Positions 1 through 64,000 of a stretch of DNA of 64,000 bases are shown one piece after another (position 1 is the stretch's first letter; each line of letters opens with the position of its first letter). Location: the NCBI RefSeq assembly GCF_014635685.1, contig NZ_BMDH01000001.1, forward strand, positions 310,001 through 374,000, written 5' to 3'. Below the pieces are notes generated by a model. That model was not told the origin of the DNA. It saw nothing but the letters and a program-made list of their open reading frames with translations, and searched no databases. Origin of the DNA: Galliscardovia ingluviei (GTDB taxonomy: Bacteria; Actinomycetota; Actinomycetes; Actinomycetales; Bifidobacteriaceae). A program made the position numbers and the translations under genes.

Positions 1-1754
1 ATATCACTAACAGTGATTTGGTAGGCGTTACCAAAGTCAAGTATTGCACCAAAGCGTGCATAATTATAAGCCAGTATCGGGGTAAAAACAGCTACTACCG
101 ACGCAATCATAGCGCTATCAATACGCCAAGTATGCCATACACTACGTTTGTGTAGGGGCAAGTGCTTCCAAGTGCCGAGCAGCCATCGTTTCGGTAACAC
201 TAGTGCTGCAATAGGGCGGAATAATAGTCCTGAACGATATTCCGGAGCAAAAATTACAAACCATAAGCATGTAGCAGCAATCATCGGCACTCTACAGCCA
301 AGGGTAGTGGCAATACAAATGCAACCAGCTATCATATGAGCGGTTGAAACAGGAGTAGGGTTACCGTATGCGTCTGGGCGTTTCGCGCCAAGCCAGAACC
401 AAAGTCCCCAAGCGAGGAACATTAACCCTGTGGCAAAAGCAACTTCATAAAAAGCTCTGCGCTGATATAAATACCATCCTCCTGCTGCAAAAGCTATGGT
501 AATAATGCCAAGAGCTACTGTAGCAATGCTGGTGTGTGGCGCGTAGAGTTTGGTCATGCGGATGATAAGTAGCGCTAATCCAATCAAAGCGAGCATAAAG
601 CTTATGGTTGAGGCAACAGTTGCTGGGAGAGCCAAGCCACCGGATACGAAAAAAGACGAGCACCATTGGAAAGGAATAAAGTAAAGCAGCGCTGGAATAA
701 TGCCGAAATATGAATACCAATGCCCATTGTAGAATGCGTAATCCCAGTATATAGGGTGGACGCCTTGCGCTAACAACGCATTGCGTGCTTGAGGGTTGTA
801 AGGATTAGCTAACTGGGCAAATTCAGGAGGAACTGGGAGGTCCAGCCAAGCATGACCTGCTAAAAGAGCCTGTGCTACATGAGCATACTGGTTAAAATCA
901 TAGGTATAGGCATTGGGCTGATGAAAGCTTTGATTATTACTCCACCATGCTGTGATCAATGCATGCACAATGACCACAAGAGCTGTAACACAGATAACGC
1001 AAATTATAGTAATTTGTGCTGCTTTGCTCTCTGTTAGAGAGGTGCGCCACAGAGATGAGCGTGGGCGAAAAGCAAGTAGTAATAACGCCACTACTGCGCC
1101 GAGAGAAAGTCGTAGCCAGCTTATGGAGAATGGGACTTTGGCATTGAGTGTAATGGTGAGTAAGGGGATGCGAGTCCCTTGTGCTTCAGCTATATGGACG
1201 GCGACAGCCTGCACCGGCTGTTGGATATTGCGTTGTGGTACTACTGATGTTGATGGATTGCTCAGATCGACAAGCTGTGTATTTCCAGTATGCCATTGAT
1301 AGTGTGAATCTTGAATATCAATGCGCATATGTACTACTTGCTGTAGAGGTTGTGTAAAATACTGCGCATCAGCAGCTATATCGTTCTGTAGTGTACTGTT
1401 TTGCTGTGAACTGTGCTCTACAGTGCCATGAGGTGCTATATTGCTTTGCGATGTAAGAATAGAGAAACCTACTGAACGGATAACCTGATTGGCGCCAGAG
1501 GCGCGCCATCCTGCATTTCGCGAATCTGTAATAATCTGAGTATTATCAGATAAAGTCTGTAATCCAACCGCCTGAGTATGTAGGGGCTTTTCTATGGGCG
1601 ATAGCATACAGGTCTGCCAAAACCCTGCGTTGCCTAAAGTGGTTTCTATGCTGAGTAGGGTCAGCACTATAAGCATAATCGTTTTCCAATGTTGTGCTAT
1701 TGCACTGCGCCATGCTCGGTATGCATGCGATATATTGGCAAAGCAACAACTCAT
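1..1754 (-). CDS. Multi-span membrane protein, possibly GT-C type glycosyltransferase (partial, 3' end outside window)
   Basis: An open reading frame runs leftward off the window edge from an ATG at 1754 (MSCCFANISH), giving about 584 codons with no stop. It has one hydrophobic segment near residue 20, a polar stretch of about 180 residues that is probably outside the membrane, then a run of hydrophobic segments from about residue 210 onward. A Trp/Tyr-rich loop (YDFNQYAHVAQALLAGHAWLD) after the third span resembles the first acidic loop of GT-C membrane glycosyltransferases, but I see no decisive motif. The frame is convincing because it is long and has membrane-protein composition. The ribosome-binding site is weak (GGGATAGGG close to the ATG). 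Function is inferred only loosely. Confidence 0.7.
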   Translation of the reverse strand, partial: MSCCFANISHAYRAWRSAIAQHWKTIMLIVLTLLSIETTLGNAGFWQTCMLSPIEKPLHTQAVGLQTLSDNTQIITDSRNAGWRASGANQVIRSVGFSILTSQSNIAPHGTVEHSSQQNSTLQNDIAADAQYFTQPLQQVVHMRIDIQDSHYQWHTGNTQLVDLSNPSTSVVPQRNIQQPVQAVAVHIAEAQGTRIPLLTITLNAKVPFSISWLRLSLGAVVALLLLAFRPRSSLWRTSLTESKAAQITIICVICVTALVVIVHALITAWWSNNQSFHQPNAYTYDFNQYAHVAQALLAGHAWLDLPVPPEFAQLANPYNPQARNALLAQGVHPIYWDYAFYNGHWYSYFGIIPALLYFIPFQWCSSFFVSGGLALPATVASTISFMLALIGLALLIIRMTKLYAPHTSIATVALGIITIAFAAGGWYLYQRRAFYEVAFATGLMFLAWGLWFWLGAKRPDAYGNPTPVSTAHMIAGCICIATTLGCRVPMIAATCLWFVIFAPEYRSGLLFRPIAALVLPKRWLLGTWKHLPLHKRSVWHTWRIDSAMIASVVAVFTPILAYNYARFGAILDFGNAYQITVSD

Positions 1755-1900
1755 AACCCTATCCCAGTGTACAGAAACGATTGGTGTGTAGCGAGGTACA
1801 AGAGCTGCGACGCAGGCGTATGGATATACCAATCACCGCACATTTGCAGGCAGTTACTCTTGTAGCAATAGCTGTAGTGCTAACACCGTAGTGTCATGGG

Positions 1901-1906
1901 TATAAT
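1901..1906 (+). promoter_or_regulatory. Possible -10 box upstream of the 1198-residue protein gene
   Basis: A perfect TATAAT lies about 80 bases before the ATG at 1988, in a 230-base gap between divergent genes. No good -35 hexamer sits 16-18 bases upstream, so this is a weak call. Confidence 0.3.
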
Positions 1907-1987
1907 AGCAGATAAGTTTGTATAAGCGATACAACTACAATAGAGAACAATATTTGAGCAAGATAAGTAGAATAAGTAGGATACCGT

Positions 1988-4900
1988 ATGGCAGATGCGC
2001 GAAACTCACAACATACACCCAATCTTGATTGGCTAGTTTCAGCAATGGCGGCGCATACCATAACACTGCACCCATTAGTGCGTATTCACCAGTTACCTCA
2101 CGCTCCACAACTTCCAGAAGGTATAGAGTTTGGATGGGCACAGTTCCCATCGGTGCGTGGCAGAGGCTTTAGTATTGTTGTATTTTTAGATCGCTGGCAT
2201 TGTCTGCCTATTGCTTTTGCAGACTCTCAGGGTCGCGTATTTACTGATTACCGAATCGATCCAGATACACAGCATCTAACGCCAGTAATGTCCTTTATAC
2301 AAGAGGGCTATATTGATGTTCCACAATCTCGACTGTATGCGCATGAACCACATGAGCAGGATAAGATCGTCCCTGCTGTCTGCGGTGGAATCGTTTTCCA
2401 TAACTCGCATACTGGCGAGCCAGTGTGGCTTGCTTCTTGGCTTAAATCTGGAAAAAAATACACGATTGAACAATTACGCAGCCCAATACCTGCTCAGGAT
2501 AGAGCGCGGCTGGATTATCGTGATGCTCTTACTACAGCGTATATCCATGCAGTGCTTATTGCACAGCATGAGGGAGCTGTTATTGGTTTTGGCTCTAGTA
2601 ATATTTTCAGACGCCTTGAGTTGGAGGCACCAATCGGTGCAATACGACGTTCGCTCGCGGATATTACACGTCTTGCCAATAAACAGTATCGTGTTTCAGG
2701 ATTAGAGCGATACTTTGAGCAGCTCATGCAACAGGCGGGAATATGGCAAACGGATACTGGATTAGAGGCTGTGCATGGTGCAGAACCGTTGCAATTATTA
2801 AGCTCTCCTCATTCAGGTGCACTGTTATTTGCTTGGCAAGAGCAGTTAAATTTGAAGTCATTTTTTGCAGCCATGCGTATTGAAGCTGCGATAAACCGTT
2901 TTGCTGCGGTAAGTAGAGTAGTGGAGTACAATGCGCGTACAGGGCACTGGCCGATTGAAGATACGATGAGTATTGAAGATGCTGCACGACTTGACTGGTC
3001 ACTTTTGGGTAATCCAGCATTATTAGCTGAACCAATCGATGATACCGATAGAGATGCATTAATCGATGATCTTGCTGATGAGTTCAATTATTTTACTGAT
3101 GAAATTCATAGTGCTGATATGCATGCCGAACAGGCAGTACCAGTTGATGATATTTTAGGTCTTAGCAGCGCGCAATCAATACAGCGACTTATGCATATGA
3201 CACGGTTACGTGCTATGGCATTATGGCGACAGTATCCTGACCCACTAGCACCAGCGCAATCTAAGCCTGAACATACGCATCAACATCAAGATGCTGATGG
3301 CTCGGCATGGATTTACCGACAAACATTGGCTCATATGCTGCGCTCGCTCAATGTTCCATACCGTTTTGATGTTGAGTTTCGTGCAAACCTTCAAGCAGGT
3401 AATGTCGCAATTGGTTTTACGAGTGTAGGATCTACGCTCATGCCTACTCAACGACTGCATGATAATGGCGTGTGGCAAGAGCTTAGCGAGCATGAGCGTG
3501 CTATGTTAGCTACGCAATACAACTTGCGACTAGGTATTATTATTGCCTGTTTGGCATATGCTGCTGATGCTCGCGTGCGTTCAGTGAGTATACATATTGA
3601 TTCACTGGGCTTGGAAGAACTCAATACAGAACGTGCTTCTGATATTGAACGTCTTATCGCTAAAGCTCTTGCAGCGTTTAATGCACATGTGACTCGTGGC
3701 GCTAGTGATACTGGTATGACAGATGATATGCAAGGAGTGCATATTGATGAACAAGGCGTATCTATTGATCCATTAAGCAGTCCGTCTCAGCATCATGCTG
3801 ATCCGAAAGATGGAGATATCCACGGCGATCCAGCACAGCTATCTTCATTGCTTTCGCCAACTGCGCAACCATCTTCAGATACTGTAGCAGAACCTAGCTC
3901 ACAACAAGATGTAACGGCTGATACAACTTCAGATACGCAGAGAGAACAAACGGGTACTGAGGAGGATGCTTCTGAGGATTCAGCTGCCGGGGAATCTGAA
4001 GCCCAAGAAGATCAGCATGCAAAACTATCCCAAAACATCAGCGATGCCTCACATCTTGATGCGGCTGATATGGATAGTGACTTCATGGAAATCATGCAGG
4101 GATTTAGCTTTGATACCTCTGATTTCAACCAAGTTGCTGATCTTAACGCACAGGATGATCATAAGGCGACTGCGGATTCTGAGGAGCAAAATTCAGATAT
4201 GCCAACGCGCGATGGAAATAATACTCATTCGTTACAGGCATTGCAGCAGCAGCCACAATTACAAACTTTAGTAACGGTAACTTTTGATCGCGATATGCTG
4301 ATGCAGGCTGTTAACGAGGATGGATTCGCAGATCCTATTGCGCTGTATCAGCATGCTGGAGCAGATATGCGGATTGCAGAAGATGGATCGCTAGCAGCTG
4401 TTTCTGGTACTTTTACGTTACAAGATAGTACATTTGCTCCCACTGGTTCGCAAGAGATTCCTGAACTCAGTGAGTGGCAGTTTGATAGCGCAGAACGTCG
4501 TATTTTTGCTGCGCATGATGCGCTAGATATGTCGATTCAACGTGATGATGTACTGCAACATATGAACTCACAGATGCAGCGTTTGCACGATGATCAGTCA
4601 TTGGATTCAGTGCATAAAGCACGTCAAGCCATGCAATATATTAAGCGCATCGCCGATCCTGAGTTGCAGGATGCGTCAGCAGATATTACTAGTGCATTTA
4701 TTGACGGCACAGCAGTTCCTCAGATTCCATTGACGTTGAGTAATCAGCTTCGTGATGCAAGAATTGCGCTTCGAGGTATGCAAGGAGGGACTTTCGAGCA
4801 AAATCTTGAGCAATTAAGTACTGTTGTTGCTAATGTGGATGCTCAGTTCGCTGCAGGACCAGGAGTGGCTCGGTATTTTAATTCGTATGCAGAGCGAATT

Positions 4901-5584
4901 GTGTATAACCATATGTTTGCCACATCACATGAGCAGACGGTGCTTATTCCTGATCATCTCTTCATGGCGCATATGGATTTAGTAGATATTGCTGCGCAAC
5001 TAGCGCCAATGCAGGTGGATATAGATCCGTTAGCGCATTTGAATACCCTAGTGTCGTATGCTCCGGCATATCCTTTGGTGCATATGCGATTAGCAATGTA
5101 TCTTTCTCATCAGGGTGATTGGGATTCATCTCGCGCTGCATGTTTGAATGCTCTACGTGTTGCATTAGATCGTAATGATGCCGCATTTGCTTATTATCGT
5201 TTAGCATACTGCTCATGGATGCGTGATGAGTTTGCTATTGCAGCAGCATGTTACGAAATGTGCGAACATATTAATGGATATGACAATATGGCTCAGGTGA
5301 CATTGCAGGAAGAGTTTGCGGAATTAATGCGTCGCACGCACTCACAGCGTATTGCTGTGCCGCATACTATTGAGGAAGCACAGGCAGTATTACGCGAGGC
5401 ATCTATTCCTATTTGGCCGCATACTCAGGCTGCACAAATTGTTCGTGATGCAGCACGTGTCAGCGTTGATCATGCTATGTTTGTTCCTGCAAGAACATTA
5501 TGCCTTGCTGCTGCACGGATGAGCGATTCACGGCGTGATATGGATACTGTTGATATTCAGTTCTTGAGGTCATTGCGCCCATAG
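1988..5584 (+). CDS. Large hypothetical protein with acidic linker and repeat-like C-terminus (1198 aa)
   Basis: I do not recognise the family. The ATG at 1988 has AGGA six bases upstream. The N-terminal 570 residues look globular and mixed alpha/beta, with no signal peptide or membrane span. Residues about 575-775 form a low-complexity linker rich in Asp, Glu, Ser and Gln. The C-terminal part (about 960-1198) is helical with alternating Ala/Tyr/Leu patterns such as AFAYYRLAYCSWMRDEFAIAAACYE, which read like tetratricopeptide-type helical hairpins. It is followed 94 bases later by ligA on the same strand. The cytoplasmic location is inferred from the absence of export signals. It could be a scaffold or partner-binding protein, but nothing in the sequence shows an enzymatic activity. 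Confidence 0.85.
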   Translation: MADARNSQHTPNLDWLVSAMAAHTITLHPLVRIHQLPHAPQLPEGIEFGWAQFPSVRGRGFSIVVFLDRWHCLPIAFADSQGRVFTDYRIDPDTQHLTPVMSFIQEGYIDVPQSRLYAHEPHEQDKIVPAVCGGIVFHNSHTGEPVWLASWLKSGKKYTIEQLRSPIPAQDRARLDYRDALTTAYIHAVLIAQHEGAVIGFGSSNIFRRLELEAPIGAIRRSLADITRLANKQYRVSGLERYFEQLMQQAGIWQTDTGLEAVHGAEPLQLLSSPHSGALLFAWQEQLNLKSFFAAMRIEAAINRFAAVSRVVEYNARTGHWPIEDTMSIEDAARLDWSLLGNPALLAEPIDDTDRDALIDDLADEFNYFTDEIHSADMHAEQAVPVDDILGLSSAQSIQRLMHMTRLRAMALWRQYPDPLAPAQSKPEHTHQHQDADGSAWIYRQTLAHMLRSLNVPYRFDVEFRANLQAGNVAIGFTSVGSTLMPTQRLHDNGVWQELSEHERAMLATQYNLRLGIIIACLAYAADARVRSVSIHIDSLGLEELNTERASDIERLIAKALAAFNAHVTRGASDTGMTDDMQGVHIDEQGVSIDPLSSPSQHHADPKDGDIHGDPAQLSSLLSPTAQPSSDTVAEPSSQQDVTADTTSDTQREQTGTEEDASEDSAAGESEAQEDQHAKLSQNISDASHLDAADMDSDFMEIMQGFSFDTSDFNQVADLNAQDDHKATADSEEQNSDMPTRDGNNTHSLQALQQQPQLQTLVTVTFDRDMLMQAVNEDGFADPIALYQHAGADMRIAEDGSLAAVSGTFTLQDSTFAPTGSQEIPELSEWQFDSAERRIFAAHDALDMSIQRDDVLQHMNSQMQRLHDDQSLDSVHKARQAMQYIKRIADPELQDASADITSAFIDGTAVPQIPLTLSNQLRDARIALRGMQGGTFEQNLEQLSTVVANVDAQFAAGPGVARYFNSYAERIVYNHMFATSHEQTVLIPDHLFMAHMDLVDIAAQLAPMQVDIDPLAHLNTLVSYAPAYPLVHMRLAMYLSHQGDWDSSRAACLNALRVALDRNDAAFAYYRLAYCSWMRDEFAIAAACYEMCEHINGYDNMAQVTLQEEFAELMRRTHSQRIAVPHTIEEAQAVLREASIPIWPHTQAAQIVRDAARVSVDHAMFVPARTLCLAAARMSDSRRDMDTVDIQFLRSLRP

Positions 5585-5666
5585 CATGTGGTAAGTCGAA
5601 GGACCAGACCTGATTATTTAGCTACAGTACATGGTAAGCGCTTGCGAATTTACTGCGTTTGGGTAG

Positions 5667-8198
<2,532 letters not shown>

Positions 8199-8319
8199 TC
8201 TCAAAATATGGACTATTAGTAGTTCAGATTTCGGGAGAAATATATGTAGCACTTGACTGGTGAAAACACCTATGTGTAGCGTCATGCCACGGAACTATTA
8301 CGCGCGTTGTGGAGGAACT

Positions 8320-9288
8320 ATGAAATACGCTGTACTCGGTGCTGGAGCAATGGGATTACGCTACGGCATATTATTGCAGAAGCTCGCTGGCAAAACCGTT
8401 GATTTTGTTGATACTTGGGAGCCAGGCATTGAAGCGGTGCGTCGCCAAGGCGGCGTATATGTCAGTCGCGATCATGAAAATCGCCATCTGGTACCTATCG
8501 AAGTGTATCGACCTGAAGAATATACCGGCAACCCTGATGTGTGGATTATTATGCTTAAGCAAATGCAGCTTGAGGCAGTACTGAAGCGTTGCCATGATGC
8601 AGGATTATTCCAAGACCACCAAGTAGTGTTTAGTGCTATGAACGGATGGGGTCACTTTGACCATATTCGACAGTACTTTAGCGAAGATCGCATTTATGGT
8701 GGCACAGCTTTGGTTGCTACAGTATTAAACGGTCCAGGAGATGTTGATTTTATTGGCAAACCTGGTGCTGGAACTATGACGCTATGCTCGTATACAGGTG
8801 ACATTACTGAAATTGAGCGTCAGATGCATGATGATTTGCAGCAGGCTAATTTTAATCCAACAATTACCCAAGATTTAAAGGGTACTTGCATGGCAAAAGT
8901 GGTGTTTAACTCTGTAGTGAACACACTATGCACTATGTATCAAATTCAAATGGGGCAATTTATCAGCTATCCAGGAGCACGCGATGTCGCACGACAGCTT
9001 ATTGATGAAGCCTATGACGCATTAGAACGCGATGGTGTTAAGCTGATCAATACTCGTGATGAAGAGCTGGAAACAGTGGATTATGTTTCACGGACTGGTA
9101 ACCCATTGCATTACCCATCAATGTATCAAGACATGATTCATTCTCGCCCTACAGAAGTGGATTATATCAATGGCTATATTGCTGCAGTTGGCAGAAAGCA
9201 CGGATATGTGTGCCATACACATGAATTCTTAACGCATGGTGTGCATTTAGCTGAGCTGGCACATCGACTGCACGAAACTCAAGCATAG
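8320..9288 (+). CDS. panE: Ketopantoate reductase family (ApbA/PanE) oxidoreductase
   Basis: NADPH-dependent reduction of 2-dehydropantoate to pantoate in the vitamin B5/CoA pathway is the family's usual reaction. The N-terminus has the Rossmann motif GAGAMGLRYG. The C-terminal domain has the family lysine region (CMAKVVFNSVVNTL) and the PTEVDYINGYI motif with its substrate-binding Glu. I place the start at ATG 8320 (MKYAVLG) because GGAGGAACT lies directly upstream. An ATG 60 bases earlier would add residues ahead of the Rossmann strand that do not belong to the fold. The gene is followed by a clear terminator. The substrate could be another 2-oxo acid, because no other pantothenate genes are nearby. 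Confidence 0.85.
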   Translation: MKYAVLGAGAMGLRYGILLQKLAGKTVDFVDTWEPGIEAVRRQGGVYVSRDHENRHLVPIEVYRPEEYTGNPDVWIIMLKQMQLEAVLKRCHDAGLFQDHQVVFSAMNGWGHFDHIRQYFSEDRIYGGTALVATVLNGPGDVDFIGKPGAGTMTLCSYTGDITEIERQMHDDLQQANFNPTITQDLKGTCMAKVVFNSVVNTLCTMYQIQMGQFISYPGARDVARQLIDEAYDALERDGVKLINTRDEELETVDYVSRTGNPLHYPSMYQDMIHSRPTEVDYINGYIAAVGRKHGYVCHTHEFLTHGVHLAELAHRLHETQA

Positions 9289-9411
9289 TGTGACAAGGAT
9301 TATAACTCGTGCCACTAGGAGTAGCTAGAAGAATCAGTTAATAGATTAGGTAGGCTAACTGCAGCAACTATAAAGATATTCTGGCTGCAACCCAAAACTG
9401 TATGAACAGCT

Positions 9412-9450
9412 AGGCTGGTGTATATGCGAATGACTATATGCCAGCCTTTT
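9412..9450 (+). terminator. Rho-independent terminator after the PanE-like gene
   Basis: The stem AGGCTGG ... CCAGCCT is followed by TTTT. The loop region also contains complementary TATAT/ATATA bases. It lies 120 bases after the stop at 9288 and before the next gene. Confidence 0.75.
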
Positions 9451-9558
9451 GTAATGCTAGCTTTAGTAATGCTATAAAATCAGTTATTCCAGTAGGGGGG
9501 CGTTCGCCAACAATTGTTTGCCCAACACACGTAGCATATAGGAAGACTTCACGCTAGT

Positions 9559-10701
9559 GTGGTGCACATGAGTGAACGAGTTGAATCAGATGTTGTTATT
9601 GAACGCAATGTTCGAGAACGATTGAGCAAAGTAATTGACCCAGAATTAGGGAAGTCAATAACTGAATTAGGTATGATTGTTGGTATAGAAGCTGTGCCGC
9701 GCGACATCATCGATGCTGGAAAGCCAGTAGTTGATGTCACAGTACGAGTAGAGCTTACTGTTGCCGGATGTCCACTCACACAACAAATTATTGATGCCAT
9801 CAATGATGCGGTAACCTCATATCCTGCGGCAACTCTAGTACCTCATATTGCTGTTGGCTCGATGAGTGAGCAAAAATTGACGCAGCTTGTTGATGATTTG
9901 AAAGAAGCACGCCGTCGCAATCCCTTTAACAAGCCTGGAATTAAAACAAAAATATTTGCTATCGCATCTGGAAAAGGCGGTGTAGGTAAATCCTCGGTGA
10001 GTGCCAATTTAGCAGCAACATTCGCGGCTCTTGGATACGATACTGCGGCAATTGACGCGGATATTTATGGATTTTCACTGCCAACTTTGCTTGGTGCGCA
10101 TGGACAGCCCACGAATCTTAATGGCATGTTAATGCCAGTGACAGCATGGGGCGTGAAAACTATGTCCATTGGCATGTTTGCGGGAGCTGATCGAGCCATT
10201 CTATGGAGAGGACCTCGGCTTCATCGATCATTAGAACAGTTCTTATCAGACGTGTGGTGGGGAGAGCCAGATGTACTGGTTATTGATCTCGCACCAGGTA
10301 CTGGTGATATGGCATTGGCAGTAGCACAAACTTTGCCGAACGCAGAACTCGTGGTAGTCACCACTCCTCAGCCAAGCGCCTCTGATGTGGCAGTGCGCAG
10401 TGGGCTTGTCGCTCTTCAAGTGCCGATGAAAGTGCGCGGCGTAATAGAGAATATGAGCTGGTACGACCACCATGGTGAGCGTCTGACGATTTTTGGTGAA
10501 GGCGGTGGCGCTCGCGTAAGTCAACAGCTCACTCGCGCATTGCGTTATGATGTGCCACTTTTGATGCAAATCCCATTAGAAACCGAGTTGCGGCAGTCAG
10601 GAGAAGCTGGCCATCCTGTGGTGCTCGATGAGCATGGCAAACTTGCCGATCATGATCTGGCACATAGGTTTGAGCAGCTTGCACGCACACTGATGCAGTA
10701 A
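9559..10701 (+). CDS. mrp: Mrp/NBP35 family Fe-S cluster carrier ATPase
   Basis: Cytoplasmic P-loop ATPase of the Mrp/ApbC group, which carries and delivers iron-sulfur clusters. The N-terminal 95 residues form a MIP18-like (DUF59) domain starting VIDPELGKSITELGMI. The ATPase domain has the deviant Walker A motif SGKGGVGKSS at about residue 138, followed by ADIYGFSLP and the Walker B-like VLVIDLAPGTGD. I see no CXXC pair in the C-terminal part, although many Mrp proteins have one; such cysteine-poor forms are common in actinobacteria. The start is a GTG at 9559 or 9562, with AGGAAG about 15 bases upstream. The ATG at 9568 is further from that site. Confidence 0.9.
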   Translation: MVHMSERVESDVVIERNVRERLSKVIDPELGKSITELGMIVGIEAVPRDIIDAGKPVVDVTVRVELTVAGCPLTQQIIDAINDAVTSYPAATLVPHIAVGSMSEQKLTQLVDDLKEARRRNPFNKPGIKTKIFAIASGKGGVGKSSVSANLAATFAALGYDTAAIDADIYGFSLPTLLGAHGQPTNLNGMLMPVTAWGVKTMSIGMFAGADRAILWRGPRLHRSLEQFLSDVWWGEPDVLVIDLAPGTGDMALAVAQTLPNAELVVVTTPQPSASDVAVRSGLVALQVPMKVRGVIENMSWYDHHGERLTIFGEGGGARVSQQLTRALRYDVPLLMQIPLETELRQSGEAGHPVVLDEHGKLADHDLAHRFEQLARTLMQ

Positions 10702-11045
10702 TTTACTGGGCTATTGGAATTACGTGGGTTGAGGTATCACGTACTGGCGTTATTTTGGCAACGTTTGGCAACAGTCTTCTTGTCCACCTTCAATACTTTT
10801 AAGCTTAAAGCACAGTATCTCACATCGTGGTGTTGTACTGCATTGCAGATGGATTAAGGAATGATGAGCATGAATACATTGCCAGTATTAACTAACCAGT
10901 ACGCCCTTGATCATAGTTTATAGGTGAGTAACGTTTGGACCTGTGACATAGTTGCCACAGGTCCAACGCATTGCAAAATTGAGTAGCTCTCATTTACACT
11001 TATATGATTTAGTATTCCTAGTAATGGTGTCAATGACTCGTATGT
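10702..11045. other. Intergenic gap between two convergent genes
   Basis: This 344-base gap holds a strong inverted repeat at 10935-10966 (listed separately). A 20-codon frame at 10861 begins ATGATGAGC after AAGGA, but it is too short to support. I see nothing else, in particular no permease gene for the neighbouring binding protein. Confidence 0.6.
10935..10966. terminator. Hairpin between convergent mrp and solute-binding protein genes
   Basis: A perfect 11-bp stem (TTGGACCTGTG / CACAGGTCCAA) with a 10-base loop. It has no long T-run on either strand, so it is a likely bidirectional terminator or transcript-end stabiliser rather than a textbook terminator. Confidence 0.6.
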
Positions 11046-12437
11046 TTATTGCTTATCAAATGCTGTCGCTTGAGGAACGGAACCGAGTACTTGTTCGTTG
11101 TTATTCCATTCAGTTGACCATCCATTAACAAAAGCTTTTGTAAAGGTATCCCATGATCCGGTGCCTTGTGCGTATTCAATAAGCGCTGCAGAGAAATCAT
11201 CCTGCCACTGCTGATCTGGCAGTGTGAAGCTTCTTACTGAGGTTTTGCCTGCTTCGATATAAGCGCGTGCGGCAGTGGTAAGAGGATTCTTTGGCTGGTA
11301 GGCTTTGTCGTTAAATGTGGTAAATGGTACAGAGAAACCCATGTCTTGGGAGAGAATCTTCTTGGCATCATTATTGGTAACCATCCATTTGATGAAGTCC
11401 AGCGTTGCTTGCTTATCTTGTTTGGAAGCGTTTTTATTGACTGCCCAGCTTGCGTCATATACACCTGCTGGTCCAGTTTCTTCTTCACCTGTAATGCCCA
11501 TGTAATATGGGAGCATTCCAAGATCTTCATCAGCAACTTCGTTACCTTTGATTTGTGAATATGACCATACGCCGTTTGGATAGAATGCTACTTTGCCGAG
11601 TGCGAATTCTGCAGTAACATCATCATAGGATTTGGAGCTTACCATAGATGGTTCAGTCGGGCTATTGTGCAATTCCAAATCAAAGAGATCTTTATAGTTC
11701 TGTAAGTATGTTCCTTTAATTGTTTTCGAGAATGTGGTATTCATATCCTTATACTCGAAATACAGTGGAATACGGGACATATGCGCGGTGAATCGATACG
11801 TGTCTGATGCGTCCAGACCAGGAGTTGCAAAAGCCCCTTCAATACCAAGATCATCTTTGTGCTCTTGCATGGATTTAGCGACTTTGCTCAGAGTTTGAAA
11901 ATTAGTGAGTTCGTCGGCACTGTGAATCACAGCATAATCTTTTGAACAGTAGGTATTGAGAATTTTCTTGTTGTAAATAATGCCATACCATTCTGCAGCA
12001 TAAGGCAGCGTGTAGGATTTGCCATCAATGGTATATGAATTTGCTTTACCTTCGTCATTAAGCAGCTTGAAAAGTTCTGTGTCTTGCAAAGGTTCTACGT
12101 ACTTTTGGTATTTTGCAAATTGATCGAATCCGGAAACATTGAACATAGTTGGCGCATTTGATTTTGCCAATTCTGATGTCATTGTGGCATCATATGTGCC
12201 TGAAGCTCCAGTTTGAATATCAACTTTTACACCAGTTTCTTTGGTATACATATCAGCAAGTTGTTTGTATTGGTCTACAACTTCTGGTTTGTTGTTCATA
12301 AAATACACATGCCCTTTGGAAGAGTCTGTGCTGTCGCTTGAACATGCGGCAAGTGAGGTAGTGAGTGCTAGTGCTGACAGTACGGCAACTATGGTTTTTA
12401 ATGTTCGACCTTGTGTTGTACGAATAGGTGTATTCAT
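11046..12437 (-). CDS. Sugar ABC transporter solute-binding lipoprotein (family 1)
   Basis: Extracellular sugar-binding lipoprotein of 463 residues. The N-terminus has a basic start, a hydrophobic segment and the lipobox LAAC, so the mature protein should begin at the Cys near residue 32. The body has the family 1 pattern, including NAPTMFNVSGFDQ, a GKVAFYPNGVWSYSQ-type segment and GPAGVYDASWAVNKN. The ATG at 12437 has AAGGAAG upstream. It is divergent from a LacI-type regulator and the shared upstream region contains repeated operators. No membrane permease or ATPase gene adjoins it, so it must borrow a transporter encoded elsewhere. The sugar is probably an oligosaccharide, but it cannot be named from the sequence. 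Confidence 0.9.
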   Translation of the reverse strand: MNTPIRTTQGRTLKTIVAVLSALALTTSLAACSSDSTDSSKGHVYFMNNKPEVVDQYKQLADMYTKETGVKVDIQTGASGTYDATMTSELAKSNAPTMFNVSGFDQFAKYQKYVEPLQDTELFKLLNDEGKANSYTIDGKSYTLPYAAEWYGIIYNKKILNTYCSKDYAVIHSADELTNFQTLSKVAKSMQEHKDDLGIEGAFATPGLDASDTYRFTAHMSRIPLYFEYKDMNTTFSKTIKGTYLQNYKDLFDLELHNSPTEPSMVSSKSYDDVTAEFALGKVAFYPNGVWSYSQIKGNEVADEDLGMLPYYMGITGEEETGPAGVYDASWAVNKNASKQDKQATLDFIKWMVTNNDAKKILSQDMGFSVPFTTFNDKAYQPKNPLTTAARAYIEAGKTSVRSFTLPDQQWQDDFSAALIEYAQGTGSWDTFTKAFVNGWSTEWNNNEQVLGSVPQATAFDKQ

Positions 12438-12469
12438 AGTGGCTTCCTTCGTTATGCATCATTGCAAAA

Positions 12470-12486
12470 TGATAGCGCTTACATAT
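12470..12486. promoter_or_regulatory. LacI-type operator copy 1
   Basis: TGATAGCGCTTACA is centred on the palindrome AGCGCT, the usual core of LacI-family operators. It lies about 35 bases upstream of the binding-protein ATG, where it could block transcription. Confidence 0.7.
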
Positions 12487-12545
12487 CAATATTGTTCATA
12501 TTTATTTGTTTAATACTTGAATATTTAAATGTAATGCTTGTATGA

Positions 12546-12560
12546 TGATAGCGCTTACAT
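12546..12560. promoter_or_regulatory. LacI-type operator copy 2
   Basis: An exact second copy of TGATAGCGCTTACAT in the same orientation, 76 bases from copy 1. This helically spaced pair could support looping by a tetrameric or dimeric repressor. Confidence 0.7.
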
Positions 12561-12622
12561 TTTTAACGTGCAAATATTCTTTTGTAAGGTGTGTTGCTAT
12601 AGTTAAAGATAGGAATAGCAAT

Positions 12623-12638
12623 ATGTAAGCGCAATACT
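12623..12638. promoter_or_regulatory. LacI-type operator copy 3, next to the regulator start
   Basis: ATGTAAGCGCAATACT is a one-sided match, in inverted orientation, to the two upstream copies. It ends 12 bases before the regulator ATG and overlaps the region just before its ribosome-binding site, which suggests autoregulation. Confidence 0.6.
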
Positions 12639-12649
12639 GAGGAGCGGTA

Positions 12650-13687
12650 ATGAAGCCAACGATAGCTGATGTAGCGCAACTTGCTGGTGTGTCACAGGCA
12701 ACAGTATCTCGCGCCCTACGTGGTGTAGATAGTGTTACGCCTACAACTCGTCAGAAGGTATTGCAGGCTGCTGAACAATTGCATTTTACGCTTTCTAAAC
12801 ATGCTTCATCGCTTGCTTCGGGAAAAAATATGCGAGTGATGCTACTTACTTCAGGCAAGCTGAACCAATGGTTTAACGCTAATGTGCTGCAAGGTATATA
12901 TGATGTGCTTAACCCTGCAGGATACGATATTGCACCAAGCTATATTATTACTCAGCAAGATGCTATAGATTTTTTTCGTCATCTTCCCAATGTTGGCAAC
13001 GTTGACGCTATGATTATTGCTTCATTCCAAGTTGATAATCAGATGCGTGCATACTTACAGCAAACCGATATTCCAGTTATTGGGGTAGATATTCCTGCAC
13101 AATCATATGGCAATGCTTCAATTGGAATTGACAATGTTGATGGTATGCGTAAGGCTGTGCAGTTGTTGCGTTCACTGGGGCATAGCACTATTGGCTTTGT
13201 TACTGACTATATGCCTGCTGATATGGTGTATAGCACAGTTGAGCGCGCGCATATTTTCGAGCAAGTTGCACAAGAGTATGGGCTTGATCAACGGCATGCT
13301 CCTATTATTTCGTTGTCGGAGTATGATCACTTCACCAGTAATGAGCAAATTGCAAATGAACTCGTTTCGAGAATTTTAGGATTAGAGCAGCGTCCGACGG
13401 CGCTATGTGTGCAAACAGATGCAAGTGCAATTGCTGTGATTAAGGCTTTGCGTAATCAGGGTATTCGTGTGCCAGAAGATATGTCAGTTGTGGGCTTTGA
13501 TGACGCGGATATTGCTGATATTGCGGATCTGACAACATTGCGTCAAGATCCGTACGCTATGGGGGTTATAGCTGCAAAAAAGACACTGGATTTATTGCAT
13601 GGTGTGGAATTAGCACATCCTCATGAGCTGTTGCCTGCTCGTATTATTCTGCGCTCGACTACACAATTGGCAAAGGGCTTGGCGTAG
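12650..13687 (+). CDS. LacI family transcriptional regulator
   Basis: Sugar-responsive repressor of 345 residues. The N-terminal helix-turn-helix reads IADVAQLAGVSQATVSRALRG, followed by the hinge helix and a periplasmic-binding-protein-like ligand domain ending with DLTTLRQDPYAMGVIAAKK. The ATG at 12650 follows GAGGAG. Three copies of a GTAAGCGCTATCA-like operator sit between it and the divergent solute-binding protein gene, so it very probably controls that gene and itself. The effector is expected to be a sugar or sugar phosphate carried by the same uptake route. A strong terminator follows the stop. Confidence 0.93.
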   Translation: MKPTIADVAQLAGVSQATVSRALRGVDSVTPTTRQKVLQAAEQLHFTLSKHASSLASGKNMRVMLLTSGKLNQWFNANVLQGIYDVLNPAGYDIAPSYIITQQDAIDFFRHLPNVGNVDAMIIASFQVDNQMRAYLQQTDIPVIGVDIPAQSYGNASIGIDNVDGMRKAVQLLRSLGHSTIGFVTDYMPADMVYSTVERAHIFEQVAQEYGLDQRHAPIISLSEYDHFTSNEQIANELVSRILGLEQRPTALCVQTDASAIAVIKALRNQGIRVPEDMSVVGFDDADIADIADLTTLRQDPYAMGVIAAKKTLDLLHGVELAHPHELLPARIILRSTTQLAKGLA

Positions 13688-13688
13688 T

Positions 13689-13725
13689 GTCTGGTGTAGC
13701 AAATGACATACTACACCAGACTTTG
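13689..13725 (+). terminator. Terminator of the LacI-type regulator gene
   Basis: An 11-bp perfect stem (GTCTGGTGTAG / CTACACCAGAC) starts one base after the stop codon, followed by TTTG. Confidence 0.8.
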
Positions 13726-13740
13726 AATTATATCTTGGTA

Positions 13741-13911
13741 TTAGCGCTGTGCGACACGTGTATCTACCCACTTGGTTACGGCATTATCTGGGGTCGCATT
13801 CGCATGAAATAGTGTCTGGAAACGCTTGTTAGCTAGAATCGGATTAACTAATGCTGGATCTAAATCATCCAAAATATCGGTAAGTGGACGATACGCTACT
13901 TGATAACCCAA
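13741..13911 (-). pseudogene. C-terminal remnant of an unidentified protein
   Basis: On the minus strand, 56 codons end at a TAA at 13741 and read GYQVAYRPLTDILDDLDPAL..., ending KWVDTRVAQR. They have normal coding composition but no start codon, because a TAG precedes the frame at 13912-13914. I take it as the tail of a lost gene between the LacI terminator and tRNA-Arg. I do not recognise the parent family. Confidence 0.5.
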
Positions 13912-13927
13912 CTAGGTAGATGGAATA

Positions 13928-13960
13928 ATAAAAAAGACCAAAACACGAAGCCTTGGTCTT
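13928..13960 (-). terminator. Terminator downstream of tRNA-Arg
   Basis: On the minus strand, AAGACCAA ... TTGGTCTT is followed by TTTTTT, immediately 3' of the tRNA. Confidence 0.7.
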
Positions 13961-13965
13961 ATCGG

Positions 13966-14039
13966 TGCGCCAGACAGGATTCGAACCTGCAACCTTTTGA
14001 TCCGTAGTCAAATGCTCTAATCCATTGGGCTACTGGCGC
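13966..14039 (-). tRNA. tRNA-Arg (anticodon ACG)
   Basis: A 74-base cloverleaf: acceptor GCGCCAG paired with CTGGCGC, anticodon stem TTTGA/TCAAA around loop CTACGGA (anticodon ACG), and T-loop TTCGAAT. CCA is not encoded. A second identical copy lies at 61075-61148. Confidence 0.95.
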
Positions 14040-14261
14040 ATGTTTACTTGATTGCTTCAAGCAACTCGACTAATATATCCCTCAGTGTGTACGAACGCAA
14101 ATCGGCGTGTCTCAATGTGTAAGTACGACATATGTAGCTGTGGGCGTATAAGCGTATAGATAGCCGTTACAATAGGAATAGAGCACAAAACAGACAGTCA
14201 GTACTGTGACTGTGTGATGCGATATCAATATTAGTAAACTACTTATATAGAAGGGAATCGC

Positions 14262-15896
14262 GTGAAATTAGAGCAGACTCGAGCAAAAACAATGCAATGG
14301 TGGGCAGGGGTACAACGTATCGCTCATTCTGATACCATATCTGGTTTAATTATGCTTGGGTTTGCGCTTGCGGGGTTATTACTCGCTAATATCCCTTTTA
14401 CGGCACATATATTTGAAACAATTGCCGAGACGCAGCTTGGTATACCAGGAACTAATATCGTCTTGCCAATTGGGCACTGGGCGCAAGATGGTTTGCTTAC
14501 TATCTTTTTCCTTGTTGTGGGCTTAGATTTGAAGCAGGAGCTTACCACAGGCTCACTGGCAAATCCTAGGGCTGCTGCTGTACCAATGGCTTGCGCTGTG
14601 GGTGGTATGGCAGTGCCTCCAGTGTTGTTTATTATTGTCACGGCAACTTTTTCGCTATTTGGTATAGGCGCTGGAGTAGCTGGTTATGAGGCAGTAGCTA
14701 CTGGGCAAGTGCATGCTTTCCAAGAGATTGCACAAGGTTGGGCGGTTCCAACAGCAACGGATATTGCGTTTTCGCTTACTGTTCTGGCGCTTTTTGCTAA
14801 AGCATTGCCTGGCTCCATTCGTGCGTTTTTGATGACTTTGGCCACTGTGGATGATTTGCTGGCAGTTATTGTTATCGCGGTATTTTTCTCGAATTTGAAT
14901 GCATGGTATTGGTTTGTTGGCGTCATTGTATGTGCACTAGTATGGTCTGTGCTCGTTAAACGTCGTAAAGTACCATGGATATTAGTTGGTATTGTTGGCA
15001 TTCTCGCTTGGGTGATGATGTTTGAGGCAGGCGTTCATCCAACGCTGGCAGGTGTATTAGTTGGTTTGCTTACCCCAGCAAGAGAGATTCACGGTGAGCA
15101 TTCTCCTCGTGCAGAGCGGTACAAGGATAAGTTGCAGCCGTTCTCAGCGCTGTTAGCACTCCCGTTATTTGCGCTGTTTGCTACAGGTGTGCATTTTGAG
15201 ACTGTTTCTTGGACCATGTTTATCTCCCCGGTAGTGCTTGGCATTATTGTGGCTCTGGTACTCGGTAAACCTATTGGCATTATGATTACCGCTTGGATAA
15301 GCACGCATGTTGCGGGTCTCAAATTGGCAAAGGGGCTGCGTGTGCGTGATTTATTCCCAGCAGCATGTGCTTGTGGTATTGGTTTTACGGTATCGTTCCT
15401 TATCGCCACGTTGGCATATAAGGATCCTGAACTTTCCGCAGAAGCACGTTTTGGTGTGCTAGTGGCTTCGTTACTTGCTGCTGCAATCTCCGGAGTGCTC
15501 CTTCATAGGCAATCGCAGCGTTTTGCACTTGCTGCCGCTGATCGTGAATTAGATGATGCTATTCGGCAAGCTGCTGGAGATGACAATATTGATGTCGAAG
15601 AAGTACTTGCTGATGGTAGTGTGACTATCAATATGGAAGCACTTAGTCCATTGGCAGTTGCACGCTATCATGCGCGCCATCCACAAGCTCAGCAGGCGGA
15701 GCACAGCATTCAGCAGTCTAACGATGATGCTGAATCTCAAAGCAATAGTGCTGATGTAGATACAGTACATGGTACTAGTCAAAACATCCAGCGCAATGTC
15801 ACCACTCGTAAGTTTTGGAAACGCAAACGAGCATTGGGTAGGCAGGTAAGCGAGGAGGAGCTACGTAGGCGTAGGCGCAAGTACCGTCATCAGTAA
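14262..15896 (+). CDS. nhaA: Na+/H+ antiporter NhaA
   Basis: Inner-membrane sodium/proton exchanger for pH and salt balance. The hydrophobic core carries the NhaA hallmarks: PTATDIAFSLTVLALF and the paired aspartates in LATVDDLLAVIVIAVFF that bind Na+/H+. The start is GTG 14262 with AAGGGAA seven bases upstream. At 544 residues it exceeds E. coli NhaA (388) mainly because of a polar C-terminal tail of about 120 residues ending in an arginine-rich RRRRRKYRHQ, which should lie in the cytoplasm. It is a monocistronic gene between tRNA-Arg and the succinate dehydrogenase pair. Confidence 0.95.
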   Translation: MKLEQTRAKTMQWWAGVQRIAHSDTISGLIMLGFALAGLLLANIPFTAHIFETIAETQLGIPGTNIVLPIGHWAQDGLLTIFFLVVGLDLKQELTTGSLANPRAAAVPMACAVGGMAVPPVLFIIVTATFSLFGIGAGVAGYEAVATGQVHAFQEIAQGWAVPTATDIAFSLTVLALFAKALPGSIRAFLMTLATVDDLLAVIVIAVFFSNLNAWYWFVGVIVCALVWSVLVKRRKVPWILVGIVGILAWVMMFEAGVHPTLAGVLVGLLTPAREIHGEHSPRAERYKDKLQPFSALLALPLFALFATGVHFETVSWTMFISPVVLGIIVALVLGKPIGIMITAWISTHVAGLKLAKGLRVRDLFPAACACGIGFTVSFLIATLAYKDPELSAEARFGVLVASLLAAAISGVLLHRQSQRFALAAADRELDDAIRQAAGDDNIDVEEVLADGSVTINMEALSPLAVARYHARHPQAQQAEHSIQQSNDDAESQSNSADVDTVHGTSQNIQRNVTTRKFWKRKRALGRQVSEEELRRRRRKYRHQ

Positions 15897-15963
15897 TGCC
15901 TAGTTAGTAACTCGGTGTACAGTTATCGTTGGTACGAGCCAAACTACGGTATGGAGGCATCAC

Positions 15964-17988
15964 ATGGGTACGCGAGAAGTGCACAAACACTATGATGTTG
16001 TGGTAATTGGTGCTGGTGCAGCTGGATTATCTGCAGTACTCGGATTACTTCGCTCTGAGGCTTATCAGCAAAGCGCAAAGCTTGGTCATACTCCTTCCGT
16101 ATTGGTTATTTCTAAACTCCACCCATTGCGCTCACACACCGGGAGTGCTGAAGGCGGTATTGCGGCGAGCTTAGCTAATGTTGAACCTGATGATTGGCAC
16201 TGGCATTGGTTTGATACGGTAAAAGGTGGCGATTGGTTAGTTGATCAGGATGCTGCACAGATATTAGCGCAGGATGCGCCAAAGACAGTGATTCGACTTG
16301 AGCATGATGGTGTTGCCTTTTCAAGAACAGCAGATGGGCATATTGATCAGCGTCGGTTTGGTGGTCATACTGCGGAGTTTGGTGGAAAAAGTGTACGCAG
16401 AACAGCATATGCAGCAGATCGTATTGGGCACCAAATTTTGCATAGCTTATGGCAGCAATGTGTGCGTTTAGGAGTGCAGTTTGCTGAAGAATGGTATGTA
16501 AGCGATCTTGTAATTGACAATCATCAGGCGCAAGGAGTGGTTGCTATTGACATGAGTACAGGCATTACTCATGCAATTGGAGCTGCACATATTGTGTTGG
16601 CAACAGGTGGAGCTGGACGTGTTTTTCACACCACCACAAATTCTTGGGATCTTACTGGCGATGGTATGGCATTAGGTCTTGATGCTGGTTTGCAACTTGA
16701 AGATATTGAATTTGTGCAATTTCATCCTACAGGCTTAGCACATACTGGTTTACTACTCTCTGAAGCCGCACGAGCTGAGGGAGGAACACTGCGTAATGCT
16801 CAAGGTGAGCAATTTATGCAGCGTTATGCTCCAGAACACGGTGATTTGGCTGCTCGTGATGTTGTTTCACGAGCAATTATGGCTGAAATAGATGCGGGTA
16901 GAGGAGTAGCAGATCCGACGTATGCTGACGATGTGCATGATTGCGTATGGCTTGATTTGCGTGCAATTGATGCAGATGCTTTGCGCTCAAAACTACCTGA
17001 AGTAGTATCAACCATTGAAACATATACGGGTCTCAATCCCCAGCATGATCTGATTCCAATTCGACCCACTGCACATTACACGATGGGTGGCATTCCGATT
17101 ACTCTTAACGGAGAAGTATATAAGGTGTGCGATGGTATGCGGCAGATTGTACGCGGACTATATGCAGCTGGAGAGTGCTCATGCGTCAGTGTACACGGGG
17201 CTAATAGGCTTGGTGCAAATTCACTTCTCGATGCTTGTCTTTTTGGCACGCGTGCTGGGCAGACGATTGCACAGCAACTTTTGAATCAGATGCAAGAACG
17301 TATAGCTGATAGTACAGCAACAGTAGAAACATTAGATGCAGATTCATTAGATATAAATGTATTGGGTACAGCATCTTCAGATGAATCAGATGATGTCAAC
17401 CATGCACAAGAGACCAGTGCTTCGTTACAAGCAGCATTCAATCGGCGCAAACAGTACATGGAAGCACTCTTGCAAAAGGCTCAAGCATATCAGGATGCGA
17501 GCCAGCTTGAAGATGAACAGCAAACTATAGTGCAATACGGGTCTGAAGAAAATGGTGCAGATAGTGCGGTCAGTGAGGCTTCATCTGATGAACAGGGTGG
17601 TAATGTGTATGCACTCATGCGCCGTATCGGTATCGTTATGGAACAAGCCGCCGCGGTTCGATGCAATGCTGAAAGTCTTGAACAAGGTCTTACTGCGCTT
17701 GATGTGTTGTCACTTGAGCTGCAACAATGTTATCCTCATACACCGGTTGCAGCGTACAATCAAGAGATTGTGGCGCTTATGGAGACACGGCATATGCTGG
17801 TATTAGCTCAGGCTATGTTGCAAGCTTCTCTATCAAGGCAGGAATCACGCGGATCACTGTCGAGAACCGATTTTCCGCATCGCGATGACGAGCATTGGTT
17901 ACGACATTCTATGATTGACCGACATATGCAGTTGCAGTATCAGCAAGTGCATATTACACAATTCCCGCCAACCGAACGCGAGTACTAA
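15964..17988 (+). CDS. sdhA: Succinate dehydrogenase/fumarate reductase flavoprotein subunit
   Basis: Flavoprotein subunit (674 aa) that interconverts succinate and fumarate. The dinucleotide fold VVIGAGAAGLSAVLG is followed by the covalent-FAD histidine motif RSHTGSAEGGI near residue 57. The substrate-site motif FHPTGL and the catalytic arginine region ARDVVSRAI are present. The ATG at 15964 follows GGAGG. The iron-sulfur subunit gene starts 33 bases later. No cytochrome or membrane-anchor gene (sdhC/D) lies on either side, as I recall for other bifidobacteria, so the electron partner is unclear. The C-terminal domain carries an acidic insertion (about residues 440-530). Confidence 0.92.
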   Translation: MGTREVHKHYDVVVIGAGAAGLSAVLGLLRSEAYQQSAKLGHTPSVLVISKLHPLRSHTGSAEGGIAASLANVEPDDWHWHWFDTVKGGDWLVDQDAAQILAQDAPKTVIRLEHDGVAFSRTADGHIDQRRFGGHTAEFGGKSVRRTAYAADRIGHQILHSLWQQCVRLGVQFAEEWYVSDLVIDNHQAQGVVAIDMSTGITHAIGAAHIVLATGGAGRVFHTTTNSWDLTGDGMALGLDAGLQLEDIEFVQFHPTGLAHTGLLLSEAARAEGGTLRNAQGEQFMQRYAPEHGDLAARDVVSRAIMAEIDAGRGVADPTYADDVHDCVWLDLRAIDADALRSKLPEVVSTIETYTGLNPQHDLIPIRPTAHYTMGGIPITLNGEVYKVCDGMRQIVRGLYAAGECSCVSVHGANRLGANSLLDACLFGTRAGQTIAQQLLNQMQERIADSTATVETLDADSLDINVLGTASSDESDDVNHAQETSASLQAAFNRRKQYMEALLQKAQAYQDASQLEDEQQTIVQYGSEENGADSAVSEASSDEQGGNVYALMRRIGIVMEQAAAVRCNAESLEQGLTALDVLSLELQQCYPHTPVAAYNQEIVALMETRHMLVLAQAMLQASLSRQESRGSLSRTDFPHRDDEHWLRHSMIDRHMQLQYQQVHITQFPPTEREY

Positions 17989-18020
17989 GACAGTACGATT
18001 ACACAGGAGTATGCAAACAA

Positions 18021-18995
18021 TTGTCGGAGAAAAATCTAGTGCAACACCAACAATCTACAAAACAGATGTGGATTACCTTACGCGTGGCTCGCTTTACGCC
18101 TAAGCCTGAGCGCAAGCGTAGTAGCCGAGGAGCAAGTCCTTTCGCTAAACGATCATCGTCGCCATTTGGTGCTCCCACAGCAACTTCAACATCGAGCAAA
18201 CGTATTCGTGGCAAACATTGGACGCAAGAATACCGACTTCAGGTTCGTCCAGAAGACACCGTGCTTGATATGCTACTTACCGTCAAGCGCACGGTAGACC
18301 CAACGTTGGCATTTCGGTATTCGTGTGGACATGGTATGTGTGGCTCGGATGCTGTAGCTATTAATGGCACACCGACATTACTGTGCACTGCTAAAGCAAG
18401 TCAGTGGGCTCAGCCAAAGAACCACGCTCAAGTAGATGACTTAGGATTTAGAAAAACTGCGCAGCCACAGCATGATGCGGAACAGTCAGCGTCAGCTGAT
18501 TCGCGACATCAGGAATGGGTTATTGACCTTGCAGCACTTCCTGGATTTCCTGTAGTGAAAGATCTTATTGCCGATATTGATCCTATGATGGAGCAAATTA
18601 AACGGTTACAACCATATTTGCAAGCTGCAGGTAATCTGAAACGTACTGCAGAAGGCAAGATTGACGTTTTTGAGTATTTGCAAAAGCCCGAGGAATTAGC
18701 ACAATACGAATTACTCAGCAATTGCATTGCATGCGGAGTATGTGAAGGAAGCTGCCCAGTGTACGCAGGAGGTGAGGCCTTTGTCGGTCCTGCGGCGATT
18801 GTGATGGCTTCACGTTTTATGCACGATTCACGCGACATTGCCGGCGAGCATAGACTTGAACAAGTGGGCGAGCCTGATGCTGCTCCAGCATGTCAATCAG
18901 TGCGCGCATGCTCACTGCATTGCCCTAAAGGTATTGATGTTGGTGAGGAGATCTGGAAGGTTATTCAACAGGTCGATCAAGCGCGGGCATCGTAG
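18021..18995 (+). CDS. sdhB: Succinate dehydrogenase/fumarate reductase iron-sulfur subunit
   Basis: Electron-transfer subunit with three Fe-S sites. The [2Fe-2S] motif CGHGMCGSD ... C has Asp in place of one Cys, as in E. coli SdhB. The [4Fe-4S] motif is CIACGVCEGSCP and the [3Fe-4S]/[4Fe-4S] motif CQSVRACSLHCPKG. I place the start at TTG 18021 because AGGAG lies at 18005-18009. The ATG at 18011 is out of frame and the in-frame ATG at 18066 has no ribosome-binding site. That choice adds a basic, Ser-rich N-terminal segment. It is co-transcribed with sdhA. Confidence 0.9.
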   Translation: MSEKNLVQHQQSTKQMWITLRVARFTPKPERKRSSRGASPFAKRSSSPFGAPTATSTSSKRIRGKHWTQEYRLQVRPEDTVLDMLLTVKRTVDPTLAFRYSCGHGMCGSDAVAINGTPTLLCTAKASQWAQPKNHAQVDDLGFRKTAQPQHDAEQSASADSRHQEWVIDLAALPGFPVVKDLIADIDPMMEQIKRLQPYLQAAGNLKRTAEGKIDVFEYLQKPEELAQYELLSNCIACGVCEGSCPVYAGGEAFVGPAAIVMASRFMHDSRDIAGEHRLEQVGEPDAAPACQSVRACSLHCPKGIDVGEEIWKVIQQVDQARAS

Positions 18996-19057
18996 TGTGC
19001 TGTAATTATGTAGTATGCAACGTGCAGAACGCGTAATAAACGAGAGTGGAGAGTGTG

Positions 19058-19747
19058 ATGGAACACAATGACGCCTTAAACCTTGCAAAGGCTTGGGAAT
19101 ATACGGATCGTCTTGCTGCAAGTGCTGAGCCAGCTGGTATTCAGGATGTACGCGATGATGCTATTGAGCTTGGGTTTAGTCCAACAAGTGCTATGCAAGC
19201 GCAATGGCTTGGAATGATGGCACACTTGCTTCAAGCAGAGTCAGTCTTATTGCTTGGCACTGGTAATGCAGTTGAAACTGCACAGCTGTTGATTGCTATG
19301 GATAGTGTCGGTATGCAGACGGCTGCAGGTCAGCTTACGGTTGTGGATTCTTCGCATCGTGGTGCAGTGCTGGTCCGTAGTGTGCCTGCCCGTTTGGAAC
19401 AGCCCATCCGCACACGTTTGCGTGTGGCTAACACATCTGCTCAACTGTTCGTACCAAGGCTTAACGCTGGCGACTACGATGTGGTGGTGATTGATGGTGA
19501 CCTCAGTAATTATGAGGATATGCTTGATCAGGCGCATCGCGTACTTCGTGATGGCGGTGTACTTATTGTCGCAGATGCATTTGCGCAGCGTGATGAGCAA
19601 TCACAAGGCGGTGTGATCAATCCAGCTGATCACAGTAGTAAAGCGGTGCTAATGCGAGCATTTACCGAAGAGATTGTGCATGACGATCGATTTGCAGTGC
19701 ATGTGCTTCCTATTGGCACTGGTATTATTGTAGCTGCAAAACAGTAG
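19058..19747 (+). CDS. Class I SAM-dependent O-methyltransferase family protein
   Basis: A 229-residue methyltransferase resembling the O-methyltransferase_3 / catechol O-methyltransferase-like group. Visible elements are the glycine-poor SAM loop LLLGTGNAVETAQLL, the acidic residue in LTVVDSS, and VVVIDGDLSNYEDMLD followed by VLRDGGVLIVADAF. The ATG at 19058 has GGAG at the right distance. A GTG at 19046 is possible, but its ribosome-binding site is worse. It lies 62 bases after sdhB on the same strand. The substrate is unknown. Confidence 0.8.
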   Translation: MEHNDALNLAKAWEYTDRLAASAEPAGIQDVRDDAIELGFSPTSAMQAQWLGMMAHLLQAESVLLLGTGNAVETAQLLIAMDSVGMQTAAGQLTVVDSSHRGAVLVRSVPARLEQPIRTRLRVANTSAQLFVPRLNAGDYDVVVIDGDLSNYEDMLDQAHRVLRDGGVLIVADAFAQRDEQSQGGVINPADHSSKAVLMRAFTEEIVHDDRFAVHVLPIGTGIIVAAKQ

Positions 19748-19822
19748 TGCTTGGCGCCTTGGGTGAGGATTCTGTGAGCGTGCACATCTGCGTGTATGCT
19801 CAGAAACCACTGCACATGTCTG

Positions 19823-20251
19823 CTAAGCGTTCCACTGATGGCGTTGCATATCGACAACCATGATGGGTTCTGAAGATTGTTCTGTTATAGAGACTCCTTG
19901 TTGAGATGAGGATGCTTTTGCACGCACTCTTTGAGTTGATGATTTGGCTGGGATAAAGGTTACGCCTTCTTCTTCAAGTAGTTTACGTTGTTCATCAGGT
20001 CCTCCAAAAGCAAAACCCGGTGCACAAGCGCCATTTTTGAACACTACGCGGTGGCAGGGTATAACGCCTGGTTGTGGATTGGCATGTAGGGCAAAACCGA
20101 CATAGCGTGCTGAACGAGGAGCACCCAGCAGAGCCGCAATCTGACCATAGGTAGCAACTTTTCCTTTAGGAATTTGGCAGACAATACGATAGACCCGTTG
20201 TGCGAAAGAATCAGTATCATGGTTATGGTCTGGTTGCGTGGTAGTAACCAT
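19823..20251 (-). CDS. ogt: Methylated-DNA--protein cysteine methyltransferase (short, DNA-binding domain only)
   Basis: Direct-reversal repair protein that removes alkyl groups from O6-guanine. The 142-residue protein consists of the C-terminal domain only: YGQIAALLG (helix-turn-helix), GFALHANP, and the active-site motif IPCHRVV with the acceptor cysteine intact. This rules out an alkyltransferase-like protein with Trp or Ala at that position. The last 40 residues are polar and not conserved. The ATG at 20251 has AGGAGC upstream. The N-terminal Ada-like domain of longer MGMTs is missing, as in many short Ogt proteins. Confidence 0.85.
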   Translation of the reverse strand: MVTTTQPDHNHDTDSFAQRVYRIVCQIPKGKVATYGQIAALLGAPRSARYVGFALHANPQPGVIPCHRVVFKNGACAPGFAFGGPDEQRKLLEEEGVTFIPAKSSTQRVRAKASSSQQGVSITEQSSEPIMVVDMQRHQWNA

Positions 20252-20462
20252 AACAAAGCTCCTAGTTTCATATATTTTAGTTTTTTGGTGGTTGAGTTGA
20301 GCATAGCATAGATGCGTTTGCCAGAGATGCTTTGTGACTGTTTTGTGGTTTGGAGATGAGCGTGCTCAAGTTTGTGCTAGTACTTCTGTACTAGTCTGTA
20401 TGAGAGTATAAGAGTTGGTAGGAATGGTGTAATACCAATACGGCAAATTGTAGGGTAATAGT

Positions 20463-21284
20463 ATGAACGATCAGTCAGACAAACAAGAGAGTGTACAAGA
20501 ACAGCTAAGTGCGCAAGTGCAGGTTGGCGAACCGACGCAGTCAGTAGCACCATCGCATCAGGGAGCGTATTATCGCGGTCCCGTAATAATGCGCGGTGCG
20601 ATGATTCCAGAACAAACATCGAGTGGCAATCTTATCAATCAGCATGATGATACTGATTGGCTACGGATGGATCCGTGGCGTGTGCTGCGTATCCAATCAG
20701 AATTTGTCGATGGCTTTGACGCATTAGCGAATATTGGTCCTGCTGTAACAGTATTCGGATCTGCTAGAGAGCGCCGTGGTACTGCTCTGTATCAACATGC
20801 CGAACGTATGGGTGAACTTCTTGCGGATCGTGGTTTTGCAACTATTACTGGTGGCGGTCCTGGAGTAATGGAAGCTGCAAATAAAGGCGCGTATCATCAT
20901 GATGGTGTTTCAGTAGGATTAGGTATCGAATTGCCACATGAACAAGGGCTAAACGAATATATTAATTTGGGAATGACGTTTCGATACTTCTTTGTTCGCA
21001 AAACAATGTTCGTTAAGTATTCTTCAGGAGTGATTGTTTGCCCTGGAGGTTTTGGCACACTTGACGAAATGTTTGAGGTATTAACATTGGTGCAAACGCA
21101 TAAGGTGACGCATTTGCCTATTGTGTTGTTTAATACTGCATATTGGCAAGGATTATTTGACTGGGTTAATACTACGCTTGTGGAATCTGGTAAGATTTCT
21201 CCACTTGATCCGAATTTAGTAATGCTTACGGATGACCCTGTAGCGGCTGTAGATTATGTTACTAGGCACACGCAGCGAGCATAG
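20463..21284 (+). CDS. LOG-family nucleotide phosphoribohydrolase (TIGR00730)
   Basis: A Rossmann-fold protein of the LONELY GUY/TIGR00730 group, often misnamed lysine decarboxylase. These enzymes release base from nucleoside 5'-monophosphates. The diagnostic motif PGGFGTLDEMFE is near residue 197, and GGGPGVMEAANKGA gives the phosphate-binding loop. About 75 residues at the N-terminus are polar and disordered-looking. The ATG at 20463 is close to a weak ribosome-binding site (GGGTAAT). It converges with dprA. The physiological substrate in bacteria is uncertain. Confidence 0.88.
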   Translation: MNDQSDKQESVQEQLSAQVQVGEPTQSVAPSHQGAYYRGPVIMRGAMIPEQTSSGNLINQHDDTDWLRMDPWRVLRIQSEFVDGFDALANIGPAVTVFGSARERRGTALYQHAERMGELLADRGFATITGGGPGVMEAANKGAYHHDGVSVGLGIELPHEQGLNEYINLGMTFRYFFVRKTMFVKYSSGVIVCPGGFGTLDEMFEVLTLVQTHKVTHLPIVLFNTAYWQGLFDWVNTTLVESGKISPLDPNLVMLTDDPVAAVDYVTRHTQRA

Positions 21285-21316
21285 TGTGTGGGAATAATCT
21301 CACGCGCATCGTGCTC

Positions 21317-22963
21317 TTACAGCGTATCAATCTGTAGTTCAAGTTGCTGGTTTGGTAGTGTTGCCTGAATTGGTAATCCCGCTTGACTAGGTAATGCTGA
21401 TTGGTTTGGTAGCTCTGGCTTGCTTGGCAATACTGGCTTACCATGTAGTAACGTGTGATGAGCACTTGTTACCGCAGTCTCAGTTGGCGAGGTTACGCGA
21501 GCAATAGGACGAATAGTTCCTTGCATAGTGCGTTCTATGCGCTGGTCTATTTCAAGTAATCCCAATGCTGCTAAGATATCGTGTTCGCTAAAACTGGGCT
21601 GTAATGTATTAAGCAATGTAGCCATACTGATACTGGTTGTGCCTGCTGTATCCAGCAGTTTCAGGATTTCTGATTGTACGCGTTGCTGTGCGGTGCTGCT
21701 GAGCATCGGCGCATGCGCTTCATGCAGCCAATCATCAAGCGCTTGAGGGTAGGGTAGTAGCGTAGCCTTTCCTTGGTAGACCAGCTCGTGGCAGCCAGTA
21801 TGGTGACCTTTTTGAATATCCCCCGGCACAGCAAGTACCGGTCGTGCTAAATCGGCAGCCCATGTTGCAGTGTTCAGTGCGCCGGAACGAGCTTGTGCCT
21901 GCACAATAATAACCGTGGATGCGTATGCTGCAATAAGTCGATTACGCAGCAAAAAGCGGTGTGGTCGAGGTATTTCTTCTGGTGCCATTTCGCTGATAAG
22001 CGCACCATGTGCTTGCACAATCTGATCAAATAAGGGGCGATTGCGTACTGGGCCTCGATGATTCAGTCCTCCAGCAATAATGGCGAGAGTTCGTCCTGCT
22101 TGTGCTTCATCTTGACCTGTACTGCGTTCATGGCGTGCCTGAATACAGGCTGCATGTGCAGCAGCATCAATACCCATTGCTCCTCCAGAGACTACCGTGT
22201 GCCCGCGGCGAGCTGCATGTAAAGCGAGTTGCTGTGTGATACGTATACCTTCAGGTGAAGTATATCGTGATCCCACAAGAGCAATAGGTTTCGCGCACGC
22301 ACTAAGTGTGTGTGCATCTCCCAATCCCCAAATACATAATGGTGCAACTGCATCGGTGCGCTGTGATAAATCATCCCATTGGTGAGGCCACAACATGCTA
22401 TCAGGTCCAAGAATCCAGTATGTGCCATTGCAAGTAAGTTGGGCTTGTAATTGGTCAATATTATGCAGGGGCAGTTGTGCAAGTTGCGCTCGCCACTGTT
22501 CTCGTATCTGATGCCACCGCGTTAGTCCTTGCTGGTGTATGATTTTTCCCCATTGCGCACAACCGGCAATAAGTGCTTTATCGAGTAGTGCGTCGGCGGT
22601 GCATTGTCTAGCATGATATTTAGTTTGCTGGGTGTGATTACAATATGCTTGTATCTCCTCATGCAATGCTTTTAATTGTTTAGTATGGGTGAGTTGTGGT
22701 CGATTGTCGTTATAGCGTTGCTGCGTATCGTCTTGGAACTGACCGTTATGCTGCGCCAGCGATAACGCTGCATATTGTTGTATCGCTTCATACAGCCATT
22801 GCGGTAGGGATGAAGTAATTGGAGCAACTATCAGTGCAAGCGCGAATACTCCTGAACCAGCTCCCTGTATCAGTCCATACGCTAAACTATCGGGCTCCCC
22901 AATAGCCTTCGTCAATATTGCACGTGCCAATGTTTCGTTAGTAATATGTGGTGTTCCAGACAT
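21317..22963 (-). CDS. dprA: DNA-processing protein DprA (Smf)
   Basis: Binds single-stranded DNA and loads RecA during natural transformation. The Rossmann core reads IALVGSRYTSPEG ... VVSGGAMGIDAAAH, followed by EIPRPHRFLLRNRLIA and QARSGALNTA, all typical of DprA. A helical N-terminal domain and a C-terminal winged-helix region (residues about 440-495) frame it. The tail is a Leu/Pro/Gln repeat (LPSKPELPNQSALPSQ). I choose the ATG at 22963 (MSGTPHI), with AAGGAA upstream, over a frame opening 45 bases earlier. It is the last gene of the minus-strand group yraN-comM-dprA. Confidence 0.92.
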   Translation of the reverse strand: MSGTPHITNETLARAILTKAIGEPDSLAYGLIQGAGSGVFALALIVAPITSSLPQWLYEAIQQYAALSLAQHNGQFQDDTQQRYNDNRPQLTHTKQLKALHEEIQAYCNHTQQTKYHARQCTADALLDKALIAGCAQWGKIIHQQGLTRWHQIREQWRAQLAQLPLHNIDQLQAQLTCNGTYWILGPDSMLWPHQWDDLSQRTDAVAPLCIWGLGDAHTLSACAKPIALVGSRYTSPEGIRITQQLALHAARRGHTVVSGGAMGIDAAAHAACIQARHERSTGQDEAQAGRTLAIIAGGLNHRGPVRNRPLFDQIVQAHGALISEMAPEEIPRPHRFLLRNRLIAAYASTVIIVQAQARSGALNTATWAADLARPVLAVPGDIQKGHHTGCHELVYQGKATLLPYPQALDDWLHEAHAPMLSSTAQQRVQSEILKLLDTAGTTSISMATLLNTLQPSFSEHDILAALGLLEIDQRIERTMQGTIRPIARVTSPTETAVTSAHHTLLHGKPVLPSKPELPNQSALPSQAGLPIQATLPNQQLELQIDTL

Positions 22964-23028
22964 GATATTCCTTATTAGGCGTTCGACGAAAGATATAACA
23001 ATATGCAAAACTCAGATACAAAACGCTC

Positions 23029-24621
23029 TTAGGCGTGAATACGGGTACGCAAGGATAAGCCAGCTGCAATATCATCTATAGTCGGCTTATCAGCATGACG
23101 AAGGTCGGCAATAGTCCACGCTAGTCGCAGTGCTCTATCCGCGCCACGTAAGGAAACTCGTTCCTGATCTAAGGCTTCAATGATCGGTAATAAGGCGTGA
23201 CGAGGTGTATACTCACGCAGCCACTGACCAGAGGCTTGCCCATTACATGACCAACCCAATTCACGATACCGATACTGTGCTCGATTACGTGCTTCGCATA
23301 CACGCTCGCGCAATATATGACTTGTCTCCTGTGGCTGCTCAGGGCTTGGAACAAATAAACTCTCTTGAGGAACTTCAATTTGAATATCAATGCGGTCAAG
23401 AATAGGTCCTGAAAGTCTGTTGAAATAACGTGATTTTTCTCGAGGACTGCACGAACATCGTCTGCCGTTGCCCCAATCATATCCGCATGGACATGGGTTT
23501 GCTGCAAGAATCAGTTGGATATGAGCAGGGAATGTGGTACTCATTTTAGCTCGAGCTACAGTAATTTGCCCGGTTTCTAAAGGTTCTCGAATGGTTTGCA
23601 GTACTCGTGGCTGAAATTCAGGTGCTTCATCCAAAAAGAGTACGCCATGATGTGCTCGCGTTACAGCTCCAGGTCGAGCAATGCCAGCGCCACCACCAAC
23701 TAAAGACGCTGCGCTTGCTGTATGGTGAGGCGCTTCAAAAGGAGGGATATTACTAATACCAAATTGTCCGAGCGTACCTGCTAGGGAACGAATCGAAGCG
23801 ACTTCTAGCTGTTGCTGTGTGCTGAGAGGAGGCAAAATAGTGGAAAAACGACTTGCTAACATGGATTTGCCTGTACCTGGAGGGCCTACCATCATCATAT
23901 GATGCCCACCAGCAGCCGCAATAACAAGCGCATGCTTGGCCTGAGTCTGACCAATAACATCAACCATATCGCCTTGTAGTTGGCTGTGCATATCAGTGTT
24001 ATCACCCGATAGGGTAGGCCGTGAATGAACTGCGCGCTCAAGATATTGATCACATAATTGGTCAATACTATATCGACGCTGTGCAGAGGCAGAACCAATA
24101 CGTAGTAGATCAATGAGATCGCGTAAATGCTCAATACCGATAGCACGTATTTCTGGCACAAGTCTTGCTTCAGCTAAATTAGCCGCAGGCACGAGAGCAT
24201 GCGTAATATGATGAGTTTTAGCAAAAAGCAGCATAGGTAAAATTCCAGCAATAGGTAGTACTCTGCCATCTAAATTCAACTCACCAAGAGCCACTACATG
24301 TTCTATAAGTGTAGGTGGTACTAATCCTTGTGCTGCAAGTATGCTCAATGTAATAGCAAGATCGTGTCCAGAACCTGTTTTTGGCACTGATGCTGGTGAA
24401 AGATTCACAGTAATGCGTGCACTTGGCCAAGGCAAGCCAGTCGCTGTAACTGCAGAGCGTACGCGCTCTCTGGCCTCTTGTAATGCGGTATCAGGCAGCC
24501 CAATAATAGCAAACTGAGGCAGCCCCGCATGAATACTGGTTTGCATGGTAAGCAGATATGCCTGAATACCCGTAAGTCCTATGGAGAGTGAAGATCCAAT
24601 TTTTGTGCGTGCTGTTGTCAT
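23029..24621 (-). CDS. comM: YifB/ComM family Mg chelatase-like AAA+ ATPase
   Basis: A hexameric helicase-type AAA+ ATPase that aids branch migration in transformation. The N-terminal Lon-protease-like ChlI domain (GLPDTALQEARERVRSA) is followed by Walker A GPPGTGKSMLA at about residue 244, Walker B VLFLDEAPEF, and the zinc-like cysteine set CPCGY ... CSCSP. The ATG at 24621 has GTGAGG upstream. It starts 6 bases after the yraN stop and ends 65 bases before dprA, the standard actinobacterial order. Confidence 0.93.
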   Translation of the reverse strand: MTTARTKIGSSLSIGLTGIQAYLLTMQTSIHAGLPQFAIIGLPDTALQEARERVRSAVTATGLPWPSARITVNLSPASVPKTGSGHDLAITLSILAAQGLVPPTLIEHVVALGELNLDGRVLPIAGILPMLLFAKTHHITHALVPAANLAEARLVPEIRAIGIEHLRDLIDLLRIGSASAQRRYSIDQLCDQYLERAVHSRPTLSGDNTDMHSQLQGDMVDVIGQTQAKHALVIAAAGGHHMMMVGPPGTGKSMLASRFSTILPPLSTQQQLEVASIRSLAGTLGQFGISNIPPFEAPHHTASAASLVGGGAGIARPGAVTRAHHGVLFLDEAPEFQPRVLQTIREPLETGQITVARAKMSTTFPAHIQLILAANPCPCGYDWGNGRRCSCSPREKSRYFNRLSGPILDRIDIQIEVPQESLFVPSPEQPQETSHILRERVCEARNRAQYRYRELGWSCNGQASGQWLREYTPRHALLPIIEALDQERVSLRGADRALRLAWTIADLRHADKPTIDDIAAGLSLRTRIHA

Positions 24622-24627
24622 GATGCC

Positions 24628-25053
24628 TCACTCAGAAAATACATGTTCAATGCAGTCAACCTGTGGTTGTGCTAATTCCATGCACACGCGAATAGCAATA
24701 ACATCAAAACGTATACCAGTATGTGGGTAATCACTACCGTGGATATACAACCACCATCGCGCAGTCTTTTGAATTTGCGATTGCTTACGTGCTGTTATCG
24801 CTTCTTGAGGAGTGCCATACAAGGTGCTTCTTCTGGTTTTTACTTCGATAAAACTCAGCATACCGGTTGGCGAAAGAGCGATAATATCAAGTTCGCCAAA
24901 TCGATTCGACCAATTGCGCGCAATAATGCGCCATTGTTGTGTACGTAGCCAAAGTGCAGCGTAGGTTTCTCCGAACTGACCAAGTTGTTTTGCCGTGATT
25001 GTTGGATCATGCATTACTTGTGCCAAATGCTGTAAATCTTGAAAACTATTCAT
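24628..25053 (-). CDS. yraN: UPF0102 family protein YraN
   Basis: A small protein (141 aa) of the endonuclease-like PD-(D/E)XK fold. The conserved residues are visible in GQFGETYAALWL, NRFGELDIIAL and FIEVKTRRSTLYG, which give the E-D-ExK triad. Its cellular role is unsettled. It leads the transcript yraN-comM-dprA and may take part in DNA uptake or processing. Confidence 0.88.
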   Translation of the reverse strand: MNSFQDLQHLAQVMHDPTITAKQLGQFGETYAALWLRTQQWRIIARNWSNRFGELDIIALSPTGMLSFIEVKTRRSTLYGTPQEAITARKQSQIQKTARWWLYIHGSDYPHTGIRFDVIAIRVCMELAQPQVDCIEHVFSE

Positions 25054-25127
25054 AGTATTAGTTCAGCAGAAGGTAATTGAGCTGTCATGTGTTGAAAGGA
25101 TTGTGGACAAGTGAATACCCCCTATCC

Positions 25128-25152
25128 TTTTGTGAGCGTGTTGCGCACAAAA
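25128..25152. promoter_or_regulatory. Inverted repeat upstream of the LuxR-type regulator
   Basis: TTTTGTG ... CACAAAA (7-bp arms, 11-base spacer) lies 40-65 bases before the regulator start, in the divergent gap with yraN. It is a candidate operator. I see no standard promoter I would defend. Confidence 0.35.
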
Positions 25153-25193
25153 GTTGAGTATGGTAAGAGCTGAACATGGTTGGGGGTAATTTC

Positions 25194-25883
25194 ATGGAGC
25201 AATTGGACTTTTCGATAGGGGGACGTTCGGGGGATTTGTCAATTGCGATAGTCGACAGTGACAATTTTGCGCTTGCATACTTGGCGCACCGGTTGCAAAC
25301 ATCAATGCCATTAGCAACTATCGTATGGACAGCGAATTCAGGCAATGAAACAGTAGAACGTTGTCTCACCGATCCGCGACCACGCATAGTGCTGATGGGA
25401 ATCGGATACTCCGGTATGCAAGGCATGGGTGTATGTCGCACCATCCGAGCTCATAATGACACAACATCATTAGTGCTTTTTGCTCCAGTAGTAACTACCG
25501 AGCATCGCATGCGTGCTGCAGCTTCAGGCGCACAAGGTATTTATGCCAAACAAGTGGAGACTAATATTGAGCATATTATTGGGCGTGCGCAATCTGGTGC
25601 CGCATTGCAAGACGGGTTTATGTCTGTATCCGAGGCTTATCGGAAGCTGAGAGAGGCTCCTATTCCAAGACAGTTCCGTCTTTCTCCCCGTGAAGCTGCG
25701 GCTTTGGACCTAGCAAGCCGTGGACTAAGTATGGATCAGATTAGTGAGTATATGGGCGTTAAGCCATCCACAGTGAAAACTTTTGTTACTCGAGCTTCTC
25801 ATAAATTGGGCGTGCAAACAGTGCGTCAAGCCATTGCAGTGTGGACTGAAAATTCTAGGTTTGTTGCCCCTCAGATGCGCTGA
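25194..25883 (+). CDS. LuxR/NarL-type regulator with atypical receiver domain
   Basis: A DNA-binding regulator with an N-terminal receiver-like domain (about residues 12-125) and a C-terminal LuxR helix-turn-helix (LSPREAAALDLASRGLSMDQISEYMGVKPSTVKTFVTRA). The receiver lacks the phospho-acceptor: the strand-3 position where VLMD is expected reads VLMGIGYSGMQG, with Gly for Asp. The strand-1 acidic residues (VDSDN) and the lysine (IYAKQ) remain. It is therefore probably not controlled by phosphorylation, and no kinase gene adjoins it. The start is ATG 25194, after GGGGGTAA, or ATG 25176. Confidence 0.85.
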   Translation: MEQLDFSIGGRSGDLSIAIVDSDNFALAYLAHRLQTSMPLATIVWTANSGNETVERCLTDPRPRIVLMGIGYSGMQGMGVCRTIRAHNDTTSLVLFAPVVTTEHRMRAAASGAQGIYAKQVETNIEHIIGRAQSGAALQDGFMSVSEAYRKLREAPIPRQFRLSPREAAALDLASRGLSMDQISEYMGVKPSTVKTFVTRASHKLGVQTVRQAIAVWTENSRFVAPQMR

Positions 25884-25942
25884 AACCTTAAACTAATATT
25901 AAGCTGATACAAAGCTAATATATACAAAAACATATAAAAATT

Positions 25943-26006
25943 AAGGGGACGCGCACTAATAGCTCAATAGTCTAATATTTAGAAAGCTAAAAGTACGCGC
26001 CCCTTT
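25943..26006. terminator. Bidirectional terminator between convergent genes
   Basis: Arms AAGGGG(A)CGCG and CGCG(C)CCCTT flank a loop of about 40 bases. T-rich sequence follows on the plus strand, and AT-rich sequence follows on the minus strand. It separates the LuxR-type gene from the pyridoxamine kinase gene. Confidence 0.55.
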
Positions 26007-26061
26007 GCATTACTGTGGAACAACAATGCCATGCCACAGTACAATTGCTATGAAACAAAAG

Positions 26062-26940
26062 TTATTGCTGTACGAGTGCAGTCATTTCTCCAAGATTCAA
26101 TTCAAAGCTCACACCGCGCTCAGTAAAGTTTGGCTGGTTGCGTGTACTTTGCATAGCATGGCGCACAAACTCACCTGCAATCTGGGCGCTTTCAGCAACG
26201 CTGCGACCAGACATTACTGCTCCGCACAGAGCAGAGGCAAATGCGTCACCCGTGCCGTGAATCATATAAGGGAGCTTTTCATGAGTGAGCAAAGTAAACT
26301 GATCGGCACCATCTGCTGCATTGGCTACCGCATTGCGCAAAGTACCATCCCCACGATCAATGCCCTTGAGAACAACATTTTTTGCGCCAAGATCAAGCAA
26401 AGTGCCAAGCCAGTCTACAATCTGCTCGTCATTGAGATTCTGACCAGGGTACTCACGACCAGTTAAAATAGAAGCCTCAGTAAGATTTGGCATGAGAATA
26501 TCAGCGCCATCAGCAAGTTTTGCCATCTCTTGGCACAGTTCCTCGGTATAGGTCGGGTACATATGACCGCCGTCGCCCATAACAGGATCTACTAAACGCA
26601 AAGCATGTGGATATTCACGATACAAGCGCTGAATAATAGCTACTTGTTCTGCTGAACCAAGAAAACCGCTGTACACACCATCTAAATCAACGCCTTCTTG
26701 CTGCCATGCATCCAAATATCCTGCAAGAATCTCGGTAGTGTCATGGAAGGTATAGTGCTGATACATGGTGTGGGCACTAAAAAGTGCAGTTGGCACAGGA
26801 CATACGTCACATCCTGCTGCAGAAAGAATAGGAATTGCTGCAGTTAGTGAGCATTTTCCGTAGCCACACATATCATGTACAGCTGCAATGCGTGGGATGT
26901 AAGTGGCATCACGCTGGTAAAGAACAGCATTGTTACTCAT
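26062..26940 (-). CDS. pdxY: Pyridoxamine/pyridoxal kinase
   Basis: Phosphorylates vitamin B6 vitamers in the pyridoxal phosphate salvage pathway. It is a ribokinase-fold enzyme of 292 residues. Visible are the N-terminal HDMCGYGKCSLTAAIPILSA, the central VDPVMGDGGHMY (metal/ATP site) and the anion-hole motif HGTGDAFASAL with the catalytic Asp. The ATG at 26940 has AAAGGCAAG upstream. It is divergent from metY, which uses PLP, so the pair makes metabolic sense, but they are not co-transcribed. Confidence 0.9.
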   Translation of the reverse strand: MSNNAVLYQRDATYIPRIAAVHDMCGYGKCSLTAAIPILSAAGCDVCPVPTALFSAHTMYQHYTFHDTTEILAGYLDAWQQEGVDLDGVYSGFLGSAEQVAIIQRLYREYPHALRLVDPVMGDGGHMYPTYTEELCQEMAKLADGADILMPNLTEASILTGREYPGQNLNDEQIVDWLGTLLDLGAKNVVLKGIDRGDGTLRNAVANAADGADQFTLLTHEKLPYMIHGTGDAFASALCGAVMSGRSVAESAQIAGEFVRHAMQSTRNQPNFTERGVSFELNLGEMTALVQQ

Positions 26941-27190
26941 GCTGGCTTGCCTTTCTTTGTTGGTGATAGTTATGTACTCTACACTGTATCGCGCAAATTG
27001 TGTTCTAGCTTACAATAACCACATAATAAAAATACTTGACGTTTTTATGAAATTGAACAATTGCAGGCAACTGTAAAGCGTCATAACTTTTATCAATAAC
27101 GAATTTCGATGTTTTACTGTTGTATTAAGGATTTGTCTTGTAAAGTCATGACTAAAGAGAACCAACCACTTCTAGAAAGAGGCATTTATT

Positions 27191-28498
27191 ATGAGCAACC
27201 CACAATATCATTTTGAGACGTTGCAGCTGCACGCAGGTCAGGAGCAAGCAGATCCAGCAACTGATTCTCGTGCCGTCCCAATTTATGCTACAACCAGCTA
27301 TGTGTTCCATGATTTTGATCATGCAGCAGCACGATTTGGATTAACTGATTCTGGAAATATTTATGGGCGTTTGACAAATTCTACCCAGGAGGCGTTTGAA
27401 AAGCGTATCGCAGCTCTTGAAGGTGGTACTGCAGCTCTTGCTGTTGCTTCTGGTGCAGCAGCTGTTGAATATTCTATTCGCAATATCACTCGTCAGGGTG
27501 ATCATATTGTAGCTGCAAAGAATCTGTATGGCGGTACCTACAATTTGCTTGCCCATACTTTGCCTAATGATGGTGTTACTACCACATTTGTTGATTTGAA
27601 TCCTGCATCATTTGAGGCTGCTATCCAAGATAATACTAAGTTGGTGTATTTAGAGACTTTTGGTAATCCAAATGCCGATTTGCCTGATTTAGAAGCCATT
27701 GCTGAGATTGCACATCGTCATGGTTTGCCAGTAATCGTGGATAACACGTTTGCAACTCCATATCTGTTCCGCCCTCTAGAGTACGGCGCAGATATTGTAG
27801 TGGAATCAGCAACAAAGTTTATTGGCGGTCATGGTACAACACTTGGCGGTGTAATTGTAGACGGAGGTTCTTTCAACTGGGCACAAACTCCAGGAAAGTA
27901 TCCTACGTTGAGCGAACCTGACCCAAGCTATCACGGCTTGAATTTCTATGAAGCACTAGGTCCTGTGGCTTATGTAACACGTATTCGTGCTGTGTTGCTG
28001 CGCGATACTGGTGCTTGCATTTCGCCATTTGCTGCTTTCTTGCTATTGCAGGGCACGGAAACCTTGTCATTGCGTGTTGAGCGTCATGTCCAAAATGCAT
28101 TAGCAGTAGTTGATTATTTGCGTACTGTTGATGTTGTTGAATCGATTAGCCATCCTTCACTTGAAGGTCGTGAAGATCATGAGCGGTATTTGCGTTATTT
28201 CCCTAATGGTGGTGGCTCTATTTTCACCTTCGATATTAAGGGTGGTAAGGATGCGGCTCGCGTGTTTATCAATAAATTGCAGCTTTTCTCATTACTTGCC
28301 AATGTTGCTGATGCCAAGAGTTTGGTAATTCACCCAGCTTCTACTACACACTCTCAGGAGACTGAGGAGGAGCAGTTGGAGCAGGGTATTCGTCCAGGCA
28401 CCATTCGCTTGTCTATTGGTTTGGAGCACATTGACGATATTTTGGCTGATTTGCAGCGCGGTTTTGATGCAGTTCGTGCATCTGGATTGGCAAAGTAA
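27191..28498 (+). CDS. metY: O-acetylhomoserine sulfhydrylase (Cys/Met metabolism PLP enzyme)
   Basis: PLP-dependent enzyme that makes homocysteine from O-acetylhomoserine and sulfide. The 435-residue length fits MetY rather than the shorter MetB/MetC. The PLP lysine lies in SATKFIGGHGTTLGG at about residue 209. Other family segments are YGGTYNLL, FGNPNADLPDLE and the C-terminal SLVIHPASTTHSQ ... IRLSIGLEH. The ATG at 27191 has GAAAGAGG upstream. The 250-base leader is AT-rich, and I could not assign a riboswitch to it. A terminator follows. Confidence 0.93.
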   Translation: MSNPQYHFETLQLHAGQEQADPATDSRAVPIYATTSYVFHDFDHAAARFGLTDSGNIYGRLTNSTQEAFEKRIAALEGGTAALAVASGAAAVEYSIRNITRQGDHIVAAKNLYGGTYNLLAHTLPNDGVTTTFVDLNPASFEAAIQDNTKLVYLETFGNPNADLPDLEAIAEIAHRHGLPVIVDNTFATPYLFRPLEYGADIVVESATKFIGGHGTTLGGVIVDGGSFNWAQTPGKYPTLSEPDPSYHGLNFYEALGPVAYVTRIRAVLLRDTGACISPFAAFLLLQGTETLSLRVERHVQNALAVVDYLRTVDVVESISHPSLEGREDHERYLRYFPNGGGSIFTFDIKGGKDAARVFINKLQLFSLLANVADAKSLVIHPASTTHSQETEEEQLEQGIRPGTIRLSIGLEHIDDILADLQRGFDAVRASGLAK

Positions 28499-28560
28499 GG
28501 TAGATAGTTGAGGCTCTGTAGCATTTGACTGGTTGAGCCGCTACACTAGAAGTAGTTTCC

Positions 28561-28599
28561 AATGAGGGCATGTAGTACATACTATGTGCCCTCATTTGT
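28561..28599 (+). terminator. Terminator after metY
   Basis: AATGAGGGCA ... TGCCCTCATT is a 10-bp stem with a 16-base loop, followed by TG-rich then AT-rich sequence. The rest of the gap to 28792 shows no gene. Confidence 0.7.
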
Positions 28600-28792
28600 G
28601 TGTACATTATATGATCGCTATGCTGTGCAAAGTGCCGTGTAAAGCTGCAAATAGCATGGCATAACATGTATGCATACGAGCTTTGCTTGGCATAAGTGCA
28701 AGCAGTATTGATCATGCTTGCATGAGCAGATCCATGCTGTAATTGCTGTAGATTCCGCATGTAGAATGCAGTAGGGTAGCGGAGAGGAATAT

Positions 28793-30295
28793 ATGAGCCA
28801 ACTAGAGACATTAGAGCAGACATTAGAACGCCAACAACAAACTACAACGACGTCTGTAGGCAATAGCAATGACCGTATTTCAGGCAAACTTATTGGCTCA
28901 ATTTTAGCCGTTGGTTCTCTTGCATTTATTGGAATCTTGACAGAAACTGTAATGACAGTGCTGTTTCCTCAATTGATGCGCGAACTTCATGTAGGTACTG
29001 CGCAAGTACAGTGGATTACCACAATTTACTTGCTCTCTGTTGGTGTGACTATGCCAATTTCCTCGTATCTGAAACGAAAATACACGCTGAAATCCATTTT
29101 TGTTGCAGCAACTATTCTTGCTCTGCTCGGCTCGTGCATTATGATTGTTGGGCACTCATTCATTGTGCTGATTATTGCGCGCATTATCCAAGGTATTGGA
29201 TCAGGTATTGCAGCACCGCTGATGAATAATATTATTTTAGAACAGTCCCCACGATCTAAAGTGGGACGTTTAATGGGTGTTGGATCTCTGGTGATTACTG
29301 TTGCTCCAGCCATTGGTCCGACTGTAGGCGGGGCGGTTACCAGTGTGCTGCCGTGGCGTGCTATTTTCGTTATGGTTCTGCCTATTATGCTTATTGCATT
29401 AGTGGTGGGGTTGATGTGTATTGAACAAAAAACTCCAACGCAGGAGGCTCGACTTAACCCTGTGCAATTCATTGCTATTATTGTGGGGCTTTCTGGACTG
29501 ATTCTGGGGCTTAATCAAGCTGGTGTGGCTATTGCACATGCAGTGCAAGGTACATCGTTGACACCAAGTTTGCCGCTTGCAGTAGGTAGTATAGTTATCG
29601 GAATTGTGTCACTAGTGTTCTTTGGATATTCTTCAAGACGTGCATTTTCTCCGCTGATTCGTCTTGGTATTTTGCGCGATCGCGTGGTGGTATTGCATTT
29701 AATTGCATTTGCTATTTTGCCAATGGTGGGTATCGGTTTTGGATATGTGATTACTAATGTTGCTCAACTCGCTCTTGGTACTAGTGCCGTTGTTGCCGGT
29801 GCACTGGTGTTGCCTGGGGCGTTAATTGGTGCATTCTGCGCTCCTATTGGCGGCATGTTGCTGGATAAGTTTGGTCCTAGAAAACCAGTTATTGCAGCAT
29901 TCTGCGGAGCTACAGTGGGTCCAGTTTTGCTGTTGCTTTGTTCACCAATACTTAATAGCGCTATGCTCGCTGGATTTTATTTTATTTTTGCACTCTGCTA
30001 CGCACTTGGTTTTTCTAATATTATGACCAGCGCTTTAATGGATATTGAGCCAGCATTTGTGCCTGATGGTAATGCGCTATTCAACACCATGTTGCAATTT
30101 GGTGGGGCTGCAGGGACTACTGTTTTTGCAACACTGCTTACTGTGGCACAAGCTACTACGCAGCAGGGCAGTTTAGCATTTGCTCAAGCTACGCGAGTGG
30201 GGGCGGCTTGGTCATTTGCTCTGATGTGCGTGATTTGTGTTACTGCATTAGGTGCATTAATCATGGCATTCCGCATTCGAGCTAAGCGTGCATAG
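28793..30295 (+). CDS. MFS drug/metabolite exporter, DHA2 (14-span) family
   Basis: A 500-residue membrane transporter with about 14 hydrophobic segments, as in EmrB/QacA. Motif A appears as SSYLKRKYTLKSIF. The family signature after the third span reads RIIQGIGSGIAAPLMNNIILEQSPRSKVGRLMGVGSLVITVAPAIGPTVGG (given in pieces: RIIQGIGSGIAAP, then VAPAIGPTVGG). The ATG at 28793 follows GAGAGGAAT. It is probably a proton-driven exporter. The substrate is not visible, and no regulator lies next to it. Confidence 0.9.
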   Translation: MSQLETLEQTLERQQQTTTTSVGNSNDRISGKLIGSILAVGSLAFIGILTETVMTVLFPQLMRELHVGTAQVQWITTIYLLSVGVTMPISSYLKRKYTLKSIFVAATILALLGSCIMIVGHSFIVLIIARIIQGIGSGIAAPLMNNIILEQSPRSKVGRLMGVGSLVITVAPAIGPTVGGAVTSVLPWRAIFVMVLPIMLIALVVGLMCIEQKTPTQEARLNPVQFIAIIVGLSGLILGLNQAGVAIAHAVQGTSLTPSLPLAVGSIVIGIVSLVFFGYSSRRAFSPLIRLGILRDRVVVLHLIAFAILPMVGIGFGYVITNVAQLALGTSAVVAGALVLPGALIGAFCAPIGGMLLDKFGPRKPVIAAFCGATVGPVLLLLCSPILNSAMLAGFYFIFALCYALGFSNIMTSALMDIEPAFVPDGNALFNTMLQFGGAAGTTVFATLLTVAQATTQQGSLAFAQATRVGAAWSFALMCVICVTALGALIMAFRIRAKRA

Positions 30296-30427
30296 TACGC
30301 TTAACAATATGCCATTACGTATGCAGTTAGTGTGTTGCTGCTGTATATGCAAATACGAAGTAGTAATTGTATTTGTATATATGAGGTAATACACAGTGCT
30401 TAAAAGTGGTTGTGGTACAGTGGATGC

Positions 30428-31078
30428 ATGAGTTCCAGCACGCCGCATTTGTTTCCCCAATCCGAAGCGTCTGCAACAGAGCATACGGATGCCAATACTG
30501 AGTATGAAAAAATACGGGATATTACTGAACACAGCGCAGCACCCGGGACGCCTACTCATGCGCAAGAGCAGGTTATCGCAGCAACACCAATTGATCGGGT
30601 GATGTGGCGTCCACTGCCGTATGAGATTTGTCGTGTATGGCGTATGCGGTTATGGATTGGTTACGCGCTTGCGCTTATTGTGCTTGGTGTGATTTGTGGT
30701 GTGTTGTGGTATCAACATTGGCTCCTACCATGGGGAATTATTCCAGTATGTGTGGTAGCAGTATTGCTACTTATTGGCGCTATTACCGTGCCATTTAGAG
30801 TGCGATGGCGTTACTCCTTTACTGCATATGCTATTGATGAGCATAATATTTGGATGCGCGACGGCTGGTTTATCAGGGAGACGCAAATCGTGCCGTTCAA
30901 TCGCGTACAACATCTGAGTACTAGCCAAGGTCCATTATTGCGCCGTCAGCATCTTCGCGAGGTTAGTGTGCGAACAGCTATGGGTGTTCATACTATTCCA
31001 GCATTACAAGAAACTCAGGCGAATCAAGTGGTAGATACCGTTAATGAAAAGGTATTGCGCTCGCGAGAGGAGTTGTAG
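30428..31078 (+). CDS. Bacterial PH-domain (bPH2) membrane protein, YdbS-like
   Basis: A 216-residue protein with a polar N-terminal 65 residues, then two membrane spans (about 75-120) and a DUF304/bPH2 domain: YSFTAYAIDEHNIWMRDGWF, then TQIVPFNRVQHLSTSQGPLLRR, the YdbS hallmark. I place the start at ATG 30428 (MSSSTPH). The earlier TTG has no better support. Its stop overlaps the GTG of the next gene by one base, so the two are translationally coupled, the usual ydbS-ydbT arrangement. The role of such pairs is poorly defined; lipid or envelope functions have been suggested. Confidence 0.85.
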   Translation: MSSSTPHLFPQSEASATEHTDANTEYEKIRDITEHSAAPGTPTHAQEQVIAATPIDRVMWRPLPYEICRVWRMRLWIGYALALIVLGVICGVLWYQHWLLPWGIIPVCVVAVLLLIGAITVPFRVRWRYSFTAYAIDEHNIWMRDGWFIRETQIVPFNRVQHLSTSQGPLLRRQHLREVSVRTAMGVHTIPALQETQANQVVDTVNEKVLRSREEL

Positions 31079-32751
31079 TGGATAGTACGGCACATTCATC
31101 TCGCACAGCCTCACTTGCCCAGCTAGCACAACGGGTCTCTTCTTGGGGACAAACTGACTGGGCGGATGGAGCATGGCATCGTACGCATCCTATTAATTTG
31201 TGCAAAGAATTTATTGATGCAATTCGAGGTAGTTTTTCTTTGCTGGTAACTCTTATAGCAATTCCGATGATAGCGGATTTTCCTTCGTACACGCTTGGTA
31301 TTGCTGTAGGACTGTGGTTTGCTGTCGGTTTGATTAACGCATGTATAGCTTGGTCGACGCGATATTACAAGCTTGATCAAGAGCAACTGAGTGTCCGAGG
31401 TGGTGTATTCAAAAAATATGAGGATAGTATTCCTATCGGTCATATTCATGCGTTGAATGCTATAGAGCGCCCGTATATGCGTCCTTTTGGAGTGATGAGT
31501 ATAACGATTTCTGCTGCGGGTGTGGATGCTGATATTGCGCTTCATGCGGTGCCTATTACACTCTACAAAGCATTAGAATTGATGCGTATTGAACAACAGA
31601 CACAGCTTGATAGGCAAAATCAGCAGTCCACGTCTGATGAGCAAGCGTCTTTGGACACTGCGCGACAAGCAGTTGGAGCGCTGGTTTATCCTGGGCTGCA
31701 ATCCAGCCAGCATGGGCATCGAGTATTTGTTGCTTCTATGCGTGATATTGTGCTGTTTGCTATTACTAATATGAGTATTGTTGCGGCACTTATCGTGTTG
31801 TACGGATTTATTGACAATATCGAACATATTGTTCCATCGCAATGGGCGTCTCAGGCATCAAAGACTATTGAAACTACTGTTATGCACAATGCAGTTACTA
31901 TTGTACTTGGCATACTGGGGCTGATTATCGTAGTGGGATTTTGCTCAATTATTATGGCACTGCTGCGTTGGTACAATTTTGAAGTCTGGCGTGACGGCGA
32001 CAATATTACCTTGGTTAAAGGCGCACTTACTCGTGCAACTTCAACAGTTTCTGTAAAGCGTATTCAAGCAGTAGCTATTGAACAAAGTCTTATGCGAAAG
32101 GTCTTCCATTTGTGTACAGTGCGTGTAGTTATGGGATCGTTTGATTCGCAGCAGGAGACTGATCAGCATAGTACACGCGGTACAGTGGTACTTATTCCTG
32201 TAATCCAAGAGCGTCGTGTTGATGAGATTTTACAGCGCATTATTCCTGAATGGCATGTGCGTTATCAGGATCGTAGTGATTTCAAGCATACGGGGCGTGG
32301 GCTAACTCGATACTATATGTTGGCGCCATTACTCTGGTCTGTTGCATTGCTTGCAGCTTGGGTAATACTTGCCGTAGTTACTTGGTATGAAGGCGATTGG
32401 CATACCATATATGATGAATTTGTAGTGGTACTGGTTGTAGCGGCAGTTTGGCCGCTGATGGCACTTTGGTCGCTGATTCGTAGATATTGTGCTTCTCGTA
32501 CTGATGGTTTTGCATTATTAGAACAGCAGATGATTTGTTATCGCACATTCTCAGGTAAATTTATGACGATTGTTACGCGTCGGTCGCGCATTCAATCGGT
32601 ATGTAGGCGAGTTCCGATTTGGCGAGTGAGAGCAAGTCGTATTGGTTCATTGCGCATGCCCATTGCATTATCGCAATCTGATATTACCTTGTATTGGCAT
32701 GCGTTAAGTTTGCAGGATACGGATACTCTTATGAAATGGGTTATTCGCTAA
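31078..32751 (+). CDS. Bacterial PH-domain (bPH2) membrane protein, YdbT-like
   Basis: A 557-residue partner of the preceding gene. It contains three tandem bPH2-like units separated by membrane spans: YYKLDQEQLSVRGGVFKKYEDSIP near residue 100, FEVWRDGDNITLVKGALTRATSTV near 305, and a third near 480 (QQMICYRTFSGKFMTIVTRRSRIQ). Each unit repeats the pattern of a short strand pair followed by P/V-x-RIQ/HI. The start is GTG 31078, overlapping the upstream stop. Spans cluster at about 50-90, 220-300 and 400-460. A good terminator follows. Confidence 0.85.
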   Translation: MDSTAHSSRTASLAQLAQRVSSWGQTDWADGAWHRTHPINLCKEFIDAIRGSFSLLVTLIAIPMIADFPSYTLGIAVGLWFAVGLINACIAWSTRYYKLDQEQLSVRGGVFKKYEDSIPIGHIHALNAIERPYMRPFGVMSITISAAGVDADIALHAVPITLYKALELMRIEQQTQLDRQNQQSTSDEQASLDTARQAVGALVYPGLQSSQHGHRVFVASMRDIVLFAITNMSIVAALIVLYGFIDNIEHIVPSQWASQASKTIETTVMHNAVTIVLGILGLIIVVGFCSIIMALLRWYNFEVWRDGDNITLVKGALTRATSTVSVKRIQAVAIEQSLMRKVFHLCTVRVVMGSFDSQQETDQHSTRGTVVLIPVIQERRVDEILQRIIPEWHVRYQDRSDFKHTGRGLTRYYMLAPLLWSVALLAAWVILAVVTWYEGDWHTIYDEFVVVLVVAAVWPLMALWSLIRRYCASRTDGFALLEQQMICYRTFSGKFMTIVTRRSRIQSVCRRVPIWRVRASRIGSLRMPIALSQSDITLYWHALSLQDTDTLMKWVIR

Positions 32752-32776
32752 CAGTACCGCCTTAATACTAATTCTG

Positions 32777-32805
32777 GGTGTCATTCTTAAGGATGACACC
32801 TTTTT
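32777..32805 (+). terminator. Terminator after the PH-domain gene pair
   Basis: GGTGTCAT ... ATGACACC with an 8-base loop, followed by TTTTT: a textbook intrinsic terminator. Confidence 0.9.
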
Positions 32806-32932
32806 CATTGAGCATAGCGTTTTGTCTCTATGCTCTTTACAAATTCACTCCTAGGCATGATAGTGCTGCATGGTGTGTTTTATTACACTCGAAACTATTA
32901 CAGCACTAAAAGGTTTTGAGATTGGGGGAATG

Positions 32933-33772
32933 ATGGCCAAGCGCACTTCTGTTCCTGAAACAGCATTAGGTTTGCCACATGTTGCCGTTGAAGCAGTTGG
33001 ATTAACAAAAGTATATGGTTCTGGTAACACTGCAGTGCACGCATTGCGTGGTGTAGATGTAGCATTCGAGCGTGGCAAGTTTACAGCAATTATGGGTCCT
33101 TCCGGTTCAGGTAAATCTACAATGCTTCACACACTTGCTGGACTTGATACGGTTACTAGTGGTCATGTGCTGATCAGTGGTAAGGATATTACTGCGCTTA
33201 ATGACAATCAGCTGACATTACTGCGTAGACGTTCTATTGGCTTTATTTTCCAGAGCTTTAATTTATTGCCAATGTTTACAGCTGAGCAAAATATTGTAAT
33301 GCCACTGACTTTGGCTAATAAAAAAGTTGATAGAGCATGGATGCACACACTAGTGCAAACATTGGGGTTGCAGGAGCGTTTGCAGCACTTGCCTTCTGAG
33401 CTTTCTGGTGGTCAGCAGCAGCGTGTTGCCATAGCGCGTGCACTGATTAGCAAACCTGCTGTTGTATTTGCTGACGAACCAACGGGGAATCTTGATTCGG
33501 TTTCCAGTGCCGAGGTTTTGGGCTTTCTAAAGCGCTCTGTGCGGGAGCTTGGACAAACAATTATTATGGTCACTCATGATGCTGTTGCAGCAGCACATGC
33601 TGATCGTGCTCTAGTTTTTGCAGACGGCAATATTATTGCGGATGTGCATGAGCCACAGGTTGAACAAATGAATACACTTCTGCTACAAGCTCGCGGTAAT
33701 GCTGTAAGTGAATATGCTCGTCCTACTACTAGTACTCAGATTCCAGTGCCTCCAGTTGCACAAACTCGATAG
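32933..33772 (+). CDS. ABC transporter ATP-binding protein (MacB/LolD type)
   Basis: ATPase subunit of a MacB/FtsX-type exporter. Walker A is GPSGSGKST, the signature is LSGGQQQRVAIARAL, Walker B is AVVFADEPTGNLDS, and the switch His is in MVTHDA. I choose ATG 32933 because GGGGGA ends four bases upstream, which is a workable distance. The adjacent ATG 32930 would be too close, and the longer frame from 32870 has no ribosome-binding site. The C-terminal 45 residues are polar and unconserved. The permease gene starts 11 bases after the stop. Confidence 0.92.
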   Translation: MAKRTSVPETALGLPHVAVEAVGLTKVYGSGNTAVHALRGVDVAFERGKFTAIMGPSGSGKSTMLHTLAGLDTVTSGHVLISGKDITALNDNQLTLLRRRSIGFIFQSFNLLPMFTAEQNIVMPLTLANKKVDRAWMHTLVQTLGLQERLQHLPSELSGGQQQRVAIARALISKPAVVFADEPTGNLDSVSSAEVLGFLKRSVRELGQTIIMVTHDAVAAAHADRALVFADGNIIADVHEPQVEQMNTLLLQARGNAVSEYARPTTSTQIPVPPVAQTR

Positions 33773-33783
33773 GAGTGATACCC

Positions 33784-36513
33784 ATGTGGAAGATTACAAG
33801 AAAACTTATGGGCGCTAATGCTCGTATGCTTATTCCCGCGGGCATTGCAATATTCCTAGGATCTGTATTTGTAACGTGTGCACTGTTGTTTGGCAATGTG
33901 CTTGATGTGTCTATGCGTCAGTCATTAACTGAGCAGTTCGGTGCAGCTAACTACATGATTAGTGTTGACGAACATGCAAAAGAGACTCCTCAAGAGCAGA
34001 GTTTAGATCTGAATAAACTTACAGCAATTGACCATGTTGAAGGTGTGCGTCAAGAGCGCTCACTAATGCTTGATCTAGGCACTCCATCAAGTACTAAGCA
34101 TGTAACTAGCATGATTACGCAGATGGGTGATGTTGATTCCATGAATCCTGTACAAGTACAGGAGGGGGCATTGCCTCAGTCAGCAGATGAGATTGCGGTT
34201 CCAGAAAGTTTTGCCAAGCAGCTTGGTGTCACCCTAGGTAGCACAGTAACTGTTGCTGACCCAGCACAGTCTGATCATAGTATGGATCAAGAATATACGG
34301 TTACCGGTTTTACTGCAGAAAATAATTCGCAATATGCCTATTATGGTGGTGTTGCGTTGCTTAATCGCCAAGCAATGGATCGCTATTTTTCTGTCAGAGG
34401 TGCTGCAGCAACTGATGATGCAGACGTTCAAGAAGAGTTGGCACATAGTGATGCGCAGGTAGAGGATACTCCTGCATATTTCCCATCAGTGTATGTACGT
34501 GTTGGGGATTTTCCTAAAAATGCTGATGGGCAAACTGACTATGCTGATGCTGCCCAAGTAGAACGTAAATATGCAGATACTCTGCAAGCTATCAAAGATA
34601 TTATGCCAAAAGGCACGGTACTTGAATCGCGCACGCAGGTTGCCGACCAACGTTTGAAGAATATGGGCGGTGGTGTATCAGGCGCAACTACAACATTTTT
34701 GATGGTATTCGCGGTACTTGCTATGTTTGTAGCAGCTTTGGTGATTGCTAATACTTTCCAAGTACTTGTTGCCCAGCGTAAACGCATTTTGGCATTGCTA
34801 CGTACTATTGGCGCCAAGCGCGGACAAGTATATCGTTCAGTAATTCTAGAAGGCGCGATACTTGGTATTATTTCCACCATACTTGCGGTGCTGGTAGGCA
34901 TCGGGCTTATGGTATTGATGATTGTGCTAATGCCAAGAGACAACAGCATGTTTGGACTTATTGCATTGCGTGACTTAGGGCGTGTTATCACGCCTAGCGC
35001 TGTGTTTATTCCAATTGTTTTTGGCACTACTGTCACCATGATTGCATGCACAGGTTCTGCACGTGCTGCAACGCGAGTAAGCCCCCTCGAAGCATTGCAG
35101 AGTGTGGATACTCTTGAGCAAGTTTCTAAGGGTAAATTGCGTTTAACCTTTGGCATACTGTTTATTGTGCTTGGCATTGGCGCTGCTGTTGCATCTATTG
35201 TCGGTGTGAACGCGCTCAATGATCCTGCAAATAGTAATAATGCAGATAGTAACAATCTCTACAGCATGTATCTGCTGATTTCGATGGCAGCATGCATGAT
35301 AGTGATGATTGGCATGCTCATGCTTACGCAGCGTTGGGTTCCTGCTATGCTCTCTGGTGTAGGTACGATAGTCCGTCGTATTGGCGCATCCTCCCGAGTA
35401 GCTTCGGCCAATCTCAAGCGTAATCCTAAGCGCGTAGCGGCAACCAGTGCAGCATTATTGATTGGCGTGACGCTGATTGCAACACTGAGCACTGGTGCGG
35501 CAAGTGTGCGTCAAACATTATCTACAACACTTGATGAGCATTATAGTGTTGATGTAATTGTCAATAAACCACAAAGCACGCTTACCAGTAAGCAGCGCGA
35601 TGCAGTAGCAGCAGTAGATGGTGTTAGTGGTGCAGTACTGGTGAATTATGTAGATATGCTTACGCCTAAAGGCAATACCATTCGCTTGTATGCGCCAACT
35701 TCTCAAGACCAACTCAATACGGTAATGAATGAGCATACTGGTGTGATGCCTGAGCAAGATCAGCTTATTATTCCGCAGTCGTACACAGAAGGTGAGGACC
35801 CTTCATGGAAAAACGGTCAGGAATTTAAGCTTACGAACGCTGATGGTACTAAAACACTTACGCTCACTACGCATACGGCTCCGTATCGCAGCCTGACTTC
35901 GGGCACCGTGTACTATGCGATGGTGAGTCCGCAAGATTTGCGTGAAGCGCATATTGAGTATGCCGGCAATGAAATTTGGGCTAAAGTTGCCAACAAAAAT
36001 GACGCCACAGCAGCTGTTAATGCTATTCGACAAGCACTTGGCGATCAGCAGGATATTATTGTCGGCGGTTCTGTAGCGGAGCGCAGTTTATATGACCAGA
36101 TGATTACCGTTATTTTGCAAGTGTTGTTGGCGCTTATTGCAGTAGCTATGATTATCGCTATTATTGGTGTAGCCAATACGCTGTCACTGTCGGTAATCGA
36201 GCGTACACGTGAATCAGCAACACTACGCGCTATTGGCATGACACGTGCACAACTACGCAAGTCACTCGCGATAGAGGCCGTAATGATTGCCGTAGTAGCG
36301 GGCATTGTCGGCATTATTGTTGGCACACTTTTCGGATGGCTTGGTACCTATATTGTGTGCTCACTTATGGGCAAAGTCTCCTTCGCTTTTGATTGGCTTA
36401 CCGCTGGAGCGATTATTGTCGGCGGTATAGTGTGTGCACTACTGGCGAGTATTTTGCCAGCGCGCAGGGCAGTGCGAACCCCTCCCGTGGTTGCCCTAGC
36501 GCAAGCTGACTAA
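33784..36513 (+). CDS. FtsX-like ABC permease
   Basis: Permease of the MacB/FtsX group (909 aa). One N-terminal span (about 15-38) is followed by a large extracytoplasmic MacB-like domain, three spans (about 300-430), a second N-terminal-type span with another external domain, and three final spans. Both halves carry the FtsX-domain cytoplasmic motif: LALLRTIGAKRGQVYRSVILEGAILG and SATLRAIGMTRAQLRKSLAIEA (each quoted only in part). The ATG at 33784 has AGGAG eight bases upstream. It pairs with the ATPase before it. A two-component system lies convergently downstream, as often seen with envelope-stress or peptide-resistance exporters. Confidence 0.92.
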   Translation: MWKITRKLMGANARMLIPAGIAIFLGSVFVTCALLFGNVLDVSMRQSLTEQFGAANYMISVDEHAKETPQEQSLDLNKLTAIDHVEGVRQERSLMLDLGTPSSTKHVTSMITQMGDVDSMNPVQVQEGALPQSADEIAVPESFAKQLGVTLGSTVTVADPAQSDHSMDQEYTVTGFTAENNSQYAYYGGVALLNRQAMDRYFSVRGAAATDDADVQEELAHSDAQVEDTPAYFPSVYVRVGDFPKNADGQTDYADAAQVERKYADTLQAIKDIMPKGTVLESRTQVADQRLKNMGGGVSGATTTFLMVFAVLAMFVAALVIANTFQVLVAQRKRILALLRTIGAKRGQVYRSVILEGAILGIISTILAVLVGIGLMVLMIVLMPRDNSMFGLIALRDLGRVITPSAVFIPIVFGTTVTMIACTGSARAATRVSPLEALQSVDTLEQVSKGKLRLTFGILFIVLGIGAAVASIVGVNALNDPANSNNADSNNLYSMYLLISMAACMIVMIGMLMLTQRWVPAMLSGVGTIVRRIGASSRVASANLKRNPKRVAATSAALLIGVTLIATLSTGAASVRQTLSTTLDEHYSVDVIVNKPQSTLTSKQRDAVAAVDGVSGAVLVNYVDMLTPKGNTIRLYAPTSQDQLNTVMNEHTGVMPEQDQLIIPQSYTEGEDPSWKNGQEFKLTNADGTKTLTLTTHTAPYRSLTSGTVYYAMVSPQDLREAHIEYAGNEIWAKVANKNDATAAVNAIRQALGDQQDIIVGGSVAERSLYDQMITVILQVLLALIAVAMIIAIIGVANTLSLSVIERTRESATLRAIGMTRAQLRKSLAIEAVMIAVVAGIVGIIVGTLFGWLGTYIVCSLMGKVSFAFDWLTAGAIIVGGIVCALLASILPARRAVRTPPVVALAQAD

Positions 36514-36541
36514 GGCACATAACATACAGTATTTAGATAAA

Positions 36542-36585
36542 CAGCCTCTAGATTCGATACAGGAAGTATCGCCTCTAGAGGCTGC
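36542..36585. terminator. Bidirectional hairpin between permease and response regulator genes
   Basis: AGCCTCTAGA ... TCTAGAGGCT, with an inner GATAC/GTATC stem, forms a long hairpin between convergent genes. Neither strand has a strong T-run. Confidence 0.6.
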
Positions 36586-36622
36586 ACTGTACGTATATGA
36601 CTAGAAAGCAATACGCTAAACG

Positions 36623-37384
36623 TTACACTAAATGATTTTCATAGGCAAAAACCACTGCTTGCACGCGATCTCGAGCATGAATCTTTTGCAAAATATGAGC
36701 AACATGCGTTTTGACCGTTGGCAGCCCAATATACAGCTGGTCAGCAATTTCTTGATTACTCAATCCGTGTGCAATCTCAACCAATACTTCGCGCTCGCGG
36801 TCGGTGAGGAGTTCCAGCTCAGGATCGGTGTAGTAAGGAGTAGAAGATGACATGGAAGACTGAGTAGACTGCGTAATTGGTGATTGTTGATGCTGGCTTG
36901 CCGGCTGAGTCTGTTCGAGAGCGGTGCGTGCAACATCAGGGTTCATCGTTCCCTGATTCATATGCTCGATAAGGCGTTTTGTAGCAGTTGGGGCGATAAT
37001 GGCATTGCCTTGATACACAGTACGAATAGAAGCAAGTAGTGTTTCTGGTTCAGTATCTTTGAGCAAAAAACCACTAGCTCCTGCGCTAATTGCTGCCATG
37101 ACATATTCGTCTAAATCAAAGGTAGTTAGCATAATAACGCGCGTAGTCTCGCTAATAGCGCTTATACGCTCGGTGGCTGCAATACCGTCCATATTGGGCA
37201 TGCGCACATCCATGAGCATAATATCTGGTTGTTGCTGTTGGACAAGCTCGACCGCTTGTTCGCCGTCAGCCGCCATACCGACAACATGTAAATCTGGCTG
37301 TGAATCGATTACTAACGAAAATCCAGCGCGTACCAGTTCCTGGTCATCTGCAATACCTACTGTAATCACTGGATGATCCTGCAT
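36623..37384 (-). CDS. NarL/LuxR-family response regulator
   Basis: Two-component output protein of 253 residues. The receiver domain has the acidic pair (GIADDQE), the phospho-acceptor Asp in IMLMDVRMPNMDG (about residue 57), Thr in MLTTFD and Lys in FLLKD. The LuxR helix-turn-helix at the C-terminus reads LTDREREVLVEIAHGLSNQEIADQLYIG. A Gln/Ser-rich linker of about 50 residues joins them. The kinase gene lies 68 bases upstream on the same strand. The MacB/FtsX-type ABC pair that converges on it is a plausible target, by family precedent only. Confidence 0.93.
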   Translation of the reverse strand: MQDHPVITVGIADDQELVRAGFSLVIDSQPDLHVVGMAADGEQAVELVQQQQPDIMLMDVRMPNMDGIAATERISAISETTRVIMLTTFDLDEYVMAAISAGASGFLLKDTEPETLLASIRTVYQGNAIIAPTATKRLIEHMNQGTMNPDVARTALEQTQPASQHQQSPITQSTQSSMSSSTPYYTDPELELLTDREREVLVEIAHGLSNQEIADQLYIGLPTVKTHVAHILQKIHARDRVQAVVFAYENHLV

Positions 37385-37452
37385 AATCCAACTTTCTCTA
37401 CGAGATTGATGTGCTGACCACTATTGTAGCGCAAGTATGCCATGTATTGGAC

Positions 37453-40353
37453 TTATTGTTGGATAGGTTTAAGTGGTGCATGATTGACTGTAGTAGAGCT
37501 ATCGGTATCACTAGTATCGCGCAATACTCTTAGCAGCGCTCGCATGCGAGCTAATGCGTCTCTTCCAAGAGTAGCGATATCAGTGAATACTTGTGCTACT
37601 TGCTCACTGTAGTCAGGCTGATGTGCGCTATCTTTTGATAACACATCAGCATTCCAGGTTTCTAGCTGGGTAAGTCCGTGTTCCGCTTGGTTAATTACTG
37701 CATATAAGGTGTCAGTAACTTCCTGCTGAATTTGTGAAGCGATATGATTGCGCTCCATATTAGCAGCCAAAGTTACACGTTGCTGCTGAGAGGCCAAGAG
37801 GGCCTGTTGCTGTGCTTGCAATACCCATAAATTTGTATTTCTACTTTGTCGAATAAGTCCTGCTGCAATAGCAATAGTGCAGGTGAGCATATTGGCAAGT
37901 GCTACAGCAACTGTGGCGATAAGGATATTCGTCAATGGGGGATAATGAGATGATGCGCCATCTTTACCATACGTAAAGAGTGTGTAAGTTGCTGAGAACA
38001 ATCCGTATGGTAGATCTGATGCAAAAGCCATGTATCTTAAGGCAGCAATAGTGCAACCGAATGCGCTTAACGGATATACCCAGAGTTTTGCAGTTTTTGG
38101 GCCATAGAGCATGACGGAGTATAGCGAAATACAAACTACGAATGTGCTACTTGGCCACCAAGATAAGAATATGCAGTGAGCAATGGCTAATGATCCAATA
38201 AGTGCAGCGCTCAGTTGCGGCATACGTCTGCGCAAAACTAGAGGCCCTATTTCTATAATCACGATTATGACATCAACCCAACGCCATTGAGGAGTTAGAG
38301 GACTGACTTCGCTGACATAATATACATTGATAGTAATGAGGAATATCGCAAGGATTGCATCCATCACCATATAGTGTCGGCTAGTCCATGAGGCGAATCG
38401 TGCAATAATGCTGGACTCTTGAGTAGCGCGAATAACTGGTTTGTGAGGGTCAATGGTGCGAGGCTGGCGCATTATTTGGCGTAGGGTATTAATTACAGAT
38501 TTAATAGATTGAACGAATATATTGCAATACTGTGCAATAGATTTGCGTAGTGCGTGTGGTTGATCGGTGCTTGATTGTGTGGCTGCGTTTTGAGATGTTG
38601 TTAGAGGATCATGAGGCTGCGAACTGTGCGTTGGTTGACTGTGCATATTTTGATGTTGCAATGTTTGCTTTTGCATAGATGGTGAAGATAGCAATGTTGG
38701 CAGCGATTGAGACTCAGACAGTGATAATCCATTTTCAGAATTTTGCGCGGCAAGTGGAGTAGATGAGAGTGTAGGGGCAGCTGACTCAAAAGGGATACGC
38801 GCATGGACTACGAAACCGCCTTGAAGCTGAGGGGACGCTTCAAGAGTGCCTCCACAAGCCTCTACACGTTCTTTCATACCCAATAAACCAAAGCCGCTAG
38901 TTTGCTCTTGCTGATTGATTTGTTGCGTTACCCCTCTACCATCATCACGAATAGTGAGTTCGAGTTGCCCCACGCTCCAACGCTCAGAGCAGTCCACGTG
39001 TACGCGAGGACCGGCATGCTTACGAATATTACTCAGTGATTCTTGAACGACACGATATGCCGTAGTTGAAGCGGCTGCAGATAATTCTCTAGGCTCCGGT
39101 GTGCCTTCGATTGTGTGGGTAAATGTGCAGTCTGGAGAGGCAAGTTGGGCTTGGCTGATAAGTTGAGGAATATATCGATACGTTGTTGCAGAGCTTGTAG
39201 TAGTGCTGTATTGCGAGTGCTGGCGTGATTGTTCCAAGGTTTGGGGTAGCGCGGTTTGGTTTGAAGTATCTGATTGTACTAGATTTTGCTTCGACAGAGT
39301 TTGTGGATCTTGCGTCGCCTGTTCAGGAGGCTCTTCAATGGTCCCTAGTAATTCGTGCATACCATCTAATGCTTGATGGCTTTGCGAGACGATAGTTTGC
39401 ATGGTATGCAGCGCAACCGGTAGATTATGAGCTCCTGCAAGACGACCAGCATCAGCTTGCACAATAATAATAGAGAGGGTATGCGCTACGACGTCGTGCA
39501 TATCGCGGGCAATTCGAGCACGTTCAGCAAGACGAACTACTTGCGCTTGCTGCTGTAAATTTGCAGCTAATGTAGCAGTTTGTTCTTGTAATAATTGGGC
39601 TGTGTGTTGCCTTGATCGATGCCATAGTGCGACAATAATAACAGTGCTCAGCAGCGGCGCGAGCATAATACCTACGACTGATGATGCCACAATATCATGG
39701 ACACAACCTGATGCATCAAATTGTCGATGGTCAGGCAAACACGAATATACATGCGTATTGATACGGGTACTCTCTGGTACAGCGAGTGGGCCAATAGCAG
39801 TTGTAATAGTAAGTACTACTGTGGTAAGCAGTACCATACCGTAGGCACTGATAAGTAAAGGAATAAGCTGGCGTTTAGGCAATCGGACGGTAATAGTGTA
39901 TACCAGCACAAGTGCATACACATCAGAGAAGACCAGAGCTGGACCAAATACTAATTGTAAAAGTGCTAGTGCAATAAACGCGTACGATGCCTGCACTGGG
40001 CGCACGCGGCGTATACACACTGGCAGTATGAGTATCCAGTTCCACCACATCCAGTATGAGGGATCAGAAAAATTGGTGTCTGCTGACAGATCATTATCAT
40101 ATGGGAAAATAAGTCCCGGGCTCAGTGTGCGTACTGCTCCAACAGTGCTGATAAACGTAATAAACACTATGCTGAGTGAATCAATAACCAAAGGCGATTG
40201 CACAATATGCAGTATGTGGTGTACCAAGCGACGTAGCACCTCATTGCGCGTTGGTTGCTGATGAGAGTGCTGGTTAGGTTGCGCTTGCTGTTGCGCACGC
40301 TGTTGCCGCTGTGAGCGTCCTGGTTGCTGATGTGGTACTTGGATATTGTGCAC
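37453..40353 (-). CDS. Double-module sensor histidine kinase (NarX/HPK7 type) with a degenerate second half
   Basis: A 966-residue membrane sensor. The first half has a Gln-rich N-terminus, about five spans (50-250), the HisKA_3 phospho-histidine in ARIARDMHDVVAHTLS (about residue 283) and a full HATPase ending GFGLLGMKERVEACGG. A polar linker (about 540-660) leads to a second set of spans (680-850) and a second HisKA_3-like helix, ERNHIASQIQQEVTDTLYAV, where the His position reads Gln, with no HATPase after it. It therefore looks like two kinases fused, the second inactive. The start is a GTG at 40353 with a weak ribosome-binding site. Confidence 0.88.
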   Translation of the reverse strand: MHNIQVPHQQPGRSQRQQRAQQQAQPNQHSHQQPTRNEVLRRLVHHILHIVQSPLVIDSLSIVFITFISTVGAVRTLSPGLIFPYDNDLSADTNFSDPSYWMWWNWILILPVCIRRVRPVQASYAFIALALLQLVFGPALVFSDVYALVLVYTITVRLPKRQLIPLLISAYGMVLLTTVVLTITTAIGPLAVPESTRINTHVYSCLPDHRQFDASGCVHDIVASSVVGIMLAPLLSTVIIVALWHRSRQHTAQLLQEQTATLAANLQQQAQVVRLAERARIARDMHDVVAHTLSIIIVQADAGRLAGAHNLPVALHTMQTIVSQSHQALDGMHELLGTIEEPPEQATQDPQTLSKQNLVQSDTSNQTALPQTLEQSRQHSQYSTTTSSATTYRYIPQLISQAQLASPDCTFTHTIEGTPEPRELSAAASTTAYRVVQESLSNIRKHAGPRVHVDCSERWSVGQLELTIRDDGRGVTQQINQQEQTSGFGLLGMKERVEACGGTLEASPQLQGGFVVHARIPFESAAPTLSSTPLAAQNSENGLSLSESQSLPTLLSSPSMQKQTLQHQNMHSQPTHSSQPHDPLTTSQNAATQSSTDQPHALRKSIAQYCNIFVQSIKSVINTLRQIMRQPRTIDPHKPVIRATQESSIIARFASWTSRHYMVMDAILAIFLITINVYYVSEVSPLTPQWRWVDVIIVIIEIGPLVLRRRMPQLSAALIGSLAIAHCIFLSWWPSSTFVVCISLYSVMLYGPKTAKLWVYPLSAFGCTIAALRYMAFASDLPYGLFSATYTLFTYGKDGASSHYPPLTNILIATVAVALANMLTCTIAIAAGLIRQSRNTNLWVLQAQQQALLASQQQRVTLAANMERNHIASQIQQEVTDTLYAVINQAEHGLTQLETWNADVLSKDSAHQPDYSEQVAQVFTDIATLGRDALARMRALLRVLRDTSDTDSSTTVNHAPLKPIQQ

Positions 40354-40496
40354 ACTAGTAGTCTACGGTGTGAGCTGCCTTTTGCATATCGGTATTAAGA
40401 ATGAATTTGCGCAATCAATGATCATACAGGGCACTCAACCGCATGCTATAAAATAACGTACAGCACGAGTTTGATATTCATACAAAAGGAGCTTGC

Positions 40497-41303
40497 ATGC
40501 AGTACGATACAACATCAGTAACGATTGGGTGTATAGGTTTTGGTGCTATGGGCAGTGCTATAGCACAGGGATTGATTGCTTCTGGAAGTGTTTCTGCAGA
40601 TCATATTGTGGCTTGTGCTGCGCACTATAAGCCGTTACGGGACAAGGCTCAAGCTCTCGGTATTCGAGCAGTACGTAGCATACAGGAAGTAATAGAGCAA
40701 GCGGATGTGCTAATTCTTGCAGTAAAGCCATATGTATATGAGGCAGTATGTGAGCAGATTCGAGAGCACGTTGTGCAGCGCAGTACATTAGTGGTTTCTA
40801 TTGCTGCTGGTATGCATGTTGAGCAGATGATTGCCATGCTTGGTGAAGATGCTCATGTAGTATGCACAGTACCGAATACGCCAATTGCTGTGGGCAAAGG
40901 CATTATGGTGACTGAAGCGACAGATACGTTAACCGATGAGCAGCGGGAGCTGTTTGACGCGCTTTTCAGTACAGTAGCGCTTATCGAACGTGTTGATACT
41001 GCTCATCTATCGATTGCTGGTACCGTTGCAGGATGTGCGCCTGCATATGTAGCGATGTTTATGGAGGCGCTTGCTGACGCCGGTGTAAAGTACGGGCTTA
41101 CCCGGGCAACTGCATATCGTCTCGCTAGTCAAATGGTAGCGGGCACAGGTCAATTACAACGCGAAACCGGTACGCTTCCTGCCGCAATGAAAGATGCTGT
41201 ATGCTCGCCAGGAGGCACTACTATTCGAGGAGTTGCTGCATTAGAACGCGCTGGATTTAGGGGAGCTATTATTGACGCTATTGATGCTATTGAAGGCAAA
41301 TAA
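40497..41303 (+). CDS. proC: Pyrroline-5-carboxylate reductase
   Basis: Last step of proline synthesis, NAD(P)H-dependent reduction of pyrroline-5-carboxylate. The Rossmann motif GCIGFGAMGSAIAQGL is at the N-terminus. The C-terminal signature MKDAVCSPGGTTIRGVAALE is complete. The ATG at 40497 follows AAAGGAGC. Length (268 aa) is normal. It lies 64 bases before ychF on the same strand. Confidence 0.96.
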   Translation: MQYDTTSVTIGCIGFGAMGSAIAQGLIASGSVSADHIVACAAHYKPLRDKAQALGIRAVRSIQEVIEQADVLILAVKPYVYEAVCEQIREHVVQRSTLVVSIAAGMHVEQMIAMLGEDAHVVCTVPNTPIAVGKGIMVTEATDTLTDEQRELFDALFSTVALIERVDTAHLSIAGTVAGCAPAYVAMFMEALADAGVKYGLTRATAYRLASQMVAGTGQLQRETGTLPAAMKDAVCSPGGTTIRGVAALERAGFRGAIIDAIDAIEGK

Positions 41304-41367
41304 ACGGTATATAAGCATATGGCGCTTGGTTGAGCGTTTGACAAGGTAAGGCGGTAGGCTGGTACAC

Positions 41368-42456
41368 ATGTCGCTTACGATTGGAATTGTAGGACTGCCA
41401 AATGTTGGTAAGTCCACTATGTTTAATGCGTTAACACGCAATAATGTGTTGGCAGAAAATTACCCATTTGCCACAATTGAACCTAATACTGGAATTGTGC
41501 CGTTGCCAGATAAACGTTTGCCAGTGCTGGCGAAGCTGGTACATACGGAAAAAATTATTCCAGCAACGGTTACGTTCGTTGATATTGCAGGTATTGTTAA
41601 GGGTGCATCTGAAGGTGAGGGTTTAGGTAATAAATTCCTCGCCAATATTCGTGAAGCGGATGCTATTTGCGAAGTAGTGCGCGCCTTTGAAGATGATGAT
41701 ATTGTGCATGTTAACGGCAAAGTCAACCCAGCAGATGATATCGACACCATCAATACTGAGCTGATTTTGGCTGATTTGCAGACGATTGAAAATGCCTTGC
41801 CAAAATTAGAAAAGGACTTGCGCGGTAAAAAAGTCGAAGCATCATATGTGGAAGCGGTGAAACTTGCAAAAAGTATTCTCGAATCTGGTACCACCATTGA
41901 TGCTGCAGCTCAAGCAGGCAATATTGATAAAGCTGACATTGCCGAGCTGCATTTGATGACAGCAAAACCATTTATTTACGTGTTTAATGTTGATGACAAT
42001 GAGCTGGGCAATGAGGAATTGAAACAGCAATTGGCAGCATCGGTGGCTCCAGCGCAGGCAATTTTCTTAAATGCACAGTTTGAAGCTGACTTGACAGAGC
42101 TTGATGAAGATGATGCGCGCGAAATGCTCGCAGATGCAGGTCTTGAGGAATCTGGCTTAGATCAGCTTGCACGTGTTGGTTTTGATGTGCTCGGTTTGCA
42201 AACTTACTTGACTGCTGGTGAAAAAGAAGTGCGTGCATGGCAGATTCATCAGGGTTGGACAGCTCCACAGGCTGCGGGCGTTATCCACTCTGATTTTGAG
42301 CGTGGGTTTATTAAAGCGGATATCGTCTCCTATGATGATTTCGTGGCGGCTGAAGGTTCTATGGTGAAAATCAAAGAAGAAGGCAAGTTACGCCAAGAAG
42401 GTCGTGACTACGTTATGCAGCCGGGTGACATTGTCGAGTTCAAGTTTAATGTCTAG
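41368..42456 (+). CDS. ychF: Redox-regulated/ribosome-associated ATPase YchF (OLA1)
   Basis: Obg-family P-loop NTPase that prefers ATP. G1 is GLPNVGKSTMFNALT, followed by NYPFATIEPN, DIAGIVKGASEGEGLG (G3) and, after a coiled-coil region, FNVDDNE in place of NKxE. The C-terminal TGS domain ends FEKGFIKADI-like (here ERGFIKADIVSYDDF) and the GRDYVMQPGDIVEFKFNV terminus. It is complete at 362 residues. It is the last core gene before the accessory island. Confidence 0.97.
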   Translation: MSLTIGIVGLPNVGKSTMFNALTRNNVLAENYPFATIEPNTGIVPLPDKRLPVLAKLVHTEKIIPATVTFVDIAGIVKGASEGEGLGNKFLANIREADAICEVVRAFEDDDIVHVNGKVNPADDIDTINTELILADLQTIENALPKLEKDLRGKKVEASYVEAVKLAKSILESGTTIDAAAQAGNIDKADIAELHLMTAKPFIYVFNVDDNELGNEELKQQLAASVAPAQAIFLNAQFEADLTELDEDDAREMLADAGLEESGLDQLARVGFDVLGLQTYLTAGEKEVRAWQIHQGWTAPQAAGVIHSDFERGFIKADIVSYDDFVAAEGSMVKIKEEGKLRQEGRDYVMQPGDIVEFKFNV

Positions 42457-42577
42457 AAACATGGCTTGAACGTATGGCAAAACGTTGAAATTGCAATGTT
42501 TTTGCGCTGAAAATAGTGAAAAAACAACGTAAAATGAGATAATTAAAAACTGCCGTTTTTCACACGTTTTATGCGGT

Positions 42578-42621
42578 TTGTGCCATTGATAAGGTGCTCA
42601 TAAGGTGACCTTATTAATGGC
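42578..42621 (+). repeat. Candidate attachment-site repeat, left copy
   Basis: A 44-bp sequence that recurs at 46697-46740 with 36 identical positions by eye; the first 20 bases differ once. It has its own symmetry: arms GCCATTGATAAGGT and ACCTTATTAATGGC around a 12-base centre, the layout of a tyrosine-recombinase core site. The integrase relic begins 51 bases later. The centres of the two copies differ, which argues against a recent attL/attR pair. Confidence 0.5.
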
Positions 42622-42671
42622 ACCTAACACCTTATGAGTGCCAATAATAGCAACGATTAAAGGGGCACATC

Positions 42672-43409
42672 ATGACCGCAACAAGACGCACTAAAGGTGC
42701 TGGATCCATCTTCAAAGACAACAGAGGCGTATGGCACTTTAGAAAAAACCTAGGCAATAACCCAGCCACAGGCAAACCACAAATCCTCGAAGTTAAAGGC
42801 AAAATCAAATCAGAAGCAAGAGAACGATTCCAGGCAAAAATAGCCGAATACGAGCGCACAGGATACATCAAAAGCAACAAAAGCCCGTACTTTAAGGACT
42901 ATACTGAACGATGGCTTGAAGACTATCAGACGCGAGTTAAACCCAACACCTACCGCACTCGTGCTGGATGAGTCAAAGCACTCAACGACATCATCGGATA
43001 CGTGCGACTCGAAGACCTTAATGCGCAACACGTACACGGCATACTATGGCTGACCACGCCAAAAACACGAGCAGCAAAACGCTTCGTACCCATAGCAGAA
43101 GCCTTATGGCAACGACTATGGGCACGCATTCACAGACTGCATATTAACGATCATGAGTTCGTGTTTACTAGCGCTCGCGGTAATCCGATTCGTGATAATG
43201 TGGAGCGGTATCATTGGTTGAAAGCGTTGGAAGCGGCTGGGCTTCCTCGGGTGAAGATTCATTCGGCATGGCATTGGTTGGAGACGATGGCTGCTTGGAC
43301 TAATATGCCTGATGATGTGCGGATTAGTATCATAGGACATACGAGTATTGATATGACGGCGCATTATACGCATTGTGATGCGGCGAGTTTGGGGTTGCTG
43401 CTTGCTTAG
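42672..43409 (+). pseudogene. Inactivated phage-type tyrosine integrase
   Basis: ATG 42672, with AAAGGGGC upstream, opens an AP2-like arm-binding domain (GAGSIFKDNRGVWHFRKNLG) and the start of the core-binding domain. The frame stops at TGA 42969, then continues in the same frame as VKALNDIIGYVRLEDL. The sequence jumps from there to TTPKTRAAKRFVPI, so the end of the core-binding domain and the first catalytic arginine are missing. In the catalytic domain the HxxR box reads HSAWHW (Arg lost), while the GHTSIDMTAHYTH box keeps the nucleophilic Tyr. It therefore has a nonsense codon, an internal deletion and a missing catalytic residue. Confidence 0.85.
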
Positions 43410-43495
43410 GCTATTCCGCCGTTGCGTGACGATGATGATGTGCAGGTGATTGATATTAGCTAGAGTATGAGTATTGCCGTTGTAAGCGAAAATAA

Positions 43496-43804
43496 ACTCG
43501 TTTGCAACGGTATGTGGATAAGCGCAGCGTGAGTGGTAAGGGTAATCTTTTTGAAGTGCTTGCCAATGAGTTCGCTGGATCCCTTCTTATGCCTGAACAA
43601 GAAGTCCAAAAATGCATAGAGGCAGGCATGAGCAGAATGGATCTTGCCGTGTATTTTGGCGTATCTGTAGACGCAATAACATATCGTAGAAAGATTCTCA
43701 ACATATGTACGAAAGCCCATCCAGCCTTTACGATAGATGGGCTTTCGCGAACTAGACACTGCCTAGCTTCATCACGCAACTATTCTACAGTGGGGAATAG
43801 ATAA
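43496..43804 (+). pseudogene. C-terminal relic of an ImmA/IrrE-type peptidase
   Basis: The frame reads LFEVLANEFAGSLLMPEQEVQKCIEAG followed by LAVYFGVSVDAITYRRKIL (quoted in pieces). This is the region that follows the metal site in ImmA/IrrE proteins (ANEFAxxLLMP ... LAxxFGVS). There is no HExxH motif upstream, because the frame is closed at 43493, and the last 35 residues do not match the family. ImmA-type peptidases cleave phage-type repressors, so this fits a decayed prophage or ICE. Confidence 0.6.
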
Positions 43805-43820
43805 ACAATATTTGAAGATA

Positions 43821-44867
43821 TTAACTCCTAGATTTGTTCCGCCTTATTGGCAGCGCGGTAAGACTCGTCATACTGTCAGATATCTCTCCCTGATCTGTCT
43901 TTTCGTAAAAGCGAACTACGCTCATTAAAAGGATTTTCATCACATGCAATCTCAATACAAATATTTTTTTATAATGAGCAGTCTCATCTTGATACCAATC
44001 CTTGTGCTTATCAAGCCGATTAATAAAACTTTGCATTGCATGCAGCCTACCATCTCGTATCTTCCTACTGCGCACGAGGTTAATATGGGTTAGTAGTACG
44101 CATGCAAAATCATGAAGCAGTATGTCTGATAATACGTGTATTTTTACCAGTGTGCGGTCATCTGCTGGTACATCCTCAATGAGCCAATCAAGCATTTGAC
44201 TTAATCTTATACTTTTCTTGGCATTGGTGTTTGAAGGTACAAGTAAACAATTATGATGCGATGCAGCATTGCGCAGAAGCCTCATGCCAAACAATAAAGG
44301 ATAGATTATATCGTCAATATTGTTGTGATAAAGGAATGAATGATAACACTGAATAAGACTATTTAAAGTGCAAGTCTCCCAAAAAAGCCATATTGGTTGT
44401 GCTGAAATATACTTATCAAGCATGCCTTGAGTGTAAACAGACTGACAAAATTCATTTTTTGGCTTATATGACTGATTTTTCTTAGCATAAAACGCATTTT
44501 GATCCTGATGATATGTGTGTAATACCTCATAAGGATCGATATCATCGTATGCTGATATCAAATTATTAAAACGGATACGTAGAGAATGTTCAATATCGCC
44601 AGTCAATCCCAAAATCAATGAACGTAGATGAAAATCCAGTGCTGCAATATCTTGTAAATTAGCAAAATCAACGTTGTAATAATTATTGTCAGCATTTTTG
44701 TAAAAATTATTGTCAAAAGCCTTGAGTTTAAAATAGTAGGTGTTCTCTGTGAGGAACTTAACTGCGTCCTGTCTTGAACATTTCTCAAACTTAATATTAT
44801 GCGCAGCCATATGGTCACATTGCTCTTTAGCTGTGAGAGCAGGACGCTTATTTGTTTTCTTAGACAT
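43821..44867 (-). CDS. Abi_2/AbiF-like abortive infection protein with HEPN motif
   Basis: A 348-residue protein of the AbiD/AbiF (Abi_2) group. The N-terminus has the family pattern KEQCDHMAAHNIKFEKCSRQDAVKFLTENTYYFKLKAF (quoted in part: AHNIKFEKC, YYFKLKAF), then LRSLILGLTGDIEHSLRIRF. The HEPN ribonuclease motif appears as LLRNAASHHN (R-x4-H) near residue 198. AbiF-type proteins block phage growth by harming the host cell, presumably through RNA cleavage. The 270-base region just upstream contains a structured, terminated leader (see the ncRNA entry). There is no clear ribosome-binding site (AAGAGTCGAA before the ATG). It is AT-rich compared with its neighbours, suggesting transfer. Confidence 0.85.
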   Translation of the reverse strand: MSKKTNKRPALTAKEQCDHMAAHNIKFEKCSRQDAVKFLTENTYYFKLKAFDNNFYKNADNNYYNVDFANLQDIAALDFHLRSLILGLTGDIEHSLRIRFNNLISAYDDIDPYEVLHTYHQDQNAFYAKKNQSYKPKNEFCQSVYTQGMLDKYISAQPIWLFWETCTLNSLIQCYHSFLYHNNIDDIIYPLLFGMRLLRNAASHHNCLLVPSNTNAKKSIRLSQMLDWLIEDVPADDRTLVKIHVLSDILLHDFACVLLTHINLVRSRKIRDGRLHAMQSFINRLDKHKDWYQDETAHYKKIFVLRLHVMKILLMSVVRFYEKTDQGEISDSMTSLTALPIRRNKSRS

Positions 44868-44891
44868 TTCGACTCTTATAAATATAAAAAT

Positions 44892-44921
44892 AAAAGGCGG
44901 CCCACCTATTGGCTAGCCGCC
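44892..44921 (-). terminator. Terminator 25 bases upstream of the AbiF-like start codon
   Basis: On the minus strand, GGCGGC ... GCCGCC with inner GCC/GGT pairs is followed by TTTTATTTTT. It would stop transcripts entering from upstream before they reach the AbiF-like gene, leaving only partial read-through. Confidence 0.8.
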
Positions 44922-45064
44922 AGTTTGGAGAAGCTCACATCCGCGTAATCATACTAGATGCAATGCTTTCTCGCGTACATGTAGGAGGTAATTTTACAGG
45001 TTTTTTTGGTGTTGCGCTAGTAGATAGGCGTGTCTACTGGATATAGTGATATAATCACCAAACC
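44892..45064 (-). ncRNA. Candidate structured RNA preceding the AbiF-like gene (possible RNA antitoxin)
   Basis: On the minus strand, no reading frame fills 44868-45120, yet the segment is highly structured. TTTGGTG (45062-45056) can pair with CACCAAA (45011-45005), enclosing the hairpin AGTAGA/TCTACT (45038-45019). A strong terminator ends the unit at 44892. A possible -10 (TATAGT) lies just before the first stem, with a poor -35. From memory, some AbiF-like HEPN proteins are encoded beside inhibitory non-coding RNAs, which this layout matches. The alternative is a leader or attenuator with repressor operators: GTGATATAATCAC at 45046-45058 is itself palindromic. Confidence 0.5.
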
Positions 45065-45140
45065 TATACTATATGTAGATATTTGAATATAATCTATTAT
45101 CCACTTAGATATTTTGAAAGAATGTTATTCAAATCACAAC

Positions 45141-45494
45141 TCACACCATGCTCGCGCTCGCTAGCACAAGCAGCTGATAATCTTCCATCACGTGCACTGT
45201 AACACCCAAATCAGACGCCATCAAAAAGCGTTCACCCTCGAACATGCATTGCGCTAGCCGATACTCTAATGGGCTAACCAGCCGCAACGCAGTATCACGC
45301 CGAGCCCTACGCTCGCACTTACCAGACAGCCAGTGGTCGTGCAAACTATCCCCATACCGCGCATGAGTAAGCTCATGAGCAAGAGTGCACAAGCGTTGCA
45401 CGTCCGAGAGTTTAGGGTTGAGGACGATAGTGTGCCGCTCATGATCATAGAGCCCGCACAGTTCATGCTCCAGACGTTGCTCTCTAATGCGCAC
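45141..45494 (-). CDS. ImmA/IrrE family metallopeptidase, start uncertain
   Basis: A short zinc peptidase with the HExxH site in LAHELTHARYG (about residue 40). It resembles prophage ImmA proteins that cleave the element's repressor. The homologous reading continues upstream of the GTG at 45494 (TFDQLACEAELLG), but that part has no ATG, GTG or TTG in frame before a TAG, and a GTA stands where a start would be expected. The true start may have been lost. No repressor gene is visible next to it. Translated from GTG it is 117 residues. Confidence 0.65.
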   Translation of the reverse strand: MRIREQRLEHELCGLYDHERHTIVLNPKLSDVQRLCTLAHELTHARYGDSLHDHWLSGKCERRARRDTALRLVSPLEYRLAQCMFEGERFLMASDLGVTVHVMEDYQLLVLASASMV

Positions 45495-45776
45495 GCCCAG
45501 TAGTTCAGCTTCACATGCAAGCTGGTCAAAAGTTACACTGCTCGTATCAAACCCTTTTATCTATCTTTATTAGTTTTATCCGTTTTGACACGCCTTTTGC
45601 GAAAAACTATCAATACATGTAAAACCGTCAAACGGTCAACTTGTGTGGATTACAGCTGGGCTCCCGAATGTGAGTAAGACGGTAGGTCGAGAATTCCTTT
45701 GATCTTGGAGTTGACTCTGATTTTTATCCCCTTGTTTTCTGCCTATATGCCCTTTTGCCGTGTTGGGGCTACTGCT

Positions 45777-46204
45777 ATGAGCAAATGGAAAGCGTATCGG
45801 CGTGACGTGTTTGCTTATTATTTGGATGCGGGTTCTCCTCGTGATGGCAAGCTTATCTCTGTCAAACCTACGGTTGCCCCACCCATGCCTGTTGATGGAC
45901 CACAACTATCAGACAAACAATGGAACCACATCTTGTACGGCAGCATTGTTCGCAGTGGTAGCGATTTTGACTACAGCGGTGGTCATTGTTTGGGTATAGA
46001 TGAGCCGCAGATAGACCACAATTCCCTAAAACTGGGAAAGTATTAGAATAGAAAAAGAACTAGTTGACACTTATAACAAACGGTCATCAGCGAAAGACAA
46101 TATTAGGCAATACGTTTTATACAAAAACAGTAGAAAAAATCACTGTTGAAGCGTTAGTAAACAGAAAACACATAATAATCTCATTCTACCCAAAGGAGGC
46201 GTAG
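45777..46204 (+). pseudogene. Decayed EndoU-like toxin domain, first copy
   Basis: ATG 45777 (MSKWKAYRR) leads to LSDKQWNHILYGS ... YSGGHCLGIDEPQ, which resembles the HILxG ... GGGH segment of bacterial EndoU toxins. The frame stops at 46046. Matching coding sense continues in another frame (RIEKELVDTYNK, from 46047) and then a third (KITVEALVNRKHIIISFYPKEA) ending at 46204, like the beta-strand end of EndoU domains. At least two frameshifts are needed. Four bases later a small gene with a strong ribosome-binding site begins. Recognition is by pattern, not by search. Confidence 0.45.
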
Positions 46205-46208
46205 TACT

Positions 46209-46553
46209 ATGACGGAACGCGAACTTCGCTATAAAACTCGCCACCATCAAACATACGACACATACACCTATTGCCGAGAACTCATCAAAGGACATGTTTC
46301 TAATGAATATTTCGCATTTCTAACGCTTCCATCATTAAACTACGATTTCGGACTTTTCTTCTATGAAGCGCTCGCTGTAATTATAAAGCATGATGATTTG
46401 GATTTGCTTGCTCCTGAACAAATGAGGAGAATACTGCACTGGATGAGAGTATCATGCTTAAATATTGACGGTGAGATTGATGGTGAAATATCTGATGTTA
46501 CTAAGTTATATCAGAAGTCCACTGGTGAAAAATGTAATTCCATATTCTGTTAA
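46209..46553 (+). CDS. Small hypothetical protein, possible immunity protein of the first toxin relic
   Basis: A 114-residue frame starting at ATG 46209 with a perfect AGGAGG seven bases upstream, which makes it more likely real than the many other short frames here. It is mixed in charge, soluble and helical-looking (SNEYFAFLTLPSLNYDFGLFFYEALAVI), with no signal peptide. It directly follows the decayed EndoU-like domain, the normal place for a cognate immunity gene. I do not recognise the family. Confidence 0.6.
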   Translation: MTERELRYKTRHHQTYDTYTYCRELIKGHVSNEYFAFLTLPSLNYDFGLFFYEALAVIIKHDDLDLLAPEQMRRILHWMRVSCLNIDGEIDGEISDVTKLYQKSTGEKCNSIFC

Positions 46554-46696
46554 TGCGGAGCTGTAATTTGAGCTATCACGGATGGTGGCTTTATTTTTAG
46601 GAGGCAATAATGGAGATAAGAACCTGAATAATGTTGTCGGTACAGCGACGCTTGAGCTTATACCTGATGCGCACAAGCTCAAGCTGTTGTTTCTTG

Positions 46697-46740
46697 TTGT
46701 GCTATTGATAAGGTGCATGTAAAGAGACCGTATAAATGGC
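46697..46740 (+). repeat. Candidate attachment-site repeat, right copy
   Basis: Second copy of the 44-bp repeat at 42578-42621, in the same orientation, with arms GCTATTGATAAGGT and ACCGTATAAATGGC around a 12-base centre. It ends 19 bases before the stop of the AlpA/Xis-like gene. A 46-codon frame (46582-46722) crosses it but has no support beyond being open. Confidence 0.5.
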
Positions 46741-46758
46741 GTTTGATAGCTGTCTGTA

Positions 46759-46962
46759 TCATTGATTTTTATCTGCTTTTCGTGGTCTACCGCCTCCAGC
46801 GCCTTGACCCGGCATATGCGCGCGCCAATAGTCTATGGTCTCGGGTAACCAGCCACGTGTATTGCCTATCAGTGCGTCTGGCTCTGGGAGTTTGTATGCT
46901 GCGGCGTTGGTTACACCGATGTGTTTTGACACGTCTTTTACTCCTAAGAATACTTGTGTCAT
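46759..46962 (-). CDS. AlpA/Xis-like small DNA-binding protein
   Basis: A 67-residue protein beginning MTQVFLGVKDVSKHIGVTNAAAY, an AlpA/excisionase-type winged helix-turn-helix, then NTRGWLPETIDYWRAHMPGQG and a basic tail. The ATG at 46962 has GGAGGTAA upstream, clearly better than longer frames. Its start codon overlaps the stop of the upstream small membrane-protein gene (ATGA). Such proteins direct excision or early transcription of integrated elements, consistent with the nearby integrase relic. Confidence 0.7.
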   Translation of the reverse strand: MTQVFLGVKDVSKHIGVTNAAAYKLPEPDALIGNTRGWLPETIDYWRAHMPGQGAGGGRPRKADKNQ

Positions 46963-47117
46963 TGTTTTACCTCCGTAAGATAGACGGTTATTGCGCGCAC
47001 GCCACCCGCAAGAGCGAATAGTCCAGCAGGAAGCGCCCAGCCCACTATGCCGCAAAGTAGCGATGTGAGTGCACATAGTGCAAGGATGATAATATTTAGA
47101 ATTTTTCTGATTTTCAT
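46959..47117 (-). CDS. Small membrane protein (52 aa) coupled to the AlpA-like gene
   Basis: MKIRKILNIIILALCALTSLL opens a 52-codon frame with two hydrophobic stretches (residues 7-24 and 29-46) and the end VYLTEVKQ. Its TGA overlaps the ATG of the AlpA-like gene, and the GGAGG for that gene is inside this frame, so the two are translationally coupled. TATACT/TATAAC lies within 15 bases upstream of the ATG and no ribosome-binding site is seen, so the message may be leaderless. Function unknown; conserved partner status would need checking. Confidence 0.55.
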   Translation of the reverse strand: MKIRKILNIIILALCALTSLLCGIVGWALPAGLFALAGGVRAITVYLTEVKQ

Positions 47118-47224
47118 AAGTTATAGTATACTCAAATCAAATTAATGATGGATTAGTTGTTCTAGTTACCGAAAACTACCTGATGTTGGTGAGGCTGATG
47201 GGACAATAATTGTAATTATCATTT

Positions 47225-47613
47225 ATGCTTAGCGATACGCAATTATATAGTCGTTTGCTAAGTACCTTACATGGTGAAGTTTGGAAGAATGCTTATCACG
47301 GGAATCACATTCTCTATGGAAATTATGATGTTCATGCGAAAAAATAGCGTGGCAGACACTTATATGACTTCGAATGAATCGAAGGGTAAGATTTCCATCG
47401 TTTCCTAAGAAATGGGACGTGCAAGATGTTCAACAAATGCTAGAATATGGATTAAGAAAATATCATGGTAGCGTTAGTCAAATAATCGAGCTCAGCGCTA
47501 ATGAGAGCAACTATCGTATTGTACTGGATTGGAGCAATAGCCAAGTAACCACATTCTATCAGCTAAAGGAGCAGAGTCATGGCATTACAGCATTGCGACG
47601 ACAACGATATTAA
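47225..47613 (+). pseudogene. Decayed EndoU-like toxin domain, second copy
   Basis: ATG 47225 gives MLSDTQLYSRLL ... AYHGNHILYGNYDVHAKK, then TAG at 47345. The same frame resumes as RGRHLYDFE, and a frameshift near 47372 leads to RVRFPSFPKKWDVQDVQQML ... NYRIVLDWSNSQVTTFYQ (pieces). The order HILYGN, GRH, RFPxxWDxxDI, then a strand pair ending VTTxY, is the layout of bacterial EndoU ribonuclease toxins. One stop and one frameshift make it inactive. No delivery domain is attached. Confidence 0.5.
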
Positions 47614-47872
47614 TGCTTTAGCTGATATTCTCTCCGAAGCTGGGTGTGAGTATGCTGCGAAAAATATACTTAACCAGATGAATGATGCTGGTGAATTTGA
47701 TGCAGCTGTAGCTATTTTTATTGCCGAGGCGCTCAAGAATAGTGTATCAATTCCGAGAACTTTATACGACGATATCATTAGTTGTTACTCACTTAATCCG
47801 CTTGATATGGATTATTGTCCACGTATGTTCAACGGGATGAAACAATTGGAAGAGAATAAGCTCGTGAAATAA
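47579..47872 (+). CDS. Small hypothetical protein, possible immunity protein of the second toxin relic
   Basis: A 97-residue frame from ATG 47579, with AAAGGAGCAGAG upstream. It overlaps the end of the toxin relic, as toxin-immunity pairs often do. The protein is acidic and helical (ALADILSEAGCEYAAKNILNQM, then DAAVAIFIAEALK). It is intact although its probable toxin partner is broken. A strong terminator follows. Family not recognised. Confidence 0.65.
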   Translation: MALQHCDDNDINALADILSEAGCEYAAKNILNQMNDAGEFDAAVAIFIAEALKNSVSIPRTLYDDIISCYSLNPLDMDYCPRMFNGMKQLEENKLVK

Positions 47873-47892
47873 CTATCAAATAAGTTCTATCT

Positions 47893-47925
47893 GAAGCCAC
47901 CCAAACGGGTGGCTTCATTGTTTTT
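47893..47925 (+). terminator. Terminator between the orphan immunity-like gene and tRNA-Tyr
   Basis: GAAGCCACCC / GGGTGGCTTC (10-bp perfect stem, 4-base loop), then ATTGTTTTT, ending one base before tRNA-Tyr. Confidence 0.9.
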
Positions 47926-48009
47926 GGCGGTGTAGTCAAGTGGTCAACGACGCTCGACTGTAACTCGAGTCCCATTTGGGTGCGCTAGGTTCGAATCCTG
48001 CCGCCGCCA
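47926..48009 (+). tRNA. tRNA-Tyr (anticodon GTA)
   Basis: An 84-base class II tRNA: acceptor GGCGGTG/CGCCGCC, anticodon stem CTCGA/TCGAG with loop CTGTAAC (anticodon GTA), long variable arm with TCCCA/TGGGT, and T-loop TTCGAAT. The base at the foot of the T stem is mismatched (C-C). CCA is not encoded. Confidence 0.92.
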
Positions 48010-48073
48010 CGTTTCGCAGACTCCGCACGCTGCGTTGTTAACAGTGCGCCAAAACACAGTAAAGGATTACATT

Positions 48074-48232
48074 ATGTTCAAGCCAGAAGAACTCTTGCAT
48101 CTCTTTACCAGCATGGTGGAAAAGGTAGATAGGCTCTTTTCAGGTTGTATTCCGGATATAAAAACGGGGGGTGCGTTACTCTGCCATTATTGCGCATACT
48201 GTTTACGATATTGCAGTGGATGCATACCATAG
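48074..48232 (+). CDS. Short hypothetical frame after tRNA-Tyr
   Basis: ATG 48074, with AAAGGA nine bases upstream, opens 52 codons beginning MFKPEELLHLFTSMVEKVDR. The first 35 residues look like real protein. The end (CHYCAYCLRYCSGC) overlaps the antisense AraC gene tail and looks accidental. It may be the truncated start of a gene that was cut off by insertion of the AraC/porter locus. Confidence 0.3.
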   Translation: MFKPEELLHLFTSMVEKVDRLFSGCIPDIKTGGALLCHYCAYCLRYCSGCIP

Positions 48233-49062
48233 TGCTGTTTGAAAATAGCGATAAAGCTTCGCGCACTTGCAAATCCCGTCTGGCGAGCGATGTCGTTCAA
48301 TGATCCGGGGTATTGATACATCAAGAGATAGTAGGCATCTTCAAGGCGTAATGTAGTGAGATACTCTTTGAATGTAATTGAGCTATTTGCTTTAAAAAGA
48401 CGAGAAAAATATTCACGACTGTACCCAAAATATGAAGCGACATCTTGTGCTCTGAGTGCATGTCGTTTATGGGCATCAATATAGCCAAAAATAGGTTGCA
48501 TAATATTTTGCCCGTGTTGTGTTATTGGTTGTTTGCGACTTCCAACAGTAAATTTTCTAAATGTTAAATACGCTATTTCAAAGAGTAGGGCGTTAATTTT
48601 TAATGAACGTTCAGCGCTGATTGCTGATGTAAGATCATAAATTTGCATACACAAATCTATAAATTGAGCTCTATCCGCATCAGTGGCTTGAGGAGCATTG
48701 GGGCTAAGTAGCACATTATCTACCAAGTTATATACTTGGCGAAGTCGTACATCATCATATGTCATAGAGATAATAAGCGGATTTTTTCCATTGCGTTTCT
48801 CTTCTACAAAATTATGTAATTCATAGGGAGAAATAATACACATTTTGCCGGGATACAGTGCTTCGACTTTTGAACCTATGGTTACAGTGCCACTGCCTTA
48901 AATCACGTAATTCATTTCCAGTCCAGCATGCCAATGTGTTGGTACTAACTCTGGCTGCTGATGAATAAGTACTCTAGCGATATATCGTGAGGAACATGCA
49001 CTTTGTTCACAATAGTTTCTATCAATAACTGGGCTATCTTTAACGATGAACTCATTATTCAT
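48187..49062 (-). pseudogene. AraC-family regulator with one in-frame stop
   Basis: The full frame is 292 codons from ATG 49062. An N-terminal cupin domain is readable (RYIARVLIHQQPELVPTHWHAGLEMNYVI, in part), then a TAA at codon 55 (48898-48900), then GSGTVTIGSKVEALYPGKM in the same frame. The AraC double helix-turn-helix is intact at the C-terminus (RAQDVASYFGYSREYFSRLFK and DIARQTGFASARSFIAIFKQHYG). One base change (for example CAA to TAA) would explain the stop. It would have controlled the divergent sugar porter, perhaps together with the esterase. Confidence 0.85.
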
Positions 49063-49195
49063 GAATATCACCTCGGTACAAAGTACGTTACGAAAGTGCT
49101 ATAACTATGTCACAAAAAGTATATTTGTCATTCCGAGTATTCCTAATATTAAACAATGACAAGGTCGTCAAAGAAATACATAAGGGGGGATAGCC

Positions 49196-50626
49196 ATGTC
49201 ACAGTCTCATACTGCTACTGCACAATTAGCCCCAGCAGTAAAGCGCAAAATAATTGTGGTATGTTTATGTGCTGCAGTGGGCGGTTTCTTATTTGGTTAT
49301 GATACTTCTGTAATCAATGGTGCTGTTGATTCGATTGCGGGCACATAGTCTGGTTTTGGACTGAGTAGTGCTATGAGCGGTCTTTCGGTATCATGCGCAC
49401 TTCTAGGATGTGTACTTGGAGCATGGTTCACTAGTCAAATAGCTGATCGGTTTGGTAGAGTGCCTACTATTCTTATAGCGGCAATATTGTTTATTATCAG
49501 TTCTATTTTTTCAGCATTTGCTACTGGTATCTGGATGTTTATTTTCTTCCGTTTAGTCGGCGGATTAGGTGTTGGACTTACCTCGGTAATCGGACCAGCA
49601 TATATTGCAGAGATTACTCCTGCGCAGATGCGAGGATTCCTTGGAAGTTTTCAACAATTGGCGATTGCTTTAGGTATTTTGGCTTCAGTTATTGTAAATG
49701 CTGTTTTCGCAGGTATTTCTGGTAGTGCCGATAACCCATTCTGTTTTGGTGTTAGCACGTGGCGTTGGATGCTGCTTTCCATGATTGTTCCTGCGGTTAT
49801 TATGCTTATTGTTTCATTTACGCTTCCTGAATCTCCCCGATTCTTAGTGATGAAAGGCAAGGATAGTCAAGCGGAACATATTTTGGGAACAATTGTTGGT
49901 GAAGCTAACCCTAGGGCAAAAGTTGCTGAAATTCGCCACACTATGAACCACGAACATATTGCTCGTTTGCATGACTTGCGAGGTCCAACATTTGGTTTGA
50001 AAAAAGTTGTTTGGCTTGGCATTGGTATTGCTCTATTACAGCAGGTTTGTGGCATCAATATTATTTTGTATTATGACTCAAGTCTGTGGAAATCAGTTGG
50101 TTTTAGTGAACAAGCAGCTTTGAATATTTCTGTCTATCGCACTATTGCCGCGGTGCTTGCGACTGTTGTTTATATGGTAATTGTAGATAAAGTTGGTCGT
50201 CGTAATATTTTGAAGTGGGGCTCTGTTGCTATGGCAGTGTTCTTAGCAATTGCAAGTTTTGGCTTCCACCAAGCAACTATAACTGATGCTGGAATTTCGC
50301 TACCAGGTATTTGGAGACCGGTTACATTGCTTGCCGTGTACGCATTTTATGTGACATTCTGTCTAACATGGGGTCCAGCGATGTGGGTAGTTATTGGAGA
50401 AATATTCCCTAATGATATTCGTGCTCTTGGTGTGGCTGTTGCAACTGCATTTAACTGGATTGGCAACTTTGCAGTTTCTAATACATTCCCTCCTTTGAAG
50501 AATCTGATTGGGATTGGCAATGTTTATTTGATCTATGCGGTGTTTGCATTACTAGGATATGTGTTTGTTGTAAAGTTATTACCAGAAACTGCTGGTGTAA
50601 CTTTGGAAGATATGAAGGCAGAATAA
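49196..50626 (+). pseudogene. Sugar porter (MFS) with one in-frame stop
   Basis: ATG 49196, with AAGGGGGGA upstream, opens a 476-codon sugar/H+ symporter: AAVGGFLFGYDTSVINGAVDSI, then TAG at codon 51 (49346-49348), then SGFGLSSAMSGLSVSCALLG in the same frame and the rest intact, including DRFGRVPT, PESPRFLVMKG, QQVCGINIILYY and LLPETAGVTLEDM. All twelve spans are otherwise present. A single change (CAG to TAG) explains the stop. Internal restart at ATG 49373 would lose the first span. Confidence 0.88.
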
Positions 50627-50627
50627 T

Positions 50628-51665
50628 ATGTTCGCAAAAACACAAGAAAATATTGATAGAATACGCACTTTTACGCCGGTTGATGAGGATTTAGCGCAGA
50701 TACCAGCAGATATTGCGCGAGTAGCTATTGAAACTCGCGAACAATTTGGGCTTGGTGTTGATTCTTATCGCTGCCAACTATGGTGTGATCCTGATGGTAT
50801 TGATGTGTTTGCTGATATCGCGTATGCACAACCTACCGGTGATACGATTGCGCATATCAAAGCTCATAGTCTTGATATTTACCTACCGCATGACGCTTTG
50901 TTGCGAGGCGGAGCTACGTTGCCAGTGATTGTTGACATCCATGGCGGTGGTTTTGTTTACGGGTATAAGGATTTGAATCGCAATTTTGGCACTCACGTAG
51001 CATCATATGGTGTTGCTGTGGTGTCTTTGGGGTATCGTCTTGCTCCAACGACTGATTTTATGGGTCAATTGCAAGACATTTTTACCGCGCTACAGTGGTT
51101 ACAAGCTCACGCACACGAATACCCTATAGATTTGCGTAACTTGTTTATCACCGGCGACTCCGCAGGGGCAACCCTTGCACTCTACACAGCTGCAGCTCTC
51201 AATAGCACTGTAGTCGGTGAGCAGCTGCATTGTCCAATACAAGATTTGCCGGTTCGAGGTACGATATTCCAATCCGGATTATTTGAGTTGGAACCATTTA
51301 CACGTGGGTCATCTACCACGGATACGCTGCCATACATCGCCCAAATGGGAGGGACATTCTTCACATCGTTCGCCGAACAAACTACAGAGGAATTGCAATC
51401 TATGCAAGGGCTTGTACAATATGCGCAGTTGCCACCATCGGTAGTTATTACGAGTTCCGATGATTTCTTGGAAACGCAGTCATTACTATTTGCTGCAGCT
51501 ATGCGACAGCGTGGTAATTATTGTGAAATCTACGATGTTGTGCCTACTAAAGGTAAGACATTAGGTCATGTTTTTCCTGTGGGGCAGGTTTGGCTCGAAG
51601 AGTCACAGCAAGTATTTGAAATCATGCAACGTTTTGTTTTTGATCATTCACAATATTATCTCTAG
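50628..51665 (+). CDS. Alpha/beta hydrolase esterase (hormone-sensitive lipase type)
   Basis: A 345-residue esterase. The oxyanion motif is HGGGFVYG (about residue 105), the nucleophile is Ser in GDSAGA (about residue 177), and candidate Asp and His lie in TSSDDFLET and LGHVFPVG near the end. No signal peptide, so it acts in the cytoplasm. It starts one base after the porter stop, so the two form one transcript. It would remove acyl groups from an imported sugar or glycoside. It remains intact although its regulator and porter are broken. Confidence 0.85.
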   Translation: MFAKTQENIDRIRTFTPVDEDLAQIPADIARVAIETREQFGLGVDSYRCQLWCDPDGIDVFADIAYAQPTGDTIAHIKAHSLDIYLPHDALLRGGATLPVIVDIHGGGFVYGYKDLNRNFGTHVASYGVAVVSLGYRLAPTTDFMGQLQDIFTALQWLQAHAHEYPIDLRNLFITGDSAGATLALYTAAALNSTVVGEQLHCPIQDLPVRGTIFQSGLFELEPFTRGSSTTDTLPYIAQMGGTFFTSFAEQTTEELQSMQGLVQYAQLPPSVVITSSDDFLETQSLLFAAAMRQRGNYCEIYDVVPTKGKTLGHVFPVGQVWLEESQQVFEIMQRFVFDHSQYYL

Positions 51666-51877
51666 TAGTTTCTCTAGAAATATCGTTGGATGAAACTTTC
51701 GCTAATTCACTCACATCGCGTATATGCACACTTTCGTGCATGCAGTTTTCAATTGCTGTGATATGGATAAGCGTTATGCGCATGCGCTTTGTGCGCTATT
51801 ACATGTCGTAGTATATGCAAGAGTGTGGTTCTAAATACATTGTATGCTTGCATATGCGTTATGCATGTATCTGTTTA

Positions 51878-53995
51878 CTACACAATAGTGAGCGTAATAG
51901 TAGTGGCATTGCCTTGTGTATCGCGCAGACGTACGTCGCCTCCGCTGGAATACGATTTGCCGTCTACACTTATTTCACGTACTGTGCCAAAAATGCCGCC
52001 AAGGACACGATTGGTAGTGACTTTGAATCCAAGTTGTTCAAGGGTTTGTGTTACCTGCTTTTCATTTTTGCCAATTAAGTTTTCAGGAATATGAGCAGTT
52101 TCAGGACCCTTGGAAATCACCACATCTACAGTATCACCCCAATGCAATTGAGCATTCGCGTGTTCAGAGGTGCTGATGACAGTGCCAGCAGGAACACTAT
52201 CACTAAACTCCTCACTGCTATTTGCTTTGAGCTGTGCTTCCTGTAATGCAGCCTGTGCTTCGTCCCATGACTTTCCTTCAATATCAGGCATACTCACAGG
52301 TTTTGGTCCAAGAGAAAGCACAACAGTTACTGCTTCATTATGGTTCAGTGTGCTTCCTGGGTCTGGAGTAATACTAATCAAGGCGCCTTGTGGATGATCT
52401 ATGGAGTATTCGTCTGAGGATTCATCATGGATAATATTGGTGAATCCAGCTTCCCGTAATGCTGCTAATGGTTTGGTATTGTTGGTCGATCCAAGCTGGG
52501 TAATATCTTCTGGAATAGTGGCTTGTTGAATGCCTTGTGAGACGGTCACAATCAGCGTACCACTATGTTTATTGATATGGTCTCCCACATGTTCAGGCGA
52601 AGTAGTAGTAATATAGCCTCGTTTTATCGTGTCGCTATAGTCATGCTTCACTTCATAAGGGATATTTGCTACTTTCAGCGTTGATTCATACTCTTTCCAT
52701 GACGCTCCTTTTAGCGAGCATGGCTTATCATCAACGCATTGAATATCGGTTGGTGCTGGCAGTTGCCAGTAGCTTCCAGGTCCTGCTTGCGTCCACCACC
52801 ATGCGCCTGCCGCAATTGCAAGAGCAAGTACTACAGCACTGATAATGCTGATAAGTGCGATACGTCGTTTGTTATGCGGTTGATTCGTGCTTTGCTGATC
52901 TGCTTGTGCAGCTTGCGTTTGGTGCAAGGCCTGAGTTGGAGCATCAGAAGGAGTGTTGCCTAGTGTTTGCGTTGCTTGTGTATTGTCTGTTAAAGCCGCA
53001 GTTTCAAGCATTTGGTCTGCTTGTAGTGGTGACTGCTCTATACCAGAGTTTGTAGTTTGTTGCTGCATTGCCGCGGTGTGTTGGGCTTGAGGCAGCAGAC
53101 TCGTGTAATGCTCAGTAGTATCGCCAAGACGCAAGGCAAGTTGTTCAGGAGTTAAACTCTGCATACACGTGCGTACAAGAGCTAGGGCAACAGCGCCATC
53201 TTGTGGGCGATTTTCAATATTGCGTGCAGCAAGAGTGCTAATCAATGTTGATACTGAACCAGGAATTCTAGTGTCAAGGGCATGTAATGCTGGCACATCC
53301 TCGTGTACGTGCTTGAACATAACGGTTACTGTATTTTCAGATTGGAATGGCAGTTTTCCAGTAAGCATTTCCCAAGCCATAATGCCAACTGAATAAATAT
53401 CTCCCTGCGCAGTGGCTTGATTATGTTCGATCATCTCTGGAGCAAGGTAGCCTGCTGTGCCAAGTAGCATGCCAGTTGTTGCAAGTGTAGCTTGTGATGT
53501 GGCTTTTGCTAATCCAAAATCTGTAATGCGCACACGTCCGCGATCAGTGAGCATAATATTTTCTGGCTTCATATCACGGTGAATAATACCTGCAGCATGA
53601 GCCGCGGCTAAACCTTCTAGAATGCCGTCAACAATACGGAGTGTTTCGCGTACAGTGCATGTTCCGCGTCGTTCCAGCTCTTGTCGCAGAGTAACACCAT
53701 GCACATATTCCATAACCAAATATTCAAGACCGTTGTAGCTGCCAGTATCATAAATTTGCACAATATGAGGATTAGAAATTTTGGCAGCTGACTGAGCTTC
53801 TCTATGGAAACGCTCAATGAACTGATCTTTATGTGGTCCTTGGGCTAATTGCACATGCATAACTTTTACAGCCACATCACGCTCAAGTTTAATATCGGTT
53901 GCTTGATAGACGGTTGCCATTCCGCCTTGTGCTATAAGTTTGGTGATCTGGTATCGCCCGTCAATAAGTTCACCAATTTGTGGTTGTGTCGCCAT
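51878..53995 (-). CDS. pknB: PASTA-domain Ser/Thr protein kinase PknB
   Basis: Membrane kinase sensing cell-wall fragments and controlling growth. The kinase domain (residues 8-270) has GGMATVYQA, catalytic HRDMKPENIML (about 137) and DFGLAKA. A Gln/Thr-rich juxtamembrane region of about 100 residues precedes one span near 375-398. The outer part holds about four PASTA units, for example VSMPDIEGKSWDEAQAALQEA and AHIPENLIGKNEKQVTQTLEQLGF, and ends RDTQGNATTITLTIV. I choose ATG 53995 (MATQPQ) because AAGGA is six bases away, whereas ATG 54001 abuts it. It follows the isoprenyl synthase gene by 38 bases. Confidence 0.94.
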   Translation of the reverse strand: MATQPQIGELIDGRYQITKLIAQGGMATVYQATDIKLERDVAVKVMHVQLAQGPHKDQFIERFHREAQSAAKISNPHIVQIYDTGSYNGLEYLVMEYVHGVTLRQELERRGTCTVRETLRIVDGILEGLAAAHAAGIIHRDMKPENIMLTDRGRVRITDFGLAKATSQATLATTGMLLGTAGYLAPEMIEHNQATAQGDIYSVGIMAWEMLTGKLPFQSENTVTVMFKHVHEDVPALHALDTRIPGSVSTLISTLAARNIENRPQDGAVALALVRTCMQSLTPEQLALRLGDTTEHYTSLLPQAQHTAAMQQQTTNSGIEQSPLQADQMLETAALTDNTQATQTLGNTPSDAPTQALHQTQAAQADQQSTNQPHNKRRIALISIISAVVLALAIAAGAWWWTQAGPGSYWQLPAPTDIQCVDDKPCSLKGASWKEYESTLKVANIPYEVKHDYSDTIKRGYITTTSPEHVGDHINKHSGTLIVTVSQGIQQATIPEDITQLGSTNNTKPLAALREAGFTNIIHDESSDEYSIDHPQGALISITPDPGSTLNHNEAVTVVLSLGPKPVSMPDIEGKSWDEAQAALQEAQLKANSSEEFSDSVPAGTVISTSEHANAQLHWGDTVDVVISKGPETAHIPENLIGKNEKQVTQTLEQLGFKVTTNRVLGGIFGTVREISVDGKSYSSGGDVRLRDTQGNATTITLTIV

Positions 53996-54033
53996 GTACA
54001 TTCCTTCATGTTGTGCAATGACACTATTGTACT

Positions 54034-55281
54034 CTACTCATGCACTTGGGGGATGAAGAGTGAACAAGTTGCAAGTATATTGTCGATATTGGGCGTAGTA
54101 AATGACAGTTCTTTTGCTGCACGTTGTAAACAACCTACTGATTGTTGGTAGAGCACAGTAATGCGTGATTGTGATTGCTTCACTGCGCCACTGCTATGCA
54201 TGAGCTCAATAATTCGCTTACATGTTGCTTCGTCTCGGTGTGCTTGCATATATGCATTGATAATAAACTCACGCTGTGTTGTATCTACTGCTTGCAGTGT
54301 GTCAGCAAGCAGTATTGTACGTTTACCTTCACGAATATCGCCACCTAATGGCTTACCGCTGTGATGGGGATTTGCGGTAACGTCGATAAGATCATCTGCA
54401 ATCTGAAACGCTAATCCTAATGGCAATCCTACGCGCATACTCCACGCGTGAGCAACTTGTGGATGTAAACCTGCAGCAAGACCTGCTAAGGCAAGGGGAG
54501 CGATAGTGGTGTAGCTTGCTGTTTTCCAGCGGTAGACTTTCATAGCGTTTGCAATAATTGCTTGTGGCTCGTCAAGTGGCATGTGTTCGCTGGCTAAATC
54601 AAGTATTTGACCGAGTTCGACATCGCGATGCATATTCATAAATCGGTGAAGTATATGTTGGCTGAACACAGGTTCATGGTGAGCAATGTTGAGATCGGCG
54701 AGGACGCTCATGCTTATAGTAGTAAGTAAATCGCCAAACATAATGCCAAGCCCAGTACCGCTAACGCCAGGACGAGCAAGAGCACGGTGTGCTGTGGGCT
54801 TGCCGCGGCGAGTATCAGCATCGTCGATAATATCGTCATGGACAAGAGCCGCGGTCTGATACATTTCGATGGCACTAGCGAGGCTCACCATAGCATCGCG
54901 ATCTATGGAATTGCCGATACGTGTATGGGCGCATTCATCGCCATGGGTACACGAGGATGGCTCGCTGTTTGTAGTTTGTTGGCAAGCATCGAACCATGCT
55001 AATGCGAGTAGGGCGCGGAGGCGTTTTCCTCCAGTATTTGATGTGTGTGCTTGTGTGGCAATATCTTCGATAAGTGGGTAGTAATAGTCAGTGCTTTCAG
55101 CGCAACGACTGAAATTGCATTGTTGGTCGATAAGCTGATTAATGCGCGCTTCTATAGCTTCACGATCAGTATCAAGAGTATGCAGTATTTCGTAGTTTGT
55201 TGCCGCATCAAGTTGTTGCGAAACATCGTGTGTATTGGTGGAGGTCAGTGATTGCTGACTATTGCTGTGGAGTATACCCAT
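54034..55281 (-). CDS. Polyprenyl (isoprenyl) diphosphate synthase
   Basis: Chain-elongating trans-prenyltransferase that makes long isoprenyl diphosphates for membrane or cell-wall carriers. Both Asp-rich motifs are present: HDDIIDDADTRRG (about residue 148) and QIADDLIDV (about 293), with GKRLRALLALA before the first. It is longer (415 aa) than typical enzymes because of an N-terminal 60-residue extension and an insertion rich in Cys, Ser and His (about residues 97-125). It lies upstream of pknB on the same strand. The chain length cannot be read with confidence. Confidence 0.9.
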   Translation of the reverse strand: MGILHSNSQQSLTSTNTHDVSQQLDAATNYEILHTLDTDREAIEARINQLIDQQCNFSRCAESTDYYYPLIEDIATQAHTSNTGGKRLRALLALAWFDACQQTTNSEPSSCTHGDECAHTRIGNSIDRDAMVSLASAIEMYQTAALVHDDIIDDADTRRGKPTAHRALARPGVSGTGLGIMFGDLLTTISMSVLADLNIAHHEPVFSQHILHRFMNMHRDVELGQILDLASEHMPLDEPQAIIANAMKVYRWKTASYTTIAPLALAGLAAGLHPQVAHAWSMRVGLPLGLAFQIADDLIDVTANPHHSGKPLGGDIREGKRTILLADTLQAVDTTQREFIINAYMQAHRDEATCKRIIELMHSSGAVKQSQSRITVLYQQSVGCLQRAAKELSFTTPNIDNILATCSLFIPQVHE

Positions 55282-55461
55282 GGTATTGAGCGTAGTAGAT
55301 GGTCAGTAAAAGTAGCTTACGCACAGTTTTGTATGCTAATAGACTACATACATTCGATAACAATTCCAAGATATATGGATTCTTGCTGCAAACTCTGACA
55401 CTGTAAGACATAGCAAATAAAAGCGCCAGCAGCATGGCATACAGCGATATAGGGAGAAAAT

Positions 55462-56202
55462 ATGACTATTGCAGTAGGTATTCCAGGGTGGGTAGCGGCA
55501 TATTGTGATCAACAGCAGGACGAGCATAGTGTGCGTGAGTTCGTTATTCACCATACTTCACCAGTGGATCAGTCGATGGCATCGCCACCTATGCAATACA
55601 GTGAAGAGGATATAGAGCAAGCGTTACACAAACACCAACAATTGCGTATGGAACAGGGTATTGTCAAAGCAGATACCATGCTTATCAAACGATATATTGC
55701 GAAGTGGCTTGATTGTTTGGAACATGGTATTACCGCACCACAATATGAAACGTGGAAGCATACGTGTGTAGCTATGCATGTACATCGACCGGCTCGAGAT
55801 GCATGTATTTTGAGTGTACTTGATGAAACACTAGATATTGCAGATATGGAGCTGTTGTCCATTGGAGTACCAAGAACACCATGCGCTCGCAAAACCGCTG
55901 AGATTATCGAGCGGGCATATAAGGATAAGTCGCTGCGTCCTAACCTTGTCCGTTGTCAGCATGGCATTGACTATCTTGTTGAAGTGGTGCGTTGTGTGCC
56001 TTATGAATACAGCGAGCAAGCGTTTGCTGCATTAACGTATATATTATGGTTTGTTGGACAGCAAACACAAAGTTATGCGTGCGCCCAGCAGACCTTAGCA
56101 ATAAATGCGACGAATACTCTGGCCAAGATTATTGAGCAGGCTATTATACGTGGATTATTTCCTCGATGGGTGGGGCAAACTCAGCAATTGTGCAGATTAT
56201 AG
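55462..56202 (+). CDS. DUF4192-like hypothetical protein
   Basis: A 246-residue soluble protein. The C-terminal third (ALTYILWFVGQQTQSYACAQQTLAINATNTLAKIIEQAI, quoted in part: QQTLAINATNTLAKI) matches the pattern of actinobacterial DUF4192 proteins, in which a helix-rich tail follows a variable N-terminus. The ATG at 55462 has GGGAGAAA upstream. It stands before sigA, a neighbourhood I recall for DUF4192 in related genomes. Function unknown. Confidence 0.65.
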   Translation: MTIAVGIPGWVAAYCDQQQDEHSVREFVIHHTSPVDQSMASPPMQYSEEDIEQALHKHQQLRMEQGIVKADTMLIKRYIAKWLDCLEHGITAPQYETWKHTCVAMHVHRPARDACILSVLDETLDIADMELLSIGVPRTPCARKTAEIIERAYKDKSLRPNLVRCQHGIDYLVEVVRCVPYEYSEQAFAALTYILWFVGQQTQSYACAQQTLAINATNTLAKIIEQAIIRGLFPRWVGQTQQLCRL

Positions 56203-56342
56203 CCGAAATTTCGCCACGCGCAAGAGTGTTGCGGGGAATAATCGTCTTGGCAACATGGTTAGCTCAGTAGTTGACATTGCCTCGCATAGCTATGCCCTAT
56301 GAAGGAAATAGGGTATGTGCGGGCTCGATTCAGGAGGAGACA

Positions 56343-57698
56343 TTGGCCACCGAAAAGACGGCATCTCGCAAGACGAAGGCATCTAGCACGAAAACTGTTA
56401 GTACAAAAAAATCTTCAAAGGCAAAGTCACAAGTTGAGGATAAAGATTTGCAGCAACTTGATGACGAGGATATGGATGATACGAGCTTAGATCTCGAAGA
56501 CACTGATCCAGATGATGACGAGATTGGTGCTGATCTAGATGACGATCTCACCGATGATTTAGACGATGATCTCAACGATCTTGACAGTGATGATGATTTT
56601 GACAACGATCTCGATAATGACGATGATAGTGATGAAGATCATCATGATGATGACGATGAGGATAGTAAGCCAGAGCCTCCAGCACAGCCAACGGAAAAAG
56701 GCGCATATGTTGTTACCTACTTTGATGATGACGACAACTACACGCCTTCAGGCAATCCAAAGCGTCGAGTAATCGCAACCGGTGCTACTGCAGATCCTGT
56801 AAAAGATTATCTCAAGCAAATTGGTCGTGTTAACCTGCTGAATGCAGAACAAGAAGTTGATTTATCAGAGCGCATTGAGGCTGGCTTATATGCCCAACAC
56901 CTGCTTGATACCGAAGGCGATACACTCGATTTTAAGCGTCGCCGTGAATTAAAGTGGGCTGCTAATGATGGTCGTAAGGCCAAGGATCATTTGCTTGAAG
57001 CAAATCTTCGTTTGGTGGTCTCCCTTGCTAAGCGCTATACCGGTCGTGGCATGCTATTCCTCGACTTAATTCAGGAAGGCAATCTGGGTCTGATTCGTGC
57101 TGTAGAAAAGTTTGACTGGAAGAAGGGCTTTAAGTTCTCCACGTATGCCACATGGTGGATTCGTCAGGCGATTACCCGTGCTATGGCTGATCAGGCACGC
57201 ACTATTCGCGTTCCAGTGCATATGGTGGAAGTTATTAACAAGCTTTCTCGTGTACAGCGTCAGATGTTGCAGGATTTGGGTCGTGAACCTACGCCTGATG
57301 AATTGGCTCGTGAGCTCGATATGCCAGTTGAAAAAGTGCAGGAAGTGCAAAAGTATGGACGTGAGCCAATTTCCTTGCACACACCTTTGGGTGAGGACGG
57401 CGATTCTGAGTTTGGCGATTTGATTGAAGATACAGATGCTATTGCGCCGTCTGAGGCAGTTGCGTTCTCGTTGCTTCAAGAGCAGTTTAAGCAAGTGCTT
57501 GAGACACTGTCTCCTCGTGAGGCTGGTGTTATTAAGATGCGTTATGGTTTGGAAGACGGTCAACCAAAGACACTTGACGATATTGGGCGCGTCTATGGAG
57601 TAACTCGTGAACGTATTCGTCAGATTGAGTCTAAGACAATGTCTAAGCTCCGTCACCCATCACGTTCACAAACCTTGCGTGATTTCTTGGATCAGTGA
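56343..57698 (+). CDS. sigA: Primary RNA polymerase sigma factor (RpoD/HrdB type)
   Basis: Housekeeping sigma-70 factor. I choose TTG 56343 because AGGAGGAGA stands two to three bases before it, a far better site than any ATG upstream; this gives 451 residues. The N-terminus is Lys/Ser-rich, then very acidic (long Asp runs, about residues 45-110). Region 1.2 begins [16 protein letters not shown]. Region 2 reads [31 protein letters not shown] (in part) and region 4.2 is [20 protein letters not shown]. It is followed by a terminator and parE. Confidence 0.96.
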
Positions 57699-57707
57699 CG
57701 TGCTTTG

Positions 57708-57744
57708 ATAGGCATACTGCATGGGTGTAGTATGCCTATTTGTT
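57708..57744 (+). terminator. Terminator after sigA
   Basis: ATAGGCATACT / AGTATGCCTAT with a 10-base loop, followed by TTGTTGT. Confidence 0.8.
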
Positions 57745-57788
57745 GTGTTAACCGGTAGTACTCTCTGGAAAACTATAAGAGGGAAGTA

Positions 57789-60122
57789 ATGGCAAAACAA
57801 GAGCAGACAGCAAGTGAGTATGGCGCAAAGGATCTTGCAGTACTTGAAGGGCTTGATGCAGTGCGCAAGCGCCCAGGTATGTATATTGGTACCACTGATA
57901 GTCAAGGTCTGATGCACTGCTTGTGGGAGATTATCGACAATGCTGTTGATGAGGCACTTGCTGGTTTCTGCGATGCTATTACCGTGACTTTACATAGTGA
58001 TGGCTCAATTAGTGTTGCTGATAACGGTCGTGGTATTCCAGTTGATATTGAGCCAAAAACAGGGCTTTCAGGTGTAGAAGTGGTGCTCACCAAGCTGCAT
58101 GCTGGAGCAAAATTTGGTAATGCCTCATACAATGCTAGCGGCGGTTTGCACGGTGTAGGCTCCTCAGTAGTTAATGCTCTCAGTTCTCGTCTCGATGTTG
58201 AAGTGGATCGAGATGGAACAACATGGCGCATGGAGTTTAGACAGGGGCATCCAGGTGTCTATAAAGATGCTGATCCAAATAAACCTAACCCTGGATCCCC
58301 ATTTACGAAAACTCGTAAGAATAAAGCAACAGAACTACGAAAAGTGGCAACTGTTGGTAAAGGTGTTACTGGTACGCGAATTCGTTACTGGGCGGATCCA
58401 GAAATTTTCAATGATACAGCACAATTTGACTATGACAAGCTGATTGACCGTGTACGCCAAACAAGTTTCTTAGTTCCCGGTCTTGCTATTACAGTTATTG
58501 ATGAGCATATTCCTGAGAGTACCACTGGAGAAAATAGTGAAGTTGTTGAAGACGCGACGCATGTAGAAAACGTAGTTGATCAGGCATCGCAGATTAATGA
58601 CATTGAAGCCAGTGATGAAGCACAGGCTACCAATAGTGGTAATGCTACTGAGCCAGCGCATAAGGACGAGCTTGGAACTCAGCAGGCAGATCAGCTTGCA
58701 CAGCAGCAAAATGCGCAGCATGCGCCTTTTGCTCATCCTCGCGTGCAACAGTTTATGCATACCGGCGGTGTTGTGGATTTTGTAGACTTTTTATCTACTG
58801 GCGAGCCAGTATGCGATATTTGGCATATTAGTGGATCTGATACCTATGAAGAAGAAACTCAGGCCGTTGGTGCTGATGGTGATTTACATGCGCAAATGGT
58901 AGAGCGCACTTGTGATGTGGACATCGCTCTAAGATGGACTAACGACTACGACACTCAAATCCGCAGTTTTGTTAATGTAGTAGAAACTCCTGGCGGTGGT
59001 ATGCATGTAGATGGATTCTTAAATGCGCTAACCCGCCAAGTGCGTAAAACTGTTGAAGCTAACGCGCGCAAACTCAAAGTAAATCTTAAAGATTCTGCAA
59101 CAAAAATCGAGCGTGATGATGTTACTACTGGTCTTGTGGCAGTAGTAACTGTGCGTATTGCTGAGCCACAATTCCAAGGTCAGACTAAAGATGTGCTAGG
59201 AACTGCGCAAGTCAAACCAATCGTGACAAAACTCACCGATGATGTTTTCGGGCAGATGATTACCGGTGCGAAACGTGGATTCAAAGAGCAATCTGGGCGA
59301 GTACTTGAGAAAATCGTTGGCGAAATGCATGCGCGTATTCAAGCACGCAAAACCAAAGAAGTTACCCGCAGGAAGAATGCGCTGGAATCGGCTTCAATGC
59401 CGGCAAAGTTATCAGATTCAATGCCTGGAAATGATGATATTGCTGAGTTATTTATTGTAGAGGGTGACTCGGCACTCGGCACAGCAAAAGCTGCACGAAA
59501 TTCGGCATTCCAAGCATTACTGCCAATTCGTGGCAAAATTTTGAATGTGCAAAAAGCCTCTGTCTCGCAGATGCTGGCGAATAAAGAGTGTGCTGCCATT
59601 ATTCAGGTAATAGGCGCTGGTTCTGGTACTACATTTGATTTGGAGCAGGCGCGCTATAACAAAATTATTATGATGACCGATGCGGACGTGGATGGTGCGC
59701 ATATTCGTATTTTGCTACTCACGCTGTTTTATCGCTATATGCGACCGCTTATTGAGGCAGGTCGTGTATATGCTGCTGTGCCACCATTGCACAGAATTGC
59801 TTTAGCAGGCTCGAGAAAAGGCGAGTATATTTATACGTACTCTGATGATGAGCTGCAGAGAAAAACACAGCAACTTATTCAAGATGGTATTGCGTTTAGT
59901 GATGATATTCAGCGCTATAAGGGCTTGGGTGAAATGGATGCTGATCAGTTAGCAGACACCACAATGGATCCACGCTCAAGGATGCTGAGAAGAATTCGCA
60001 TGGAAGATGCAGAGCACGCGGCACAAATGTTCAGTTTGCTTATGGGAGATGAAGTCCCTCCGCGCAAGCAATTCATTATTGATAATGCTGACGATTTTGA
60101 TAGATCTAATATTGATGCATAA
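57789..60122 (+). CDS. parE: DNA topoisomerase IV/gyrase subunit B (ParE type)
   Basis: ATPase subunit of a type IIA topoisomerase. The GHKL ATPase motifs are EIIDNAVDEAL, DNGRGIPVD and GGLHGVGSSVVNALS. The TOPRIM domain has IVEGDSALGTAKAARN and TDADVDGAHIRILL. An acidic, Gln/Ala-rich insertion of about 85 residues (235-320) sits in the ATPase-transducer part. ParE is preferred over GyrB because of its place after sigA and the absence of dnaN/recF nearby; the partner parC is not in this window. The ATG at 57789 follows GAGGGAAG. Confidence 0.92.
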   Translation: MAKQEQTASEYGAKDLAVLEGLDAVRKRPGMYIGTTDSQGLMHCLWEIIDNAVDEALAGFCDAITVTLHSDGSISVADNGRGIPVDIEPKTGLSGVEVVLTKLHAGAKFGNASYNASGGLHGVGSSVVNALSSRLDVEVDRDGTTWRMEFRQGHPGVYKDADPNKPNPGSPFTKTRKNKATELRKVATVGKGVTGTRIRYWADPEIFNDTAQFDYDKLIDRVRQTSFLVPGLAITVIDEHIPESTTGENSEVVEDATHVENVVDQASQINDIEASDEAQATNSGNATEPAHKDELGTQQADQLAQQQNAQHAPFAHPRVQQFMHTGGVVDFVDFLSTGEPVCDIWHISGSDTYEEETQAVGADGDLHAQMVERTCDVDIALRWTNDYDTQIRSFVNVVETPGGGMHVDGFLNALTRQVRKTVEANARKLKVNLKDSATKIERDDVTTGLVAVVTVRIAEPQFQGQTKDVLGTAQVKPIVTKLTDDVFGQMITGAKRGFKEQSGRVLEKIVGEMHARIQARKTKEVTRRKNALESASMPAKLSDSMPGNDDIAELFIVEGDSALGTAKAARNSAFQALLPIRGKILNVQKASVSQMLANKECAAIIQVIGAGSGTTFDLEQARYNKIIMMTDADVDGAHIRILLLTLFYRYMRPLIEAGRVYAAVPPLHRIALAGSRKGEYIYTYSDDELQRKTQQLIQDGIAFSDDIQRYKGLGEMDADQLADTTMDPRSRMLRRIRMEDAEHAAQMFSLLMGDEVPPRKQFIIDNADDFDRSNIDA

Positions 60123-60151
60123 GCAGTAGTTGATACAGCTACGCAAGATGT

Positions 60152-60187
60152 AAGAGAAGATCAAAGAGCATTGATCTTCTCTTTTTA
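60152..60187 (+). terminator. Terminator after parE
   Basis: AAGAGAAGATCAA / TTGATCTTCTCTT with a 6-base loop, followed by TTTATTT. Confidence 0.9.
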
Positions 60188-60335
60188 TTTGAGTTTGTTA
60201 AAAGTCATAACGAGTAGATTGTTGCAGAATGGGAATAGAAAGCGAGATTCGGGCTACGGCTGATAAGGGTTGAGAGTCTGAGCAAGTATGCAGGACTTCG
60301 CTTCAATACTCTGCAAAAACCTTTAAATTACTGGT

Positions 60336-60355
60336 ATGTCAAGATATTTTGACAT
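60336..60355. promoter_or_regulatory. Palindromic operator candidate upstream of the XRE regulator
   Basis: ATGTCAA GATATT TTGACAT: 7-bp perfect arms, 6-base spacer, 80 bases before the regulator ATG. TTGACA on the plus strand could also serve as a -35 box, in which case the regulator would block its own promoter. Confidence 0.55.
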
Positions 60356-60434
60356 GAAATATGCCAAATGTAAAGGGATGTTGATAGAGAGCAAAGCATA
60401 AGTTGTGTACGCTATGGAGTATGGAGGTGAGGGC

Positions 60435-61010
60435 ATGCAGTTAGGAAAGACAATTAAAGCGTATCGGAAACAATATTCGATGTCTCAGGAGCAGTTGGCA
60501 TCAAAGTTGTATGTTTCAAGACAGACGGTTTCTTCTTGGGAGAACGATAAAAGTTACCCGGATATTCAAAGTTTGGTGTTACTATCCGAAATTTTTGGCA
60601 CTACCGTGGATCAGTTAGTAAGAGAGGATTACAAGGTCATGCAAAACATTGCTTCACATGAGGATCGAGCCGAGTTCAAAAAATGGGTTAGTGTCATGGC
60701 GCTATTACTCCTAGTTACTCTAGTGTCTGCAGTGCCATTGATAGTGCTACTTGATTGGCCAGGGATTGGAATTTGGCTCGCCCTATGTGTTCTTACTATG
60801 ATTGCTGCGTTTAAGGTTGAACACTTAAAAAGGCATCATGAGTTAAGAACATATAAGGAAATTGTGGCCTTTATGGAAGGTAAAACATTAGATGAGATTG
60901 CACAAGCTCGGGAGAGCGGCAAATATGTGTATCAAAAAGGGTATCTGATTATTGCAATAACACTTATTTCGATTATCGTTACCTATGCAATGATGAAAGT
61001 ATTGATGTAA
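60435..61010 (+). CDS. XRE-family regulator with membrane-spanning C-terminus
   Basis: A 191-residue protein. The N-terminal helix-turn-helix (LGKTIKAYRKQYSMSQEQLASKLYVSRQTVSSWENDKSYPD, in part) is followed by two adjacent hydrophobic segments (about 85-130) and a final one (about 168-188). The ATG at 60435 follows GGAGGTGAG, so ten residues of a longer frame are dropped. Membrane-anchored XRE regulators of this sort are common in Firmicutes, and composition here is slightly AT-rich, so acquisition is possible. It probably binds the palindrome upstream of its own gene. Confidence 0.85.
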   Translation: MQLGKTIKAYRKQYSMSQEQLASKLYVSRQTVSSWENDKSYPDIQSLVLLSEIFGTTVDQLVREDYKVMQNIASHEDRAEFKKWVSVMALLLLVTLVSAVPLIVLLDWPGIGIWLALCVLTMIAAFKVEHLKRHHELRTYKEIVAFMEGKTLDEIAQARESGKYVYQKGYLIIAITLISIIVTYAMMKVLM

Positions 61011-61024
61011 GGGGTAGAAAAGTA

Positions 61025-61062
61025 AGGTATTGGGATATCGAAAAAACCGAAGCATAATACCT
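61025..61062 (-). terminator. Hairpin downstream of the second tRNA-Arg
   Basis: On the minus strand, AGGTATT ... AATACCT is followed by TACTTTTC. It lies between the convergent XRE gene and the tRNA, with a weak T-run. Confidence 0.5.
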
Positions 61063-61074
61063 CGGGTTAAAGAG

Positions 61075-61148
61075 TGCGCCAGACAGGATTCGAACCTGCA
61101 ACCTTTTGATCCGTAGTCAAATGCTCTAATCCATTGGGCTACTGGCGC
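61075..61148 (-). tRNA. tRNA-Arg (anticodon ACG), second copy
   Basis: Identical over all 74 bases to the copy at 13966-14039 and in the same orientation. Similarity continues into the 5' flank (CATGTTTACT.GATTGCT.CAAGCAACT and AAATCGGCGTGT), so the duplicated unit probably included the promoter. The 3' flanks and terminators differ. Confidence 0.95.
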
Positions 61149-61697
61149 ATGTTTACTGGATTGCTCCAAGCAACTTGAATAATATATAGCAAGTTTGTCT
61201 TCTGGTCAAATCGGCGTGTTTCTGATGTGTGTATGTTTTTAGTTTATATCAGAGTTTTCTAGTAGTTATAGGGTAATAAGGGTGTGAGCTGTGTATTACA
61301 TAATTGCTAGGCAGATTGTTGAGCTATTGCTGGTTATTGAAATATTACTGCGTGAATGCGGTGTGTAAGAAGGGTAATGTAAATTGATGTCAATAAGTGA
61401 GTGGGTACTGTACTGTTGTGCATGAAATATTGGCTGTTCTGTTCTAAAGTTTTCCTATATGTAAATGGTAGGGTGTTGATAGCGAGCGTTGTGAGTTGTA
61501 CCTCCTCAATTTGTGAAAACAACACGCACGGCTTATTTTGGAGTGTTGCTTGATTTTTCAAAGTTGTTCACGCTAACACAAGCATAATTTAGTAAAACTT
61601 TTTTACTAAATAAAATAATACGTAAAATGTGATAAAACCTTTGAAATGCAAGGAAAACAGTGGCGACAATAAAATTGACGGCCTGTCGACACTACTG

Positions 61698-61718
61698 AGT
61701 TAGTTGAATCATCTAACT
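61698..61718. promoter_or_regulatory. Palindromic operator candidate at the sugar ABC promoter
   Basis: AGTTAG.TGA.TCA.CTAACT, symmetric in 18 of 21 positions, overlaps the -35 box of the adjacent promoter. A repressor bound here would block transcription. No regulator gene lies within the window on this side. Confidence 0.6.
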
Positions 61719-61732
61719 ATATATGTTATAGT
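61704..61732 (+). promoter_or_regulatory. Sigma-70 type promoter of the sugar ABC operon
   Basis: TTGAAT and TATAGT are separated by exactly 17 bases, about 70 bases before the binding-protein ATG. This is the clearest promoter in the window. Confidence 0.75.
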
Positions 61733-61803
61733 GAGTCCATCCATAGAGCAAAGCAGCTCAAATGGAATGAAGGACAGTTCCTATCAAAGATGAGGGGCAA
61801 ACC

Positions 61804-62907
61804 ATGAAGAAATGGTATAAGCTAATCGGCGCAGTTGCAGCAACTGCACTCCTACTGCCACTATCTGCATGTGGTGGAAGTCGTGGTGCAACAAACTCTA
61901 GCTCAAGCTCTGACGAAGTTACCGTGGGCATTTCAATGCCTGAGCAAATGCTTGAACGCTGGAAGCTTGATGGCGAAAACCTCAAGGAGCAGCTTGAAGG
62001 TTACGGATACAAGGTTACCTTGCAGTATGCTGACGGCAAGACTGATCTACAGACTTCTCAAATTCAGAACATGGCTAATAATGGCACTAAGTACGTAGTT
62101 GTGGCTTCCATTGATGGTACAGCAACTGGTGCTGCCGTAGAGCAGGCCAAGTCTAACGGTGCAACAGTAATTGCATATGATCGTCTGATTATGAACACTG
62201 ATGCCGTTGACTACTATGCAACATTCTCCCTGACTGATGTTGGTCGTATGCAGGGTGAGTACATTGAGAAGAAGCTCGGCTTGAAGGACGGGGCAAAGGG
62301 TCCATTCAACGTAGAGCTGATGGCTGGCTCTCCAACAGATAACAATGCTCGTTACTACTTCGAAGGTGCTTGGAAGGTGCTGGAACCATACTTCAAGTCT
62401 GGTGTATTGCAGTCCAAGTCTGGCAAGGTTCCGGGATCACTCGATGAGTGGCAGTCTATCGGTATTGATAACTGGGATCGCCAGAAAGCACAGAATGAGA
62501 TGGAGAATCGTATTAACTCCTTCTACAATGACGGCACCAAGCTGGACGCAGTTCTTGCTCAAAATGACGCAGAAGCAATGGGTACAGTAAATGCTGTTGA
62601 AGGTGCTGGCTGGAATTACTTCCCAGTAATCACTGGTCAGGATGCAGAGAAGGCAAACGTCCAGGCAATCGTACAGGGCAAGCAGTCCATGACTGTATAC
62701 AAGGATACTCGTGAGCTGGCAAAGGCCACTGCAAAGATGATTAAGGATTTGGTTGATGGTAAGAAGCCAGAAGCCAAGGATACCTTTAACAACGGCAATA
62801 AGGATGTGCCAAGCCAGTTACTGACACCAGTTTCTGTAGACAAGGATAATGTCAAGGAGATTCTGGTAGACGGTGGTTATATCAGCGCTGCTGATGCTGG
62901 ATTGTAA
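61804..62907 (+). CDS. Sugar ABC transporter solute-binding lipoprotein (FruE/ChvE type)
   Basis: A 367-residue lipoprotein: basic start (MKKWYK), hydrophobic segment and lipobox LSAC. The body is a periplasmic-binding-protein fold of the ribose/xylose/ChvE type (VTVGISMPEQMLERWKLDG, VVVASIDGTATGAAVEQA, then VLAQNDAEAMGTVNAVEG, in part). The ATG at 61804 follows GAGGGG. It resembles the bifidobacterial fructose system protein FruE and is followed by an ATPase gene of the matching kind. A monosaccharide (fructose, ribose or xylose) is the likely ligand. The codon choice (many GGC, AAG, CTG) differs from its neighbours and suggests high expression. Confidence 0.9.
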   Translation: MKKWYKLIGAVAATALLLPLSACGGSRGATNSSSSSDEVTVGISMPEQMLERWKLDGENLKEQLEGYGYKVTLQYADGKTDLQTSQIQNMANNGTKYVVVASIDGTATGAAVEQAKSNGATVIAYDRLIMNTDAVDYYATFSLTDVGRMQGEYIEKKLGLKDGAKGPFNVELMAGSPTDNNARYYFEGAWKVLEPYFKSGVLQSKSGKVPGSLDEWQSIGIDNWDRQKAQNEMENRINSFYNDGTKLDAVLAQNDAEAMGTVNAVEGAGWNYFPVITGQDAEKANVQAIVQGKQSMTVYKDTRELAKATAKMIKDLVDGKKPEAKDTFNNGNKDVPSQLLTPVSVDKDNVKEILVDGGYISAADAGL

Positions 62908-62918
62908 ATAATGCACGA

Positions 62919-62992
62919 GGGTGCCTCTGAGCTACGGCAAACCTATTGATAACCGATTTATAGATTAGCCATAGTAGGGGCACCTTCCTTTT
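62919..62992 (+). terminator. Long-loop terminator/attenuator between binding-protein and ATPase genes
   Basis: GGTGCC..CT...CTA.GGC pairs with GCC.TAG.AG.GGCACC around a 30-base loop and is followed by TTCCTTTT. It would reduce read-through so that more binding protein than ATPase is made. Confidence 0.65.
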
Positions 62993-63183
62993 GTCCAAAA
63001 TATATCATGCCGTATTTATATCTACATGTGATATGCAAAAGAGTTGCCATTACTCACAGATGAATGAGTAATATCTTTGACCGAGATGCTGTATCAATCC
63101 CTACCAATACATAGAAGTATAAAATCAGCGTTTTATGTCTTTCTCAATACAGTATCTGCATGCTCATCAGATTGGTGATAACG

Positions 63184-63234
63184 GCATACATATTGCATAC
63201 AATACCAAGTCAACTTGTATGAATACTGCATACA
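63184..63234. repeat. Cluster of GCATACA repeats before the ATPase gene
   Basis: GCATACA occurs at 63184, 63195 and 63228, with the inverted TTGTATG at 63215. The cluster ends 11 bases before the ATPase ATG and could be a regulator-binding region. The rest of the 337-base gap (62908-63245) shows no gene. Confidence 0.4.
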
Positions 63235-63245
63235 AAGGGGGAGCC

Positions 63246-64000
63246 ATGGAAGTTGGCAAGTCAACTGATCAAGGCGATGTAATTCTCCAAATGCGCCATA
63301 TTGTTAAGCGCTTTGGTCCAGTTACAGCCTTAAAAGATGTGAATTTGACGGTGAAACGCGGTCAGATTTACTCGCTATGTGGCGAAAATGGTGCTGGCAA
63401 GTCAACAATGATGAATGTGCTTTCAGGTGTGTACCCATACGGAACCTATGAGGGCGATATTCTCTACAACGGTGAAGAGTGCCAGTTTAAAACCATTCGT
63501 GATTCCGAAGAAAAAGGCATTGTTATTATTCACCAAGAATTAGCATTAGTGCCATATATGTCCATTCTTGAAAATATTTTCCTCGGCAATCAAAAGCGTA
63601 AGGGTATTGCGATTGACCGTGATGCTCAGCGCAAAGAAGCCAAACGAGTAATGGATATTGTAGGATTAAAAGAAAATCCTGATACTTTAATCGCCAATAT
63701 CGGTGTGGGTAAGCAACAGCTTGTTGAGATTGCAAAGGCCCTGACTAAAGATGTTAAGCTCCTTATTCTTGATGAGCCAACCGCTGCATTGAATGATGAA
63801 GATTCTGCGCACTTATTGCAACTTATTGATCAGCTGCGTAAAGAGCGTGGAGTTACTGCAATTATTATTTCCCATAAATTGAACGAAATTGCTGCTTCAG
63901 CAGATGCAGTACAAGTTATTCGTGATGGGCAGACCATTTCTCATATCGATATTGATGAGCAGCACCCGTTAGATGTTGATGCGTTGATTCGTGATATGGT
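63246..64000 (+). CDS. Sugar ABC transporter ATP-binding protein (partial, runs past window end)
   Basis: ATG 63246, after GGGGGAG, opens a frame still open at 64000 (about 251 codons). It has Walker [13 protein letters not shown]-loop [21 protein letters not shown] (in part), a variant signature [15 protein letters not shown] and Walker [14 protein letters not shown], all typical of the first half of the double-ATPase proteins MglA/XylG/FruK. The second ATPase half and the permeases should follow beyond the window. Confidence 0.93.

Follow-up and report, generated by a model that had tools for sequence, protein, structure and literature searches.

A cross-genus sugar-use cassette of Galliscardovia ingluviei has probably become a pseudogene pair in the recent past. 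If the assembly is right, the pair is real: a recent and ordinary case in which an AraC-family regulator and a divergently transcribed sugar porter are each interrupted by one in-frame stop codon. Our analysis concerns a window of 64,000 nucleotides (contig NZ_BMDH01000001.1, positions 310,001 to 374,000), the relevant features of which are collected in Table 1. The original prediction held that a single TAA breaks the regulator and a single TAG the porter, both frames being otherwise perfect. Translation bore this out for both, with a regulator frame of 291 aa interrupted at codon 55 and a porter frame of 476 aa interrupted at codon 51. Both stops lie well before the normal end of the gene and the orthologues of relatives are full-length, as expected of unitary pseudogenes.

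Table 1. Features of the interrupted cassette and of the neighbouring integrase relic in the window.
Feature	Position	Strand	Remarks
Tyrosine-recombinase relic	42672..43409	+	about 149 codons missing; W for R in HSARHW
In-frame TGA in integrase	42969-42971	+	codon 100
AraC-family regulator gene, stop-interrupted	48187..49062	-	Cupin/AraC_binding sensor and HTH_18; orthologues
In-frame TAA in AraC gene	48898..48900	-	codon 55/291, within sensor domain
Divergent intergenic region AraC/porter	49063..49195		133 bp
Sugar porter family MFS transporter gene, stop-interrupted	49196..50626	+	translation, Pfam, NCBIfam, orthologues
In-frame TAG in porter	49346..49348	+	codon 51/476, past first hydrophobic segment (by eye)
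Open porter remainder from internal ATG	49373..50626	+	417 aa, without first hydrophobic segment
Alpha/beta-hydrolase esterase, intact	50628..51665	+	345 aa open; Abhydrolase_3 / BD-FAE

The families of both broken genes can still be recognized. With the stop replaced by X, the regulator matches the Pfam domains HTH_18 (71.1 bits, cut-off 33.6) and AraC_binding (26.6 bits, cut-off 21.1), and the combination of a C-terminal HTH pair with an N-terminal sensor domain places it in the AraC family. The porter, treated in the same way, matches Sugar_tr over residues 22-474, and its 417-aa remainder alone passes the cut-off of TIGR00879 (sugar porter family, MFS; 301.2 versus 237.8 bits). The closest solved structures to this remainder are XylE-type D-xylose/proton symporters (PDB 4qiq, 4gby); the XylE model NF007484 gives the porter 301.7 of 608 bits, far under its cut-off. 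Two other sugar porters of the same genome (E<=1e-60) are 34% and 37% identical to the broken one, and their functions may overlap with it. By eye, a ribosome-binding site is kept at both normal starts. A search of the intergenic region for conserved operator sites yielded no convincing common motif among the compared sequences. As a side observation, third-position GC is 0.29 in AraC and porter (48187-50626), against a mean of 0.38 (sd 0.05) in 201 long ORFs of this genome, and 0.36 in the esterase; in the porter and AraC genes of the three closest relatives it ranges from 0.65 to 0.96.

The esterase was correctly predicted to be intact, being open over 345 aa. It keeps the motifs HGGGF, GDSAG, SSDDF and GHVF, and a Pfam match together with HGGG, GDSAG, Asp and His, which we take to be the catalytic elements, assigns it to Abhydrolase_3 / BD-FAE. 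None of the nine NCBIfam models that it matched reached the cut-off; the scores for acetyl esterase (57.5 of 389 bits) and AxeA1 (35.1 of 700 bits) fall far short. The acetylated-sugar substrate proposed earlier is a guess, as by sequence the esterase is only generically Abhydrolase_3/BD-FAE-like. The closest solved structure, Esterase B (PDB 4n5h; E 5.7e-28), covers residues 81-335 only and presumably comes from Lactobacillus rhamnosus. When the proteins of named genomes were scanned with this enzyme as query, no relative was confirmed.

Porter matches at E<=1e-120 were found in 24 of the 189 genomes of the family, that of G. ingluviei included. Wide loci were taken for 16 of the 23 other porter genomes (G005, G052, G137, G152, G162, G163 and G164 were left out) and, through AraC matches, for G113, giving 17 loci from collections that hold one genome per species. 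AraC, porter and esterase occur in the same arrangement in 16 of these 17 Bifidobacteriaceae loci, the exception being the G113 locus (L106), which has no porter match. Three Actinotignum loci, each from a different species, also carry the cassette. This shared gene order argues that the full-length genes are real, and 18 of 19 porters and 18 of 19 AraC genes in the other cassettes have no internal stop. Among the papers listed by a literature search, none deals with this AraC/porter/esterase cassette, judging by titles.

The closest cassettes are those of G089 and G080 (putative Bifidobacterium reuteri DSM 23975 and B. platyrrhinorum SMA15), followed by that of G102, a putative Bifidobacterium MAG. 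In the first two, gene order and orientation are as in the window, with identities of 82-83% for the porter, 51-54% for AraC and 51-53% for the esterase; unlike the window, they have no internal stops in any of the three genes. The G080 cassette lies between two genes that we read as gnd- and pgl-like and not, as in the window, beside tRNA-Tyr. A more distant version (porter 63%) is carried by four of the eight other genomes of the window's own GTDB genus, which suggests that the cassette may have been transferred between genera; the porter tree groups the window with G080 and G089, with a support of only 69. No AraC or porter match was found near ychF or the kinase gene in nine stretches compared within the genus.

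Nonsense codons were also encountered in two other cassettes. The AraC gene of a putative Bombiscardovia coagulans (G146, L100) has a TAG at codon 278 of 301, a putative nonsense codon which may do less harm as it is near the C-terminus, and the porter of Actinotignum timonense (L141) has a putative nonsense TAA at codon 144. With the window included, 3 of 20 cassettes are affected, with four stops in 60 genes and none in an esterase. One could propose that this cassette is lost to single nonsense codons more readily than usual, having been hit in three separate lineages, in porter or regulator and never in the esterase, and that its uptake arm has been repeatedly selected against while the hydrolase has an independent role. 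We regard this as rather improbable, and the recurrence as no more than suggestive; by gene length alone, four stops would all miss the esterases with a chance of about 23% (our own arithmetic).

The original prediction explained both stops by a single C-to-T change in a Gln codon, and the alignments do not favour this. In 19 orthologues, the column of the porter stop holds V (5), K (5), R (4), A (3) and T (2), and never Gln. The AraC column holds E (5), S (5), H (3), Q (2), A (2), T (1) and R (1); both Gln belong to Actinotignum, and the three closest orthologues have Glu. From these columns, a Gln origin would be unsupported for the porter and second best for AraC, in which the lost residue was more likely Glu than Gln. 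Both stops fall at freely varying sites. CpG decay was considered as a common cause, and the dinucleotide ratios of integrase, AraC, porter and esterase, set against those of ychF and the kinase gene, do not suggest it.

The suggestion that the regulator and the porter were lost recently fits the data. The porter retains the common residue at 162 of the 164 columns without variation among 16 orthologues. Of the two departures, W183C affects a position where all 19 others have W and could be older damage or harmless. Under neutrality, 16 to 21 missense changes are expected per nonsense change in the porter, and a long-dead porter should therefore show more damage at invariant sites, although the numbers are too small for a date. 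The AraC protein departs at 8 of 45 columns invariant in 16 others, and each of these, put to the same test, shows 0 to 4 departures at 37 to 41 columns; constraint on AraC could thus have been relaxed long before the stop appeared. However, the intact esterase departs at 6 of 59 invariant columns and also has a long branch in the window (0.74 versus 0.44 in G102, compared with 0.64 versus 0.45 for AraC). Since the esterase is nearly as divergent, the departures of AraC do not separate the two genes and do not decide for or against relaxed selection on AraC. The kept ribosome-binding sites and the well-conserved porter together indicate that the decay seems young.

The most serious alternative to a recent pseudogene pair is that faults of sequencing or assembly at this locus produced the stops and that the living strain has an intact cassette. 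The assembly comprises 12 contigs with 95.6% completeness, and the two stops are only 450 bp apart, as a local fault would have it. Yet the cassette region has a single DNA match in the genome, and it would be a coincidence for errors to strike two linked genes and nothing else in the sample. We scanned 464 kb of the same assembly for hexamer coding potential (22% of its 2.09 Mb, made up of the window and 20 further stretches of 20 kb each), retaining stops with 50 open codons on each side and a coding score above a cut of 0.1 on both sides. The first condition left 463 stops, of which 22 also passed the second; 20 of these were judged by eye to be ordinary gene junctions or weak, probably non-coding cases, and the other two are the AraC and porter stops. 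Across the 464 kb, no other native-looking gene proved to be interrupted by a nonsense codon. As a control, 963 of 1005 random codons (96%) in 201 long ORFs of the genome passed the cut, an optimistic figure as these ORFs overlap the training set of the scan. The scan is blind to frameshifts and to stops less than 50 codons from a frame end, and it missed the TGA of the integrase, whose sides score 0.07 and -0.05, so that it is weak on atypical genes. None of the 41 ABC_tran matches listed for this genome (of 56 found) carries an internal stop, one listed match of G003 does, and internal stops occur in 2 of the best 150 sugar porters listed from the 189 family genomes, the window porter and one in G063. 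Within what was sampled, the defect is confined to the AraC/porter locus. Local errors are therefore an unlikely source of the stops. Within the limits of the scan, which revealed no third nonsense codon of this kind, we reject as unlikely both errors throughout the genome and recoding, which had been dismissed from the outset; by our own reading, TAA, TAG and TGA are each used to terminate genes at junctions in the sampled DNA.

Other readings accept the stops and differ on their consequences or their cause. One possibility is that translation restarts at internal ATGs, giving a sensor-damaged AraC that retains its DNA-binding domain and a porter minus its first membrane segment. In-frame ATGs do follow both stops, the remainders are open over 218 and 417 aa, and the HTH domain (residues 209-288) lies wholly inside the AraC part after the stop. 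However, by eye, neither internal ATG, that of the porter at 49373 included, has a good ribosome-binding site upstream, in contrast to the normal starts, and the segment missing from the porter remainder begins all 19 other porters examined. An MFS porter that lacks its first helix would not be expected to function, and we find active truncated products quite improbable. Still less credit is due to a single decay process that would join integrase, AraC and porter in one event. It was correctly pointed out that the three nonsense codons fall within 6.4 kb (42969 to 49348), but the integrase is much more decayed. It lacks about 149 codons relative to copies in G002 (L128), G001 (L130) and a viral contig (L134), and it has W in the HSARHW motif where 5 of 5 close copies have R. 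In tyrosine recombinases this Arg is catalytic, and a second catalytic Arg would lie in the missing stretch. The loss of some 149 codons and of the motif Arg marks the integrase as an older relic, unrelated to the cassette stops, and its TGA does not belong to the same event as had been implied; moreover, no AraC or porter match surrounds related integrases in the G001 and G002 stretches compared. We give equally little weight to the idea that the esterase is kept by selection for another use, the regulator and the porter having been shed as unneeded for it. The esterase is indeed open in all 20 cassettes examined, the three with a broken gene included, with GDSAG present in every one of the 20 and HGGGF in 19. 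Nevertheless, two random nonsense mutations would both spare it with a probability of 0.42-0.47, opportunities being counted on the real sequences, and the window esterase diverges as fast as the window AraC. Its intactness says nothing on use, because chance spares it about 45% of the time.

The integrase of the window may instead be part of the relic of an old element, at about 42.5-48 kb and outside the cassette. In G001 a related integrase lies about 0.2 kb from ychF, and in G002 (contig C5) another lies about 15 kb downstream of this gene, while copies on G002 contig C23 and in G008 are away from ychF. Of the five close copies, L129 (G008) and L133 (G002) are irregular, with other or unclear gaps. 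Several additional features were noticed in this part of the window. Two 44-nt direct repeats, 82% alike, lie just upstream of the integrase relic (42578-42621) and 4.1 kb further on (46697-46740), and may correspond to element ends or operators. The element relic also contains an open Abi_2 / AbiD-like abortive-infection gene (43821-44867, minus strand). A small DNA-binding protein, phrog_597 (46759-46962, minus strand), has a 66% relative that adjoins the integrase copy on G002 contig C5; the window protein is perhaps an excisionase or regulator of the element. Elsewhere in the window, two tRNA-Arg (acg) genes (13964-14039 and 61074-61148, both on the minus strand) are identical over 75 bases and 47 kb apart.

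Returning to the recent pseudogene pair, a simple sequence of events can be proposed. In intact relatives, judging from the families of the three proteins, the AraC-type regulator would respond to a sugar or a related ligand by activating the divergently transcribed operon of porter and esterase; the compound would be taken up through the porter, and the esterase would cleave off an acyl group. In the window, the nonsense codons end the regulator within its sensor domain and the porter after its first hydrophobic segment, so that neither should work. Whichever gene was broken first would have removed selection on the other, and the esterase would still be open probably because too little time has passed.

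Such a history has parallels. Young bacterial pseudogenes caused by a single nonsense codon likewise show one stop per frame in an otherwise intact and conserved gene, and likewise affect linked genes of one unit; we found no difference between them and the window pair. The arginine decarboxylase genes of Chlamydia trachomatis are reported to show a similar pattern of independent inactivation through nonsense and missense mutations (PMC2720952).

Altogether, the AraC and porter stops appear to be real, rare in the sampled part of the genome and separate from the older decay of the integrase. Both genes should be annotated as pseudogenes, and the cassette should not be counted in predictions of sugar use. 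The broader use of the finding is modest. The genome of G. ingluviei measures 2.09 Mb, compared with 2.6-3.1 Mb for eight others of the genus. Provided that the loss is fixed in G. ingluviei, it would mark a carbon source that the species has recently abandoned.
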